From assembly GCA_017479705.1 (NCBI GenBank), contig JAFVCA010000015.1, positions 1 to 39,793 of the forward strand: 39,793 bases of DNA, given 5' to 3'. The translations under genes and the position numbers were made by a program. The notes under the pieces were generated by a model, which was given only the letters and a program-made list of their open reading frames with translations, was not told where the DNA came from and made no database searches. The stretch is from Bacteroidales bacterium (GTDB taxonomy: Bacteria > Bacteroidota > Bacteroidia > Bacteroidales > P3). Positions 1 through 39,793 of the stretch are shown here, piece by piece (the stretch's first letter is position 1; the number at the start of each line of letters is the position of its first letter).

Positions 1-476
1 AGGCTGCTGAATGAATCAGCATAGTAAACACTATTACTCGTCACAAGAGCCATTTGCATGACGCTTCTAGGCTTTTCAGGTTTACTGGCATCTCTACATG
101 GATCATCCGACTTTGTTCCAAATCCATTCCAAGGAGTATCACCTTTGCAGAAGGGGTGTATATTCATAATACCTTCCAATCCGTATGTCTTTCCGCATTT
201 CTTGCATTTTAATGTACCCCAGCTTTCGGAATTATTGCGATTCTCAATCCACTGTAGTTCATGGCGACCGCCTTTCTCGCAGTCTTGACAGGGATAATCG
301 AACAATTCAAATCCTGCAGGATTCCTCATGGCCTCCTTCTTACCGTCTATTCCTGCGCAGAACAATTCATACCATGGAATATCTGATATATGACCATTCT
401 TGCAAATCAGTAATATTGGAATCTGAACAAGAGTGTCATAAATGTCTTTAAGTTGATTGTTATCTTTGAAAGATCT
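1..476 (-). pseudogene. Host drmB-like (DUF1998) gene, 3' fragment, interrupted by the prophage
   Basis: On the minus strand an open frame runs from the prophage edge to the window start without a stop. It reads IPILLICKNGHISDIPWYELF, then a Cys-rich stretch (CQDC, then LKCKKCGKTYGLEGI), then CKGDTPW and a block ending in VTSNSVYYADSFSS. The order 'CKNGHI.D.PW', C..C, C.G..PW, 'SN.YY..S.S.' is that of DrmB/DUF1998 proteins, one component of DISARM anti-phage systems. The N-terminal part of the same protein lies at the other end of the window (39653-39793). The gene continues beyond position 1, so its C-terminus is not visible. Base composition is AT-richer than the phage. A different DUF1998-bearing protein is possible; a DISARM role is inferred from family resemblance only. 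Confidence 0.65.
473..476. repeat. Target-site duplication, right copy (ATCT)
   Basis: ATCT here and at 39653-39656 flank the prophage directly next to TATA on both sides. Joining the two host flanks at one copy makes the minus strand read ...NNTHRSFKDNNQL... in one frame across the junction. A longer repeat (GATTATA on the minus strand) also exists, but collapsing it puts a stop in frame. Mu itself duplicates 5 bp, so a 4-bp duplication is slightly atypical. Confidence 0.6.
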
Positions 477-502
477 TATAATCGCCGCTTTGAATCGTCC
501 CC
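477..502 (+). repeat. Right terminal inverted repeat of the prophage
   Basis: The 26 bases starting TATAATCGCCGC and ending CGTCCCC match the inward-reading left end (minus strand from 39652, starting TATAGGGGGCGG and ending GGTCCCC) at 18 of 26 positions without gaps. Both ends share TATA at the tip and TGAA followed by GTCCCC inside. Mu ends with TG...CA, so this tip differs from the Mu paradigm. Confidence 0.6.
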
Positions 503-550
503 AATTTGAAATTAAAACGTCTCCAAATTTGGAATTAAATCGGCTCCGAA
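496..550 (+). promoter_or_regulatory. Right-end transposase-binding sites, three tandem copies
   Basis: Three related boxes occur at a 22-23 bp pitch: CGTCCCCAA at 496, CGTCTCCAA at 518 and CGGCTCCGAA at 541. The first two are followed by an AAATT(A)AAA-type stretch. The pitch and triple arrangement match the R1-R2-R3 MuA sites at the right end of Mu. The same GTCCCC core occurs twice near the left end (39520 and 39627 on the minus strand). The assignment is by analogy; no binding data can be seen. Confidence 0.55.
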
Positions 551-564
551 ATCGAGCAAAAATT

Positions 565-593
565 AAGGCGTTGCAAATCGACTGCAACGCCTT
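565..593. terminator. Bidirectional terminator at the right end of the phage
   Basis: A perfect 11-bp stem (AAGGCGTTGCA at 565-575 with TGCAACGCCTT at 583-593) with a 7-base loop is flanked by A-rich sequence on the left and TTTTT on the right, so it can terminate transcription from either strand. It lies just after the methyltransferase stop codon and would insulate phage transcripts from the interrupted host gene. Confidence 0.75.
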
Positions 594-616
594 TTTAATT
601 GCCCTTTGAATGGTTT

Positions 617-1465
617 TTAAGCTGCTTTTACAAGCATCATATCGTCGTAGTTCAGTGCAATTCCGCTGACATGGTGACGATAGATTTTTGCGCCCTCAAA
701 TGGGTTGCCAATGGTCGGGTTTCGTCCCATCCAGTCGGCAAGCTCGACGATGGTTGACTTGCTACTGGAGAAGTACACGAATTTTGTCCCCACGAGACAT
801 TTCAGTACGTCCATATAGTCCGACAACTTCCAATAGTTGTCGCTTCTGTAGGTTCCGCAGTCGGTTGACAGATACGGCGGGTCGAGAATGAATATCACGT
901 CAGGCACCAGCCGGAACTGGTCGAACAGCCGACGATAGTCCATCGACACCACCTCGACACCCTCCAGATAGCCCTCCACGTTGTAGTCATCCTTGCGGAC
1001 ACGGTTGTAGAGCGTTTCCTTGCGGAACTCCTCGAAGTCGTGGGAATAGTTCATCGTGAAGTGGAGGTTGCTCGATATGGAGAACCAATCGACAAAGCCA
1101 GACTTGTTCCACTTCTCGACCTCGGCCACCACCTGCGACCGCACCGGCTCGTCGATGCGCATCTTGTGCGGTACGCTGGCCACGATGGGCCGCAGGGCGC
1201 GTAGCATTGCATTGGTGCGCCCGACGTTGGCCAGACGCTCGCTGTAATGGTCAAAATCGTTGTACACCACCCGGCAGTCCGGGCGTGCGCGTTTGATGGT
1301 GTGGCTCACAAGGCCGCTACCGCCGAATAAATCGACGAATACAGCCCCTTTCTTCTGTTCTTTGGCCATTTCCTCAATCTGGCGCACAAAACGCCGTTTC
1401 TGCCCCTGGAATGGAAGTGGGGCACTTACATACTTTTTCACTTGGTTAAGGTTTTTGTTAGACAT
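617..1465 (-). CDS. Dam-like (D12 class) DNA adenine N6-methyltransferase
   Basis: The 282-residue protein has the motif order of Dam-type enzymes: a PFQGQKRRF motif near residues 18-26, the AdoMet-binding DLFGGSG at 45-51 and the catalytic DPPY at 195-198. It should transfer a methyl group from AdoMet to adenine N6 in a short target site; the site cannot be read from sequence. The start is the ATG at 1465, which overlaps the end of the upstream hydroxymethylase-like gene by 8 bp and suggests translational coupling; a TTG nine bases earlier is an alternative. It is the last gene before the right end. In Mu that position holds the DNA-modification gene mom, so protection against restriction is a reasonable inferred role. 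Confidence 0.85.
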   Translation of the reverse strand: MSNKNLNQVKKYVSAPLPFQGQKRRFVRQIEEMAKEQKKGAVFVDLFGGSGLVSHTIKRARPDCRVVYNDFDHYSERLANVGRTNAMLRALRPIVASVPHKMRIDEPVRSQVVAEVEKWNKSGFVDWFSISSNLHFTMNYSHDFEEFRKETLYNRVRKDDYNVEGYLEGVEVVSMDYRRLFDQFRLVPDVIFILDPPYLSTDCGTYRSDNYWKLSDYMDVLKCLVGTKFVYFSSSKSTIVELADWMGRNPTIGNPFEGAKIYRHHVSGIALNYDDMMLVKAA

Positions 1466-2096
1466 TAAGTTCAAATTTCACACCTTCCTCGCCGTTGAGT
1501 AGGGCGCGAGTTTTCTCCAAATTATTCTCGTAGATGTGTACATTGCCCAGGAACAGCGTAATGCTGTGCAGGGGCAGTTCCACCTGCCTCGAAATCAAAT
1601 ACAGGTGGTATATGTCTGAGGGCAGCCCCAATGATGCGTCGCTGCTGCGCTGGTAGGCCGTCAACAACAGCCGTCCATCCTCAATCTGAAACTGCACCAG
1701 CGACAGGCAGGGTGCCTGATTGGTCTCAACGTTGGTTTCACCCAAGAACAGCACATAGTTCTTCGAGTTGCGTTTCTCGCAATTGATTCGCTCAATTAAC
1801 CTGGGCAGCTTCTCGAAATAGGTGGGATAGCTATTGACCAAAATCGGGCCACAGTAGTCCCACCACGATATGCCCGCCTCGCGGTAGGCCTCGGTGTTAC
1901 GCTCACCCCTGCAGAACAGTTCCAGCTCACTGCGTAGCTTCTTACGGGCTATCCCATGACTCTCGAAAATGTCGAGCAAGTCGCCCGCGTCCATCCGCAT
2001 CACCTCGTTGGTCAGATAGCGGATATTTCCCTTTTTGTTCCTTTGCTCACGCCCGTTTTTGAGGACGTTGTCGAGCATTGCATAATACTTATTCAT
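1458..2096 (-). CDS. Thymidylate synthase-family protein, probable dCMP hydroxymethylase type
   Basis: The 212 residues align with thymidylate synthase along most of the length. Visible counterparts are the Glu in ELELF (Glu57), the catalytic Cys in QAPC (Cys130), the phosphate-binding Arg and Asp in YQRSSD (Arg150, Asp153) and the HIY pair (His187, Tyr189). The residue that reads the base, Asn177 in the E. coli enzyme, is Asp161 here (GLPSDIY). Asp at this position is the hallmark of dCMP hydroxymethylases such as T4 gp42. The protein would then make 5-hydroxymethyl-dCMP from dCMP with methylene-tetrahydrofolate. The double-Arg loop before the catalytic Cys and the usual C-terminal extension are missing, so it may be divergent or have another substrate. 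It overlaps the methyltransferase gene. Confidence 0.7.
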   Translation of the reverse strand: MNKYYAMLDNVLKNGREQRNKKGNIRYLTNEVMRMDAGDLLDIFESHGIARKKLRSELELFCRGERNTEAYREAGISWWDYCGPILVNSYPTYFEKLPRLIERINCEKRNSKNYVLFLGETNVETNQAPCLSLVQFQIEDGRLLLTAYQRSSDASLGLPSDIYHLYLISRQVELPLHSITLFLGNVHIYENNLEKTRALLNGEEGVKFELNV

Positions 2097-2115
2097 AATC
2101 GGTTATGGTTAATGG

Positions 2116-2147
2116 TTTGGTCGGTTCAAAAAATATTCGTATTTTTG
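2116..2147 (+). promoter_or_regulatory. Bacteroidota-type promoter reading rightward into the 2152-2242 hairpin
   Basis: TTTG at 2116-2119 and TATTTTTG at 2140-2147 are separated by 20 bp, matching the -33 TTTG / -7 TAnnTTTG consensus of Bacteroides primary promoters. Transcription would begin near 2153, at the first base of the inverted repeat. The genes on both sides lie on the opposite strand, so this promoter does not serve them. Confidence 0.55.
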
Positions 2148-2151
2148 CAAT

Positions 2152-2242
2152 CGCTTAACTCGAAAATAACTATGCCCAAAGAGGCTGGAGAATTAGTCCC
2201 CAGTCGCCTCTTTGGGCATTATAGTTAAAATAGAGTTAAGCG
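2152..2242 (+). ncRNA. Long imperfect inverted repeat, candidate small hairpin RNA
   Basis: Two arms of about 38-42 bases pair over nearly their full length. The outer parts are CGCTTAACTC (2152-2161) with GAGTTAAGCG (2233-2242), and the perfect inner 12-bp parts are GCCCAAAGAGGC (2174-2185) with GCCTCTTTGGGC (2206-2217). A promoter starts exactly before the left arm, and a T-run follows at about 2265. The arms encode an 18-residue reading frame, MPKEAGELVPSRLFGHYS (2172-2228), which may be a by-product of the hairpin. It sits upstream of the modification genes on the other strand. It could be a regulatory RNA, a terminator for the minus-strand operon, or both. Confidence 0.4.
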
Positions 2243-2296
2243 GCTATTATTAACAGGCTGGGGGCTTTTTTATGCCCGCCCCCGAGGGCAATGGGC

Positions 2297-2758
2297 TCAC
2301 TCGCGCAGATAGGGTTCCACGTCGAAAGCATCCTTCTCAACCCATCCCTCGTCGAGGCACCTTTGGACATGGTTGCCGACGGCTTTCTGGAAGGCTGTCA
2401 GTTTGCTTGCCGATGTGAATTCGTAATAGACGGGGCTGCCGTCGGCGGCCTCGCCCAGCTTCAGGCGCACCGGGCATGTCATGCTGTTGCGGAACGTCAC
2501 CTGGTTCTCCATGGAGAGGTACACGGGGCAGCCCTCATAGACAAACCCGGTGAGGATGCTCTGCTGCACCCGCTCGTTGACCAACTCAACAAAGAGGCTG
2601 CGCACCTCGTCGGCTGTGGGCCGATGGTCGAAGTCGTGCTCCATCCACTCGGCGCCATCCTCGGTCTCGGTGATAGCCAGGCGTACACGCCAGGTTCCAC
2701 GGCGTGGGTTCAGGCACTCAATCAGTGCCACGTTTCTTGCTCCTTCTGCGCGTTTCAT
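2297..2758 (-). CDS. Unknown phage protein, possible tail-fibre accessory
   Basis: This 153-residue acidic protein is not recognised with confidence. It begins MKRAEGARNVALIECLNPRR and ends KAVGNHVQRCLDEGWVEKD followed by an acidic tail. The C-terminal part resembles loosely the small proteins that follow tail-fibre genes and help fibre assembly (DUF4376-like), but no catalytic motif is visible. The start ATG is 2 bp from the stop of the upstream gene (2761), so the two are co-transcribed and probably co-translated. It is the last gene before the hairpin region. It could equally be a structural protein. Confidence 0.6.
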   Translation of the reverse strand: MKRAEGARNVALIECLNPRRGTWRVRLAITETEDGAEWMEHDFDHRPTADEVRSLFVELVNERVQQSILTGFVYEGCPVYLSMENQVTFRNSMTCPVRLKLGEAADGSPVYYEFTSASKLTAFQKAVGNHVQRCLDEGWVEKDAFDVEPYLRE

Positions 2759-2760
2759 GT

Positions 2761-3240
2761 TTAGGTGAATATATATTTGGTTTTACCTTTGCCGAAGGTC
2801 TCGGCCTTGATTGTCGTCTCGAATGGGAAGCCGTCCGGCACCTCCTTGATTTGCTCCAGGATGTTGCGCATCTCGACAGACGATGTGAAGAATTTGTACG
2901 GTTCGCCGCTCTTTTCGATGGCCACCAGTGTGCGGTCGTCGCCTTGGTCGGTCTTGATGCCGGTCTCGTAGTCTTTGACCACGATGGGCAGGTTCACTAG
3001 CTCGCGGATGCTGATACTCGGTCCTGGGAAGCGTTTCTTCCCGTCTGCGGGCGCATAGCTCACGCCCAAATCTTTGAAACTTTTCATTTCTTTACCTGTT
3101 AATTGATAGAATAAGTTATTACAATCGGCGTGCTTGGCCATCCCGTAGAACGAGGCGGTCAGCACGTCACGTCTTTTTCTTGATTTGACCTCGGCCATCT
3201 TGCGCGCCATCTTCTGTTTGATACGCTTGCGCAGCTCCAC
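2761..3240 (-). CDS. Unknown phage protein with basic N-terminus
   Basis: The frame encodes 159 residues from a GTG at 3240. The first 25 residues are strongly basic (RKRIKQKMARKMAEVKSRKRR), and the rest is mixed alpha/beta in appearance with no known motif. The open frame extends upstream of the GTG for about 35 more codons with protein-like content (APLVIITERYRKPLAFFIYD) but no ATG, so the true start is uncertain. It lies downstream of the 3398-3431 hairpin and is tightly linked to the 2297-2758 gene. The function is not known; the position suggests a tail-fibre or morphogenesis accessory. Confidence 0.55.
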   Translation of the reverse strand: MELRKRIKQKMARKMAEVKSRKRRDVLTASFYGMAKHADCNNLFYQLTGKEMKSFKDLGVSYAPADGKKRFPGPSISIRELVNLPIVVKDYETGIKTDQGDDRTLVAIEKSGEPYKFFTSSVEMRNILEQIKEVPDGFPFETTIKAETFGKGKTKYIFT

Positions 3241-3397
3241 GTGGTCGCCGTCGTATATGAAGAAAGCCAGTGGCTTTCGATAGCGTTCCGTAATGATGAC
3301 GAGCGGAGCGAAGGCAAGCGGAGAACAAGAAAGCCGAGGAAGTCAATATATTGGCTGCAATGATATTGCAGCATACATAACAAACATGTGGGAAATG

Positions 3398-3431
3398 GCA
3401 ACAGCCCTTGCCGGGGGGCAAGGGCTGTTGC
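3398..3431. terminator. Strong 15-bp hairpin between tail gene 3460-4038 and the next gene
   Basis: GCAACAGCCCTTGCC (3398-3412) and GGCAAGGGCTGTTGC (3417-3431) are exactly complementary around a four-base loop. There is no T-run on either side, so it is not a classical intrinsic terminator. It may instead protect the 3' end of the upstream mRNA or act as a processing site. The roughly 220-bp gap 3241-3459 otherwise holds only the possible N-terminal extension of the next gene. Confidence 0.6.
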
Positions 3432-3459
3432 ACAGGCAAAACAGAAATGAGTGGCCGAA

Positions 3460-4038
3460 TTAGGCGGCTGAGAGGTAGAGGACGTTGACGGTGTCGCCTT
3501 TGGCGTAGTTGGAGGGGTCTTTGAAGGTAAGTTTACCTTCGCTGACTGTGTAGTCGGTGGGCGGCTGCATCAGACCATTGACAAAGACTGCCACAGCACT
3601 TTCGCCATACACGGGTTTGGTGAGGGCTATCTCGGCGGTGAAGTCCACACTATCGATAGTTAGGACAGGAGGATTGGGGAAAGCAATGGCCTTCTCGGTA
3701 GCCACGACCTTGCCATTCGACAGAGCAATGCTGACAACAGCCTTGGTAGTGGTGCCGGAACCCGCTGTGTTGGAAGTGTTGACACCGGTGACAGGAAGGG
3801 CGGTTTTGGCAACTTTAATGGCCGTACCATCTTTAGTGATTGCAGAGACATACTTGCCACTTTCGGCACTGCCCCCGCTGACACTTTGGAGCGCACCACC
3901 CATGGCATTGCTTACAGCGGAATTGATTTTCTCGTTGGTTGAGGCAGCGGTTGCGAGATTGCCAGTTAGTTCTGACCAGTCGTCGGATGCTTTCGGCGAC
4001 ACAACGCCATCAAGCTGTTTGATTTTGAGTTTTTGCAT
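3460..4038 (-). CDS. Probable tail-fibre or virion surface protein
   Basis: This 192-residue protein is rich in Ser, Thr, Ala and Gly and starts MQKLKIKQLDGVVSPKASDD, a style common at the N-terminus of phage fibre and baseplate-appendage proteins. Its C-terminal part, AVAVFVNGLMQPPTDYTV followed by a beta-rich end (GDTVNVLYL), resembles a short beta-sandwich module also seen in the neighbouring 4112-4462 protein (ELFINGLRYDIDHDY). The shared module suggests that both are parts of one appendage. The leader carries AACCAACCAAAAAC-type sequence seen before other structural genes. No enzymatic motif is visible. Confidence 0.6.
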   Translation of the reverse strand: MQKLKIKQLDGVVSPKASDDWSELTGNLATAASTNEKINSAVSNAMGGALQSVSGGSAESGKYVSAITKDGTAIKVAKTALPVTGVNTSNTAGSGTTTKAVVSIALSNGKVVATEKAIAFPNPPVLTIDSVDFTAEIALTKPVYGESAVAVFVNGLMQPPTDYTVSEGKLTFKDPSNYAKGDTVNVLYLSAA

Positions 4039-4111
4039 AATCTTGGTTAGTTTTTGGTTGGTTAATAATTGCGTTGCAATGGCATAGCAACATACTGAAC
4101 GTTTGCCTCGA

Positions 4112-4462
4112 TTACTGCCCTGCCGGAATTGCTTTCAACACAATGCTATCGTTGCTGTCGATGCCTAGGATTTTGATACCGTAGGATTTGTTGGTTTCGG
4201 TGTCGGTGAGTTCGCTGTAGTCGTGGTCAATGTCGTAGCGGAGGCCGTTGATGAAGAGTTCGGAGGTGCCGACTACAAAGGGGGCTTTTGTGAAAAAGAG
4301 GCCGGTGGTGTAATCGATACGAGAGGCATTCATCTGTTGTGGCTTCAGATCGGACAGACGCACTTGAGAGGCGTTGGCTTGGTCGTCATAGCCGAGGGTT
4401 TTCAACTTGGCGACATCTTGGCTGTCGGCAACAGGCAGGGCAGTGATTTCGAGGTCTTCCAT
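4112..4462 (-). CDS. Probable virion surface or fibre accessory protein
   Basis: The 116-residue protein starts MEDLEITALPVADSQDVAKL and contains the sequence VVGTSELFINGLRYDIDHDY, a small beta-rich module also present in the 3460-4038 product. There is no signal peptide or membrane segment. It lies between the DUF6266-like gene and the 3460-4038 gene on the same strand with short gaps, so it belongs to the same transcription unit. A role in the tail appendage is inferred from the shared module and position only. Confidence 0.55.
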   Translation of the reverse strand: MEDLEITALPVADSQDVAKLKTLGYDDQANASQVRLSDLKPQQMNASRIDYTTGLFFTKAPFVVGTSELFINGLRYDIDHDYSELTDTETNKSYGIKILGIDSNDSIVLKAIPAGQ

Positions 4463-4561
4463 TTGGTTACGGTTGTTTGAGGGTTAATACAGTCTTGCTG
4501 TCAGCCTTCTGCCACCGAGGGCAATTGCCATGCCCCCGATGAGCAGACGGCGGAGAGGCAG

Positions 4562-5443
4562 TCAGGCACCAGCAACGGCATCAAGGTCGGGCTGGAGGTA
4601 GACAGCAGCGGAGTTGATTCCGCCGTAGCTGTTGGCCGATGCGATGATGGCGGTGTTGGTCTGATAGGTAGCCAGTGAAGAGTTCTCGACATAGAGGAAC
4701 TGGGTACTGACTTTGAGGATTCCGCGCCCCTCGTCCTCACGGCTATGCACCCAAGCGATTGCACCGTCACGGACAACGGAGGAAGTGCCAAGATGCCCCT
4801 CAACGGTGGAGAAACCGAACTTGTCGACCGTACTCCAAAGGACGGTAGTGTCGTTGGGGTCGAGGATAATCTTGCAGCCCTTGATGGTGGCACGAGGAGT
4901 ACGGGTCACGCTGTCGACCGACTGACTTCCGATGAAACAGGTAAGTTGGTCGAATTCCTCGAAGCCCTCATTGTTGGTGAGGATAGCCGTGGCGAGTTGG
5001 CCGATGGTCGTGGTGTCGCTAATAGTCAGACTACCAAGGTTGAGGCTGCTTTTTGTGAGGCGCGAGGAGGTCTGTGTCATCACGATGCTGGGCAGTGTGC
5101 CACGGGTAATCTGATAGGGAGCGAGGATTGCACCGCCATTGAGTTTGGTGCTGCGGGTGATGTACACCTTGACCACACCGAGGTTGGCCTGGATGAAAGC
5201 GTTGTAAACACTCATCTTGGCGGGGAGGTCTTCGAACCCTTTGCGGAGCATACCGCTGAAGAGTTTGAAGATGGCACCGAGGTTAGCCCACTGGGTGCGG
5301 ATGTTCATCTGACGACGAGTGCGCAGAGGAATGTCGGGCTTGGCCGGGGCTTCACTCACAACGGTGCCGACACGGGTCTGACGGTAGATGAGAGGGCCGA
5401 CTTTGCCGCTGATTTTGGTGTTGATTCCGAAAATTTTAGCCAT
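4562..5443 (-). CDS. DUF6266-like protein, probable structural
   Basis: The 293-residue product begins MAKIFGINTKISGKVGPLIY, followed by TRVGTVVSEAPAKP and TRRQMNIRTQWANLGAIFKL. The 'G.isGkvG..iy....G..v...P......Rr..n' pattern is that of the DUF6266 group found in Bacteroidota phages and genomes. The remainder is beta-rich with a 'GSQSVDSVTRTP' region and no catalytic motif. It starts the 2.3-5.4 kb gene block and is preceded by a likely promoter at 5541-5548. It may be a virion or appendage protein; the family has no established function. Confidence 0.6.
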   Translation of the reverse strand: MAKIFGINTKISGKVGPLIYRQTRVGTVVSEAPAKPDIPLRTRRQMNIRTQWANLGAIFKLFSGMLRKGFEDLPAKMSVYNAFIQANLGVVKVYITRSTKLNGGAILAPYQITRGTLPSIVMTQTSSRLTKSSLNLGSLTISDTTTIGQLATAILTNNEGFEEFDQLTCFIGSQSVDSVTRTPRATIKGCKIILDPNDTTVLWSTVDKFGFSTVEGHLGTSSVVRDGAIAWVHSREDEGRGILKVSTQFLYVENSSLATYQTNTAIIASANSYGGINSAAVYLQPDLDAVAGA

Positions 5444-5516
5444 AGTTACTTGGTTTTGGTTGGTTAAACATTAGGTTGGTTGTTAGCTTCGGGCTTACGC
5501 CCTTGGCATGGTGGCT

Positions 5517-5548
5517 GTCAATAATCGCGATTTGACAGTGCAAAAGTA
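5517..5548 (-). promoter_or_regulatory. Promoter with overlapping palindrome upstream of the 2.3-5.4 kb gene block
   Basis: The minus strand shows TACTTTTG (5548-5541), a TAnnTTTG match, about 98 bases before the gene start at 5443. No TTTG is visible at the -33 position, so an activator may be needed. TGTCAA (5517-5522) and TTGACA (5533-5538) form a spaced palindrome across the expected transcription start, a likely operator. The spacer 5444-5679 otherwise contains no convincing gene. Confidence 0.45.
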
Positions 5549-5622
5549 CTATGGCTATAAGGAACGGCGGCGGGATTTGTCCGTTTTCGGTGTGGATTTG
5601 GTATGAGTACAGGTACGAAAAA

Positions 5623-5643
5623 GCCCCTGCGGATGGCAGAGGC
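5623..5643 (-). terminator. Intrinsic terminator of the cargo genes
   Basis: On the minus strand the stem GCCTCTGC / GCAGGGGC (one G-U pair) with a 5-base loop is followed directly by TTTTT. It lies about 40 bp after the stop of the 5680-6891 gene and separates the LRR/membrane-protein pair from the structural block that starts at 5443. Confidence 0.7.
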
Positions 5644-5679
5644 AGAGGGGGGATTTTGGTTGCAATGCTTTCAGATGGG

Positions 5680-6891
5680 CTAATTCTGTGTTGTTTTTAA
5701 CCAACAATTACAGCCAACATGGCAAGGTACCTTTGGCGGATTGTTTCTGGGGAACTTCTGTTTCTCCATATCTTTTGCACATTTGCATTGCTCATTGCTT
5801 GCAGATACCCTGAAAACATACGGTTCGTTTCCATGATACTCTTTTGCTTGATGCAAATCTCTTGCCGAATATTGTGCGTGGCTATAAGTCAATAGTAGGA
5901 TTCTTGCCTCCTCACGATGGCAATCCCACATCATACGTACTTGGTCTAAATCGAGGTTGGCATATTTCTCGGGCAACGGCAACAATTTGAACAACTCACG
6001 GAATGAAATGTATTCACCCAACTTTTCTTGTTTTTCTGGGTGTGCAATGATGTACTCTATTGCTTGGTACTTACGCTTAAACTCTTTTTCGGGATTATCG
6101 GCAATCTCATTAAGCGTCTTTAGTGTCTGTGAGGTTAGCAGTTCTTCAAGCGGAATGTCTTTGCCTCGGAAAGCCAATCCTGTTTCTGCCATTTTCTCAA
6201 AAGCGGCACGACAGTAGTTGTCTTTCCCAATTACGGCCACTTTTCCTATTTTATTTGCATAAGAAAAATACGCATTAAGGACATCAAAACCGTATTCTTG
6301 CAGAAACTCATCATCAATAGTCATGTCATAGGAGCAGAACAACTTGTAAGCATCGTAAGAGGCCAATTCGTAAAGACTATCCTGGGCTTGTTGGAAAAAC
6401 TCTTCGTCCATGTCGGCACGGTCTTGTGGGTCTGCATTTTGGTATTCGGTGGATTCTCTTCTCAATTGCTCGTATCGGTCGAAGAAGGTTTTACGATATT
6501 TCTGTTTGTATTCTTCTATCTCTTTGACCTTGATATTGTGTGTGGCGAACAATACCAACATTTCTTTCTCGGCTTTATAATAGCCGTCCTCGCACAATTC
6601 TTTGATTCTTTGGGCGAGTTCCTTTGTACAGTCTAATATCGTCAACTCAAACGGCATCCCTGAATTGATTACCCACCCTTCAGAAACTTTCCGCAATTCC
6701 CCAGTGGCTTTTGGGGGAGCGGTTTGTTCTGACATATCAAAGTTGAATTGTACCTTTTTATAATCGGAGAGATTGGGATTCTCACCGGGAATTGTAAGTT
6801 TTCCCTTCTGCTCCTTCTGACGCTTGTAGGTTTTACGCGCCATATAGAAACAAAAGATGACGAAACCGAGAGTTATTATAAGGCCTGTCAT
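5680..6891 (-). CDS. Membrane-anchored cargo protein of unknown function
   Basis: The ATG at 6891 gives 403 residues; a TTG two codons earlier is possible. One N-terminal transmembrane segment (GLIITLGFVIFCFYMA) is followed by basic residues, then a long charged, mainly helical domain facing the cytoplasm by the positive-inside rule. The last 45 residues are Cys-rich (CKCAKDMEKQKF, then PCHVGCNCWL), which looks like a metal-binding knuckle. The gene begins 9 bp after the LRR gene stop and ends before a terminator, so the two form a bicistronic unit. Base composition is AT-rich like its partner and unlike the phage structural genes, which suggests recent acquisition. I do not recognise the family; roles in superinfection exclusion or host surface modification are only guesses. 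Confidence 0.75.
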   Translation of the reverse strand: MTGLIITLGFVIFCFYMARKTYKRQKEQKGKLTIPGENPNLSDYKKVQFNFDMSEQTAPPKATGELRKVSEGWVINSGMPFELTILDCTKELAQRIKELCEDGYYKAEKEMLVLFATHNIKVKEIEEYKQKYRKTFFDRYEQLRRESTEYQNADPQDRADMDEEFFQQAQDSLYELASYDAYKLFCSYDMTIDDEFLQEYGFDVLNAYFSYANKIGKVAVIGKDNYCRAAFEKMAETGLAFRGKDIPLEELLTSQTLKTLNEIADNPEKEFKRKYQAIEYIIAHPEKQEKLGEYISFRELFKLLPLPEKYANLDLDQVRMMWDCHREEARILLLTYSHAQYSARDLHQAKEYHGNEPYVFRVSASNEQCKCAKDMEKQKFPRNNPPKVPCHVGCNCWLKTTQN

Positions 6892-6900
6892 TTGCAAGGA

Positions 6901-9804
6901 TTATTTGATTACAACAATCTTTTTAGCTGGATGGTTGCCGACTTTGACAAGATAAATGCCAGAAGAAGGAATGTCAAGTAATGATTGGGAATACTCAGCT
7001 TGTTTGATGGTCAATAGTCGACCATAAATATCATACAGATAGATAGACTCTTTATCAACACCTGATACAACTATTTTTCCATTATGCAGATAAACATGAA
7101 CATCTCTCGACTCTATGTTGTCAATTCCCTGTGTGCCATCCTCAACGAAAATCGCTGTTAGTTCGGTGTCTTGCAATACAGCAAAGGTATATGGATTGGC
7201 TGCAACCCCATTGCTCCATTGAGAGAAATGATAGCCAGTATATGGTGTTGCTGTTACTGTTGCCGGAGTCCCATATTGGTAATCACCTTCACCACTCACT
7301 CCGCCATAAGCTATGTTGTTACTCGCAACGCTGACATGGAATGTATCAATTGCAAATGTCGCTGTCAAAGTAGCGTTTCCAGTAACAATATATTGACGAG
7401 GATTGTCTGTGTTACCGTCACTCCAATGGACAAAATGATAGGTATCGCTGGCAGTTGCTATTAGAAAAGCCGTGTCTTGATACAGATAGGATCCTCCTCC
7501 CTCAACTTCGCCAAAGGATGTGTTGTTGCTTTGAACGGTAAGAGTATATTGGTCACGTTCAAAGAATGCCATTATAGTACTGTCACTAATCAAATAAATG
7601 GTGTCTGGGTTGTTTGTGTTTCCATTACTCCAATGAGTGAAATGGTATCCCGTATTTGCGGTGGCACTAATAGTCACAGGTATGCCGTAGGGAAACGTAC
7701 CATCACCGTTTACAATGCCTTGCAGATTATTTTCGCTGAAAACATTGAGTTGGAATGTGTCTGCCTCAAAGATGGCTGTAAATTGGGTATCGGTCACAAC
7801 AACCCACTGCCTTGGATTGTCAGTATTACCATCACTCCATTGCACAAAGTGGTAATACTCCATCGGCACCGCTATTAGCTGTACTGTATCTTGAAATAGA
7901 TAGGTATCACCACCTTCCACATAGCCCATAGACGAGTCGTTGCTGTAAGTCGTTACAATATATTGGTTACGCTCAAAAATGGCTGTGACAGCACTATCTC
8001 CAATCAAGTATAGTGTGTCGGGGTTTGCGGTGTTACCGTTGCTCCATGATGAAAAATGATAGTTGGGGTTTAACAGAGTGGCTTGAATAACCACGCTAGA
8101 ATCTTGACAGATGATATCCCGAATGATTGAAACCGACCCTACTACAGAATCTGAAGAGGCGACTGAAAAATCAAAGGTCATGGTAGGCTCACTATAATTG
8201 TAATGGTATGACCATGCATTATAGTATGCGTCTGATGTTCCACAAGGGACATGGAATGTTGCTTGATCTTGCATACCGTAAAAAGATAGTCTGTAATAGC
8301 TTGGTGCACTCGCATTCCAATAGTTTGTTTGGTTTGATATTGTTGGCGGTGTAGGAGGGAGCATAAAAATGTCATCGAGATTATTGCAGTAGGCAAACGC
8401 TCCTTCTCCTATCGAGTTTACTCCCTCAGGAATTACTATTGAGGCCAAGTTGCTACACTCATAAAAAACATAATCGCCAATGGTTAAAATGCTGTCAGAT
8501 AATTTTACCGAGGATAAACTACTACAACCTGAGAAAACATTATTTCCCATAGTTACCACGGAATTTGGAATTAGCACCGTGTTTAAATTCTGACATTCTG
8601 AAAATGCATGATTCCCAATATACATAACATTATTGGGGATAATTACTGTATCAATGCCTTGACATCTTCTAAAAAAATATGAAGGTATCCTTTGAACATT
8701 CGTTCCAAATGTGATTGTCGATAGGTTCGTGCAACCATCAAATACATAATTGGCACTCGAATACATTTCGGTTGCAACTGTGCAGTTGACAGCATTGAAG
8801 TTTATTGTTGTCAGATTAATACAACTATCAAATGCCTGAGCCCCTATGCTGCTAACAGAATCTGGTATTGTGAATGAAGTCAAACCGTTGCACTTTGAAA
8901 AAGCGTATTTCCCAATAGTTGTTGTTGCGCTTGGTAGAGTAATGGACGATAAATTTGGACAGTTATAAAAAGCATAGTTACCAATATTACTTACGGTATT
9001 GGGTATGGTAATAGAACTTAAATTGGTACAAGATCTAAATGTTCCGTATTCAATACTGGAAATTGAATCAGGTAAGGTTATCGAAGTCAGTCCCGTACAA
9101 TAGTAGAATGCATTCCCTCCAATAATGGAAATTGATTCGGGCAAAACCATAGATGTCAGTCCTGTACAATGCTCAAATGCAGAACTTCCAATATTAATTG
9201 TTGAGTTTGGAAGGGTGATTGATGTTAAGGCAATGCACCCTTCGAAAGAGGAAGCTCCAATGGTAAGAATCGAGTTTGGTATCGTAACTGAGGCAAGGTT
9301 AGTACATCCATTAAATAGACCACTACTAATATACGACATGGAACTTGGAATAATAACCGAATCCAAACTCGTACAGTTCGCGAAGATGCTACTTCCCATA
9401 TTGACAACAGAGGTTGGTAAGGATACAGACAATAACCCCGAACAACCATAGAATGCTGTTTGTTCAATATGAGTAACACTATTGGGTATAATAACACATG
9501 TAAGTCCATCACAACCCCGAAAAGAATCTTCTCCAATTCTGGTGACGGGATAGGATGTACCTTCGAAAGTAATTGAACTTGGTATTACGAGTGTGTCTGT
9601 GGGTTTTGTATAGTATCCCCAGCAATTGTTCCCATATTGATTACCAGGGAATGTTATTTTAACACCCCCACCATTATCAATACCATTAAATTGATAATAA
9701 ATTGTTTGCCCAGTAGGTGTAATATAGGCAATTCCAGAAGCAAAGACTCTGTGCATAAATCCAAAAGAAAGCAGGGCGATGGTAAATATTGCTGTTTTTT
9801 TCAT
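6901..9804 (-). CDS. T9SS-secreted BspA-type leucine-rich repeat surface protein
   Basis: The 967-residue protein starts with a signal peptide (MKKTAIFTIALLSFGFMHRV, likely cut after VFA). From about residue 80 to 490 it has LRR_5/BspA repeats of about 23 residues (pattern ITLPNSV..IG..AF..C..L). From about 550 to 890 there are five B-repeat-like units of about 70 residues marked by HFSSWSNGNT or HFVQWSDGNT and ending AIFE. The C-terminus (IYLYDIYGRLL, then GIYLVKVG and KKIVVIK) is a type A sorting signal of the type IX (Por) secretion system. The product should be exported and placed on the host surface, where BspA-like proteins bind host proteins or other bacteria. It is lysogenic-conversion cargo, AT-rich, with no function in the virion that I can see. 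Confidence 0.88.
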   Translation of the reverse strand: MKKTAIFTIALLSFGFMHRVFASGIAYITPTGQTIYYQFNGIDNGGGVKITFPGNQYGNNCWGYYTKPTDTLVIPSSITFEGTSYPVTRIGEDSFRGCDGLTCVIIPNSVTHIEQTAFYGCSGLLSVSLPTSVVNMGSSIFANCTSLDSVIIPSSMSYISSGLFNGCTNLASVTIPNSILTIGASSFEGCIALTSITLPNSTINIGSSAFEHCTGLTSMVLPESISIIGGNAFYYCTGLTSITLPDSISSIEYGTFRSCTNLSSITIPNTVSNIGNYAFYNCPNLSSITLPSATTTIGKYAFSKCNGLTSFTIPDSVSSIGAQAFDSCINLTTINFNAVNCTVATEMYSSANYVFDGCTNLSTITFGTNVQRIPSYFFRRCQGIDTVIIPNNVMYIGNHAFSECQNLNTVLIPNSVVTMGNNVFSGCSSLSSVKLSDSILTIGDYVFYECSNLASIVIPEGVNSIGEGAFAYCNNLDDIFMLPPTPPTISNQTNYWNASAPSYYRLSFYGMQDQATFHVPCGTSDAYYNAWSYHYNYSEPTMTFDFSVASSDSVVGSVSIIRDIICQDSSVVIQATLLNPNYHFSSWSNGNTANPDTLYLIGDSAVTAIFERNQYIVTTYSNDSSMGYVEGGDTYLFQDTVQLIAVPMEYYHFVQWSDGNTDNPRQWVVVTDTQFTAIFEADTFQLNVFSENNLQGIVNGDGTFPYGIPVTISATANTGYHFTHWSNGNTNNPDTIYLISDSTIMAFFERDQYTLTVQSNNTSFGEVEGGGSYLYQDTAFLIATASDTYHFVHWSDGNTDNPRQYIVTGNATLTATFAIDTFHVSVASNNIAYGGVSGEGDYQYGTPATVTATPYTGYHFSQWSNGVAANPYTFAVLQDTELTAIFVEDGTQGIDNIESRDVHVYLHNGKIVVSGVDKESIYLYDIYGRLLTIKQAEYSQSLLDIPSSGIYLVKVGNHPAKKIVVIK

Positions 9805-9827
9805 AGGTTTTATAAATTAAGGCGTGA

Positions 9828-9989
9828 GTTTTTCCGTTGTCTAATCTTATTGATGATGTGGGTGTCTGGAATAACCTCGAACCAAGTAAGATATACGAAT
9901 ATTTCACGCCTATTGGCGAGAACTCCCGTATTCTTATTCCTGGTTCTGTTGAGTTTTCCAGACTTTACATCATCGGAACAAGAGCGTAA
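9828..9989 (+). pseudogene. Possible gene remnant on the opposite strand
   Basis: A 53-codon open stretch after a TGA reads VFPLSNLIDDVGVWNNLEP, then SKIYEYFTPIGENSR and ILIPGSVEFSRLYIIGTRA, then stops. It looks more protein-like than the other frames here but has no ATG. It may be the end of a gene truncated when the cargo arrived. The 9805-10031 spacer otherwise shows only a weak minus-strand promoter-like sequence upstream of the LRR gene. Confidence 0.25.
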
Positions 9990-10031
9990 AGCTCAATGTA
10001 TTATTTGTTTGTTTCTTTCTTCTTTATCTTC

Positions 10032-11018
10032 TTATTTGATTTCTACTATTTTGTTTAACAATTCTTCTGCGGACATTTCCAGTCGTGAGAAGGCAAACCA
10101 TTTTTTACCGAGGTCTTTGAGCGACGCACCAATGTGATACACGGTGCTGTCGATGCAAAGAAAACGGTCGTGCGTACGGTCGAAAGTCGTTACCGTAATT
10201 GGGCGATATTGGGCGTTGTGCTTGGCGATGTCGAGCGACAACTGCGGCGGTATTTTCAGGGTGTATATCTCGGCACTCACGGTTTTCTTGCGCTTGTCGA
10301 GAAGTGTTAGCACGGTGTCGTCAACGTAGTTGTCGAGCAGCACGATGCGTTTCTTGGCAGATCGGATGAGGTCGGAAACAAAGGTGTATGCGTCGAAGAC
10401 TTGGCCGTCGTAGAAGATTCCCTGCTGTGGTTTCTGTCCCGCTTCGAGTAACTGAAACACATGGTCGATGCGTTGGTCGGTGGCAATTTGGTGTTGCTCA
10501 ATATTCTCAAGGCGTTGGAAAACGGCTGCATTGGAAACAAGGAAATGGCGCATGACCACAAAGGCGTTCATTATCTTCACGCTAACCTCTATCGCTATAG
10601 GACTGTGAAGCACCGAGGACAATTGCGCTATACCCTGTTCGGTAAACACATACGGCAATGACGGGTTGAATTTCAGAGACTGGAGGTTGTTGCAAATTGC
10701 AATAACCTTGTCTCGCTCCTCCGTGGTTAGTTGGAAACGGAATGCCTCCGGGAAACGGGCAATGTTGCGGTTGACTTGCTGGTTTAGGCGACTTGTACTT
10801 ACTCCATAAAGTTGCGCCAAATCCCTATCAAGCATCACCTGTACACCACGAATTGTGAATATCATCTCTTCGATATTTGAAGCGATGGGGAGGTTTTTCA
10901 CCATTTCGCTTTCTTTCCCAGATGTATTCAACTCCACTTCAAGGTTATCGCATTTTGCAACAACCTTTTTAGTGCTATTGGCAACTGTCTTTATATCAGT
11001 GCTTTTCTCCTTGGCCAT
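10032..11018 (-). CDS. ORF6N-domain DNA-binding protein with PLD-like C-terminal domain
   Basis: Residues about 46-130 (MIFTIRGVQVMLDRDLAQLY, then NRNIARFPEAFRFQLT and YVFTEQGIAQLSSVL) are a typical ORF6N/KilA-N type domain found in phage antirepressors and mobile-element proteins of Bacteroidota. The C-terminal part (RIVLLDNYVDDTVLTLLDKR, then HDRFLCIDSTVYHIGASLKD and LGKKWFAFSRL) resembles a phospholipase D-like fold with a single H-D-R-F motif, a combination common in Bacteroides genomes. The 328-residue gene has its own promoter (11048-11078) and stands between tail genes and the LRR cargo, so it can be expressed in the prophage state. It may act on gene regulation or on nucleic acid; the single PLD half-site leaves nuclease activity uncertain. 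Confidence 0.8.
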   Translation of the reverse strand: MAKEKSTDIKTVANSTKKVVAKCDNLEVELNTSGKESEMVKNLPIASNIEEMIFTIRGVQVMLDRDLAQLYGVSTSRLNQQVNRNIARFPEAFRFQLTTEERDKVIAICNNLQSLKFNPSLPYVFTEQGIAQLSSVLHSPIAIEVSVKIMNAFVVMRHFLVSNAAVFQRLENIEQHQIATDQRIDHVFQLLEAGQKPQQGIFYDGQVFDAYTFVSDLIRSAKKRIVLLDNYVDDTVLTLLDKRKKTVSAEIYTLKIPPQLSLDIAKHNAQYRPITVTTFDRTHDRFLCIDSTVYHIGASLKDLGKKWFAFSRLEMSAEELLNKIVEIK

Positions 11019-11047
11019 CGTGGTGAACTATCCTAATAAATCAATTG

Positions 11048-11078
11048 CAAAATTACACATTTTCTGCGACATGGCAAA
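11048..11078 (-). promoter_or_regulatory. Promoter of the ORF6N/PLD-like cargo gene
   Basis: On the minus strand TTTG (11078-11075) and TAATTTTG (11055-11048) are separated by 19 bp, an excellent match to the Bacteroides -33/-7 consensus. Transcription should start near 11041, about 23 bases before the ATG at 11018. A complete promoter in front of a cargo gene indicates expression independent of the phage late program. Confidence 0.7.
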
Positions 11079-11088
11079 ATAAAAGTCG

Positions 11089-11295
11089 CTATGGCTCGCC
11101 TATATATTGGAAAATGAGTTGCACCTGTCGTGGTGTGAGCCTCTTTTGAGTGGGGCGATAGTTGGCTTGTTTAAGAGCCTGCCACAAATCGGGATTGTGG
11201 CGCAGTTCACGATTCAACAGGCGGGCTGCGGAGGTTGGCGACACGTCGGGGAAATAGGCGTGTGCAAGGTCGTACTTGAAAAGATAACTAGTCAT
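11089..11295 (-). CDS. DUF4248-type small protein
   Basis: The 68-residue protein (starts MTSYLFKYDLAHAYFPDVSP, ends LTPRQVQLIFQYIGEP) has the 'K.dLA..YFPd.sp..A...L...l..n..l...L...gY....r.lTp.QV..I...lGeP' pattern of DUF4248. These small basic proteins are common in Bacteroidota mobile elements and look like helix-turn-helix DNA-binding proteins. It is the last gene of the late tail block, after the LysM-like gene, and precedes the cargo promoter. A regulatory role is likely but the target is unknown. Confidence 0.7.
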   Translation of the reverse strand: MTSYLFKYDLAHAYFPDVSPTSAARLLNRELRHNPDLWQALKQANYRPTQKRLTPRQVQLIFQYIGEP

Positions 11296-11306
11296 GGTCT
11301 ATTTGG

Positions 11307-11666
11307 TTAATGATTGATATTCAGACAATTGCTTGTTTTTATGGTGTTTTGTGGATATTTCTGATTTTCAGGATGTTGTAAAGATTCAAAAGAAGGCACA
11401 AAGAACCCACGAAGAAGGCACATATAAGGCATAGGTACTATGCGGTCGCGTCTGGGCGTTCCGTCGGTGGCGGGTCTGGCGTCGCTGGCGGCCATCTCCG
11501 CCGCCGTGTCGCGGTCGCCGCCGTCGGTCGGCACGTCAAGCTCGGCATTGCCGGGGATGTCGGTCAACCCGAAGCCGCTGCGCACGGCTATGTCCCATGC
11601 CAGCTCCGCGCTGCCGCACACCTGCGCCGCCACGTCTATCAGTGTCTGTCCCTGCCCGGCTCTCAT
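11307..11666 (-). CDS. LysM-like baseplate protein with atypical C-terminus
   Basis: Residues 5-45 (GQTLIDVAAQVCGSAELAWD, then LTDIPGNAELDVP) form a LysM-like module like those of small baseplate proteins (tail protein X type) in contractile phages. It overlaps the upstream fibre gene by 4 bp. After residue about 75 the sequence becomes low-complexity and then AT-rich (PMPYMCLLRGFFVPSFESL...), unlike the conserved start. A frameshift or read-through into non-coding DNA may have replaced the normal end. A role in joining baseplate and tube is inferred from the family. Confidence 0.6.
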   Translation of the reverse strand: MRAGQGQTLIDVAAQVCGSAELAWDIAVRSGFGLTDIPGNAELDVPTDGGDRDTAAEMAASDARPATDGTPRRDRIVPMPYMCLLRGFFVPSFESLQHPENQKYPQNTIKTSNCLNINH

Positions 11667-12547
11667 ATCTCAAAATATGTGTCGATTTTTAGGGTGTCGC
11701 CAATCTCAGGGTCGCGATCCAGCGTGAGGATACCGTCGCTGTCGACGATGGCACACGCAGGGGTGCCGTTGTAAAGCACCGGCACCAGCACGTCGCCCGC
11801 CGGACGGTAGCCCGAAGGCAGCTTCATGGTGTTGCCGACAAAACTCAGTTCAAAGGACTGCTTCACCTCACTGAGCACACCCACTTGATTGTAGATAGAC
11901 TTGGCCGCCGTTGCCTGTACCAGTGTGCCGACAGCCGGAACTTGTGCTGCACCGGCAAAATAGCCGGTGTCTATCAGTTTCTGCGTAACGCGCAGGTACG
12001 GCTGGTATGTCAGCTGTCCGGCCAGATGCACACGCCCGCCGGCATAGGACACACGCAGCACATTGCCAGATATGCCGGCGTTCCAGTTGGTACCGTTGGT
12101 GCAGTTTCTCCAGTTGCTGTCATCCTGACGGGCTTTCTTCACCCATAGCCGCTTCATGTCGGCATAGGTGCGCGCCGGGGCGTTGGTGTTGTCCTGGTTC
12201 GTTCCCCATTCGAGGTAGCGTTCCGTCCGCACCAGGACATTCTCGCCGTTTCCGTTTTGGGCATAGACAGGGCTGGTCTGGAGATTGAGGTAGGTATTGG
12301 TACCGCCGGAAGAGGCACGTACCTCCAGCACCTCGTAAACAGTGCCGTTGTTGCCGTCGGAAAGTCCGAGGATTGCATAGCCGGGATCACCGGCACTGGC
12401 ACAGCCGGCAATGATGCAGTCCTCCAGCGGCAACATTGTGGCCAGCAGCTGGAGAGGGGCTTGGATGTCGCTTTGCAGCTCCGCCATCCTTGTCTTCGAG
12501 AGGGGGAATTTCACCGCGCTCTCTGGGTTAAAATTCTCGTGATTCAT
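11663..12547 (-). CDS. Probable tail-fibre or baseplate appendage protein
   Basis: The 294-residue protein begins MNHENFNPESAVKFPLSKTR, then MAELQSDIQAPLQLLATM and CIIAGCASAGDPGYAILG, and is beta-rich and Gly/Asn-rich further on. Proteins with this start occur directly after the baseplate genes in Bacteroidota myo-like phages and are likely fibre or appendage bases. Position supports this: it follows the baseplate J- and I-type genes, as fibre genes do in Mu and P2. It is short compared with a full fibre, so the adhesin tip may be made by the 2.3-5.4 kb genes. No enzyme motif is seen. Confidence 0.65.
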   Translation of the reverse strand: MNHENFNPESAVKFPLSKTRMAELQSDIQAPLQLLATMLPLEDCIIAGCASAGDPGYAILGLSDGNNGTVYEVLEVRASSGGTNTYLNLQTSPVYAQNGNGENVLVRTERYLEWGTNQDNTNAPARTYADMKRLWVKKARQDDSNWRNCTNGTNWNAGISGNVLRVSYAGGRVHLAGQLTYQPYLRVTQKLIDTGYFAGAAQVPAVGTLVQATAAKSIYNQVGVLSEVKQSFELSFVGNTMKLPSGYRPAGDVLVPVLYNGTPACAIVDSDGILTLDRDPEIGDTLKIDTYFEI

Positions 12548-12552
12548 ATCTT

Positions 12553-13053
12553 CTAATAAAAGTTAATCGTGTAACTGCTCCCCGCCATTTTCCAGCGGTC
12601 GAGTATCGCTTCCACCTCGGGCTGATTGACGCGGTAGGCACTCGGAAGGCTCACCGTGAACTCACGGTTCCACCATATCATGTCGTCACTCCACAAGGTC
12701 AGCGGTTCCTCCACCACCGGTCCATCAGCGACGGGTTCGTTGTCCAGTTTCGGAGCCATGTCCCAGCCGTCGCTCTCGCGTGGGAGGTCGACGGTCTCGC
12801 GGTCTTCCACCTCTCCGAATTGCACCAGGTTCACGCCGATACAGAGGTGGTCGGCTATGGCTTGGCGCAGCTGCTTGACGGTGGGGCCGTAGATGCGCTC
12901 CTGTTCCTCCCTGGCGGCATAGGCCGTGAAGCTGGCATAGATGCGCTTCAAAGGCACGAAAGCCGTGCGGAACAACGCCTCCAGCAGCCCGCCCTGGCGC
13001 AGCACATGCGGCATCAGGATGATGCGCAGTTTATCAAGATCGATGTTCATCAT
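12553..13053 (-). CDS. Baseplate/tail protein of gpI type
   Basis: The 166-residue product follows the baseplate J-like gene and overlaps it by 4 bp, the position of gpI (P2) or Gp48 (Mu). The N-terminal helical part (LDKLRIILMPHVLRQGGLLE) and a Trp-rich C-terminal part (TLWSDDMIWWNREFTVSL) are visible, but direct sequence similarity to gpI is weak. It probably helps close the baseplate wedge and link it to the fibres. The double ATG at 13053/13050 leaves one residue of start ambiguity. Confidence 0.6.
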   Translation of the reverse strand: MMNIDLDKLRIILMPHVLRQGGLLEALFRTAFVPLKRIYASFTAYAAREEQERIYGPTVKQLRQAIADHLCIGVNLVQFGEVEDRETVDLPRESDGWDMAPKLDNEPVADGPVVEEPLTLWSDDMIWWNREFTVSLPSAYRVNQPEVEAILDRWKMAGSSYTINFY

Positions 13054-13841
13054 AACAGGGTGCCTCGGGTATAGCGTTCATAGACTACGGTAATATTAGC
13101 GTCGGGTACGTTCCAGTAGCCGCTCTCGGCCTGTTCCTGTTCCCCGAACTCGTGCCAGGTGTTCTGCGCGTAGCGCGTCAGCAGCTGGTCGATGCGCACC
13201 ATCTCCACACCCGGCACCTTGCGCAACTCGTCGACGATGGCGTTACGGCTCAACAGACCGTCGAAGTCAAGGTTGCTGACATATTCCTTCAGGGCTGCCT
13301 CCACCGGCTTATCGCTCGGCACCAGCTCCAGAGGACTGTACCAAACAGTGAGTCGCACGGACATTTCGTCGCCGGGCAGGTTGACGATGTCTATCTTCAG
13401 CCCCGCGTCTTTCTCCTGGGCCATCCATGTGTCGAGGGCGTTTGCCTCGGCCTGGGTCAGCTGGGTACGGCTGCCGGGGTTCCCCTTGGCGACCTTTATC
13501 TTCAGCTTCGCGCCCCGGTCATCCACAGAGCAATACTTCACCGGCGGTTCCTCTTGACCGTTGGGCACCATAGAAAGCACCCGGTTACGGTACCACCGTG
13601 TCGTGTGCGGCGTGAGGTCGGCCAGCATGGTACTCACCTCTTCCTTGTGGGTGTCGAAGAGTTTCTCCAGCACCCAGATGCCGAAGGCCACCACATAGAA
13701 CAGCAGCCCCTCGATGCTCACCTTCGAGAACTTGCCCTCGAAGGTGTCCGAGGCCGTGAAGCCGTATTTGTCGCGCACCGCGCTCTCCGCCATGAAGGCG
13801 GTGGTCATTTCCTGTTTTATCTCTGCTATCGTTCGTGCCAT
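13050..13841 (-). CDS. Baseplate J-like wedge protein
   Basis: The 263-residue protein starts MARTIAEIKQEMTTAFMAES and has the J-type arrangement: a helical N-terminal domain, a central beta region (AKLKIKVAKGNPG, then LDTWMAQEKDAGLKIDIVNL), a V-x-L-x-V-W-Y strand, and a C-terminal region (VDELRKVPGVEMVRIDQLL, then NVPDANITVVYE) like gpJ/Gp47. Baseplate J forms the wedges around the hub in contractile tails. It lies between the lysis genes and the gpI-type gene. The match is by pattern and position. Confidence 0.75.
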   Translation of the reverse strand: MARTIAEIKQEMTTAFMAESAVRDKYGFTASDTFEGKFSKVSIEGLLFYVVAFGIWVLEKLFDTHKEEVSTMLADLTPHTTRWYRNRVLSMVPNGQEEPPVKYCSVDDRGAKLKIKVAKGNPGSRTQLTQAEANALDTWMAQEKDAGLKIDIVNLPGDEMSVRLTVWYSPLELVPSDKPVEAALKEYVSNLDFDGLLSRNAIVDELRKVPGVEMVRIDQLLTRYAQNTWHEFGEQEQAESGYWNVPDANITVVYERYTRGTLL

Positions 13842-13847
13842 GGGTCT

Positions 13848-14294
13848 TTATCTTTTGAACCATTTTCGTGCTTTCACGAAAATGATAATTATCGTTGTCA
13901 ATACTATTCCTGCCAGTGCCCCCCAGAGGAAGGGTTTTATAGGGTTATGCTTGGGTTGCTCAACCACTGTCTCTTTGTCCTCCGTGCGCTCTTCGGACTG
14001 CACCGAGCTTTCCAGTACACTCTTCTCTTCTGCGGTGGCAACACTGCTCCGCAGGTGCTCACGGGTCTTCTCGGTGGTACGGCTGCGCTCTGTGCTGTCC
14101 GCATTAAGGACGACCGTGACAGTCTGTGTCTCACGCACGGTATCATGTACCACGACGGTCCGCACATCCACCAGCGTATCATGCACCACCTCCGTCCTGG
14201 TTTGTTCTTTCGTCATCGTTCTGCTGCTTCTGCAACTCATCATACACAGGGCAGTCAGCAGCGTGAGGACAATCGTAAATCTTCTGTATTGCAT
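13848..14294 (-). CDS. Lipoprotein with C-terminal membrane segment, probable spanin
   Basis: The 148-residue protein has an N-terminal lipoprotein signal (RFTIVLTLLTALCMMSC, acylated Cys21), a charged coil-forming middle, and a C-terminal transmembrane segment (FLWGALAGIVLTTIIIIFV) followed by KARKWFKR. An outer-membrane lipid anchor plus an inner-membrane C-terminal segment is the architecture of unimolecular spanins, which fuse inner and outer membranes at the end of lysis. Its start lies 116 bp inside the preceding membrane gene in another frame, like the embedded Rz/Rz1 spanin genes of lambda. It follows the endolysin gene, which supports the lysis role. Confidence 0.7.
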   Translation of the reverse strand: MQYRRFTIVLTLLTALCMMSCRSSRTMTKEQTRTEVVHDTLVDVRTVVVHDTVRETQTVTVVLNADSTERSRTTEKTREHLRSSVATAEEKSVLESSVQSEERTEDKETVVEQPKHNPIKPFLWGALAGIVLTTIIIIFVKARKWFKR

Positions 14295-14586
14295 CTTTTA
14301 GTTGTTTTATTTCACGTCTTAGGCCACCTGTCTCGCGACGAAGCGAGGCGTTCTCTTTGCGCAGCTCAGACACCTCAGTGCGGAGCTGCTCTATTTCCTG
14401 ACGCAAAGGTTCTGCAATGTTTTCCTTGAACTCGTCGACATACATCTTCGACAATTCCATGTCTTTCTTTTTGTTGTCGGCCTTGATGCTCTCCACCTCC
14501 TGGCGGTGACGTTTCTTGTCGAACAGCCACCCGCCGCCGGCAATCAGCGTAAGCAGTCCCAGCAGCCAGTTCCACCATTCGTTCAT
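14179..14586 (-). CDS. Single-span coiled-coil membrane protein of the lysis cassette
   Basis: The 135-residue protein has one N-terminal membrane segment (WWNWLLGLLTLIAGGGWLF) and then a long coiled coil (about residues 25-105, with repeated EIEQLRTEVSELRKE). This is the layout of an Rz-type inner-membrane spanin subunit; a holin is the alternative. It overlaps the endolysin gene by 4 bp (ATGA) and the following spanin-like gene by 116 bp. The tail (DCPHAADCPVYDEL) carries two Cys that could form a disulfide. Confidence 0.65.
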   Translation of the reverse strand: MNEWWNWLLGLLTLIAGGGWLFDKKRHRQEVESIKADNKKKDMELSKMYVDEFKENIAEPLRQEIEQLRTEVSELRKENASLRRETGGLRREIKQLKDAIQKIYDCPHAADCPVYDELQKQQNDDERTNQDGGGA

Positions 14587-15059
14587 AGTCCAATCTCCTT
14601 TCTGTTTACCACGGGATAGACATTGCCCGTACCTTTGACGTGTTTCTTGATTTCGCCCCGGTTATCGCCTTTGCGTTTCCAACTGACGTGGATCCACTGC
14701 GGGAGCATATCATTCTTGCCAACATCCTCGAATATTACTTGGTCGAAGTTTCCGAGCTTGACAATCAACTGGCCAACCTCGAAGTTCCCCTTTGGCCCTG
14801 CGTCTGTGTAGATGTCGGCGGCCTCTCCATTCATGTGCTGACTGGCCTTGGAACTGTTTGGCAGCGCCCCGTTGATTTCCTTGCAGCGGAACCCGCTGCT
14901 AACATGAATGGCCTTGCCGTACTTTTCCCGGACAGGGTCAAGTACCGCCGCCACCAAGGCGATAAGGTTGTCTTCCTGTTCTCTGTTGGCACCGTTCCAA
15001 ATCCGCTTGTTTATTGCAGTTTTGCTGCGGATAAGTTCGCTAATTGTAAAATGTTCCAT
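14583..15059 (-). CDS. M15-family peptidase, endolysin
   Basis: The 158-residue protein contains VSSGFRCKEINGAL, then SQHMNGEAADI (residues 73-83) and WIHVS (122-126). His75, Asp82 and His124 match the zinc ligands of M15 D,D-carboxypeptidases / L-Ala-D-Glu endopeptidases of the peptidase M15A (M15_3) group. It should cut peptide bonds of peptidoglycan at lysis. No signal peptide is present, so release depends on a holin. It is the first gene of the lysis cassette, inserted between baseplate genes, which is common in Bacteroidota phages. Confidence 0.88.
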   Translation of the reverse strand: MEHFTISELIRSKTAINKRIWNGANREQEDNLIALVAAVLDPVREKYGKAIHVSSGFRCKEINGALPNSSKASQHMNGEAADIYTDAGPKGNFEVGQLIVKLGNFDQVIFEDVGKNDMLPQWIHVSWKRKGDNRGEIKKHVKGTGNVYPVVNRKEIGL

Positions 15060-15065
15060 ATCTCG

Positions 15066-15353
15066 TTAGTGTTTTATCTCCAGTTGTCCATTATTTAGGC
15101 TCACGCCCTTTATCTTGATGCCCACACGGGCAAGATTTTCCGTTATCTCGCGTTTCCAGTACCGCAGGTCTTCATCCCCCGCCATATCGGCCACGCCGAC
15201 ACCCACCAAAGGGTTCTCCTTCCATTCCCCGCGCTGGGTGGCCAGCACCAGGTATTCCTCCTGGACCTGCGTCTCGCCTGTCGCCATCGTGCCGTTGTCC
15301 AGTTCAAGGTCAACGGTACCGTCCGCCTCTTGTATCAGTCTTAATCCTTTCAT
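15066..15353 (-). CDS. Baseplate W/gp25-like wedge protein
   Basis: This 95-residue protein follows the spike gene with a 1-bp overlap, the place of gpW/Gp46-type proteins in contractile tails. The end (KREITENLARVGIKIKGVSL) and the LELDNGT start fit the small gp25-like fold, though the classic signature is weak. It would be part of the baseplate wedge. Confidence is based on synteny more than on sequence. Confidence 0.6.
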   Translation of the reverse strand: MKGLRLIQEADGTVDLELDNGTMATGETQVQEEYLVLATQRGEWKENPLVGVGVADMAGDEDLRYWKREITENLARVGIKIKGVSLNNGQLEIKH

Positions 15354-15916
15354 CAGTGCGTTATTTTGGTGTCCTCCATATCCTCGAAGTTAATCATCTG
15401 GGCGGCCATTGCGCCCTCAAAGGTTGCTCTGCCCGCCGGTCCGTTGGCCGCTGTCGATGCACCGACACTTGTAAAGCCGTTTGCAATGGCTTTCTTCATG
15501 GCTTCCACGTATTTCTTCAGGGTGTCAAGGTTATTCTTCAAACTCTCGATGTTCACCAGCCCGCCATTGTCGCCACCGTTCAACTCTATGCTGTCGGCCT
15601 CGATGGCTATTTGCTCAAAGGTGGCCTCTATCTTTTCTATGTTGGTGTAAACTATCACTGCAAGGTCGCGCAGGTTGCCGCCGCTCAGGTCGGTCAGCAG
15701 TACCATGCTGCCCTCCTTGGGTGTCAGCAGCAGTTTGCCGTCGGCTCCATCGTTGACGGCGGTGAGGCGCACTTCGTCCAGTTCCAGCCCCGCCACGTTG
15801 ACCGTGCAGGTTTCTCCCTCGACGCTCTTCACCTCCCCAACCAGAAACAGCCCGCTGCCGCCTTTCGCGCCGCAGATCTGCCGTATGGCTTCCTTTATGT
15901 CCTGTGCCTTGCCCAT
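15353..15916 (-). CDS. Baseplate spike protein, gpV/Gp45-like
   Basis: The 187-residue protein has an OB-fold-like N-terminal half (GLFLVGEVKSVEGETCTVNV, then ELDEVRLTAV and PKEGSMVLLTDLS) typical of gpV-type tail spikes, followed by an elongated C-terminal part. It is directly coupled to the hub gene (1-bp overlap at 15916) and precedes the gp25-like gene, as in Mu and P2. It forms the puncturing device under the hub. Confidence 0.75.
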   Translation of the reverse strand: MGKAQDIKEAIRQICGAKGGSGLFLVGEVKSVEGETCTVNVAGLELDEVRLTAVNDGADGKLLLTPKEGSMVLLTDLSGGNLRDLAVIVYTNIEKIEATFEQIAIEADSIELNGGDNGGLVNIESLKNNLDTLKKYVEAMKKAIANGFTSVGASTAANGPAGRATFEGAMAAQMINFEDMEDTKITH

Positions 15917-16872
15917 TACGATAGTCTTTTGCCAAGTGTTATGGTTCGTTTTCCACCGCCCTTGCTGTAGTCCACCTCCACGGCGGTGACGTAGTAGGTG
16001 CCGTTCTTGTATTCATAGTCCGGGTCCACAATGCTCACTTTGTAGCCCGCGTCGCAGTATGGCCACAACCAGCCGCTGAAGCTGCCGCTGTAGCCGGTAT
16101 AGCATTTCTCTTCAAGCACCTGCTCGGCCACCTTTTTAAGGCTGGCTTCGTCGGTTGCCCCCGGCACCTTCATCGTGATACGGTCGCCGCCGGTCGTGCC
16201 AGCTTCCACCTTCACCTTGGTGCCGTCTTTTTTCTCGCCCTCGACAACCACCAGCACACGGCGGTCGTCTTTCTTCCGGTACTCCAGACTGGTGCCCCCG
16301 CGCTCGATATTCCGGGTGAAGTCATACTTCGCCTCACCGAACACCTCCGCATATTGCGGATGCACATGGAGCTTCTCGCCCTTTAGGTAGATGTTTGGCT
16401 TCACCTCTTCCTGGATCTTCTTCAATACATCGTAGCCGGTGGCGTTGTGTACCGTGAATTTCTCGTAAGTGAAAGCATAGTCGCATTCCACCGTAAAACC
16501 GCCACATTGCCCGCAGATGTCGCCCAGGATGTCCTTCACATCCTTATTGGCGTACACTTTGTCATCAACTGCCTTGCGGAACAGCCACAGCCCATCCTCG
16601 CATTCCAGTTTGATACTGCCGCCGTCGGTACCGATGCGCTGCACATAGCCCTCGAACTCGGTCTTCAATTTGCCGTTGTAGCCCAGCTCTATCTTCACCG
16701 CGTCACCCACATTGATTTTGTCCTCGACCTCGATGGCCTGGTTATGCACCATACCGGGGAGTGTAATAACCGCCGTGTCGGACAATGCCTCCACGCTGCG
16801 CGTAATCTTGACACTCTCCAGAAGCAGCAGATTGTAGCTGCCCACCGTTATCTTATGGCACATCTTATACAT
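15916..16872 (-). CDS. Baseplate hub protein, gpD/Gp44-like
   Basis: The start is the ATG at 16872, which overlaps the upstream stop as TAATG and gives 318 residues. The sequence shows the hub pattern: VKITRSVEALSDTAVITLPG, INVGDAVKIELGYNGK, FEGYVQRIG and further beta domains, ending in TAVEVDYSKGGGKRTITLGKR. This is the family of late control gpD / Mu Gp44 hub proteins that connect tube and spike. Gene order (DUF6046-like, hub, spike, wedge) is that of contractile Bacteroidota phages. Confidence 0.8.
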   Translation of the reverse strand: MYKMCHKITVGSYNLLLLESVKITRSVEALSDTAVITLPGMVHNQAIEVEDKINVGDAVKIELGYNGKLKTEFEGYVQRIGTDGGSIKLECEDGLWLFRKAVDDKVYANKDVKDILGDICGQCGGFTVECDYAFTYEKFTVHNATGYDVLKKIQEEVKPNIYLKGEKLHVHPQYAEVFGEAKYDFTRNIERGGTSLEYRKKDDRRVLVVVEGEKKDGTKVKVEAGTTGGDRITMKVPGATDEASLKKVAEQVLEEKCYTGYSGSFSGWLWPYCDAGYKVSIVDPDYEYKNGTYYVTAVEVDYSKGGGKRTITLGKRLS

Positions 16873-17483
16873 TACTGAACCTCCTCCAATATATTGATGC
16901 TGCTGTCGCTGTAGCACTTGATAGTGTACGATTGGTTCTGCATCCCCTTGGTATGGGGGAACTGGAAGCTGTCCACCACCAGGCGCGTGATACCGTAGCC
17001 ATCGTTCAAAAGGTCGTTGACCACCGCCAGCGACTCACCACACACCAGTATCGACTGCAATTCCTGCACCTGTTCGTTTAGGTCTTTGGCGTCGTCGCCC
17101 ATCAGCACCCCGGTAATAGTAATGTCGAAGTCGTCTTGGCTGAAACTCTCTTTGACCGTACCCTGCAAACTGCCTTTTGCCACATAGCGCCGGGCAATGA
17201 TATTCTTACCGCTGACGGCTAATATCGGGTCAAGCCGGAAGCAGTATTCCTGCCCCTGCTCGCTGCGCAACGCAAGGTAGTCCTGGCTGAGGTTAAGGTT
17301 TCCATACGATGACACCTCATCCTTCTTGCCGCCGCTCACCGTCGGCACATACTTGAACGGCACTCCCGGTGGCAGGGCATAGCCCAGGGCATGAAGCCCC
17401 AGCTCGTTCAGAACAAGGCTCACATCGTCGCTCTTAACGACCTCGCGGTTGATTGTCTGTATAGGGTCAAAACTTCTTGCCAT
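16872..17483 (-). CDS. DUF6046-like baseplate or tube-initiator protein
   Basis: The 203-residue product lies between tape measure and hub, where DNA-circulation/Gp43-like or tube-initiator proteins sit in other phages. Its sequence (LVLNELGLHALGYALPPGVP, then GSLQGTVKESFSQDDFDITI, GVLMGDDAKDLNEQVQELQS and VDSFQFPHTKGMQNQSYTIK) fits the DUF6046 group of Bacteroidota phages. It is probably a tube-baseplate adaptor. It is coupled to the hub gene. Confidence 0.65.
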   Translation of the reverse strand: MARSFDPIQTINREVVKSDDVSLVLNELGLHALGYALPPGVPFKYVPTVSGGKKDEVSSYGNLNLSQDYLALRSEQGQEYCFRLDPILAVSGKNIIARRYVAKGSLQGTVKESFSQDDFDITITGVLMGDDAKDLNEQVQELQSILVCGESLAVVNDLLNDGYGITRLVVDSFQFPHTKGMQNQSYTIKCYSDSSINILEEVQ

Positions 17484-17487
17484 TGTC

Positions 17488-19206
17488 TTATGCTGTAGCC
17501 GCCGCCATCATAAGCGTGCGCGTTAATATCTCTTGAATTTTGTTTTCCAGTTCCTGGGCGCTCTCGCCAAGGGTACCGTTGAACACGATATTCTCCACCA
17601 TCTTGCCGAGGTTGATATTCACCGTGGTGTTGCGGGTGCCGCCGGTAACGGCTGCCTCCGCACCCTTTGCCGCCCTGTCGTTAGCCGCAGAACCCAGTCC
17701 GGGTCCATCCACGCCACCGCCTTGCCCTGGGATACCGGCAGGGGAAATGCCCTTGTTCTCTTTTACTTTGTTCGCGCCCTTTTCATAGCCGAATTTGAAG
17801 GCCTCGACACTCCCGCCGGTGATTTTATTCCAGACCGCTATAATCTTGTTGAGGGGCTTCGCCAGCCAGTTCAGCACCTTGTAGAACCCCTCCTTGATGT
17901 AGTCCCACAAGCCGCCGAACCACTCAATGATGGGGTGGAACACTTTCTTGAACCAGGACCCGACTTTCTCCAGGACACCCTTCACCCAATTAAACACCGT
18001 TTTAATGATGTTTACAACGGTATGGATGTAGGCCTTGATAAAGCCGAACACCTTGGCAATAATGGGCTGCAAGATGTTCCAGATATTGTGGATGATATTC
18101 TTGATGACTTCCCACAAGCCGGTCAGGAACCCACGGAAGCCCTCGCACTTGTTCCACAAGGTCGTGAAGATGCCAATGACCAACGTAATGGCAGCAGCTA
18201 TCCATCCGACGATGGGGATGCTCATGATGGCGGTGCTGATACCACGGCACGCCGCCTTCGCGATTGCGCTCATGGTCGTGAAACTGCCACCCGTTAGCAA
18301 GGCTGCAAGTGAGGTCTTTTCAAGTTCCCGCTTTATTTTTGTTACCCCTATGAGGACACCGATTGCAGCAGCTACCCACACGGGCCAACCCATCTGCACC
18401 ACATCGATAAGGCCATTGGCCAAACCAATAAGGGCATCCATCACTGGAAGCAGCTTTGTCTGTATCTGTACCCATATTGCGCCGACCCGTTCCTTGATGT
18501 CGCCCATACTGTTGGCCACCTGTTGCAATTTCCCTTCGGGTGTATTGGCGAGAGCCTCATTCATGCCGCCCACGCTTTGGCCGATGACCTCGGCAAGTGT
18601 GGCCACCCTCTCTTCCTCGGTGCCGTATTTCAGTAACTTCTCTTGGGCTTCGTCGAACTTGTAACCATAACGCGACAATGCGCCCACCTGGCCATCCATC
18701 ACCTTGCCCATCATCGAGGCTATCTGGGTGGCTTGCTCCTGGGAGGCATTCAGCCCGTATTGCTGTGCCAACATGTCGTTCATCACAGGCATCAGCTTTT
18801 TCAAGCTGTCCGCCTTGCTCAGATAAGTTCCCAGTTCCTGGGCACCGGCAAGCTGCACCTCATCACCGATGACGCCCAGCTTCTGCTGTGCGCTGGCCAG
18901 TTCCTTGATGCTCGCTATTTCGTCATTGCTTGCCCCCATCGTGTTCCGCATCACCTGCGCCAGTTTTGCCTCGGCCTCCTGTTGTGCCCGGTTCGCCTCG
19001 GTGAACTCACGCATTTTGTCAGCTGCCTTTTTTGCAACTTCCATGGCCTGGTTGAACATAATAAACCCAAGCCCGATACCGGCCAGCTTGCTTTTGGCCC
19101 GTTCTGCCGCGTTGCCGAGTTCATCGGTCTGCCCTGTGATCTGCTTTAATCTCTCCAGTGCATCCCCAATGACTTTTATCTCAAATTCAACTTTTTTGTC
19201 TGCCAT
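17488..19206 (-). CDS. Tail tape measure protein
   Basis: The 572-residue protein has a coiled N-terminal part (EFEIKVIGDALERLKQITGQ, then AQQEAEAKLAQVMRNTMGAS), hydrophobic stretches (VWVAAAIGVLIGVTKI, then VGWIAAAITLVIGIFTTLW) and amphipathic Trp-rich helices (GLWEVIKNIIHNIWNILQPI). These are the usual features of a tape measure, which sets tail length and forms the DNA channel. Its place after the tail chaperone is diagnostic. At 572 residues it predicts a shorter tail than phages with 700-1000-residue tape measures. Confidence 0.85.
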   Translation of the reverse strand: MADKKVEFEIKVIGDALERLKQITGQTDELGNAAERAKSKLAGIGLGFIMFNQAMEVAKKAADKMREFTEANRAQQEAEAKLAQVMRNTMGASNDEIASIKELASAQQKLGVIGDEVQLAGAQELGTYLSKADSLKKLMPVMNDMLAQQYGLNASQEQATQIASMMGKVMDGQVGALSRYGYKFDEAQEKLLKYGTEEERVATLAEVIGQSVGGMNEALANTPEGKLQQVANSMGDIKERVGAIWVQIQTKLLPVMDALIGLANGLIDVVQMGWPVWVAAAIGVLIGVTKIKRELEKTSLAALLTGGSFTTMSAIAKAACRGISTAIMSIPIVGWIAAAITLVIGIFTTLWNKCEGFRGFLTGLWEVIKNIIHNIWNILQPIIAKVFGFIKAYIHTVVNIIKTVFNWVKGVLEKVGSWFKKVFHPIIEWFGGLWDYIKEGFYKVLNWLAKPLNKIIAVWNKITGGSVEAFKFGYEKGANKVKENKGISPAGIPGQGGGVDGPGLGSAANDRAAKGAEAAVTGGTRNTTVNINLGKMVENIVFNGTLGESAQELENKIQEILTRTLMMAAATA

Positions 19207-19221
19207 GTGAAAAATTATTCG

Positions 19222-19229
19222 TATCTTTG
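19222..19229 (+). promoter_or_regulatory. TAnnTTTG promoter element in front of a small opposite-strand gene
   Basis: TATCTTTG is an exact -7 element. A TTTG occurs at 19195-19198, 23 bp upstream, somewhat wider than usual. The context ATTCGTATCTTTGCAA is almost identical to the promoter at 2140. Transcription would start near 19236, ten bases before the ATG at 19246. Confidence 0.45.
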
Positions 19230-19245
19230 CAAAAAATTTGAAGCA

Positions 19246-19341
19246 ATGCTACTGACTGTTCTTGTTGTCGTTTTTATCGCCTTCCCGTTGGCCAAGTACC
19301 TCTTGAAGCTGCTGGGTCGGATGGGTAGAAACTTGTGGTAG
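19246..19341 (+). CDS. 31-residue single-span membrane peptide
   Basis: The frame reads MLLTVLVVVFIAFPLAKYLL and ends KLLGRMGRNLW. It is one hydrophobic helix followed by a short basic tail, so it should insert in the inner membrane. It fits exactly into the gap between the tape measure start (19206) and the end of the frameshifted tail chaperone (19343), on the opposite strand, and has a promoter-like element just upstream. This precise fit argues for a real small gene expressed apart from the late operon. The function is unknown; superinfection control and regulation of lysis are possibilities. Chance cannot be excluded at this length. Confidence 0.45.
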   Translation: MLLTVLVVVFIAFPLAKYLLKLLGRMGRNLW

Positions 19342-19342
19342 T

Positions 19343-19528
19343 CTATTTCTTCATCGCTTCCCTCTTTCTTATATCTGCCAACTGCATAAATTTCTCCGCC
19401 CACTGTGCGTCAGTTAAGGTGGAGGGGTCGATATGTAGGTAGTATTCCAACATCGTGTCTATATACCCGACGGGGTTGTACCTTATCGACCCCCGGGCGG
19501 AATTCAGACTTCCCCCACCTCGACTTTC
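19343..19528 (-). CDS. Tail chaperone extension made by -1 frameshift (GT-type)
   Basis: In the -1 frame an open stretch starts at 19528 and ends at 19343. It reads RGSIRYNPVGYIDTMLEYYL, then HIDPSTLTDAQWAEKFMQLA and DIRKREAMKK, which looks like genuine protein. It has no start codon before an internal ATG, but it overlaps the end of the 19504-19803 gene inside a 24-base window between the two stops. A run of five G (19512-19516) lies there. This is the layout of gpG/gpGT of lambda and Mu-like phages, in which a fraction of ribosomes slips to make a longer chaperone, here of about 153 residues. Confidence 0.65.
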   Translation of the reverse strand, partial: ESRGGGSLNSARGSIRYNPVGYIDTMLEYYLHIDPSTLTDAQWAEKFMQLADIRKREAMKK

Positions 19529-19803
19529 TTAATGTGAATCATGCGCTCCACCAGGTCGCCGCTGCACCCCAACAGGTACTCCGTGTCCTCGTGCATGATG
19601 GGGTCGCCGCCGAGGAAACAATTCTTCAGCAGTGTCTCGGTCATTTCGAGGGGCTGGTTCTGCAAGGTCATCGCATAGCTCAGATCCTTGCGCGTCGGCT
19701 TGCGGTAGTATGCCTTGTGTCCGTCGGCACTGGCCACGAACACCTTGCCGTGTTGCTTTTTCCATTGTTCCACCTGTTCGGCGGTTATCTCGTTTTTGTT
19801 CAT
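19504..19803 (-). CDS. Tail assembly chaperone, gpG-type
   Basis: The 99-residue protein (MNKNEITAEQVEQWKKQHGK, then VFVASADGHKAYYRKPTRKD, LSYAM, EMTETLLKNCFLGGDPIM) resembles short tail-assembly chaperones that bind the tape measure. It sits between tube and tape measure genes. Its last codons overlap the -1 frame of the extension described at 19343-19528. The sense-strand tail GTGGGGGAAGTCTGA offers the slip site just before its own stop. Confidence 0.75.
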   Translation of the reverse strand: MNKNEITAEQVEQWKKQHGKVFVASADGHKAYYRKPTRKDLSYAMTLQNQPLEMTETLLKNCFLGGDPIMHEDTEYLLGCSGDLVERMIHIKKVEVGEV

Positions 19804-19832
19804 CGTTTAATCGGGTTTTAAGTGTTGTTTAA

Positions 19833-20234
19833 TTAGACTTTCACCTTGCGGAGGAAGATGAAGGGCAGCGTGATTTCTTCGTTCTTGTCGCCCTGGCTCA
19901 TCGAGTTCTCTTCCTCGGTGAACTGGCAGCCCATCAGTTTGTCCACCACCATCACGTCGGGCGGGTTGCCGTAGCTCACCACGATGTCCACCTGGAGGTC
20001 GAGTACCGAGCCACCGCCACTCAATGCCAACGTCTCGTACTCGCTGCGGAGCATGGCCACCTCGCCCTCGTAGGAGACGTTGCCGCTCTGGATGCTCACC
20101 GGCTCATTGCCGGCACCATACAGCAGCTCCTTCTCTTTGCTGCGCTTGTAGCGCACCGAGCGGAGGCGCGTAATCAAACGACCGCCAATCAAGGCGTGTA
20201 CGTCGTTCCATTCATATTCTCTACTGTTAAACAT
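19833..20234 (-). CDS. Tail tube protein
   Basis: The 133-residue product follows the sheath gene (20-bp gap) and precedes the tail chaperone, the fixed place of the tube gene in contractile phages. It starts MFNSREYEWNDVHALIGGRL, contains ITRLRSVRYKRSKEKELLYG and SYEGEVAMLRSEYETLALSG, and is beta-rich, as expected for a hexameric tube monomer. It resembles the tail tube group found next to DUF2586 sheaths. Confidence 0.8.
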   Translation of the reverse strand: MFNSREYEWNDVHALIGGRLITRLRSVRYKRSKEKELLYGAGNEPVSIQSGNVSYEGEVAMLRSEYETLALSGGGSVLDLQVDIVVSYGNPPDVMVVDKLMGCQFTEEENSMSQGDKNEEITLPFIFLRKVKV

Positions 20235-20254
20235 TGCTATCTGGTTTTAGGGCC

Positions 20255-21448
20255 TCAAGCGGTCTTGAAGCCGAGTTTCACATCAATGTATTTGCTGTAG
20301 CCGTGGGGCTTCACCTTCAGGTTTATCTCCAGGCGCGAGGTCGCCAGTATGTTCTGGTCGGGATCGATGTAGCACTGCACACCGAGGTCGCTGGCGTTGT
20401 CCGGGTCGTTGCCCAGGTTGCCCTCGCTGGTCATCGAGTTGACGATGGCGCTCTCCACCGAGGTTTCCACCCCCTTGCAGTGGAACGCGGCAAGTTTGCC
20501 TTCGGTGTTCACCGGCACATTCTCCGCAATCTCATCCACAAGGGTCTTGTAGGCTATGCGGTAGGCCTTGTCAATGACACGTCGGCGCGGGATGGCGCAG
20601 TAGTCATCGCTGGCGCCGGTGGCCAGATGGTCATCGCTCCAGTAGTAGCCACTCTTACCTACGAAGGTACGCGGCACGATGTAGCCGAGGTCGTTGGCCA
20701 CGTCGGGGTCGCCAAGCTCCGCCAGATTGCTGCCGATGTACATGGTCTCGGCCTTGATGGCCCCGCTGCGCACTCTCGCCAGACTGCGCTGCACAGGTTC
20801 TGCCGCCAGTCGCCCGGCAACGAGACCGACGGCTGCACCGGCACTGCCGGTTACACTGTCGCCCAGTACCACGCCCACACGGTTGTCGCTGCGGGCCGTC
20901 AGGTCGGGGAGCGAGGCGGCCACACCGTTATAGCTCAACGCCTCCACCAGGCTCACAAATGGGGCGTAGTAGTTCTCCGCCCAATCCTCGGCCAAGGCCT
21001 GGAGGTTGGTAACGGCGGTCAGTACCGCCCCGTCGATGCTGCCGCTCATGGTCGGCTCGGCTGCCGAGGCAACCTTCAGCATCAGGATGTTGATGGAGCC
21101 ACGCGCCGCCATCAACAGGGGGCTGATGATGTTGTTGGCCTTGTCCGTCAGGTTGGCAATGGTGGTGCTTGCCGCCACGCCCATCACCCACAGCTTGGTA
21201 CCATCGGGGGCCTCGCTGTAGAACTCCTTGACGGTCTTGTAGAGGGCAGCGTTCACACCAGTGGCCGCGCTCGTAATGCCCAAGGCCTCCAGCCCCGCCC
21301 GCTTGGTGATAAGGTACGGGGTGTTCAGCGCGAAGGTCGTGCTCACGGCGGTGGCATACGCCACAAGTCCGCACACGCCGTCCTCGCTGGGGGCAACCCC
21401 GCCCAGGGCTCCGTTCTCAAAGGTTATTTTTACTCTTGGTAATGCCAT
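20255..21448 (-). CDS. Contractile tail sheath protein, DUF2586 type
   Basis: The 397-residue protein starts MALPRVKITFENGALGGVAP and has the DUF2586 sheath pattern, with YLITKRAGLEALGITSA, TKLWVMGVAAST, DNRVGVVLGDSVTGSAGAAV and the C-terminal ATSRLEINLKVKPHGYSKYI. Sheath monomers surround the tube and contract at infection. Its presence shows that this is a myovirus like Mu, not a siphovirus. Many small-residue stretches (Ala, Gly, Ser) are normal for sheaths. Confidence 0.88.
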   Translation of the reverse strand: MALPRVKITFENGALGGVAPSEDGVCGLVAYATAVSTTFALNTPYLITKRAGLEALGITSAATGVNAALYKTVKEFYSEAPDGTKLWVMGVAASTTIANLTDKANNIISPLLMAARGSINILMLKVASAAEPTMSGSIDGAVLTAVTNLQALAEDWAENYYAPFVSLVEALSYNGVAASLPDLTARSDNRVGVVLGDSVTGSAGAAVGLVAGRLAAEPVQRSLARVRSGAIKAETMYIGSNLAELGDPDVANDLGYIVPRTFVGKSGYYWSDDHLATGASDDYCAIPRRRVIDKAYRIAYKTLVDEIAENVPVNTEGKLAAFHCKGVETSVESAIVNSMTSEGNLGNDPDNASDLGVQCYIDPDQNILATSRLEINLKVKPHGYSKYIDVKLGFKTA

Positions 21449-21547
21449 AATTCTTAATCTTGTTATAATGGGGCGCTTCGTCTGTCTTCACACACTCCAC
21501 GCCCCGGTTGATTGGTTATGGTTGTTTAATGTCCGCCGGACACCGGC

Positions 21548-22447
21548 TTAGGCAGGGGTGCCCTGGTACAGCAGCACGATACCCTTCTTGTCGGCACGGA
21601 TGCTCGAACCACCGGCACGAACGGCAAACGAGAAGATGTCGCCGTAGTAGCTGGGGTTGTTGTTGTCCTCGTAGGCCTTCACCTCGCCGAGGGCACGGCT
21701 CACGCTGCCCTTCTGCCAGGCCAAGCCGCCAGCAGTGTCGGTGGCTGCCGCGCTGCCGGTCTTCAGACTGCCGCCAGCGGCACACTCGAACACCGAGCTT
21801 CGCATCAGGAAGTCGAAGCCGAGGAACTTGCCCATGACACCCTTGATGGCGTCGGCACCGTTCAGGAACGACACCACCTCGGCGTCGGTCAGCGAGTTCA
21901 TCAGCTGGTTGTACATGATGGCGTCCAGCAAGATGGTGCGACCATCGGCGGGAACATCCTGGCTGTCGAAAATCATCTTGATTTTCTCCACGTCGGCGCG
22001 GGTCATCTTCTTGCGGTTGCCCGTGGCCGTGCTGTGCACGTGGGCAGGGGCTGCTTCGCCGGTGGTGGCCACCGTGGTAACGCCGTTAGGAACCCACTTT
22101 TTCAGGATGTCCATGTGGACATAGTTCATCAGGGTTTCCTTGCTCTGCTTCAGCATCGACTGGCGCTTGTCGTAGCTCAACTCGACGTCGGCCAGGTGCT
22201 GCACGCGCAGAGGTGGCACGTCGTAGCTGTCCAGGTCATAGGTCAGCTCGCTGTCTGCGCGGGTGCCGATGGTCGCCGGGAACTCCGAACGGTTTTTCGT
22301 TACTTGCGGGGCGCTGCCGGCCTGGGGGATGTGCACAGTGTGGTTGTTGACGTAGCTGCTGTGGTCCACGCTACGGGAGATGAAACTATTGTCAGGCCAG
22401 AAACCCTCAATAATGTCATTGATCCAGATTTGTGTGTTCAAAGCCAT
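21548..22447 (-). CDS. Major capsid protein
   Basis: The 299-residue product starts MALNTQIWINDIIEGFWPDN and has SYVNNHTVHIPQAGSAP and YDVPPLRVQHLADVELSYDK, the signature of the major capsid family of Bacteroidota Mu-like phages with an HK97-type fold. Later parts (RTILLDAIMYNQLMNSLTDA, then FDFLMRSSVFE) fit the same. It follows the protease/scaffold and decoration-like genes and precedes the sheath gene. Its leader (GTTATTAACCCCAAAAAC before the ATG) is nearly duplicated in front of the nested scaffold start. Confidence 0.85.
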   Translation of the reverse strand: MALNTQIWINDIIEGFWPDNSFISRSVDHSSYVNNHTVHIPQAGSAPQVTKNRSEFPATIGTRADSELTYDLDSYDVPPLRVQHLADVELSYDKRQSMLKQSKETLMNYVHMDILKKWVPNGVTTVATTGEAAPAHVHSTATGNRKKMTRADVEKIKMIFDSQDVPADGRTILLDAIMYNQLMNSLTDAEVVSFLNGADAIKGVMGKFLGFDFLMRSSVFECAAGGSLKTGSAAATDTAGGLAWQKGSVSRALGEVKAYEDNNNPSYYGDIFSFAVRAGGSSIRADKKGIVLLYQGTPA

Positions 22448-22472
22448 AATAAAACGTTTTTGGGGTTAATAA

Positions 22473-22874
22473 CTAAAGGATAAGCCAGCTGCTGCCGTCC
22501 CACACCAGCTGCTTCACCACATTGGCGCTGTTGCCGCCCTTGGCGTTGGCTGCGCTGATCAGGGTGGTGGTGTCGTGTTTGATGGCACAGCCCACTGCGG
22601 TGGCCGCCTCTGTCCATGCCACCAGGACAAGGTCGCCAACCTTCAGGTCGGCACCGGCGGTCAACGTCAGTTCCGAAGCGGCGGCAAGGGTGCCGAGCTT
22701 CAGGATGGTCGTGGCACGTTCCACCGTTACGGAAGCCTTGTTGCTTGACAAGGTTACGTCTTTTGCCTCAGACGTGGGGAATGGTACCAGTGTCTCTTTG
22801 TCAGCATCGGCTTCGATGCTGGGCGCTCTGAAGGCATAGCGCGAATTCAGGGTTCTGTTGATGTAAGCACTCAT
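22473..22874 (-). CDS. Probable head decoration or small head protein
   Basis: The ATG at 22874 is chosen because the upstream part of the open frame is low-complexity antisense-type sequence and the AACCCCAAAAACC leader lies just before it. The 133 residues (MSAYINRTLNSRYAFRAPSI, then SNKASVTVERATTILKLGTL, TLTAGADLKVGDLVLVAWTE) are beta-rich and end in a Trp-rich strand (VWDGSSWLIL). It lies between protease/scaffold and major capsid, where lambda gpD-like decoration proteins are found. No other function is evident. Confidence 0.65.
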   Translation of the reverse strand: MSAYINRTLNSRYAFRAPSIEADADKETLVPFPTSEAKDVTLSSNKASVTVERATTILKLGTLAAASELTLTAGADLKVGDLVLVAWTEAATAVGCAIKHDTTTLISAANAKGGNSANVVKQLVWDGSSWLIL

Positions 22875-22896
22875 GACTATCGGTTTTTGGGGTTGT

Positions 22897-23325
22897 CTAC
22901 TCTTTGTAGTCGGTACCGAAGGTCTCACGGTACAGGTTCTTGAACGCCTCGGGGTCGGCGGCCTTGAAAGCGGACAGCTTGCCGGCACGGTCAAGTTCCT
23001 GCCAGCTCTTTCCGGCAAACTCGCCCTTGCCCTTCTGGCTCTCCAGCATCTGGCTGAGGCTGGTGCGCGGGTTGAGCTTGGCGAGGGCTGCCCTGGCATT
23101 CTCCGGGGCGACGTTCATCAGCTCCTTCCACTGGGGGCGCTCGGCCTCGCTGATACGTCCGTCATTGACGGCTGCCGTCAGCAGAGCGTCAATCTCCGCA
23201 CTGCGGACATTCTGCAACTCGGTGCGTGCCTGGTCGCGTTCCTGCGTCAGGGTCTGGTTGGTCTCGGTCAGCTGCTGCACCTGCTGCTGTAACTGGTTCA
23301 TCTGGTTCGGTTCTTGTTCTGTCAT
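22897..23325 (-). CDS. Nested head scaffold from an internal start
   Basis: The ATG at 23325 lies in frame within the protease gene and would make a 142-residue scaffold starting MTEQEPNQMNQLQQQVQQL. Just upstream lies GTTATTAACCCCCAAAA, which matches the leader of the major capsid gene (GTTATTAACCCCAAAA at about 22470) except for one extra C, even though here it also encodes protein (EVINPQNSS). Keeping a leader inside a coding region argues that this start is used. Confidence 0.7.
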   Translation of the reverse strand: MTEQEPNQMNQLQQQVQQLTETNQTLTQERDQARTELQNVRSAEIDALLTAAVNDGRISEAERPQWKELMNVAPENARAALAKLNPRTSLSQMLESQKGKGEFAGKSWQELDRAGKLSAFKAADPEAFKNLYRETFGTDYKE

Positions 23326-23841
23326 AGTTGAACTATTTTGGGGGTTAATAACTTCTGGTTTTTCTCCCTGCACCACGGTCAGGGTCATGCGACCGCCCAC
23401 CTTGACGGTCGGGGAGGGCAAGCCCTCCGACAGGCGCATGGCGTTACGGTTGGCACCGATGGCGCAGATGCTGCACTCCAGCAGCTCCGCCTTCGTTACC
23501 GTCGGGCCTATCTGTCCGGGCAGCTTCAGGTCGTCGCTTTCGTCGATGCCGAGAATGTTGAAGCCGATGCTGCAACATTTGAGGATGCCTTCGTCAACCT
23601 TGCGTGCCACCTCCTGGGCGAAGGGGTCGCCTTCGTCGAACTTGGCGGTGGCCAGTAGCTGGCCATCCTTCTCGCGCACGTTCTCCCACGTACCTATGGG
23701 AAGCAGCCCGTACTCATGGCTGTACAGCATCACCGGGTTCTTCAGGAACTGTTCCCTCCCGATACCCGAGGTCAGCACACGGTAGCCGTAGCCGTTCACG
23801 CTTTCGTCGGTCAATACGAATGTGTGTTTCTTCTTAGCCAT
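22897..23841 (-). CDS. Prohead protease fused to a scaffold domain
   Basis: The ATG at 23841 gives 314 residues. The N-terminal 170 residues are an HK97-type prohead protease: GYGYRVLTSGIGREQFLKNP, MLYSHEYGLLPIG (His42) and KCCSIGFN (Ser91) are the expected catalytic His and Ser regions. The C-terminal 142 residues hold a coiled coil (NQLQQQVQQLTETNQTLTQE) and an alpha-helical end, a scaffold. A good internal start exists at 23325, so the same gene can also make free scaffold, as genes I and Z of Mu or C and Nu3 of lambda do. The protease matures the prohead before packaging. Confidence 0.85.
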   Translation of the reverse strand: MAKKKHTFVLTDESVNGYGYRVLTSGIGREQFLKNPVMLYSHEYGLLPIGTWENVREKDGQLLATAKFDEGDPFAQEVARKVDEGILKCCSIGFNILGIDESDDLKLPGQIGPTVTKAELLECSICAIGANRNAMRLSEGLPSPTVKVGGRMTLTVVQGEKPEVINPQNSSTMTEQEPNQMNQLQQQVQQLTETNQTLTQERDQARTELQNVRSAEIDALLTAAVNDGRISEAERPQWKELMNVAPENARAALAKLNPRTSLSQMLESQKGKGEFAGKSWQELDRAGKLSAFKAADPEAFKNLYRETFGTDYKE

Positions 23842-23998
23842 TGGGCAGGATGATTTTGTTTTTCTGTGCAAGGTTCCACTCCGCAGCCGTGCTGCCTTTC
23901 TTCCGGCAGAACTGCACACTCTTTGTTACGTTGTCCATGTAGAGGCACCCGGATCCGCGCCGGTGCGCTCTGAAAATGCTTTGATGTTTACGGTTCAT
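23834..23998 (-). CDS. Small protein of unknown function, first gene of the late head-tail operon
   Basis: The 54-residue frame starts at the ATG at 23998 (MNRKHQSIFRAHRRGSGCLY) and overlaps the protease start by 8 bp, so it is probably translated with it. It is strongly basic at the N-terminus, with two Cys and no recognisable fold. It sits about 30 bases after the expected start of the operon transcript. It may be a small regulator or leader peptide. I do not recognise a family. Confidence 0.5.
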   Translation of the reverse strand: MNRKHQSIFRAHRRGSGCLYMDNVTKSVQFCRKKGSTAAEWNLAQKNKIILPNG

Positions 23999-24034
23999 AT
24001 CGGTCAGTATTTGGGTTGCCACTGAAATTTTTTG

Positions 24035-24144
24035 CAAAATTACTATGCCATCAGCGAACAGACCCTAAAATCTCTTACCCTTGGAGACTTTCTCTTACCC
24101 TTCGCACAAACACCCCTCTAATCGCGCGAGAGGGGCTAATTTTG
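24035..24144. promoter_or_regulatory. Divergent late promoters with shared repeats
   Basis: The minus strand has TAATTTTG at 24042-24035 and the plus strand has TAATTTTG at 24137-24144. They drive the head-tail operon and the packaging operon respectively. Neither has TTTG at the -33 position, which suggests that an activator is needed. Between them TCTCTTACCCTT occurs twice (24071-24082, 24091-24102), at similar distances from both promoters, and a palindrome CCCCTCT/AGAGGGG (24114-24120, 24129-24135) overlaps the -10 to -35 area of the plus promoter. These are likely binding sites for the late activator, the counterpart of Mu C or Mor. Confidence 0.6.
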
Positions 24145-24162
24145 CACCAAAATTCGTTTTCT

Positions 24163-24648
24163 ATGGCAAAACAAGAACAACCAACCACAATCAAAAAGCC
24201 CCGGAAGAACCAGCTCGACAAAGAGCGCGAGCTGGCACGGTTTTATTACTTCCAAGGCGATAGCCAGAAGGCTATCGCCGAACGTATCGGTGTATCGGCC
24301 CAGTCCGTAAACAAATGGGTCAAGGATGGAGGATGGGAGGGGCTTCGTGCCGCCAAGACCATCAGCCGCAAGGAACTTGTCATCAAGATGCTCCAGAAGA
24401 TAAACGAGCGTCTCGATGCCGACGACTGGACCGCTGACGAAATCATCAAGGCCGCCAAGGCGGTGGAGAAACTCGACAAGGACACCAACGTCGTAACCAT
24501 CATGGAGGTCTTTACATCCTTTGGCAACTGGCTCGCCGCACGGATGCAAATCGACCCGGAACTTACCCCAGATACGGTCCGGGTCATAACCAAGTACCAG
24601 GAAATATTTGTCGGCGAGATGATGTCCGCCTACAAGCCGAACCATTAA
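24163..24648 (+). CDS. Terminase small subunit-like DNA-binding protein
   Basis: The ATG at 24163 starts MAKQEQPTTIKKPRKNQLDK and is preceded by the plus promoter about 20 bases upstream. Residues about 28-60 (FQGDSQKAIAERIGVSAQSV, then NKWVKDGGWEGLRAAKTI) form an HTH of the type found in small terminases (DUF1804/Gp27-like). The helical rest ends in a Met-rich tail. It lies 12 bp before the large terminase gene. It should recognise pac DNA and load the large subunit. Length (161 residues) fits the family. Confidence 0.8.
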   Translation: MAKQEQPTTIKKPRKNQLDKERELARFYYFQGDSQKAIAERIGVSAQSVNKWVKDGGWEGLRAAKTISRKELVIKMLQKINERLDADDWTADEIIKAAKAVEKLDKDTNVVTIMEVFTSFGNWLAARMQIDPELTPDTVRVITKYQEIFVGEMMSAYKPNH

Positions 24649-24660
24649 CCCTTATTCACC

Positions 24661-26211
24661 ATGCCCACAGTAAGCAAGGAAGCCCTCGAACGCTGGAAAG
24701 CGCATGTGGAATACGTCAAGTCCGTCACCACGACGGCCAACGCGGTCTATGCCAGGGAAACCAAGGAACAGCAGTTGAAGCGCAAGGAACGCGCCGTAAA
24801 GGACTACAACTTCTTTGTGCAGACCTATTTCCCGCACTACTGCACCGACAAGGCCACAGGCAAACTCACACCCTGCGCCAGCTTCCATATCAAGGCAGCC
24901 CGCTATATCCTGGACAACCCCCAGCTGCTGGCGGTCTTCATGTGGCCCCGTGGTCACGCCAAGTCCACCCACATGGGTGTCTTCATCCCCATGTGGCTCA
25001 AAATCCAGAAGACACCCACCATCCACTGCCTCGCCCTTGCCGGCAAAAGTGAGGACAGTGCCATCCGGCTGCTTTCCGACCTTCAGGCCGAGCTGCAATA
25101 CAACCAGCTTTATGAACACGACTTTGGCCGACAGTACAAAGCCGGTAGTTGGTCGGTGGGTGAGTTCACCACACAAGACGGCACCTCGTTCCACGCCATC
25201 GGTCGCGGCCAGTCGCCCCGTGGCCTCCGCGACCGCCAGAACCGCCCCGACTATATCATCTGCGACGACCTCGACGATGACGAACTCAGCCGCAACCCCG
25301 CCCGCGTGGAAGCCGCCACAGAGTGGACCCGCGAGGCACTCATGGGTACCTTCGGTGCCGAGGGTGGCCGCTTCATCATGGTGGGCAACCTCATCAGCAA
25401 ATGCTCCATTTTGGCCAACATCATGGAAACGCCGGGAGTCCACGTCAGCCGTGTCAACGTCTATGACAAAGACGGCAACCCCGCATGGCCTGAATACTGG
25501 ACTAAGGAACGCATCGAGGCCAAGCGCATTCTTGTCGGGTACCGCGCCTTTGAAAAGGAGTACATGAACAACCCCATCACCCTTGGCGCCGTCTTCCGCC
25601 AGGAGGACATTGTGTTCGGCAAGATGCTGCCACGCCTCCAGCAGTATGTGCAGCTTATCTGTTACACCGACCCCTCCTGGAAGGCCACCAAACAAGCCGA
25701 CTACAAGGCCACCATGCTTGTGGGTAAGACCAAGACCGGCGAATACCATCTTCTCAAAGCATACGCCGACCAAACCTCGGTCTCCAATATGATTGAATGG
25801 TACTACTCCATAGAAAAATATGTAGACGGGCGTGTGCCGGTGTACTACTATATGGAGGCCAATATGCTCCAGGAACTGCTTCTTGAAGAAGTCCGCAAGC
25901 AGGGTGTGGCTCGTGGGCACGTTATCCCCATCAAAAAAGACAGCCGCAAAAAGCCGGACAAGTTTGCGCGTATCGAAGCCATGCAACCCCTCTTCGAGCA
26001 GCACCTGGTCATATTCAATCAGGAGGAAAAGGACACCCCCGGTATGCAGGTGCTTGTCGAGCAACTGCTGGCCACCGAACGCGGAAGCCGTATGCACGAC
26101 GACGCACCAGATGCCCTTGAAAGTGCCATCTGGATGATTGACCGCCGTTGGGGGCATACCGCCGAAAATATCACCACAGTAATTCCCACCAAGTCAAATA
26201 GGAGGTATTAG
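24661..26211 (+). CDS. Terminase large subunit (Mu Gp28-like)
   Basis: The 516-residue protein has the ATPase motifs WPRGHAKST (residues 95-103, Walker A type) and YIICDDLDDD (198-207, Walker B), and a C-terminal nuclease with YTDPSW (Asp337) and HDDAPDALE (479-487). It cuts and translocates phage DNA into proheads. Mu-like phages package headful from the integrated copies, so host DNA flanks the ends. It begins the packaging block on the strand opposite to the rest of the late genes. Confidence 0.92.
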   Translation: MPTVSKEALERWKAHVEYVKSVTTTANAVYARETKEQQLKRKERAVKDYNFFVQTYFPHYCTDKATGKLTPCASFHIKAARYILDNPQLLAVFMWPRGHAKSTHMGVFIPMWLKIQKTPTIHCLALAGKSEDSAIRLLSDLQAELQYNQLYEHDFGRQYKAGSWSVGEFTTQDGTSFHAIGRGQSPRGLRDRQNRPDYIICDDLDDDELSRNPARVEAATEWTREALMGTFGAEGGRFIMVGNLISKCSILANIMETPGVHVSRVNVYDKDGNPAWPEYWTKERIEAKRILVGYRAFEKEYMNNPITLGAVFRQEDIVFGKMLPRLQQYVQLICYTDPSWKATKQADYKATMLVGKTKTGEYHLLKAYADQTSVSNMIEWYYSIEKYVDGRVPVYYYMEANMLQELLLEEVRKQGVARGHVIPIKKDSRKKPDKFARIEAMQPLFEQHLVIFNQEEKDTPGMQVLVEQLLATERGSRMHDDAPDALESAIWMIDRRWGHTAENITTVIPTKSNRRY

Positions 26212-26213
26212 CT

Positions 26214-26630
26214 ATGTTTATCACCAAGGATGAAATCAAGACCCATCTGTACGACTATCAGATTGACCAAATAACCGACGATGACGACACCATCGTTGCT
26301 TCGGCTATTGACACCGCCGTCGCCGAGGTCAAGTCCTACCTCGCCAACCGCTACGACGTGGCCACCATCTTCGCACAGACCGGCACCGACCGCTCCGCTC
26401 TCATCGTGGAACACGTCAAGGTCTGCGCCGTCTATCACCTGCTGCTTCTCTGCAACGTGGATGCCATCTACGAACGCTACGAGAAAGCCTACGACCGCAC
26501 CATCGAATTCCTCAAAAAGGTGGCCGACGGCCTTCTCTCGCCCGATCTGCCCTACCTTCAGACCGACACGGGCACCCCGGTAGGCACCATCCAGCTCAAG
26601 TCCAACCCCAAATTCACACACAGTTTTTAA
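26214..26630 (+). CDS. Gp36-like head-tail protein (DUF1320)
   Basis: The 138-residue protein (MFITKDEIKTHLYDYQIDQI, then IDTAVAEVKSYLANRYDVAT, VKVCAVYHLLLLCNVDAIYE, DRTIEFLKKVADGLLS) is clearly of the DUF1320 / Mu Gp36 family, a head-tail connector protein with an all-helical core. Its position between terminase and portal differs from Mu, where gp36 lies after the head genes. It starts 2 bp after the terminase stop. Confidence 0.82.
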   Translation: MFITKDEIKTHLYDYQIDQITDDDDTIVASAIDTAVAEVKSYLANRYDVATIFAQTGTDRSALIVEHVKVCAVYHLLLLCNVDAIYERYEKAYDRTIEFLKKVADGLLSPDLPYLQTDTGTPVGTIQLKSNPKFTHSF

Positions 26631-26633
26631 GCC

Positions 26634-27947
26634 ATGGCAAAGAAGAATAAGAACAAGACCGGCACCCCAAGCCGGGAGAAATTCATCGCAGCGGTCATCA
26701 AGAGCCGCACACCCATCGTCCACCGCAAAGACATTTCCGACTGGCAACGTGCCAAGCAAGCCGCCCTCCGCGTCGATGCCCCACGTTTCAGCCAGCTTCA
26801 GGAACTCTTCGACTACATCATGGATGATGCCCACCTCTCTTCACAGGTGCAGCTGCGCAAGTCCAAGGTGCTGCGCTCCGAGTTTGCCCTGGTGAACGAA
26901 AGCGGCGACACCGACGACCAGGCAACCGAGGTTCTCAAAAACATGCCGGCAACCCGCCACCTCATCAATGCCGTCCTCGATGCCCAGCTTTACGGCTACA
27001 CCCTTGCGGAACTCGACCCGCATCCCGACAACCCCGACCCCCTGGGCGTCGCCGTCATCGACCGCCGACACATCGACCCGCGCAATGGCTTTGTCCTCAT
27101 CGACACCTCCGACACCACCGGCATACCCTATCGCGAGCTGCGCGAATATGGCACCTATCTCCTCGAGTTCCGTGGCGAAGGCCTCGGCATTCTCGACAAG
27201 GCCGTGCCCCATGTCCTCTTCAAACGCTTTGCCCAGAGCTGCTGGAGTGAGTTCTGCGAAGTCTGCGGTATGCCTCCCCGTGTCATCAAGACCAACACCC
27301 AGGACCCGAACTTACGCGACAAGTATCTGGAGATGCTCTCCAACTACGGCTCCGGGGCCAACGGCGTCATCGACATTGACGATGAAATGATTTTCGTGGC
27401 CACCAACGCCTCCAACGGCGAAGCATACGAGAACCTCATCCGGCTTTGCTCCAACGAACTTTCCCTGCTTATCAACGGCGCAGTCCTCGGTCAGGACACC
27501 CGCTACGGATCCAACTCCAAGGAACAGACCTCCACCGACCTCAACGATGAAATCGTGGAGGCCGATATGGCAGCCGTCGAGGTGGCCATGAACACCATCG
27601 TGCTGCCCGCACTGGTGGCACTGGCACTCGTTCCCGCTGGACTTCGTTTCAAGTTCCAGGAACAGGAGGATGCCACCCAGCTCTTCAACCAGACCATGCA
27701 AGCCGCCCAGTATTTCGACATCGACCCCGAATGGGTGAAGGAGAAGTTCGGCATTGAAGTCATCGGTCCCCGTGCCGTCGGCGGCCTCGGCTCACCGGCT
27801 GGCAACGACGGCGATGATGAAAAGCCCAAACAGGGCAAGAAACAAGCCCCACAGGGCAAAGAAAACGACGAAGACGAGGAAACGCCCAAGGGCGAGAAGA
27901 AAACGCGACAGAACGCCTATTCTCCCGACTTCGACCCTTTCGTTTGA
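26634..27947 (+). CDS. Portal protein (DUF935, Mu Gp29-like)
   Basis: The 437-residue protein has FDYIMDDAHLSSQVQLRKSK, LDAQLYGYTLAELDPH and the RFAQSCWSEFCEVCGMPPRV region typical of DUF935 portals. The C-terminus is a charged, disordered tail (DGDDEKPKQGKKQAPQGKEN). The portal forms the dodecameric vertex for DNA entry and tail joining. It is coupled to the MuF gene by a TTGA overlap. Confidence 0.9.
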   Translation: MAKKNKNKTGTPSREKFIAAVIKSRTPIVHRKDISDWQRAKQAALRVDAPRFSQLQELFDYIMDDAHLSSQVQLRKSKVLRSEFALVNESGDTDDQATEVLKNMPATRHLINAVLDAQLYGYTLAELDPHPDNPDPLGVAVIDRRHIDPRNGFVLIDTSDTTGIPYRELREYGTYLLEFRGEGLGILDKAVPHVLFKRFAQSCWSEFCEVCGMPPRVIKTNTQDPNLRDKYLEMLSNYGSGANGVIDIDDEMIFVATNASNGEAYENLIRLCSNELSLLINGAVLGQDTRYGSNSKEQTSTDLNDEIVEADMAAVEVAMNTIVLPALVALALVPAGLRFKFQEQEDATQLFNQTMQAAQYFDIDPEWVKEKFGIEVIGPRAVGGLGSPAGNDGDDEKPKQGKKQAPQGKENDEDEETPKGEKKTRQNAYSPDFDPFV

Positions 27948-29116
27948 GGGCTGGCACCAACCCCAGCCCGCGCATCATCGCCACCTCCGCTCTCGATCGC
28001 CTCTACCAGATTGACAACCCAGCGGAACTTAAAGAGTGCTTAAACGACTTTCTAACGGCGGTTAAAGGGTCTTTCAGAACGCTCTCCAAAAAAGACGAAG
28101 ACGCTCTTATTGCCGCCGTAACAACTGGCGACAAACCCATCAGCCCGGAACTATACCAACGCTACGCCGACAACTTCCGCCGTGCCGTGGATGCCGTTCC
28201 CATCGGCGACACCGACCTCTCCGCACAGTGGCACGCCAACGTCAGCCGGTTTGCGGCATACAAGGCTTACCACGCCACCGAGGAACTGCGCCGCATTGCA
28301 GAGGAAGAAGACGGTGATATGGCTTTCCTCCGCGCAACCCTGCACAAATACAACCGCTACCAGGCCGCCGAGTATAACACCGCCGTGGCTCGCGCCCGCA
28401 CGGGTAAACAGTGGCAGCAGTTCGACGAACCAGACAACCGCCGACTGTTCCCCTGCATCAAATGGCTGCCATCACGCTCGGCAACTCCACGCGAGGAACA
28501 CATGCCTTTCTATAACCGCGTATGGCCGAAGGATGACCCGTTCTGGACCTACAACCAGCCCGGCACCCTCTGGAACTGCAAATGCGACTGGGAACAGACC
28601 GACGAGGAACCCACCGACGGCAACCCCGACCGTCGCATTGTGAAGCCGGGCCTCGACCAGAACCCAGCCACCTCCGGGCAGATATTCACCGACACCGCCG
28701 CCTACATTAAGAAGGCACCAAAGAATGACGCCTTCTATATGGACTTAAACAGTAGGGGGGCTTCCGAAATGCGCCATCAAACCATCCCGGAGGTTAAGGT
28801 TCAAACCTCAATAGGGGAGGTGAAAGTCGACTCCTGGCACTATGATGAAGCCGCAAAGTCCAACACCCACGATGACTTCTACTATCTGAAAAACGAGGTG
28901 GCCAAACGTCTCGACTACTACCTGCCAAAGTTCCATTATGACGGCCCCGAACCGTTGCTGAGGCATAACAACGAAAAAGGGAAACCGGGCAGACGCAAAC
29001 GCCACGGCGTACAGATGCACAAATTCAGCAACGATATGTTCGGCCATACCTTTGTGGTTAAGGTTCTGGAAATGGGAAGTGGGGAACTAAAGGCCTGGAC
29101 TACTTACATAGAATAG
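27944..29116 (+). CDS. MuF-type minor head protein with additional C-terminal domain
   Basis: The start is a TTG overlapping the portal stop (TTGA); no early ATG exists. Residues about 1-260 are a MuF/Gp30-like head morphogenesis protein, with AKAYHATEELRRIA-type helices and a late Cys pattern (PGTLWNCKCDWEQT). After about residue 265 comes an extra basic domain of about 115 residues (VKVDSWHYDEAAKSNTHDDF, then LRHNNEKGKPGRRKRHG and FGHTFVVKVLEMGSGELKAW). Such C-terminal additions on MuF proteins of temperate phages are often toxin domains, including RelE/EndoU/Barnase-like nucleases. The small alpha/beta appearance with conserved-looking His and basic residues fits this, but I cannot name the fold with certainty. 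No obvious immunity gene follows. Confidence 0.75.
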   Translation: MRAGTNPSPRIIATSALDRLYQIDNPAELKECLNDFLTAVKGSFRTLSKKDEDALIAAVTTGDKPISPELYQRYADNFRRAVDAVPIGDTDLSAQWHANVSRFAAYKAYHATEELRRIAEEEDGDMAFLRATLHKYNRYQAAEYNTAVARARTGKQWQQFDEPDNRRLFPCIKWLPSRSATPREEHMPFYNRVWPKDDPFWTYNQPGTLWNCKCDWEQTDEEPTDGNPDRRIVKPGLDQNPATSGQIFTDTAAYIKKAPKNDAFYMDLNSRGASEMRHQTIPEVKVQTSIGEVKVDSWHYDEAAKSNTHDDFYYLKNEVAKRLDYYLPKFHYDGPEPLLRHNNEKGKPGRRKRHGVQMHKFSNDMFGHTFVVKVLEMGSGELKAWTTYIE

Positions 29117-29173
29117 AAAAAAGCCACAGAACGAGGATCTGTAACACCTATAGTTCCATGACTTTTCTGGATG

Positions 29174-29204
29174 CAAAGATACAACCTTTTTTGAAACTGG
29201 CAAA
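29174..29204 (-). promoter_or_regulatory. Antisense promoter facing the 3' end of the MuF gene
   Basis: On the minus strand TTTG (29204-29201) and TATCTTTG (29181-29174) are spaced by 19 bp, an excellent consensus match. It lies in the only sizeable gap of the packaging block (29117-29220) and points leftward into the MuF gene. There is no minus-strand gene downstream, so it would make an antisense RNA to the region encoding the extra C-terminal domain. Confidence 0.5.
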
Positions 29205-29220
29205 ATATTTTTTAATAATC

Positions 29221-29667
29221 ATGGAAATTCAAGACTTTAGCCACCACCTCGAGGGCATAGAAGCCGCCATAAAAAGACAGCTTGAACGCGACTTGCCGAA
29301 GAAATTGGGCAACCTCGCCGTGCGTATGTTCAAGGAGAATTTCCAGAAGGAGAGTTTCTTCGGTCGCGCCTGGCAGGAGGTCAAACGCCGCCTCCAGGGT
29401 GCCAAGGGTGCTGCCGGTCAGCGCAAGATACTCACCGGCCCCACCGGCAACCTCGGGCGCTCCATACAGTTCACCCCTCGCGACGGCTCCGTTACCATCG
29501 AAAGCGACCTGCCTTATTCCTCTGCCCATAACGAGGGCACAACCAATGCCGGGCGTTCCCACAATGTCCGCATCCCCCAGCGTCGCTTCATCGGCGAAAG
29601 CCCGGAACTGACCGCCGCCATTGAGAAGAAAATAACAGAAGAAATCAGTAAAGCACTCAACAAATGA
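29221..29667 (+). CDS. Virion morphogenesis protein (gpG/tail completion S-like)
   Basis: The ATG at 29221 gives 148 residues. LPKKLGNLAVRMFKENFQKE, then FFGRAWQEVKRR, LTGPTGNLGRSIQFTPRDGS and YSSAHNEGTTNAGRSHNVRI and PQRRFIGESPEL are the hallmarks of the phage virion morphogenesis family (Mu gpG, P2 gpS-like). It helps connect heads and tails. It overlaps the next gene by 4 bp. Confidence 0.87.
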   Translation: MEIQDFSHHLEGIEAAIKRQLERDLPKKLGNLAVRMFKENFQKESFFGRAWQEVKRRLQGAKGAAGQRKILTGPTGNLGRSIQFTPRDGSVTIESDLPYSSAHNEGTTNAGRSHNVRIPQRRFIGESPELTAAIEKKITEEISKALNK

Positions 29668-30155
29668 AACAGATTTTCCTTTCCATCCAAGACCGGCTTT
29701 CCACCATGGTACCGGCACTCCGTTACATCGACAAGAACTGGAACCAGCTCAATATGCCACAGCCCCCGGTGCAATGGCCCTGCTGCCTTATCGACCTCGA
29801 CAATATCGACTATTCCCAGACCTCCAGTTCCGACCGGCTGGCCAGTGCCACCATCAACCTCATGGTGGCCACCCAGCACACTGTCCGCTCTTCGGCAAAG
29901 GCCACAACCAAGGCCGACGCTTACGACATCCTCGATGTCCTGGAGAGCGTTATGGAAGCCCTCGAAGGGTGGCGTGTCCCATCCACCACACAGGCGCTCA
30001 CCCGCACCCGCCTCGCCAAGGCCTACTCCGACCAGTCCTACGACGTGTACACCCTCACCTTCACCACCGCATGGGTCGAACAGGTAACAGAAGAGGGCGA
30101 GACCGTCAATGCCTCGCCCTCTATCAATGTGCGCCTGGTACTGCCTTCAGAATAG
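29664..30155 (+). CDS. Probable tail terminator or Gp37-like protein
   Basis: The 163-residue protein (MKQIFLSIQDRLSTMVPALR, then RYIDKNWNQLNMPQPPVQWP, LIDLDNIDYSQTSSSD, INLMVATQHTV, YDVYTLTFTTAWVEQV) has the alpha-beta pattern of tail terminator / minor tail proteins that follow gpG genes. Mu has Gp37 in an equivalent place. It is the last gene of the packaging block and its end overlaps the convergent early operon by 9 bp. Confidence 0.65.
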   Translation: MKQIFLSIQDRLSTMVPALRYIDKNWNQLNMPQPPVQWPCCLIDLDNIDYSQTSSSDRLASATINLMVATQHTVRSSAKATTKADAYDILDVLESVMEALEGWRVPSTTQALTRTRLAKAYSDQSYDVYTLTFTTAWVEQVTEEGETVNASPSINVRLVLPSE

Positions 30156-30395
30156 CTTCCCTTGTGCCGGGTCTTCCCACTTGCCGTGTGCCTTTTCTTC
30201 CTCCTCGAGCAGCCTTTCCAGGTTGCTCGTGCTTATTATCTTCATGTAGTGGCTGTAGCTTACCGGATAGACCGGGTAGATGTACAGCCGGTGTATTTTC
30301 GCGTATGAGGACATAACGTCAGGGTCGTAGTGCTCGTTGGTGAGCGCCACGATTTTCTTGTACATCCGCAGTTTGTTTACCCTGTTGTATGCCAT
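30147..30395 (-). CDS. Small protein at the end of the early operon, unknown
   Basis: The 82-residue protein (MAYNRVNKLRMYKKIVALTN, then RLYIYPVYPVSYSHYMKIIS) is Tyr-rich and basic and ends in a helical acidic tail. I do not recognise it. It is the last gene of the minus-strand early block, 1 bp after the stop of the preceding gene, and overlaps the convergent packaging operon by 9 bp. Similar small genes at this place in Bacteroidota Mu-like phages have no known function. Confidence 0.6.
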   Translation of the reverse strand: MAYNRVNKLRMYKKIVALTNEHYDPDVMSSYAKIHRLYIYPVYPVSYSHYMKIISTSNLERLLEEEEKAHGKWEDPAQGKLF

Positions 30396-30396
30396 C

Positions 30397-30765
30397 TTAT
30401 TTCTCCAGATAATAATCCCGTTGCTCCGTGAGGTTCGCTCTCATCAGCGTGAGGTACTGCATACGCTGCCGGTCTATCTCGGCCAGCATCCAGTAGCCCA
30501 GACTCAACTCAAACGGCTGGAACCCGCTCACCAGGTCGCCCACCGTGGTGAACAATGCCAAGCTCTCCAGCTCGCCAAACGTCAGACTGTTCCCCTTGGC
30601 CTTCAGCGTCGGCACCTTGGCCGCCATCCGAAGTATCAGGGCCCGCAGCGCATCGCGGTACTGAACCTCTGGGAACGTTACACCCGCAAGGGCATTGCAA
30701 CAATTTTGTGCTATCGTTGCAACGCCCTTGTATTGGTCGCGGGTCAGTTTCAGCTTGATTTTCAT
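30397..30765 (-). CDS. Early protein of unknown function
   Basis: The 122-residue protein starts MKIKLKLTRDQYKGVATIAQ and is helical throughout (LRALILRMAAKVPTLKAKGN, then LTFGELESLALFTTVGDLVS). It overlaps the gene upstream by 4 bp. No DNA-binding motif is clear. A position late in the early operon is where Mu encodes Mor, the middle-gene activator, but this protein does not look like Mor. The function remains unknown. Confidence 0.6.
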   Translation of the reverse strand: MKIKLKLTRDQYKGVATIAQNCCNALAGVTFPEVQYRDALRALILRMAAKVPTLKAKGNSLTFGELESLALFTTVGDLVSGFQPFELSLGYWMLAEIDRQRMQYLTLMRANLTEQRDYYLEK

Positions 30766-30980
30766 GTCAGCGCCATGTAATCGCCGTTCAACGTCGGTCC
30801 CTGGTGTATCTTGCCCTCTTCCCCGAGACTCAGCATCGCCGCCTCAAGGTCGGCACGGAGCTCCGCTTTGAACTCCATCGCGGTTGTGAAGTGCGGTTCT
30901 ATGCCTTTCGCTTTTTTGCGAGTTTCCACCCTCGCCAGTACATCCTGGATATACTCTTTCAAATGTTCTTTTGCTGTCAT
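30762..30980 (-). CDS. Small helical early protein, unknown
   Basis: The ATG at 30980 gives 72 residues (MTAKEHLKEYIQDVLARVET, then KAKGIEPHFTTAMEFKAELR, EAAMLSLGEEGKIHQGPTLN). A TTG two codons upstream is possible. The protein is mostly helical with alternating charges. It overlaps the 30397-30765 gene by 4 bp, which indicates coupled translation. No family is recognised. Confidence 0.6.
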   Translation of the reverse strand: MTAKEHLKEYIQDVLARVETRKKAKGIEPHFTTAMEFKAELRADLEAAMLSLGEEGKIHQGPTLNGDYMALT

Positions 30981-30986
30981 AACCAA

Positions 30987-31250
30987 TCATTTTATAATTA
31001 AGAGAATTACCATCAGTTGAATGCCCTGCCCGATAAGGCCACCCAGCAGCCCCGCCGCACAGTCTAACCAGTCCCATGCCGACCAGTTCCACTCTCGCAG
31101 GGGCTTGCCGTCATTGCCATAGCTGTGGTGTACGTCTTTGAACTCCATCCCGGCTATGCACCCTATGCCCATCAGCAGCGTGCCGAACATCGACACTACC
31201 ATCACCCCCACAAGGTGCTTCCACCGGTTGCTTTCCTTTAGCAATTTCAT
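30987..31250 (-). CDS. Small two-span membrane protein
   Basis: The ATG at 31250 is preferred over longer starts because it follows the previous gene stop by 17 bp. The 87 residues contain two hydrophobic segments (HLVGVMVVSMFGTLLMGIGC and LLGGLIGQGIQLMVILLIIK) around a polar loop (HHSYGNDGKPLREWNW), so both ends would be cytoplasmic. Membrane proteins of this kind are frequent in the early region of Bacteroidota Mu-like phages. Host takeover or superinfection roles are possible but not shown. Confidence 0.65.
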   Translation of the reverse strand: MKLLKESNRWKHLVGVMVVSMFGTLLMGIGCIAGMEFKDVHHSYGNDGKPLREWNWSAWDWLDCAAGLLGGLIGQGIQLMVILLIIK

Positions 31251-31267
31251 TGTTCTCTGTTTTTTAG

Positions 31268-31423
31268 TTAATAATTGCTTGTCGCTATTGATGACAGGTC
31301 TGCTATGCACCATATCGTCGCAGCAAGCACCGCCAAGCCTAACACTATCGTTATTAAGGTGGCCAGCAGTCCCAGCCGGTCGGCTCTCTTGTATTCCTCC
31401 ACATTGGGGTCTTTCCTTGCCAT
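31268..31423 (-). CDS. 51-residue single-span membrane protein
   Basis: The frame starts MARKDPNVEEYKRADRLGLL and continues with a hydrophobic segment (ATLITIVLGLAVLAATIW). It fills the gap between the 31436-31924 gene (12 bp upstream) and the 30987-31250 gene on the same strand. The basic, charged N-terminus predicts an N-in orientation. Length and spacing support a real gene; the function is unknown. It may act with the neighbouring two-span protein. Confidence 0.6.
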   Translation of the reverse strand: MARKDPNVEEYKRADRLGLLATLITIVLGLAVLAATIWCIADLSSIATSNY

Positions 31424-31435
31424 TGTTCTGTGTTT

Positions 31436-31924
31436 TTAGTTCGTGTATTCATTCTCCCAGCGCCTCTGGTCGATATACGTCTCTGGATACGTCATTTCGA
31501 TGTGCTTGCTCTCGGTGAAGCGTCGGTACCGGGGAATGCTGCCGAGTGCCAGGATCTTCTCCCCTTCGGGCAGACGGTCCCATTTCTTTTTCACGCGGTC
31601 TTTGTTGCCCACCTTGTAGCCGTACAGGTTCCAGAACCGCTCGAAGCTGTAGTCCGCATTGCTTACGTCCTGCACCTTGCAGCCCGTTCTCTCCCAATGG
31701 GCAAAACCATCTACCGGAACCCCTCGAGTGTACACTATACGCACGGGTACCTCGCGCACTGTGGCCAGCTTGACGTTGGGGGTGCAGCCCTCGCTCCAGG
31801 TGATACTCCGAAGCTCGTAGGTCGTGCCTTGGAGCCAATCGTACACCAGCAGCGCAGCGCTGCCTTTGAAGTTGCTTGGTTCAACGCTGAACCTCGCTGT
31901 GATTTTCTCTTGTTCTTTTGCCAT
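31436..31924 (-). CDS. Probable replication-initiation accessory protein
   Basis: The ATG at 31924 gives 162 residues. The C-terminal part (FERFWNLYGYKVGNKDRVKK, then KWDRLPEGEKILALGSIPRY and TYPETYIDQRRWENEY) has the 'F..FW..Y..k.gk..a.k.w..L......yi..P.tyLn..RWe.e' pattern of the C-terminal domain shared by phage replisome organisers and helicase loaders. The N-terminal half is unrecognised. Such a protein in the early operon would help recruit host replication proteins after transposition. Confidence 0.55.
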   Translation of the reverse strand: MAKEQEKITARFSVEPSNFKGSAALLVYDWLQGTTYELRSITWSEGCTPNVKLATVREVPVRIVYTRGVPVDGFAHWERTGCKVQDVSNADYSFERFWNLYGYKVGNKDRVKKKWDRLPEGEKILALGSIPRYRRFTESKHIEMTYPETYIDQRRWENEYTN

Positions 31925-32009
31925 AACCAATCAATTTTTGTGTTTCTAAAAAAGGCCGCAGCCCGGCTCCACGCCACCATTCAGGCCGCGACCCCCAAAC
32001 TAAAACAGG

Positions 32010-32702
32010 TTACACTTCTGCCATACTGAGTCCCACGTCGGTCCACTCCTGGCTCTCCGTACCATCCTCTGCCTTCTTGGTGGTCTTCACCTGGCAGCGG
32101 ATGTACGTCTTGCCCGGTGTCGGGCGGTAGGCGTCGCGGATAATCGCCATTCCTTCTTTGAAGGTTTCGTTACCGCTATCTTCGGCCATCTTGCTCAGCT
32201 TGAGTACCCGGCTTGCCTTCAGGTTGCCCTTCTGGTCGCGCGATAGTAAACTCATCACAGCGTCCACCAGTCTGCCGCTGGCTTCGTCCTTGGCAAGGCT
32301 CTGGAGGTACTCGCGCACCTTCTTGATACCGTCCTCAACCTGCATCAGGTAGTTGTCATTCATGTTGTACCCGATGCGCAGACGCTGGAGGCCGTCGCTG
32401 CTGGTGAATGTGAAGCTGAACTGCTCGTCGCTATCCGGGTTGTCATCCTCGTTGATTTCACGACGCAGTTTCATAATGGTGTCGAAGTCGGCGAATATTT
32501 TGCTCTTCGCCGTTTTCAGGGTGTCGCTGCACCCCATCAGGGCACTCACCGCGTTACCCATCTCTTCATCCACCAGCTGCTGGAGCTGCTGGCGTGCTAT
32601 CTTCTTTGCCTCGAGTTTCGCCCTGCGGACTTCCTCTTTCTTGAAGGCTTCATACCGGGCCTTCTCTTCCGGGGTCATTTCGACCAATGTCTTTTCTGGC
32701 AT
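32010..32702 (-). CDS. DUF3164 family early protein
   Basis: The 230-residue protein starts MPEKTLVEMTPEEKARYEAF and contains YLMQVEDGIKKVREYLQSLA, VMSLLSRDQKGNLKASRVLK and AYRPTPGKTYIRC, the signature of DUF3164, found in almost all Mu-like phages near gp16. It is a sulfate/host-interaction candidate in some annotations, but no function is established. The N-terminal third is a charged coiled coil. It lies in the normal place between replication genes. Confidence 0.85.
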   Translation of the reverse strand: MPEKTLVEMTPEEKARYEAFKKEEVRRAKLEAKKIARQQLQQLVDEEMGNAVSALMGCSDTLKTAKSKIFADFDTIMKLRREINEDDNPDSDEQFSFTFTSSDGLQRLRIGYNMNDNYLMQVEDGIKKVREYLQSLAKDEASGRLVDAVMSLLSRDQKGNLKASRVLKLSKMAEDSGNETFKEGMAIIRDAYRPTPGKTYIRCQVKTTKKAEDGTESQEWTDVGLSMAEV

Positions 32703-32714
32703 AATAATGATTGT

Positions 32715-33017
32715 TTAGAAGTTGATATAAATGATTACTTTCTTTTTCCAGATGGCGTATTCGTGCTCTATCCTGGCCCCACGGCTCTGCGGCCAGTCGG
32801 GTAGCATGGCGATAAAGCCACACTTGCGCAGCATCCACAAGTCTTTCAGCATACACAGCCACCACGGCCACTTCTGGTTGCACTCCTTCGCCGGGTTCAC
32901 AATGTACCAGTAGTTCCAGCCCTGCTCTATAAGGTACTGCTCCGCCTTGCGGAACTTCGCCTCAAAATTCGGGTCGCCTGTAATCTTTCCCGATATGTAG
33001 ATGCTCTTGTATTTCAT
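32715..33017 (-). CDS. DUF4406 family protein, nucleoside deoxyribosyltransferase-like
   Basis: The 100-residue protein (MKYKSIYISGKITGDPNFEA, then KFRKAEQYLIEQGWNYWYIV, NPAKECNQKWPWWLCMLKDL, RGARIEHEYAIWKKKVIIYI) is a DUF4406 protein. The family is a short relative of nucleoside 2-deoxyribosyltransferases and may act on nucleotides. The SGKIT and E-H-E-Y-A motifs are present. It overlaps the Gp16 gene end by 4 bp. In a phage with a nucleotide-modifying enzyme this is a possible helper, but the link is speculative. Confidence 0.75.
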   Translation of the reverse strand: MKYKSIYISGKITGDPNFEAKFRKAEQYLIEQGWNYWYIVNPAKECNQKWPWWLCMLKDLWMLRKCGFIAMLPDWPQSRGARIEHEYAIWKKKVIIYINF

Positions 33018-33484
33018 ACCCCTGCCATTATCGCGTTAATCACTCCGTCCATATCCCGTTTCCGCTTCTGGAAGGCGTAGGTCAGGCTCTTGAGCCTCTC
33101 CAGGCTCATCCGGTTGAAGTTGTCGCGACCCTTGTTGTCGCAAGCCTCCTTGCCTGCCGCACGGCAAGCCACGCCTTTGGCGTACCATATCCGCGCCTTA
33201 TCGCCCATTTCCTCCCATTTGCCCACGGTGTCCTCGCAGAAGGCACACACCGCCGCCAGCAACCGCTTGCGCTGCACGTCGAGGTCGCGCCTCTCGTTGT
33301 TCGTCTGTGTGTCCAGGAACTCCACCAGCTTCTCCAGCTGCCATTCCTCAAGCTCCTTCGAGCTTTCCACACCATAGCTGCCCAGCAACGCCTCGTATTC
33401 CTCCTGAGTCATACCGGCGGCACCGCGTAGCACGTGCAGCTTCCGTATCAGCTGCCCTTTTTTACTCGTTGTCTTGGCTTCCAT
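33014..33484 (-). CDS. Gp16-like regulatory protein (DUF1018)
   Basis: The 156-residue protein (RKLHVLRGAAGMTQEEYEAL, then LLGSYGVESSKELEEWQLEK, RMSLERLKSLTYAFQKRKRD) is a DUF1018 / Mu Gp16 family member, a hallmark of Mu-like phages. The function in Mu is not established. It overlaps the ATPase gene by 23 bp, so the pair are co-expressed. Confidence 0.88.
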   Translation of the reverse strand: MEAKTTSKKGQLIRKLHVLRGAAGMTQEEYEALLGSYGVESSKELEEWQLEKLVEFLDTQTNNERRDLDVQRKRLLAAVCAFCEDTVGKWEEMGDKARIWYAKGVACRAAGKEACDNKGRDNFNRMSLERLKSLTYAFQKRKRDMDGVINAIMAGV

Positions 33485-34148
33485 TGTATTCTGTGTTATC
33501 GTTATCGTTTGAGGTTAATTCGGCTCCAGCCGGGCATCTCCTTGCACCCTCCTCCCATATCGTCAGCACTTCGCCTCCGCCATATCGGCTGTTGGCCTTC
33601 GCCCGGAACTGGCTCACCTGGATCTTCACCATGGCGTCGTATTTCACCTGCTCCGCTGTGCTGCCCTTCGGCTGGTTCTTTTCGTTGGCGTGGCTCACAA
33701 GGATGAACAGCTTGGTGGGGAACTCCTCCTTCAGCTGCTTGTAGCCTTTATAGTTGATGCCAAGGTACTGCAGGCTGTCTATCACCACCACCTTCGGGCT
33801 TCTCTGCTTGCGCAGCTCTCTCTTGATGTCCTCGATGTCCATTTCCACCCAAAGGCTCACCTTCGCGTTTACAGCCTCCATACAGGCCTCTTTGAACGCC
33901 CGGCGCATACTTGCCCCGTCTCCCTCCTCAAGGCTCACCACGGCCACCTTTTCGCCCAATTCGGCTATGTATTTCGTCAGCATCAGCACCAGGCGCGTCT
34001 TGCCGTTATAGGATTGTCCCCATATCAGCCATACGCCCCGGTCTTCCGGCTGGCCCATGAAGCGCTCCCACTCCCCCTCGAAGGGCAGCAGTCGGCGCTC
34101 CATCGTGGCCAGCTCGCGCGGTGATATCTTGTGCTTCTTCCTCGGCAT
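33462..34148 (-). CDS. RecA/DnaB-fold ATPase
   Basis: The ATG at 34148 gives 228 residues and starts 4 bp after the MuB stop. WGQSYNGKTR (residues 43-52) is the Walker A motif, KVVVIDSLQ (119-127) the Walker B strand, and FILVSHANEKNQPKGS the motif-3 region; the EEGDG after the first strand fits DnaB/KaiC-type RecA-fold ATPases. Mu itself lacks such a gene. It could be a helicase-like factor or loader for replication after transposition. No primase or separate helicase N-terminal domain is seen. Confidence 0.75.
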   Translation of the reverse strand: MPRKKHKISPRELATMERRLLPFEGEWERFMGQPEDRGVWLIWGQSYNGKTRLVLMLTKYIAELGEKVAVVSLEEGDGASMRRAFKEACMEAVNAKVSLWVEMDIEDIKRELRKQRSPKVVVIDSLQYLGINYKGYKQLKEEFPTKLFILVSHANEKNQPKGSTAEQVKYDAMVKIQVSQFRAKANSRYGGGEVLTIWEEGARRCPAGAELTSNDNDNTEYNGSQDNE

Positions 34149-34152
34149 GGGC

Positions 34153-35004
34153 TTATCTCGCTTTTCTACTGTTGGCAAAAACCAGTTGGCGCACCCTCCG
34201 CAGGTCGCCCTCCGCACTCCTGGCGATATCCTCTATCACCGCTTCGTCTGTCAGCCCGTTGGCCTCGCACACGGCTTTCACATCGTCGTAGTCGGCTCTG
34301 TCAAGCTCCACGCAACGGCTGCCCAGTCGGCTCCATATCTCGGGGTAACCCTTGCGCTGGTACTTCAAGCCCATACGGAACCGCTTCTCTATGTAGTCCG
34401 TCGACAGCAGCACCATCCCGCACTGGTCCTCCAGCCGGTTGTAGAGGGTGATAAAGAAGCTCCACACGTTGTCGCCCAGTTTGTCGAACTCGTCGAATAT
34501 CAGCAGCGGTCTGTCCTTCATACCCAGCACACGGCAAGCCAATGCAAGACGCTCTCTCTTGGTCAGCCCGTCGGCTTTCTCGCCCATCGCGCGCAGCAGC
34601 TCCTCCACAAAGTCGTTCTTGCTCCAGAACTCGTCGCACATCAGGCGGTACACGTTTCTATGTCCGGCTTCGTACTCCTTGGCGGCATACGTCTTGCCGC
34701 TGCCCGCTGGGGCCGTCAGGCTCATCACCCTGGCCTCTTCCTGTGCTGCCTGCAGCAGTGCGTGCACCTGCTGGTAGGTGGCCGTCTCGGCGGTGTTCCA
34801 CGCCTTGGTACCGTACCCGATAGCCTTGGCCACCTTGCGCCACATTTCGTCGCTGATGTGCTCCCAGTTCCCGGCTGCCATCTGGCTGAGGGTTGCAGAG
34901 CTCACGCCCTTGATGCTGTTCGCAGCCTTGTTCTGGCCGCCTTTCTGTTCTGTGTAGGCTCTCAAGGCCTCCACAATGCCGTTTTTGTCAATTCTCTGTG
35001 TCAT
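34153..35004 (-). CDS. MuB-type AAA+ transposition ATPase
   Basis: The 283-residue protein has an N-terminal HTH (QNKAANSIKGVSSATLSQMA), Walker A APAGSGKTY (residues 98-106) and Walker B LLIFDEFDKL (167-176). This is the MuB/IstB-like arrangement. MuB binds DNA non-specifically, picks the target and activates MuA. It starts 34 bp after the transposase stop. Target immunity normally depends on this protein. Confidence 0.9.
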   Translation of the reverse strand: MTQRIDKNGIVEALRAYTEQKGGQNKAANSIKGVSSATLSQMAAGNWEHISDEMWRKVAKAIGYGTKAWNTAETATYQQVHALLQAAQEEARVMSLTAPAGSGKTYAAKEYEAGHRNVYRLMCDEFWSKNDFVEELLRAMGEKADGLTKRERLALACRVLGMKDRPLLIFDEFDKLGDNVWSFFITLYNRLEDQCGMVLLSTDYIEKRFRMGLKYQRKGYPEIWSRLGSRCVELDRADYDDVKAVCEANGLTDEAVIEDIARSAEGDLRRVRQLVFANSRKAR

Positions 35005-35038
35005 TTTATCTATGTTTTAGTTTGTGTTTAATCACCGT

Positions 35039-37030
35039 TTAAAGCCTGTCCCAGATGTCGGCCATCTCCCTCGCCTTGGCGTGGCTCTCGCCCACCTCTT
35101 CGTATGCCACCTCCTCCACCAGCGACTTTTGCGCCTTCCGCTTGTTGTCCTTGTGCTGTCCCTTGCTGTCGGTCAGCAGCAGGGCGCTCATCGGGCTCTC
35201 CAGCTGCGCCCTTGTCACGAACTCACGCGCGCGGTCTTGCACCTCGCATACGTGCTCAGTCACCCGCTCAGTCAGCTGGGCGTTGAACTGCCGGTACTCC
35301 GTCAGTGCCTTCCAGTCCTGCTCTTCATAGTCCACCAGCGCCATCGGCACCTTCTTTTTGGCTTCCACCATATAGCGGAGCCTTCCGTCCTCGCTCACCG
35401 CCAACGCCTGGTTCATATCGCCCAGGTCGTAGCGCAGCGTCCAACGCTCGCCCCTGTGTTCGCGCATCTCTATGTCGAAACTGTCGAACTTGTATTCCAC
35501 CCCGTCCCTTATCAGCTTGAGGCCGTTAGGCGTGAGCATATTGCCCTTGCCCGTCTCTCCGAAGGCCAGCAGGTACTCGCACATATTCAGCTCGCGGTGG
35601 AACCGGGCGTCCCCCTGCTGCCACGCCTCGCGCACAGCTGCTATCTTACGGCTGCGCTCTATCTCGATAATCTTGCCAATCTGCTGCTCCAGCCCCTCTC
35701 TGTCGGGGAACTGGTACTTGTGGGCGTTTAGCCACTCGTCGTTGGCCTGCGTCTTGGCGGTGATATTGTGGCCGCCGTTGTTCGTCAGCGCCCACAGGTA
35801 CTCGCTCTCCAGATAGGCAAAGTAGCGTTCTATCGGCTTCGCCTTGGCATTGCCCACCGAGGCAGGGGTTACGTATTTGGCCAGCGCGCCATACTTCGGA
35901 GTCATCGCCTTCAGCGAGTAGTGGTCGCTCTGGATCTGCCACGGCGCATAGTGGCCGCCCAGCACCTCCCGCGTATGGTGCACCGCGTTCTGCAGGGCAG
36001 CGGTAATCAGCTCCGCCGTCTCCTGTTCCCCGATGGCGTAGCCTATCGGGTAGTCGTTCATCACGTCCACCACTATCTCCACCACCAAGCGGTGCCAGTA
36101 GTTCACACCCCTTGCGTCGCGGTCCTGGTAGTAAAGCTCCGCGGTCCAGCCGTCGAGGCTCCACATCTTCATCGGCATATCCGGGCGTTCTCTGTCCACC
36201 TGCATCGTTATCGTGTTCGCGTATGTCCGCTTGCCCTCTCTCGAGGCTGTCAGCATCGTCGCGTTCTTTGTCCTTATCTCCTGAACCCTGCGGCGGTCTA
36301 TCTTCACGCCCAGCGTCTCGGCAGCCTTCGCCACCTGGGCGTCGTTCAGCTTCGCGCCCGAGGCTATCAGGGCCTCCACCACGGCGTTCACGTCAACGCT
36401 CCGCGCCTTGTGGTTGCTCTCCTTGCCAGTCAAGCCGTGCACCAGCACCTCGTAGCCGTGCAGCTGGTAGTCGTTGAACTTCTTACGAAGACGGTCGCCA
36501 CTCGTGGGCAGACTGTTCGGCCACTCCACCAGCTGCTGGTCTATCTCGTTGGCCAATGCCTCAAACTCCCTCTTCACACTCATCTTCAACCGCCCCATCT
36601 CGGCAGCTCGCCGCTTCTCTTCCAGCAGCTCGCCTATGGCATCCAGTATCTTCGCACCGTTCCACAGCTCCGTCACCTTCTCGGGCTTCAGCATCCTGCC
36701 GTCCTTGCCGGTCACCTGGCTGTAGTACTCATAGGCCTGGGTATCCAGCAGCTGCTGCTCACGCCTCAGCAGGATGCTCCGCAGAAGGCTCTCACGGCTC
36801 ATCTGCGCAGGGTCGCAGCCTAATGCCTCTATCACCCGAGCCTTCAGCTTTGTGCCCATACTCTGCCAGTCTATCAGTGCCGTCCGGCCATTACCGCCAC
36901 GACGCAGACTGCGGATGTGGCCACGAGTGAGGCTGCTGTTATAGTTAGCTTGGCCGAGGGCGTTTGCCAACCAACCACCGTTTACACCCACGTGGCCATT
37001 GTACCGTTCTATGATTTTCGTGCCTTCCAT
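35039..37030 (-). CDS. MuA-type DDE transposase
   Basis: The 663-residue protein has the size of MuA (663 residues in Mu). An N-terminal DNA-binding half is followed by the RNase H-like core with Asp293 in SLDGW, Asp369 in QSDHY and Glu401 in PIERYF, a DDE triad, and a C-terminal part rich in charged residues. It should cut both phage ends and join them to target DNA; the binding boxes near both ends carry the likely sites. It lies first among the large early genes, with MuB directly after. Confidence 0.93.
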   Translation of the reverse strand: MEGTKIIERYNGHVGVNGGWLANALGQANYNSSLTRGHIRSLRRGGNGRTALIDWQSMGTKLKARVIEALGCDPAQMSRESLLRSILLRREQQLLDTQAYEYYSQVTGKDGRMLKPEKVTELWNGAKILDAIGELLEEKRRAAEMGRLKMSVKREFEALANEIDQQLVEWPNSLPTSGDRLRKKFNDYQLHGYEVLVHGLTGKESNHKARSVDVNAVVEALIASGAKLNDAQVAKAAETLGVKIDRRRVQEIRTKNATMLTASREGKRTYANTITMQVDRERPDMPMKMWSLDGWTAELYYQDRDARGVNYWHRLVVEIVVDVMNDYPIGYAIGEQETAELITAALQNAVHHTREVLGGHYAPWQIQSDHYSLKAMTPKYGALAKYVTPASVGNAKAKPIERYFAYLESEYLWALTNNGGHNITAKTQANDEWLNAHKYQFPDREGLEQQIGKIIEIERSRKIAAVREAWQQGDARFHRELNMCEYLLAFGETGKGNMLTPNGLKLIRDGVEYKFDSFDIEMREHRGERWTLRYDLGDMNQALAVSEDGRLRYMVEAKKKVPMALVDYEEQDWKALTEYRQFNAQLTERVTEHVCEVQDRAREFVTRAQLESPMSALLLTDSKGQHKDNKRKAQKSLVEEVAYEEVGESHAKAREMADIWDRL

Positions 37031-37033
37031 AGG

Positions 37034-37240
37034 TTACTCCTCCGTAGCATCTGGTACCGCCACACCGCCCACTTGCAGGGCTCTCTTCCTGATGCGCAGC
37101 GCACGCTTCCGTTCGTCGTCGTTCCACTCGTTATACTCGCCCTTCAGAGCCTTCCGTATCGTCGGTCGGCTCCCGAACCCGTCGCGCTCCATCTGCGTCA
37201 CAACCCCAAAGGGTACCATTATTTTCATTTTATCAGTCAT
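37034..37240 (-). CDS. Small HTH-like protein before the transposase
   Basis: The 68-residue protein (MTDKMKIMVPFGVVTQMERD, then GFGSRPTIRKALKGEYNEWN and KRALRIRKRAL) has the 'mvpfGvv..m...FG.s..TvrkALkG......A..IRk.Al' pattern of small HTH DNA-binding proteins found in Bacteroidota phages. In Mu the gene directly before A is ner, the negative regulator of early transcription, so this may be the functional counterpart. It ends 3 bp before the transposase start. Confidence 0.7.
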   Translation of the reverse strand: MTDKMKIMVPFGVVTQMERDGFGSRPTIRKALKGEYNEWNDDERKRALRIRKRALQVGGVAVPDATEE

Positions 37241-37394
37241 TTTTTAGTTTCTTTTTGTGTGGGTGCCGGGTCTCGCTCCCGGTTGCCGGTCTTCAGCCGC
37301 CTCACCCCTGGTCGTGGAACACTTTTGCCGTCTTTCCGGCTGCCATCCTAAGTTCTCAGGGCCTATTGTGGATAAGAAAACTTCTCAAAAAAAA

Positions 37395-37507
37395 GCAGGG
37401 GAGTATTTGCAAATGTGGATAGATCTCCTCTCACTGTTACATTTTTATGTTCCATTGATTGTTAATCTATTGGTTAATACTTGGATTTAAAGAACTCTCT
37501 CCCCTGC
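37395..37507 (-). repeat. Long-range inverted repeat with T-run in the early leader
   Basis: GCAGGGGAG (37395-37403) and CTCCCCTGC (37499-37507) are exact complements 95 bp apart. On the minus strand the second arm is followed by eight T. A short frame (MEHKNVTVRGDLSTFANTPL, then stop) lies between the arms on the minus strand. The layout resembles a leader or attenuator in front of the transposase genes. The 274-bp gap 37241-37514 shows nothing else. Confidence 0.35.
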
Positions 37508-37514
37508 CTATGCT

Positions 37515-37685
37515 TTATTTACGCCTTGTTTGGGCTTCTTTGCGGGCCTCGCTGAAGCAGCTCCACGCCATTAGCGCACAAGCGCATACCATTAGCAACT
37601 GCCACGTGGCTCCATAGCCCACAATGCCTATGATGCCAACCAAACCCAAGGCCACGAACAACCAGCCGAACACGCGCTCAATCAT
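37515..37685 (-). CDS. 56-residue small membrane protein
   Basis: The frame MIERVFGWLFVALGLVGIIG continues with a second hydrophobic stretch (QLLMVCACALMAWSCF) and a basic end (EARKEAQTRRK). Its ATG overlaps the stop of the lipoprotein gene (ATGA), continuing the chain of coupled early genes. It should span the inner membrane twice. It is the last gene before the leader gap of the transposase operon. The function is unknown. Confidence 0.65.
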   Translation of the reverse strand: MIERVFGWLFVALGLVGIIGIVGYGATWQLLMVCACALMAWSCFSEARKEAQTRRK

Positions 37686-37957
37686 TCCGCACCTCCTTTC
37701 TCCACTTCGCGATAATAAACATCGTAAACATAGATTGTGTCGCCCACGTTTGTCTGGCTGTAATCAGATTCACACGGCCACCACTTTATGGTTTTATCAT
37801 CGATACGACCATATAACACATATTCAGTATGCACACGAAAAGTATTACTATAATCAGACGCTTTCTTGCCAACAACCACTACATCACCCGTGTAATATCC
37901 TTCCTTAATACAAGAGGCCATAAACAAGCAAGCACCAACTAACAACAATCTCTTCAT
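37682..37957 (-). CDS. Small lipoprotein in the early region
   Basis: The ATG at 37957 overlaps the previous stop (ATGA) and gives 91 residues. MKRLLLVGACLFMASC is a type II signal with the lipid-modified Cys at 16. The mature part is polar with Tyr and Trp (FRVHTEYVLYGRIDDKTIKW, then VGDTIYVYDVYYREVEKG). An early or lysogenic lipoprotein could alter the cell surface or block superinfection; this is inferred from position and export only. Confidence 0.7.
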   Translation of the reverse strand: MKRLLLVGACLFMASCIKEGYYTGDVVVVGKKASDYSNTFRVHTEYVLYGRIDDKTIKWWPCESDYSQTNVGDTIYVYDVYYREVEKGGAE

Positions 37958-38151
37958 TCCGCACCTCCTTCCTCCACAAGGTTGCACTCCGTGGCCCATA
38001 TCAGGACATCACCACCATCAGCCTCGACATAAAACCCTCTCAGACCACTTTTCTCATCCTGGTCAATGCGAAGAACCTCGTGCTCGGATCCTGGTGTCAT
38101 TTTTTCAAATGCCGGTCCATAGCCTTGGCAGTTGGTTATTCTGATTTTCAT
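37954..38151 (-). CDS. Small early protein of unknown function
   Basis: The 65-residue acidic protein (MKIRITNCQGYGPAFEKMTP, then SEHEVLRIDQDEKSGLRGFY, VEADGGDVLIWATECN) looks beta-rich, like a small OB- or SH3-like fold. It overlaps both neighbours by ATGA junctions. No family is recognised. Confidence 0.6.
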   Translation of the reverse strand: MKIRITNCQGYGPAFEKMTPGSEHEVLRIDQDEKSGLRGFYVEADGGDVLIWATECNLVEEGGAE

Positions 38152-38426
38152 CCCTCACCTCCTTCCTCTTCATAGTGACCGAAGCCGTCCTCATCTATCC
38201 ACGTTCCGTAGGCTATGTCAAGCCGGTAGTTGAACAGCCCCGTCAGGCTTCCCACGAATCCCCGGAACGCTGCCCGCGTCTGGAGTATGGTTCGGTTCTC
38301 ACCACCATCGTCGCAGATGCGCGTTGTGATGGATCCGTCGTTTACCAGCTCCACGTGCCGGCCTTTCCAATCAATCAGCTCCACATGCAGCTGGTCGGGT
38401 TCTTGCTTTTTTTGCTTCATATTCAT
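38148..38426 (-). CDS. First early gene product, unknown
   Basis: The 92-residue protein (MNMKQKKQEPDQLHVELIDW, then GRHVELVNDGSITTRICDDG, RAAFRGFVGSLTGLFNYRLD) is the first gene after the early promoter (about 70-base leader). It has no HTH that I can see, so it is not an obvious Ner counterpart. A short ATGA overlap couples it to the next gene. Confidence 0.6.
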   Translation of the reverse strand: MNMKQKKQEPDQLHVELIDWKGRHVELVNDGSITTRICDDGGENRTILQTRAAFRGFVGSLTGLFNYRLDIAYGTWIDEDGFGHYEEEGGEG

Positions 38427-38450
38427 ATCGTTTTATATTAAAATGTCTCA

Positions 38451-38502
38451 ATTCGATTTTTCTTCGTATTTTTGCACCGCGTTTTCCACTTGGAAATCGA
38501 AT
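38451..38502. promoter_or_regulatory. Likely repressor operators in the switch region
   Basis: ATTCGATTT (38451-38459) and AAATCGAAT (38494-38502) form an exact 9-bp inverted repeat that brackets the rightward promoter. A second smaller palindrome TTTCC..GGAAA lies at about 38484-38496. They overlap both promoter cores and fit operators of the cI-like repressor. Confidence 0.5.
38467..38474 (+). promoter_or_regulatory. Promoter of the repressor gene
   Basis: TATTTTTG is an exact -7 element on the plus strand, in the same ATTCGTATTTTTGCA-like context as the promoter at 2140. No TTTG is seen at -33. Transcription would start near 38481 and give a leader of about 77 bases to the ATG at 38558. 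Confidence 0.5.
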
Positions 38503-38503
38503 G

Positions 38504-38533
38504 CAAAGATATAGAAAATATCCGACATACAAA
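38504..38533 (-). promoter_or_regulatory. Early promoter of the lytic genes
   Basis: On the minus strand TTTG (38533-38530) and TATCTTTG (38511-38504) are spaced by 18 bp. Transcription would start near 38497 and enter the early operon. It faces the repressor promoter, so the two transcripts overlap at their starts and one should interfere with the other. Confidence 0.65.
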
Positions 38534-38557
38534 TAAAAAATTTAAGAAATTTTCTAC

Positions 38558-38938
38558 ATGATGAATGATAGATTAAAGCAATTTATTGAATATCTTGGAA
38601 TTAGCACAAGAGGATTTGAGCAAAAAATTTCAGTCTCAAACGGCCTAATTGCACGTTTTTTGTCAAAAAACACTACCATTCAGAGTGACGTTTTGTTGAA
38701 AATATGCGACACATTTCCTGACTTAAATCCAGATTGGCTGCTTACAGGAAAAGGTAAAATGTTGCACGAAACCACCCCAGCTTCATCTTCTGACGGGACA
38801 GTAGCACTACTTCTCGAGCAAATAAAAGACCTTGCACAGAACGTTGGTCGACTACAGGCCGAGAACAATGAGCTAAAAAACAAACTTGCCCGTTCCGAGG
38901 AGAGGTTGGCTGCCTCTGCAACAGCTGCCGCCGGCTGA
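38558..38938 (+). CDS. cI-like phage repressor
   Basis: The 126-residue protein has an N-terminal XRE-type HTH (LKQFIEYLGISTRGFEQKIS, then VSNGLIARFLSKNTTIQSDV) followed by LNPDWLLTGKGKML, a hallmark of phage and prophage HTH regulators, and a C-terminal coiled coil (AQNVGRLQAENNELKNKLAR) for dimerisation. There is no LexA-like protease domain, so induction would need another signal. It is divergent from the early operon and points to the left end, like the Mu c gene. Confidence 0.85.
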   Translation: MMNDRLKQFIEYLGISTRGFEQKISVSNGLIARFLSKNTTIQSDVLLKICDTFPDLNPDWLLTGKGKMLHETTPASSSDGTVALLLEQIKDLAQNVGRLQAENNELKNKLARSEERLAASATAAAG

Positions 38939-39006
38939 ACCTCGTCCCGTTTCTGCGAATCGTACAGTAGAAACGCCCCCACCAACTACCGCCACATCAC
39001 AACTTT

Positions 39007-39031
39007 CCGACCCCTCAAAGGTCGGTTTTTT
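39007..39031 (+). terminator. Terminator of the repressor gene
   Basis: CCGACC (39007-39012) and GGTCGG (39020-39025) form a stem followed by TTTTTT (39026-39031). It lies about 70 bp after the repressor stop on the same strand and is a standard intrinsic terminator. Confidence 0.8.
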
Positions 39032-39175
39032 ATACATATCTGTCTAATTTTCAATTCAAGACCTGCATTTCTCAGTTTTCAAAACTGCAACCCCTTTTTG
39101 TCGCAAAACCGCCAATCTCCACGCCTATTTTGTCAAAAAATCTGCTTTTTGTGTACGACTAAACACGGAAAAATG

Positions 39176-39235
39176 TATAACCAACTGTATAACCAACTGC
39201 ATAACCAACTGCATAACCAAGCGTATAACCAACTC
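39176..39235 (+). repeat. Five tandem 12-bp repeats
   Basis: TATAACCAACTG occurs as five head-to-tail units with few changes (39176, 39188, 39200, 39212, 39224). A frame starting with the ATG at 39173 would read them as YNQL/HNQL repeats, but it has no promoter that I can see. They may be binding sites in the left-end control region. The units are too short, and without spacers, for a CRISPR array. Confidence 0.75.
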
Positions 39236-39350
39236 CAAAAACACCTTCCGTGCACCCCGGTGGCGTTCTCGCCGCCGCACACCCTCCACAGCCACCCATT
39301 AAGCCCATCAAGCCCATCAAACCCACCTGCCAACCGCAAGGCATAAGAAA

Positions 39351-39387
39351 AGGGCGCAGAAGCCGTAAAAACAAGCCTCTGCGCCCT
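39351..39387. terminator. GC-rich hairpin near the left end
   Basis: AGGGCGCAGA (39351-39360) and TCTGCGCCCT (39378-39387) are exact complements, followed by CTTT on the plus strand and preceded by AAAA. It could stop transcription in either direction between the repressor and the left end, insulating the transposition sites. Confidence 0.5.
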
Positions 39388-39411
39388 CTTTGGCACCCCT
39401 GCCCACCTCGC

Positions 39412-39466
39412 TATTAAACCCCGATTAAAGCCCTGCTAAAGCACTATTAAACCATTATTAAAGCAT
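39412..39466 (-). repeat. Five contiguous 11-bp repeats, cluster B
   Basis: Read on the minus strand, five 11-mers follow without gaps: ATGCTTTAATA, ATGGTTTAATA, GTGCTTTAGCA, GGGCTTTAATC and GGGGTTTAATA. The common core is (G/T)G(C/G)TTTAATA. A unit of 11 bp is about one helical turn, so proteins bound to each unit would line up on one face. A similar three-unit cluster lies closer to the end (39487-39519). Confidence 0.75.
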
Positions 39467-39486
39467 CCCACCCCGGATCCGCCAAA

Positions 39487-39519
39487 AAATTAAACCAAAA
39501 TTCAACCAAATTAAAGCAC
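39487..39519 (-). repeat. Three contiguous 11-bp repeats, cluster A
   Basis: Minus-strand units GTGCTTTAATT, TGGTTGAATTT and TGGTTTAATTT share the core of cluster B. The cluster lies immediately inside the GTCCCC box at 39520-39526 and 20 bp from cluster B, so the eight units and this box form one array. Confidence 0.7.
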
Positions 39520-39633
39520 GGGGACGCTTTTATACAAACAAAAACAGCCGCCCACCAGCGACCGCAAAATATTAAATATCAGCCAAAAATCGGCAAAAAA
39601 TATCTTCTATCTTAGCATTTTAATAAGGGGACC
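39520..39633 (-). promoter_or_regulatory. Left-end transposase-binding sites
   Basis: On the minus strand GGTCCCC (39633-39627) near the tip and CGTCCCC (39526-39520) further in carry the same core as the three right-end boxes. The 107-bp distance between them resembles the separation of L1 from L2 in Mu. The stretch between them (39534-39626) shows no gene. Confidence 0.5.
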
Positions 39634-39652
39634 TTTCATACCGCCCCCTATA
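39627..39652 (-). repeat. Left terminal inverted repeat of the prophage
   Basis: Reading inward on the minus strand from 39652, the end is TATAGGGGGCGG then TATGAAAGGTCCCC. It matches the right end at 18 of 26 positions without gaps. Confidence 0.6.
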
Positions 39653-39656
39653 ATCT
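39653..39656. repeat. Target-site duplication, left copy (ATCT)
   Basis: The copy directly outside the TATA tip of the left end; the partner is at 473-476. On the minus strand it is AGAT, the end of the codons for THR in the interrupted gene. Confidence 0.6.
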
Positions 39657-39793
39657 GTGTGTGTTATTATACGGGTCTCTTGGAGGTGCAAAATACTGCA
39701 ATTTCGTATCTCCAGTCTTTTGTTTCCACAAACTTTCCCATTCCTCAAGCGGCTTGAAATACTTTTCCTTTCTACTATAGAACCACCTTGGAA
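39653..39793 (-). pseudogene. Host drmB-like (DUF1998) gene, 5' fragment
   Basis: The minus strand is open from the window edge and reads PRWFYSRKEKYFKPLEEWES, then LWKQKTGDTKLQYFAPPRDP and YNNTHR up to the duplication, after which phage sequence brings a stop. 'PRWFY......KPLEEW..LW' followed by 'F.PPR' is like the N-terminal region of DrmB-type proteins; the usual C..C of that region is replaced by Ser-Arg. Joined to the fragment at 1-476 it gives THRSFKDNNQLKDIYDTL and onward in one frame. The protein start is beyond the window. Confidence 0.6.

Follow-up and report, generated by a model that had tools for sequence, protein, structure and literature searches.

The question raised by this locus is which nucleotide a phage-borne protein of the thymidylate synthase (TS) superfamily acts on, and what product it makes. 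The window, by which we mean the whole stretch of DNA analyzed here, comprises 39,793 nucleotides of contig JAFVCA010000015.1 (forward strand) from a Bacteroidales bacterium (assembly GCA_017479705.1). The TS-like open reading frame at 1458 to 2096 (minus strand) is intact, starts with ATG, and encodes 212 amino acids that match the Pfam model PF00303 (E 1.3e-21; 77.3 bits against a cut-off of 24.3) and PHROG 160 (E 2.1e-29). The Pfam match and the catalytic Cys130 place the protein in the TS superfamily, and the nearest solved structures found by phmmer are thymidylate synthases, the best being 6auj (E 1.1e-14). Because the host genome encodes its own TS in an open frame of 266 amino acids, dTMP supply is not an obvious role for the phage gene.

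The initial annotation had described a short protein that keeps the catalytic Cys, a YQRSSD motif and an HIY pair but lacks the double-Arg loop, and each of these features was recovered. Cys130 (codon 1707 to 1709, minus strand) corresponds, by phmmer, MAFFT and the residue count, to Cys146 of E. coli ThyA and Cys148 of T4 gp42; YQRSSD occupies residues 148 to 153, and the other motif is H187-I188-Y189. The 212-residue protein ends approximately 35 residues before the end of ThyA, and no alignment register restores the Arg pair to the loop.

Asp161 occupies the base-reading position

It had also been proposed that Asp161 stands where TS enzymes carry the Asn that reads the base, and alignments with E. 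coli ThyA and T4 gp42 bore this out. The codon of Asp161 (1614 to 1616, minus strand) lies opposite ThyA Asn177 and T4 gp42 Asp179: the segment GLPSD(161)I aligns with GLPFN(177)I of ThyA in several MAFFT sets and in hhalign, which matched the TS-like family to TS with a probability of 98.9 (E 1.3e-17). With other TS proteins of solved structure, phmmer and a profile hmmsearch both paired Asp161 with the equivalent Asn.

Asp161 was kept in all of the 163 related loci, a count that leaves the window aside, and Glu57, Trp79, Gln127, Cys130, Leu131, Arg150, Ser151, Asp153, His187 and Tyr189 were also invariant. The 163 loci amount to 133 distinct readings, with some genomes present in two collections (L084 and L110, for example, have identical upstream sequence). 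Relatives were retrieved from IMG/VR with six peptides, one of which contains Asp161, and from GTDB with two peptides, neither containing Asp161 and both spanning Cys130/Leu131 and Arg150 to Asp153. Some search patterns, namely those of the family alignment and the context count, required or favored Asp, whereas the residue count over the 163 loci is unbiased. The family alignment omits L067 (length 196) and L086, for which no start codon was found, and the 36 rows of alignment A2 were hand-picked. When the window gene was compared with those of L003 and L112, pN/pS was 0.032/0.586 and 0.093/0.637, respectively, and pN was much lower than pS in each of the four pairs compared. The invariance of Asp161 together with the low pN makes it very likely that the TS-like gene of the window is functional, and we conclude from the compared sequences that Asp161 is neither a sequencing error nor an accident of drift.

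In a table of 30 aligned proteins, Asn is found at position 177 (ThyA numbering) in 16 TS rows, which include E. coli ThyA and the host ThyA, and Asp is found in the eight rows of the TS-like family and in T4 gp42, Aes144 gp42, Clock, PEi20, KF-1 and GodonK. The Asn177 of true thymidylate synthases is thus replaced in the TS-like family, with Asp161 in 163 of 163 loci. Substitution of Asn177 with Asp switches TS from dUMP to dCMP, no two positions distinguish the TS homologues of modified contigs from those of unmodified ones better than 177 and 147, and Asp at 177 marks modified cytosine (PMC8670742). That the active site of the TS-like family reads cytosine is well supported by the invariance of Asp161 combined with the reported effect of the Asn177Asp change (PMC8670742).

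Residues that bear on the product

In the 30-row table, every one of the 16 Asn177 rows, like KF-1, carries Leu at position 143, where T4 gp42, Aes144, Clock, PEi20 and GodonK have Asp or Glu and all eight family rows have Gln. The Gln in question, Gln127, stands at the place of ThyA Leu143 and T4 Asp145 in 163 of 163 loci; it is polar but, unlike the residue of T4 gp42, not acidic. Position 147 is His in 15 of the 16 Asn177 rows (Val in Enterococcus phage CCS1), Thr in T4 gp42, Aes144, Clock, PEi20 and GodonK, and Leu in the window family. According to phmmer and MAFFT, the TS-like protein lacks the C-terminal tail with which true TS closes off the folate site. T4 dCH likewise differs from TS in the missing tail, in having Val85 for Trp83, and in having Asp145 for Leu143; its activity is harmed by changing Asp145, Ser94 or Tyr96, and the loss of the tail and position 143 are tied to hydroxymethylation (PMC6400193). 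At the Trp83 place, the TS-like protein has Cys82 in the ungapped register after Trp79, and the larger MAFFT sets have a gap there. The absent tail and the change of Leu143 to Gln suggest that the product of the TS-like enzyme is a hydroxymethyl rather than a methyl nucleotide. Of the original proposal that 5-hydroxymethylcytosine is made, therefore, the cytosine-reading site is well supported and the hydroxymethyl group moderately so.

The same residues bear on an alternative in which cytosine is read but hydride transfer is retained, so that the enzyme would be a dCMP methylase with 5-methyl-dCMP as its product. An Asn177Asp TS can indeed yield 5m-dCMP (PMC8670742, citing Graves, Hardy and Nalivaika, Liu and Santi); however, the tail that seals TS is absent and Leu143 is Gln (PMC6400193), and we think that this alternative is unlikely. 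A TS homologue in Edwardsiella phage KF-1 (L192, NC_019420.1) has Asp177 with otherwise TS-like residues and adjoins genes annotated as nucleotide pyrophosphohydrolase and dCMP deaminase; it is possibly a 5-methyl-dCMP synthase. The combination of residues in KF-1 shows that the product cannot be deduced from Asp177 alone.

Two features do not suit a dCMP hydroxymethylase: the Arg pair is missing, and in most alignments the catalytic Tyr has no counterpart. The Arg126/Arg127 pair, which in enzymes of the T4 gp42 type binds phosphate across the dimer, has no equivalent in any register of the TS-like family. Its place is taken by Ser111-Lys112 in a larger MAFFT set and hhalign or by Tyr114-Val115 in phmmer and a six-row MAFFT alignment, and K112-N113-Y114, which sits in the former double-Arg loop, is invariant in 163 of 163 loci. 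The place of the catalytic Tyr (Tyr94/Tyr96) is occupied by Leu86 according to phmmer, the larger MAFFT sets and hhalign, and by Tyr93 only in the six-row MAFFT alignment; Tyr90 and Tyr93 are both invariant across the 163 loci. One could envision from the lost Arg pair, the Leu at the Tyr94 place in most alignments, the shortened fold and the frequent methyltransferase neighbor that the protein binds a cytosine nucleotide with a TS fold but performs no one-carbon chemistry, serving instead as a regulator or as a partner of the methyltransferase. The invariance of Cys130, Glu57, Asp153 and the base-reading Asp nevertheless argues against this scenario, and we consider it improbable.

A further scenario is that the enzyme resembles MilA, the CMP hydroxymethylase of mildiomycin, and acts on the ribonucleotide, so that its product would serve to modify a nucleoside or RNA and not DNA. 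MilA also has Asp at the base-reading place, and its Lys133' lies at Arg126' (PMC5175136); the conserved Lys112 of the TS-like family falls on one of the Arg pair in a larger MAFFT alignment and in the hhalign alignment, so that both have a Lys in the phosphate loop, the exact place being uncertain. The window phage, moreover, encodes a DUF4406 protein that is nucleoside 2-deoxyribosyltransferase-like by PHROG. However, Lys112 falls on Arg127 rather than Arg126 in both alignments, and a DUF4406 protein is present in only six of 20 TS-bearing viral records of relatives. Furthermore, Ser at ThyA position 167 goes with deoxyribose and Ala with ribose; MilA has Ala176 and a long C-terminal domain, and its A176S substitution shifts it to dCMP (PMC5175136). 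The window family lacks that domain, and Ser151, at the ThyA Ser167 place, is invariant in 163 of 163 loci, leaving no Ala of the MilA type. These points make a CMP enzyme quite doubtful.

That the gene encodes an ordinary thymidylate synthase supplying dTMP in lytic growth, as the database names in p00 and its relatives and the nearest solved structures would have it, is highly improbable in view of the Asp161 of all 163 loci, the missing tail, the Leu at 147, the Gln at 143 and the presence of a host TS. Taken together, the loss of the tail, Ser151, the polar residue at 143 and Asp161 favor a dCMP hydroxymethylase.

Relationship to known enzymes

In a free tree, the TS-like family formed one clade (100/99) on the TS side with KF-1 and away from T4 gp42; the tree has very long branches and an unsettled bootstrap, its eight family rows were hand-picked, and ThyA_L094 was omitted. 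Forcing the clade to group with five T4-like rows cost 3.1 log units and was not rejected (AU p 0.301), and for this reason we dropped the claim that the Asp arose independently. In its residues the window enzyme would appear to work most like a dCMP hydroxymethylase, with membership in the T4 gp42 family neither supported nor excluded. It shares with T4 gp42 the TS fold, the catalytic Cys, the base-reading Asp, Glu57 (Glu60 in T4, Glu58 in ThyA), the lack of a C-terminal tail and a polar residue at 143, at an identity of 15% in the six-row MAFFT alignment, but differs in having Leu rather than Thr at 147, Gln rather than Asp at 143, and no Arg pair. The likeness to E. coli ThyA consists of the fold and most of the ribose-binding and catalytic residues, and solved TS proteins are the closest by sequence, whereas the family has Asp for Asn177, Leu for His147 and Gln for Leu143, and is without the C-terminal 35 or so residues and Arg126/127.

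The direct homologue among known phages is the "thymidylate synthase" DAC76694.1 of the hankyphage (Bacteroides phage p00, BK010646.1), which is 73.6% identical over 212 residues and likewise has a D12 methyltransferase neighbor. The two phages are otherwise distant (23% identity for MuA, 35% for terminase, 43% for MuB), and p00, unlike the window phage, has a full-length reverse transcriptase (RT) and a Mor-like gene. The word "thymidylate" does not occur in the main texts of two hankyphage papers (PMC12135933, PMC6199706), and our literature search returned no paper combining Bacteroides, phage, hydroxymethylcytosine and thymidylate synthase.

Distribution among temperate phages of Bacteroidales

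Relatives of the TS-like protein numbered 222 in IMG/VR viral contigs and 260 in contigs of GTDB species genomes, and the best 80 of each were retained (identity 70-97%). By title, nearly all of the best 80 of the 260 genome relatives are Bacteroidales, with Bacteroides, Phocaeicola, Prevotella and genera split off from it, Muribaculaceae, Alistipes, Parabacteroides and others represented. In an even sample of 198 Bacteroidales genomes, the gene was found in four at E 1e-40, the window's own genome included. Among named phages, 21 records (p00 hankyphage and its kin) are 72.6-75.9% identical and the next listed record is 28.6% identical; all 19 of the 21 that are annotated say thymidylate synthase.

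The phage had been described as transposable, which holds for the window itself: a MuB-like transposition ATPase (34153 to 35004, minus strand; PHROG 296, E 4.6e-54) and a MuA-like transposase (35039 to 37030, minus strand; PHROG 310, E 9.9e-28) were found. The description does not extend to all relatives, some of which are in integrase records with no MuB match. In 20 hand-picked viral records, which may be fragments, MuB was present in 13, a tyrosine integrase without MuB in five (L009, L013, L037, L053 and L062), and neither was found in two (L003 and L042). Since five of the 20 records have an integrase without MuB, the TS-like enzyme is not confined to phages that transpose, and an obligatory link to transposition was dropped.

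In L086 (G029) the TS-like gene is broken by an in-frame stop, in L087 (G016) it is in fragments with in-frame stops, and in L134, which may be the same genome as L086, it was matched as two tblastn pieces. We interpret these broken copies as decay of the cassette in some prophages.

Neighboring genes

The open reading frame of a predicted D12-class DNA methyltransferase with a DPPY motif (617 to 1474, minus strand; PF02086, E 7.2e-10; PHROG 56, E 1.1e-28) overlaps the stop of the TS-like gene in the window. A D12 methyltransferase of one similarity cluster lies near the TS-like gene in 128 of 160 loci (163 were tried, and L113, L134 and L187 were left out for want of a match to the search pattern). 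These 128 loci contain 130 such reading frames, all encoded on the strand of the TS-like gene, which they follow in 76 cases and precede in 54. When only the 123 loci flanked by 1 kb or more on each side are counted, the methyltransferase is present in 101, in 100 of them with a gap of less than 300 bp; the cluster is absent from the other 22, one of which (L055) has another DPPY reading frame. L012, whose flank is too short for the 123-locus count, has a D12 enzyme outside the cluster (PF02086, E 3.9e-21). Because the pair survives reversal of gene order, a shared role of the TS-like enzyme and the D12 methyltransferase is suggested.

Mor-like genes lie upstream in 105 and an RT in 86 of the 160 loci. 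With at least 2.9 kb of upstream sequence available, the RT was present in only 76 of 133 loci, and the idea that the TS-like gene is obligatorily linked to a diversity-generating retroelement (DGR) was dropped. In the window, a DUF4376-like protein, which often adjoins the RT in relatives, is encoded at 2297 to 2758 (minus strand; PHROG 19239, E 7.9e-35). The C-terminal part of a DGR RT, corresponding to p00 residues 242-434, follows at 2764 to 3336 (minus strand), and the N-terminal part of the p00 RT had no tblastn match within the window. The DGR of the window phage thus looks degraded. A full-length RT copy is present in the close relative L003. Identity between the window and p00 is 74% for the TS-like protein, 77% for the RT fragment, 47% for the methyltransferase and 43% for the DUF4376 protein.

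Pfam searches of 48 window translations recognized no MazG, dCTPase, deoxynucleotide kinase, glycosyltransferase or carbamoyltransferase, and P-loop matches were of the AAA type only, in the MuB-like protein and a RadA-like protein. No such pool or sugar-transfer enzymes were recognized among nine reading frames of the left half of p00, and MazG was found in none of the 20 hand-picked records of relatives. Cytidylate kinase was not found in the host assembly, which is itself 75% complete, and we draw no conclusion from this. A MazG reading of 32715 to 33017 (minus strand), given by one of four PHROG hits (phrog_12019, E 1.5e-6), was rejected because Pfam gives DUF4406 and because the records of relatives lack MazG. 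This gene, flanked by a DUF3164 gene and by one with weak similarity to GemA, encodes the DUF4406 protein mentioned above (PF14359, E 8.1e-18; best PHROG, a nucleoside 2-deoxyribosyltransferase family), for which no match was found in p00.

A candidate structured RNA divergent from the TS-like gene

Folding and a covariance model identified a candidate structured non-coding RNA at 2147 to 2265 (plus strand), divergent from the TS-like gene. The segment folds as a long hairpin, with a z of −5.9 for 2150-2275 on the plus strand, and the minus strand of this region folds at least as well (z −7.8). The candidate is preceded by TTTG-N20-TATTTTTG at 2116-2147, which we take to fit the Bacteroidetes promoter consensus.

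The covariance model, built from nine sequences, matched 80 of 100 sources hand-picked from 217 loci (E <1e-3); the matches lie on the other strand from the TS-like or Mor-like gene. The match in p00 lies between the DUF4376 and Mor-like genes (L103, 19527-19657, minus strand) and that in L209 at 11238-11366 (minus strand). The 20 sources without a match include L005, L009, L037, L055, L062 and the left half of p00. In a second search, in which most of the sources were earlier matches, 65 of 66 were matched; L108 was unmatched though its TS-like locus is 97% identical. The matches numbered 67, two of them on the opposite strand. In the 63 distinct rows of the alignment, which was fitted to the model so that pair counts are inflated, 94.6% of pair cells are standard pairs, compared with 37-45% when the partners are slid. 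Covariation is very strong: both sides have changed in 27 of the 29 pairs (610 such cells), and none of 500 shuffles reached any of the five measures. By eye, a C-rich loop is complementary to a G-rich 3' tail that leads into a U-run, and compensating letters are found in L146.

Rfam gave no match at the gathering score, the best sub-threshold score being 22.8 bits against 43. A conserved 17-mer of the RNA was found in four genomes among 61 relatives, which are also the four with a near-complete match to the TS-like protein. Under stricter filters, the model matched one of the 198 Bacteroidales genomes, the window's own; three others hold the TS-like gene.

Discussion

We propose, giving this reading an even chance of being correct, that the TS-like gene encodes a diverged cytosine-nucleotide hydroxymethylase, in the likeliest case converting dCMP to 5-hydroxymethyl-dCMP, and that it belongs to a partial modification moron of Bacteroidales temperate phages. 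Cys130 would attack C6 of cytosine, and Asp161 would read and protonate N3 of the presumed substrate, with the deoxyribose bound by Ser151, His187 and Tyr189 and with methylene-tetrahydrofolate as the one-carbon donor. Since the protein has neither the lid that TS forms at its C terminus nor the hydrophobic wall, the reaction would be completed by water instead of hydride, yielding 5-hydroxymethyl-dCMP.

Activation of 5-hydroxymethyl-dCMP would then fall to host kinases, and because of this dependence incorporation would probably be partial, reaching both phage DNA and newly made host DNA. T4 requires its own dCTPase and hm-dCMP kinase. Unlike T4, the window phage has no recognized dCTPase, kinase or glucosyltransferase, and since the dCTPase and kinase are the enzymes that T4 must provide for itself, full replacement of cytosine by the window phage is unlikely; a partial mark or another use of the product is more likely. 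Marking of host DNA is what we infer from the proposed route.

A broader and more tentative hypothesis, which we would not expect to hold in every part, joins these observations: phages akin to the hankyphage would carry a two-gene moron, consisting of a 5-hydroxymethyl-dCMP pool enzyme and a D12 methyltransferase, that is kept as a pair while its order shuffles and that is governed from a divergent promoter region from which the structured RNA is also made. As these phages rely on the replication of the host and no dCTPase or kinase of theirs was recognized, the mark would be partial and would extend to host DNA. In phage Mu, the mom region likewise provides a transposable phage with a modification gene at its right end; Mom acts on adenine and is not known to be related to TS.

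If modified cytosine is made, it would represent an overlooked DNA modification in a known group of gut phages, occurring in temperate phages that share a nucleotide pool with a living host, and it would also explain why a DNA methyltransferase gene so often lies beside the TS-like gene. Hankyphage lysogens are available in culture (PMC12135933), which makes the proposal open to direct testing. The virions of the hankyphage strain studied there package their genome incompletely (PMC12135933).
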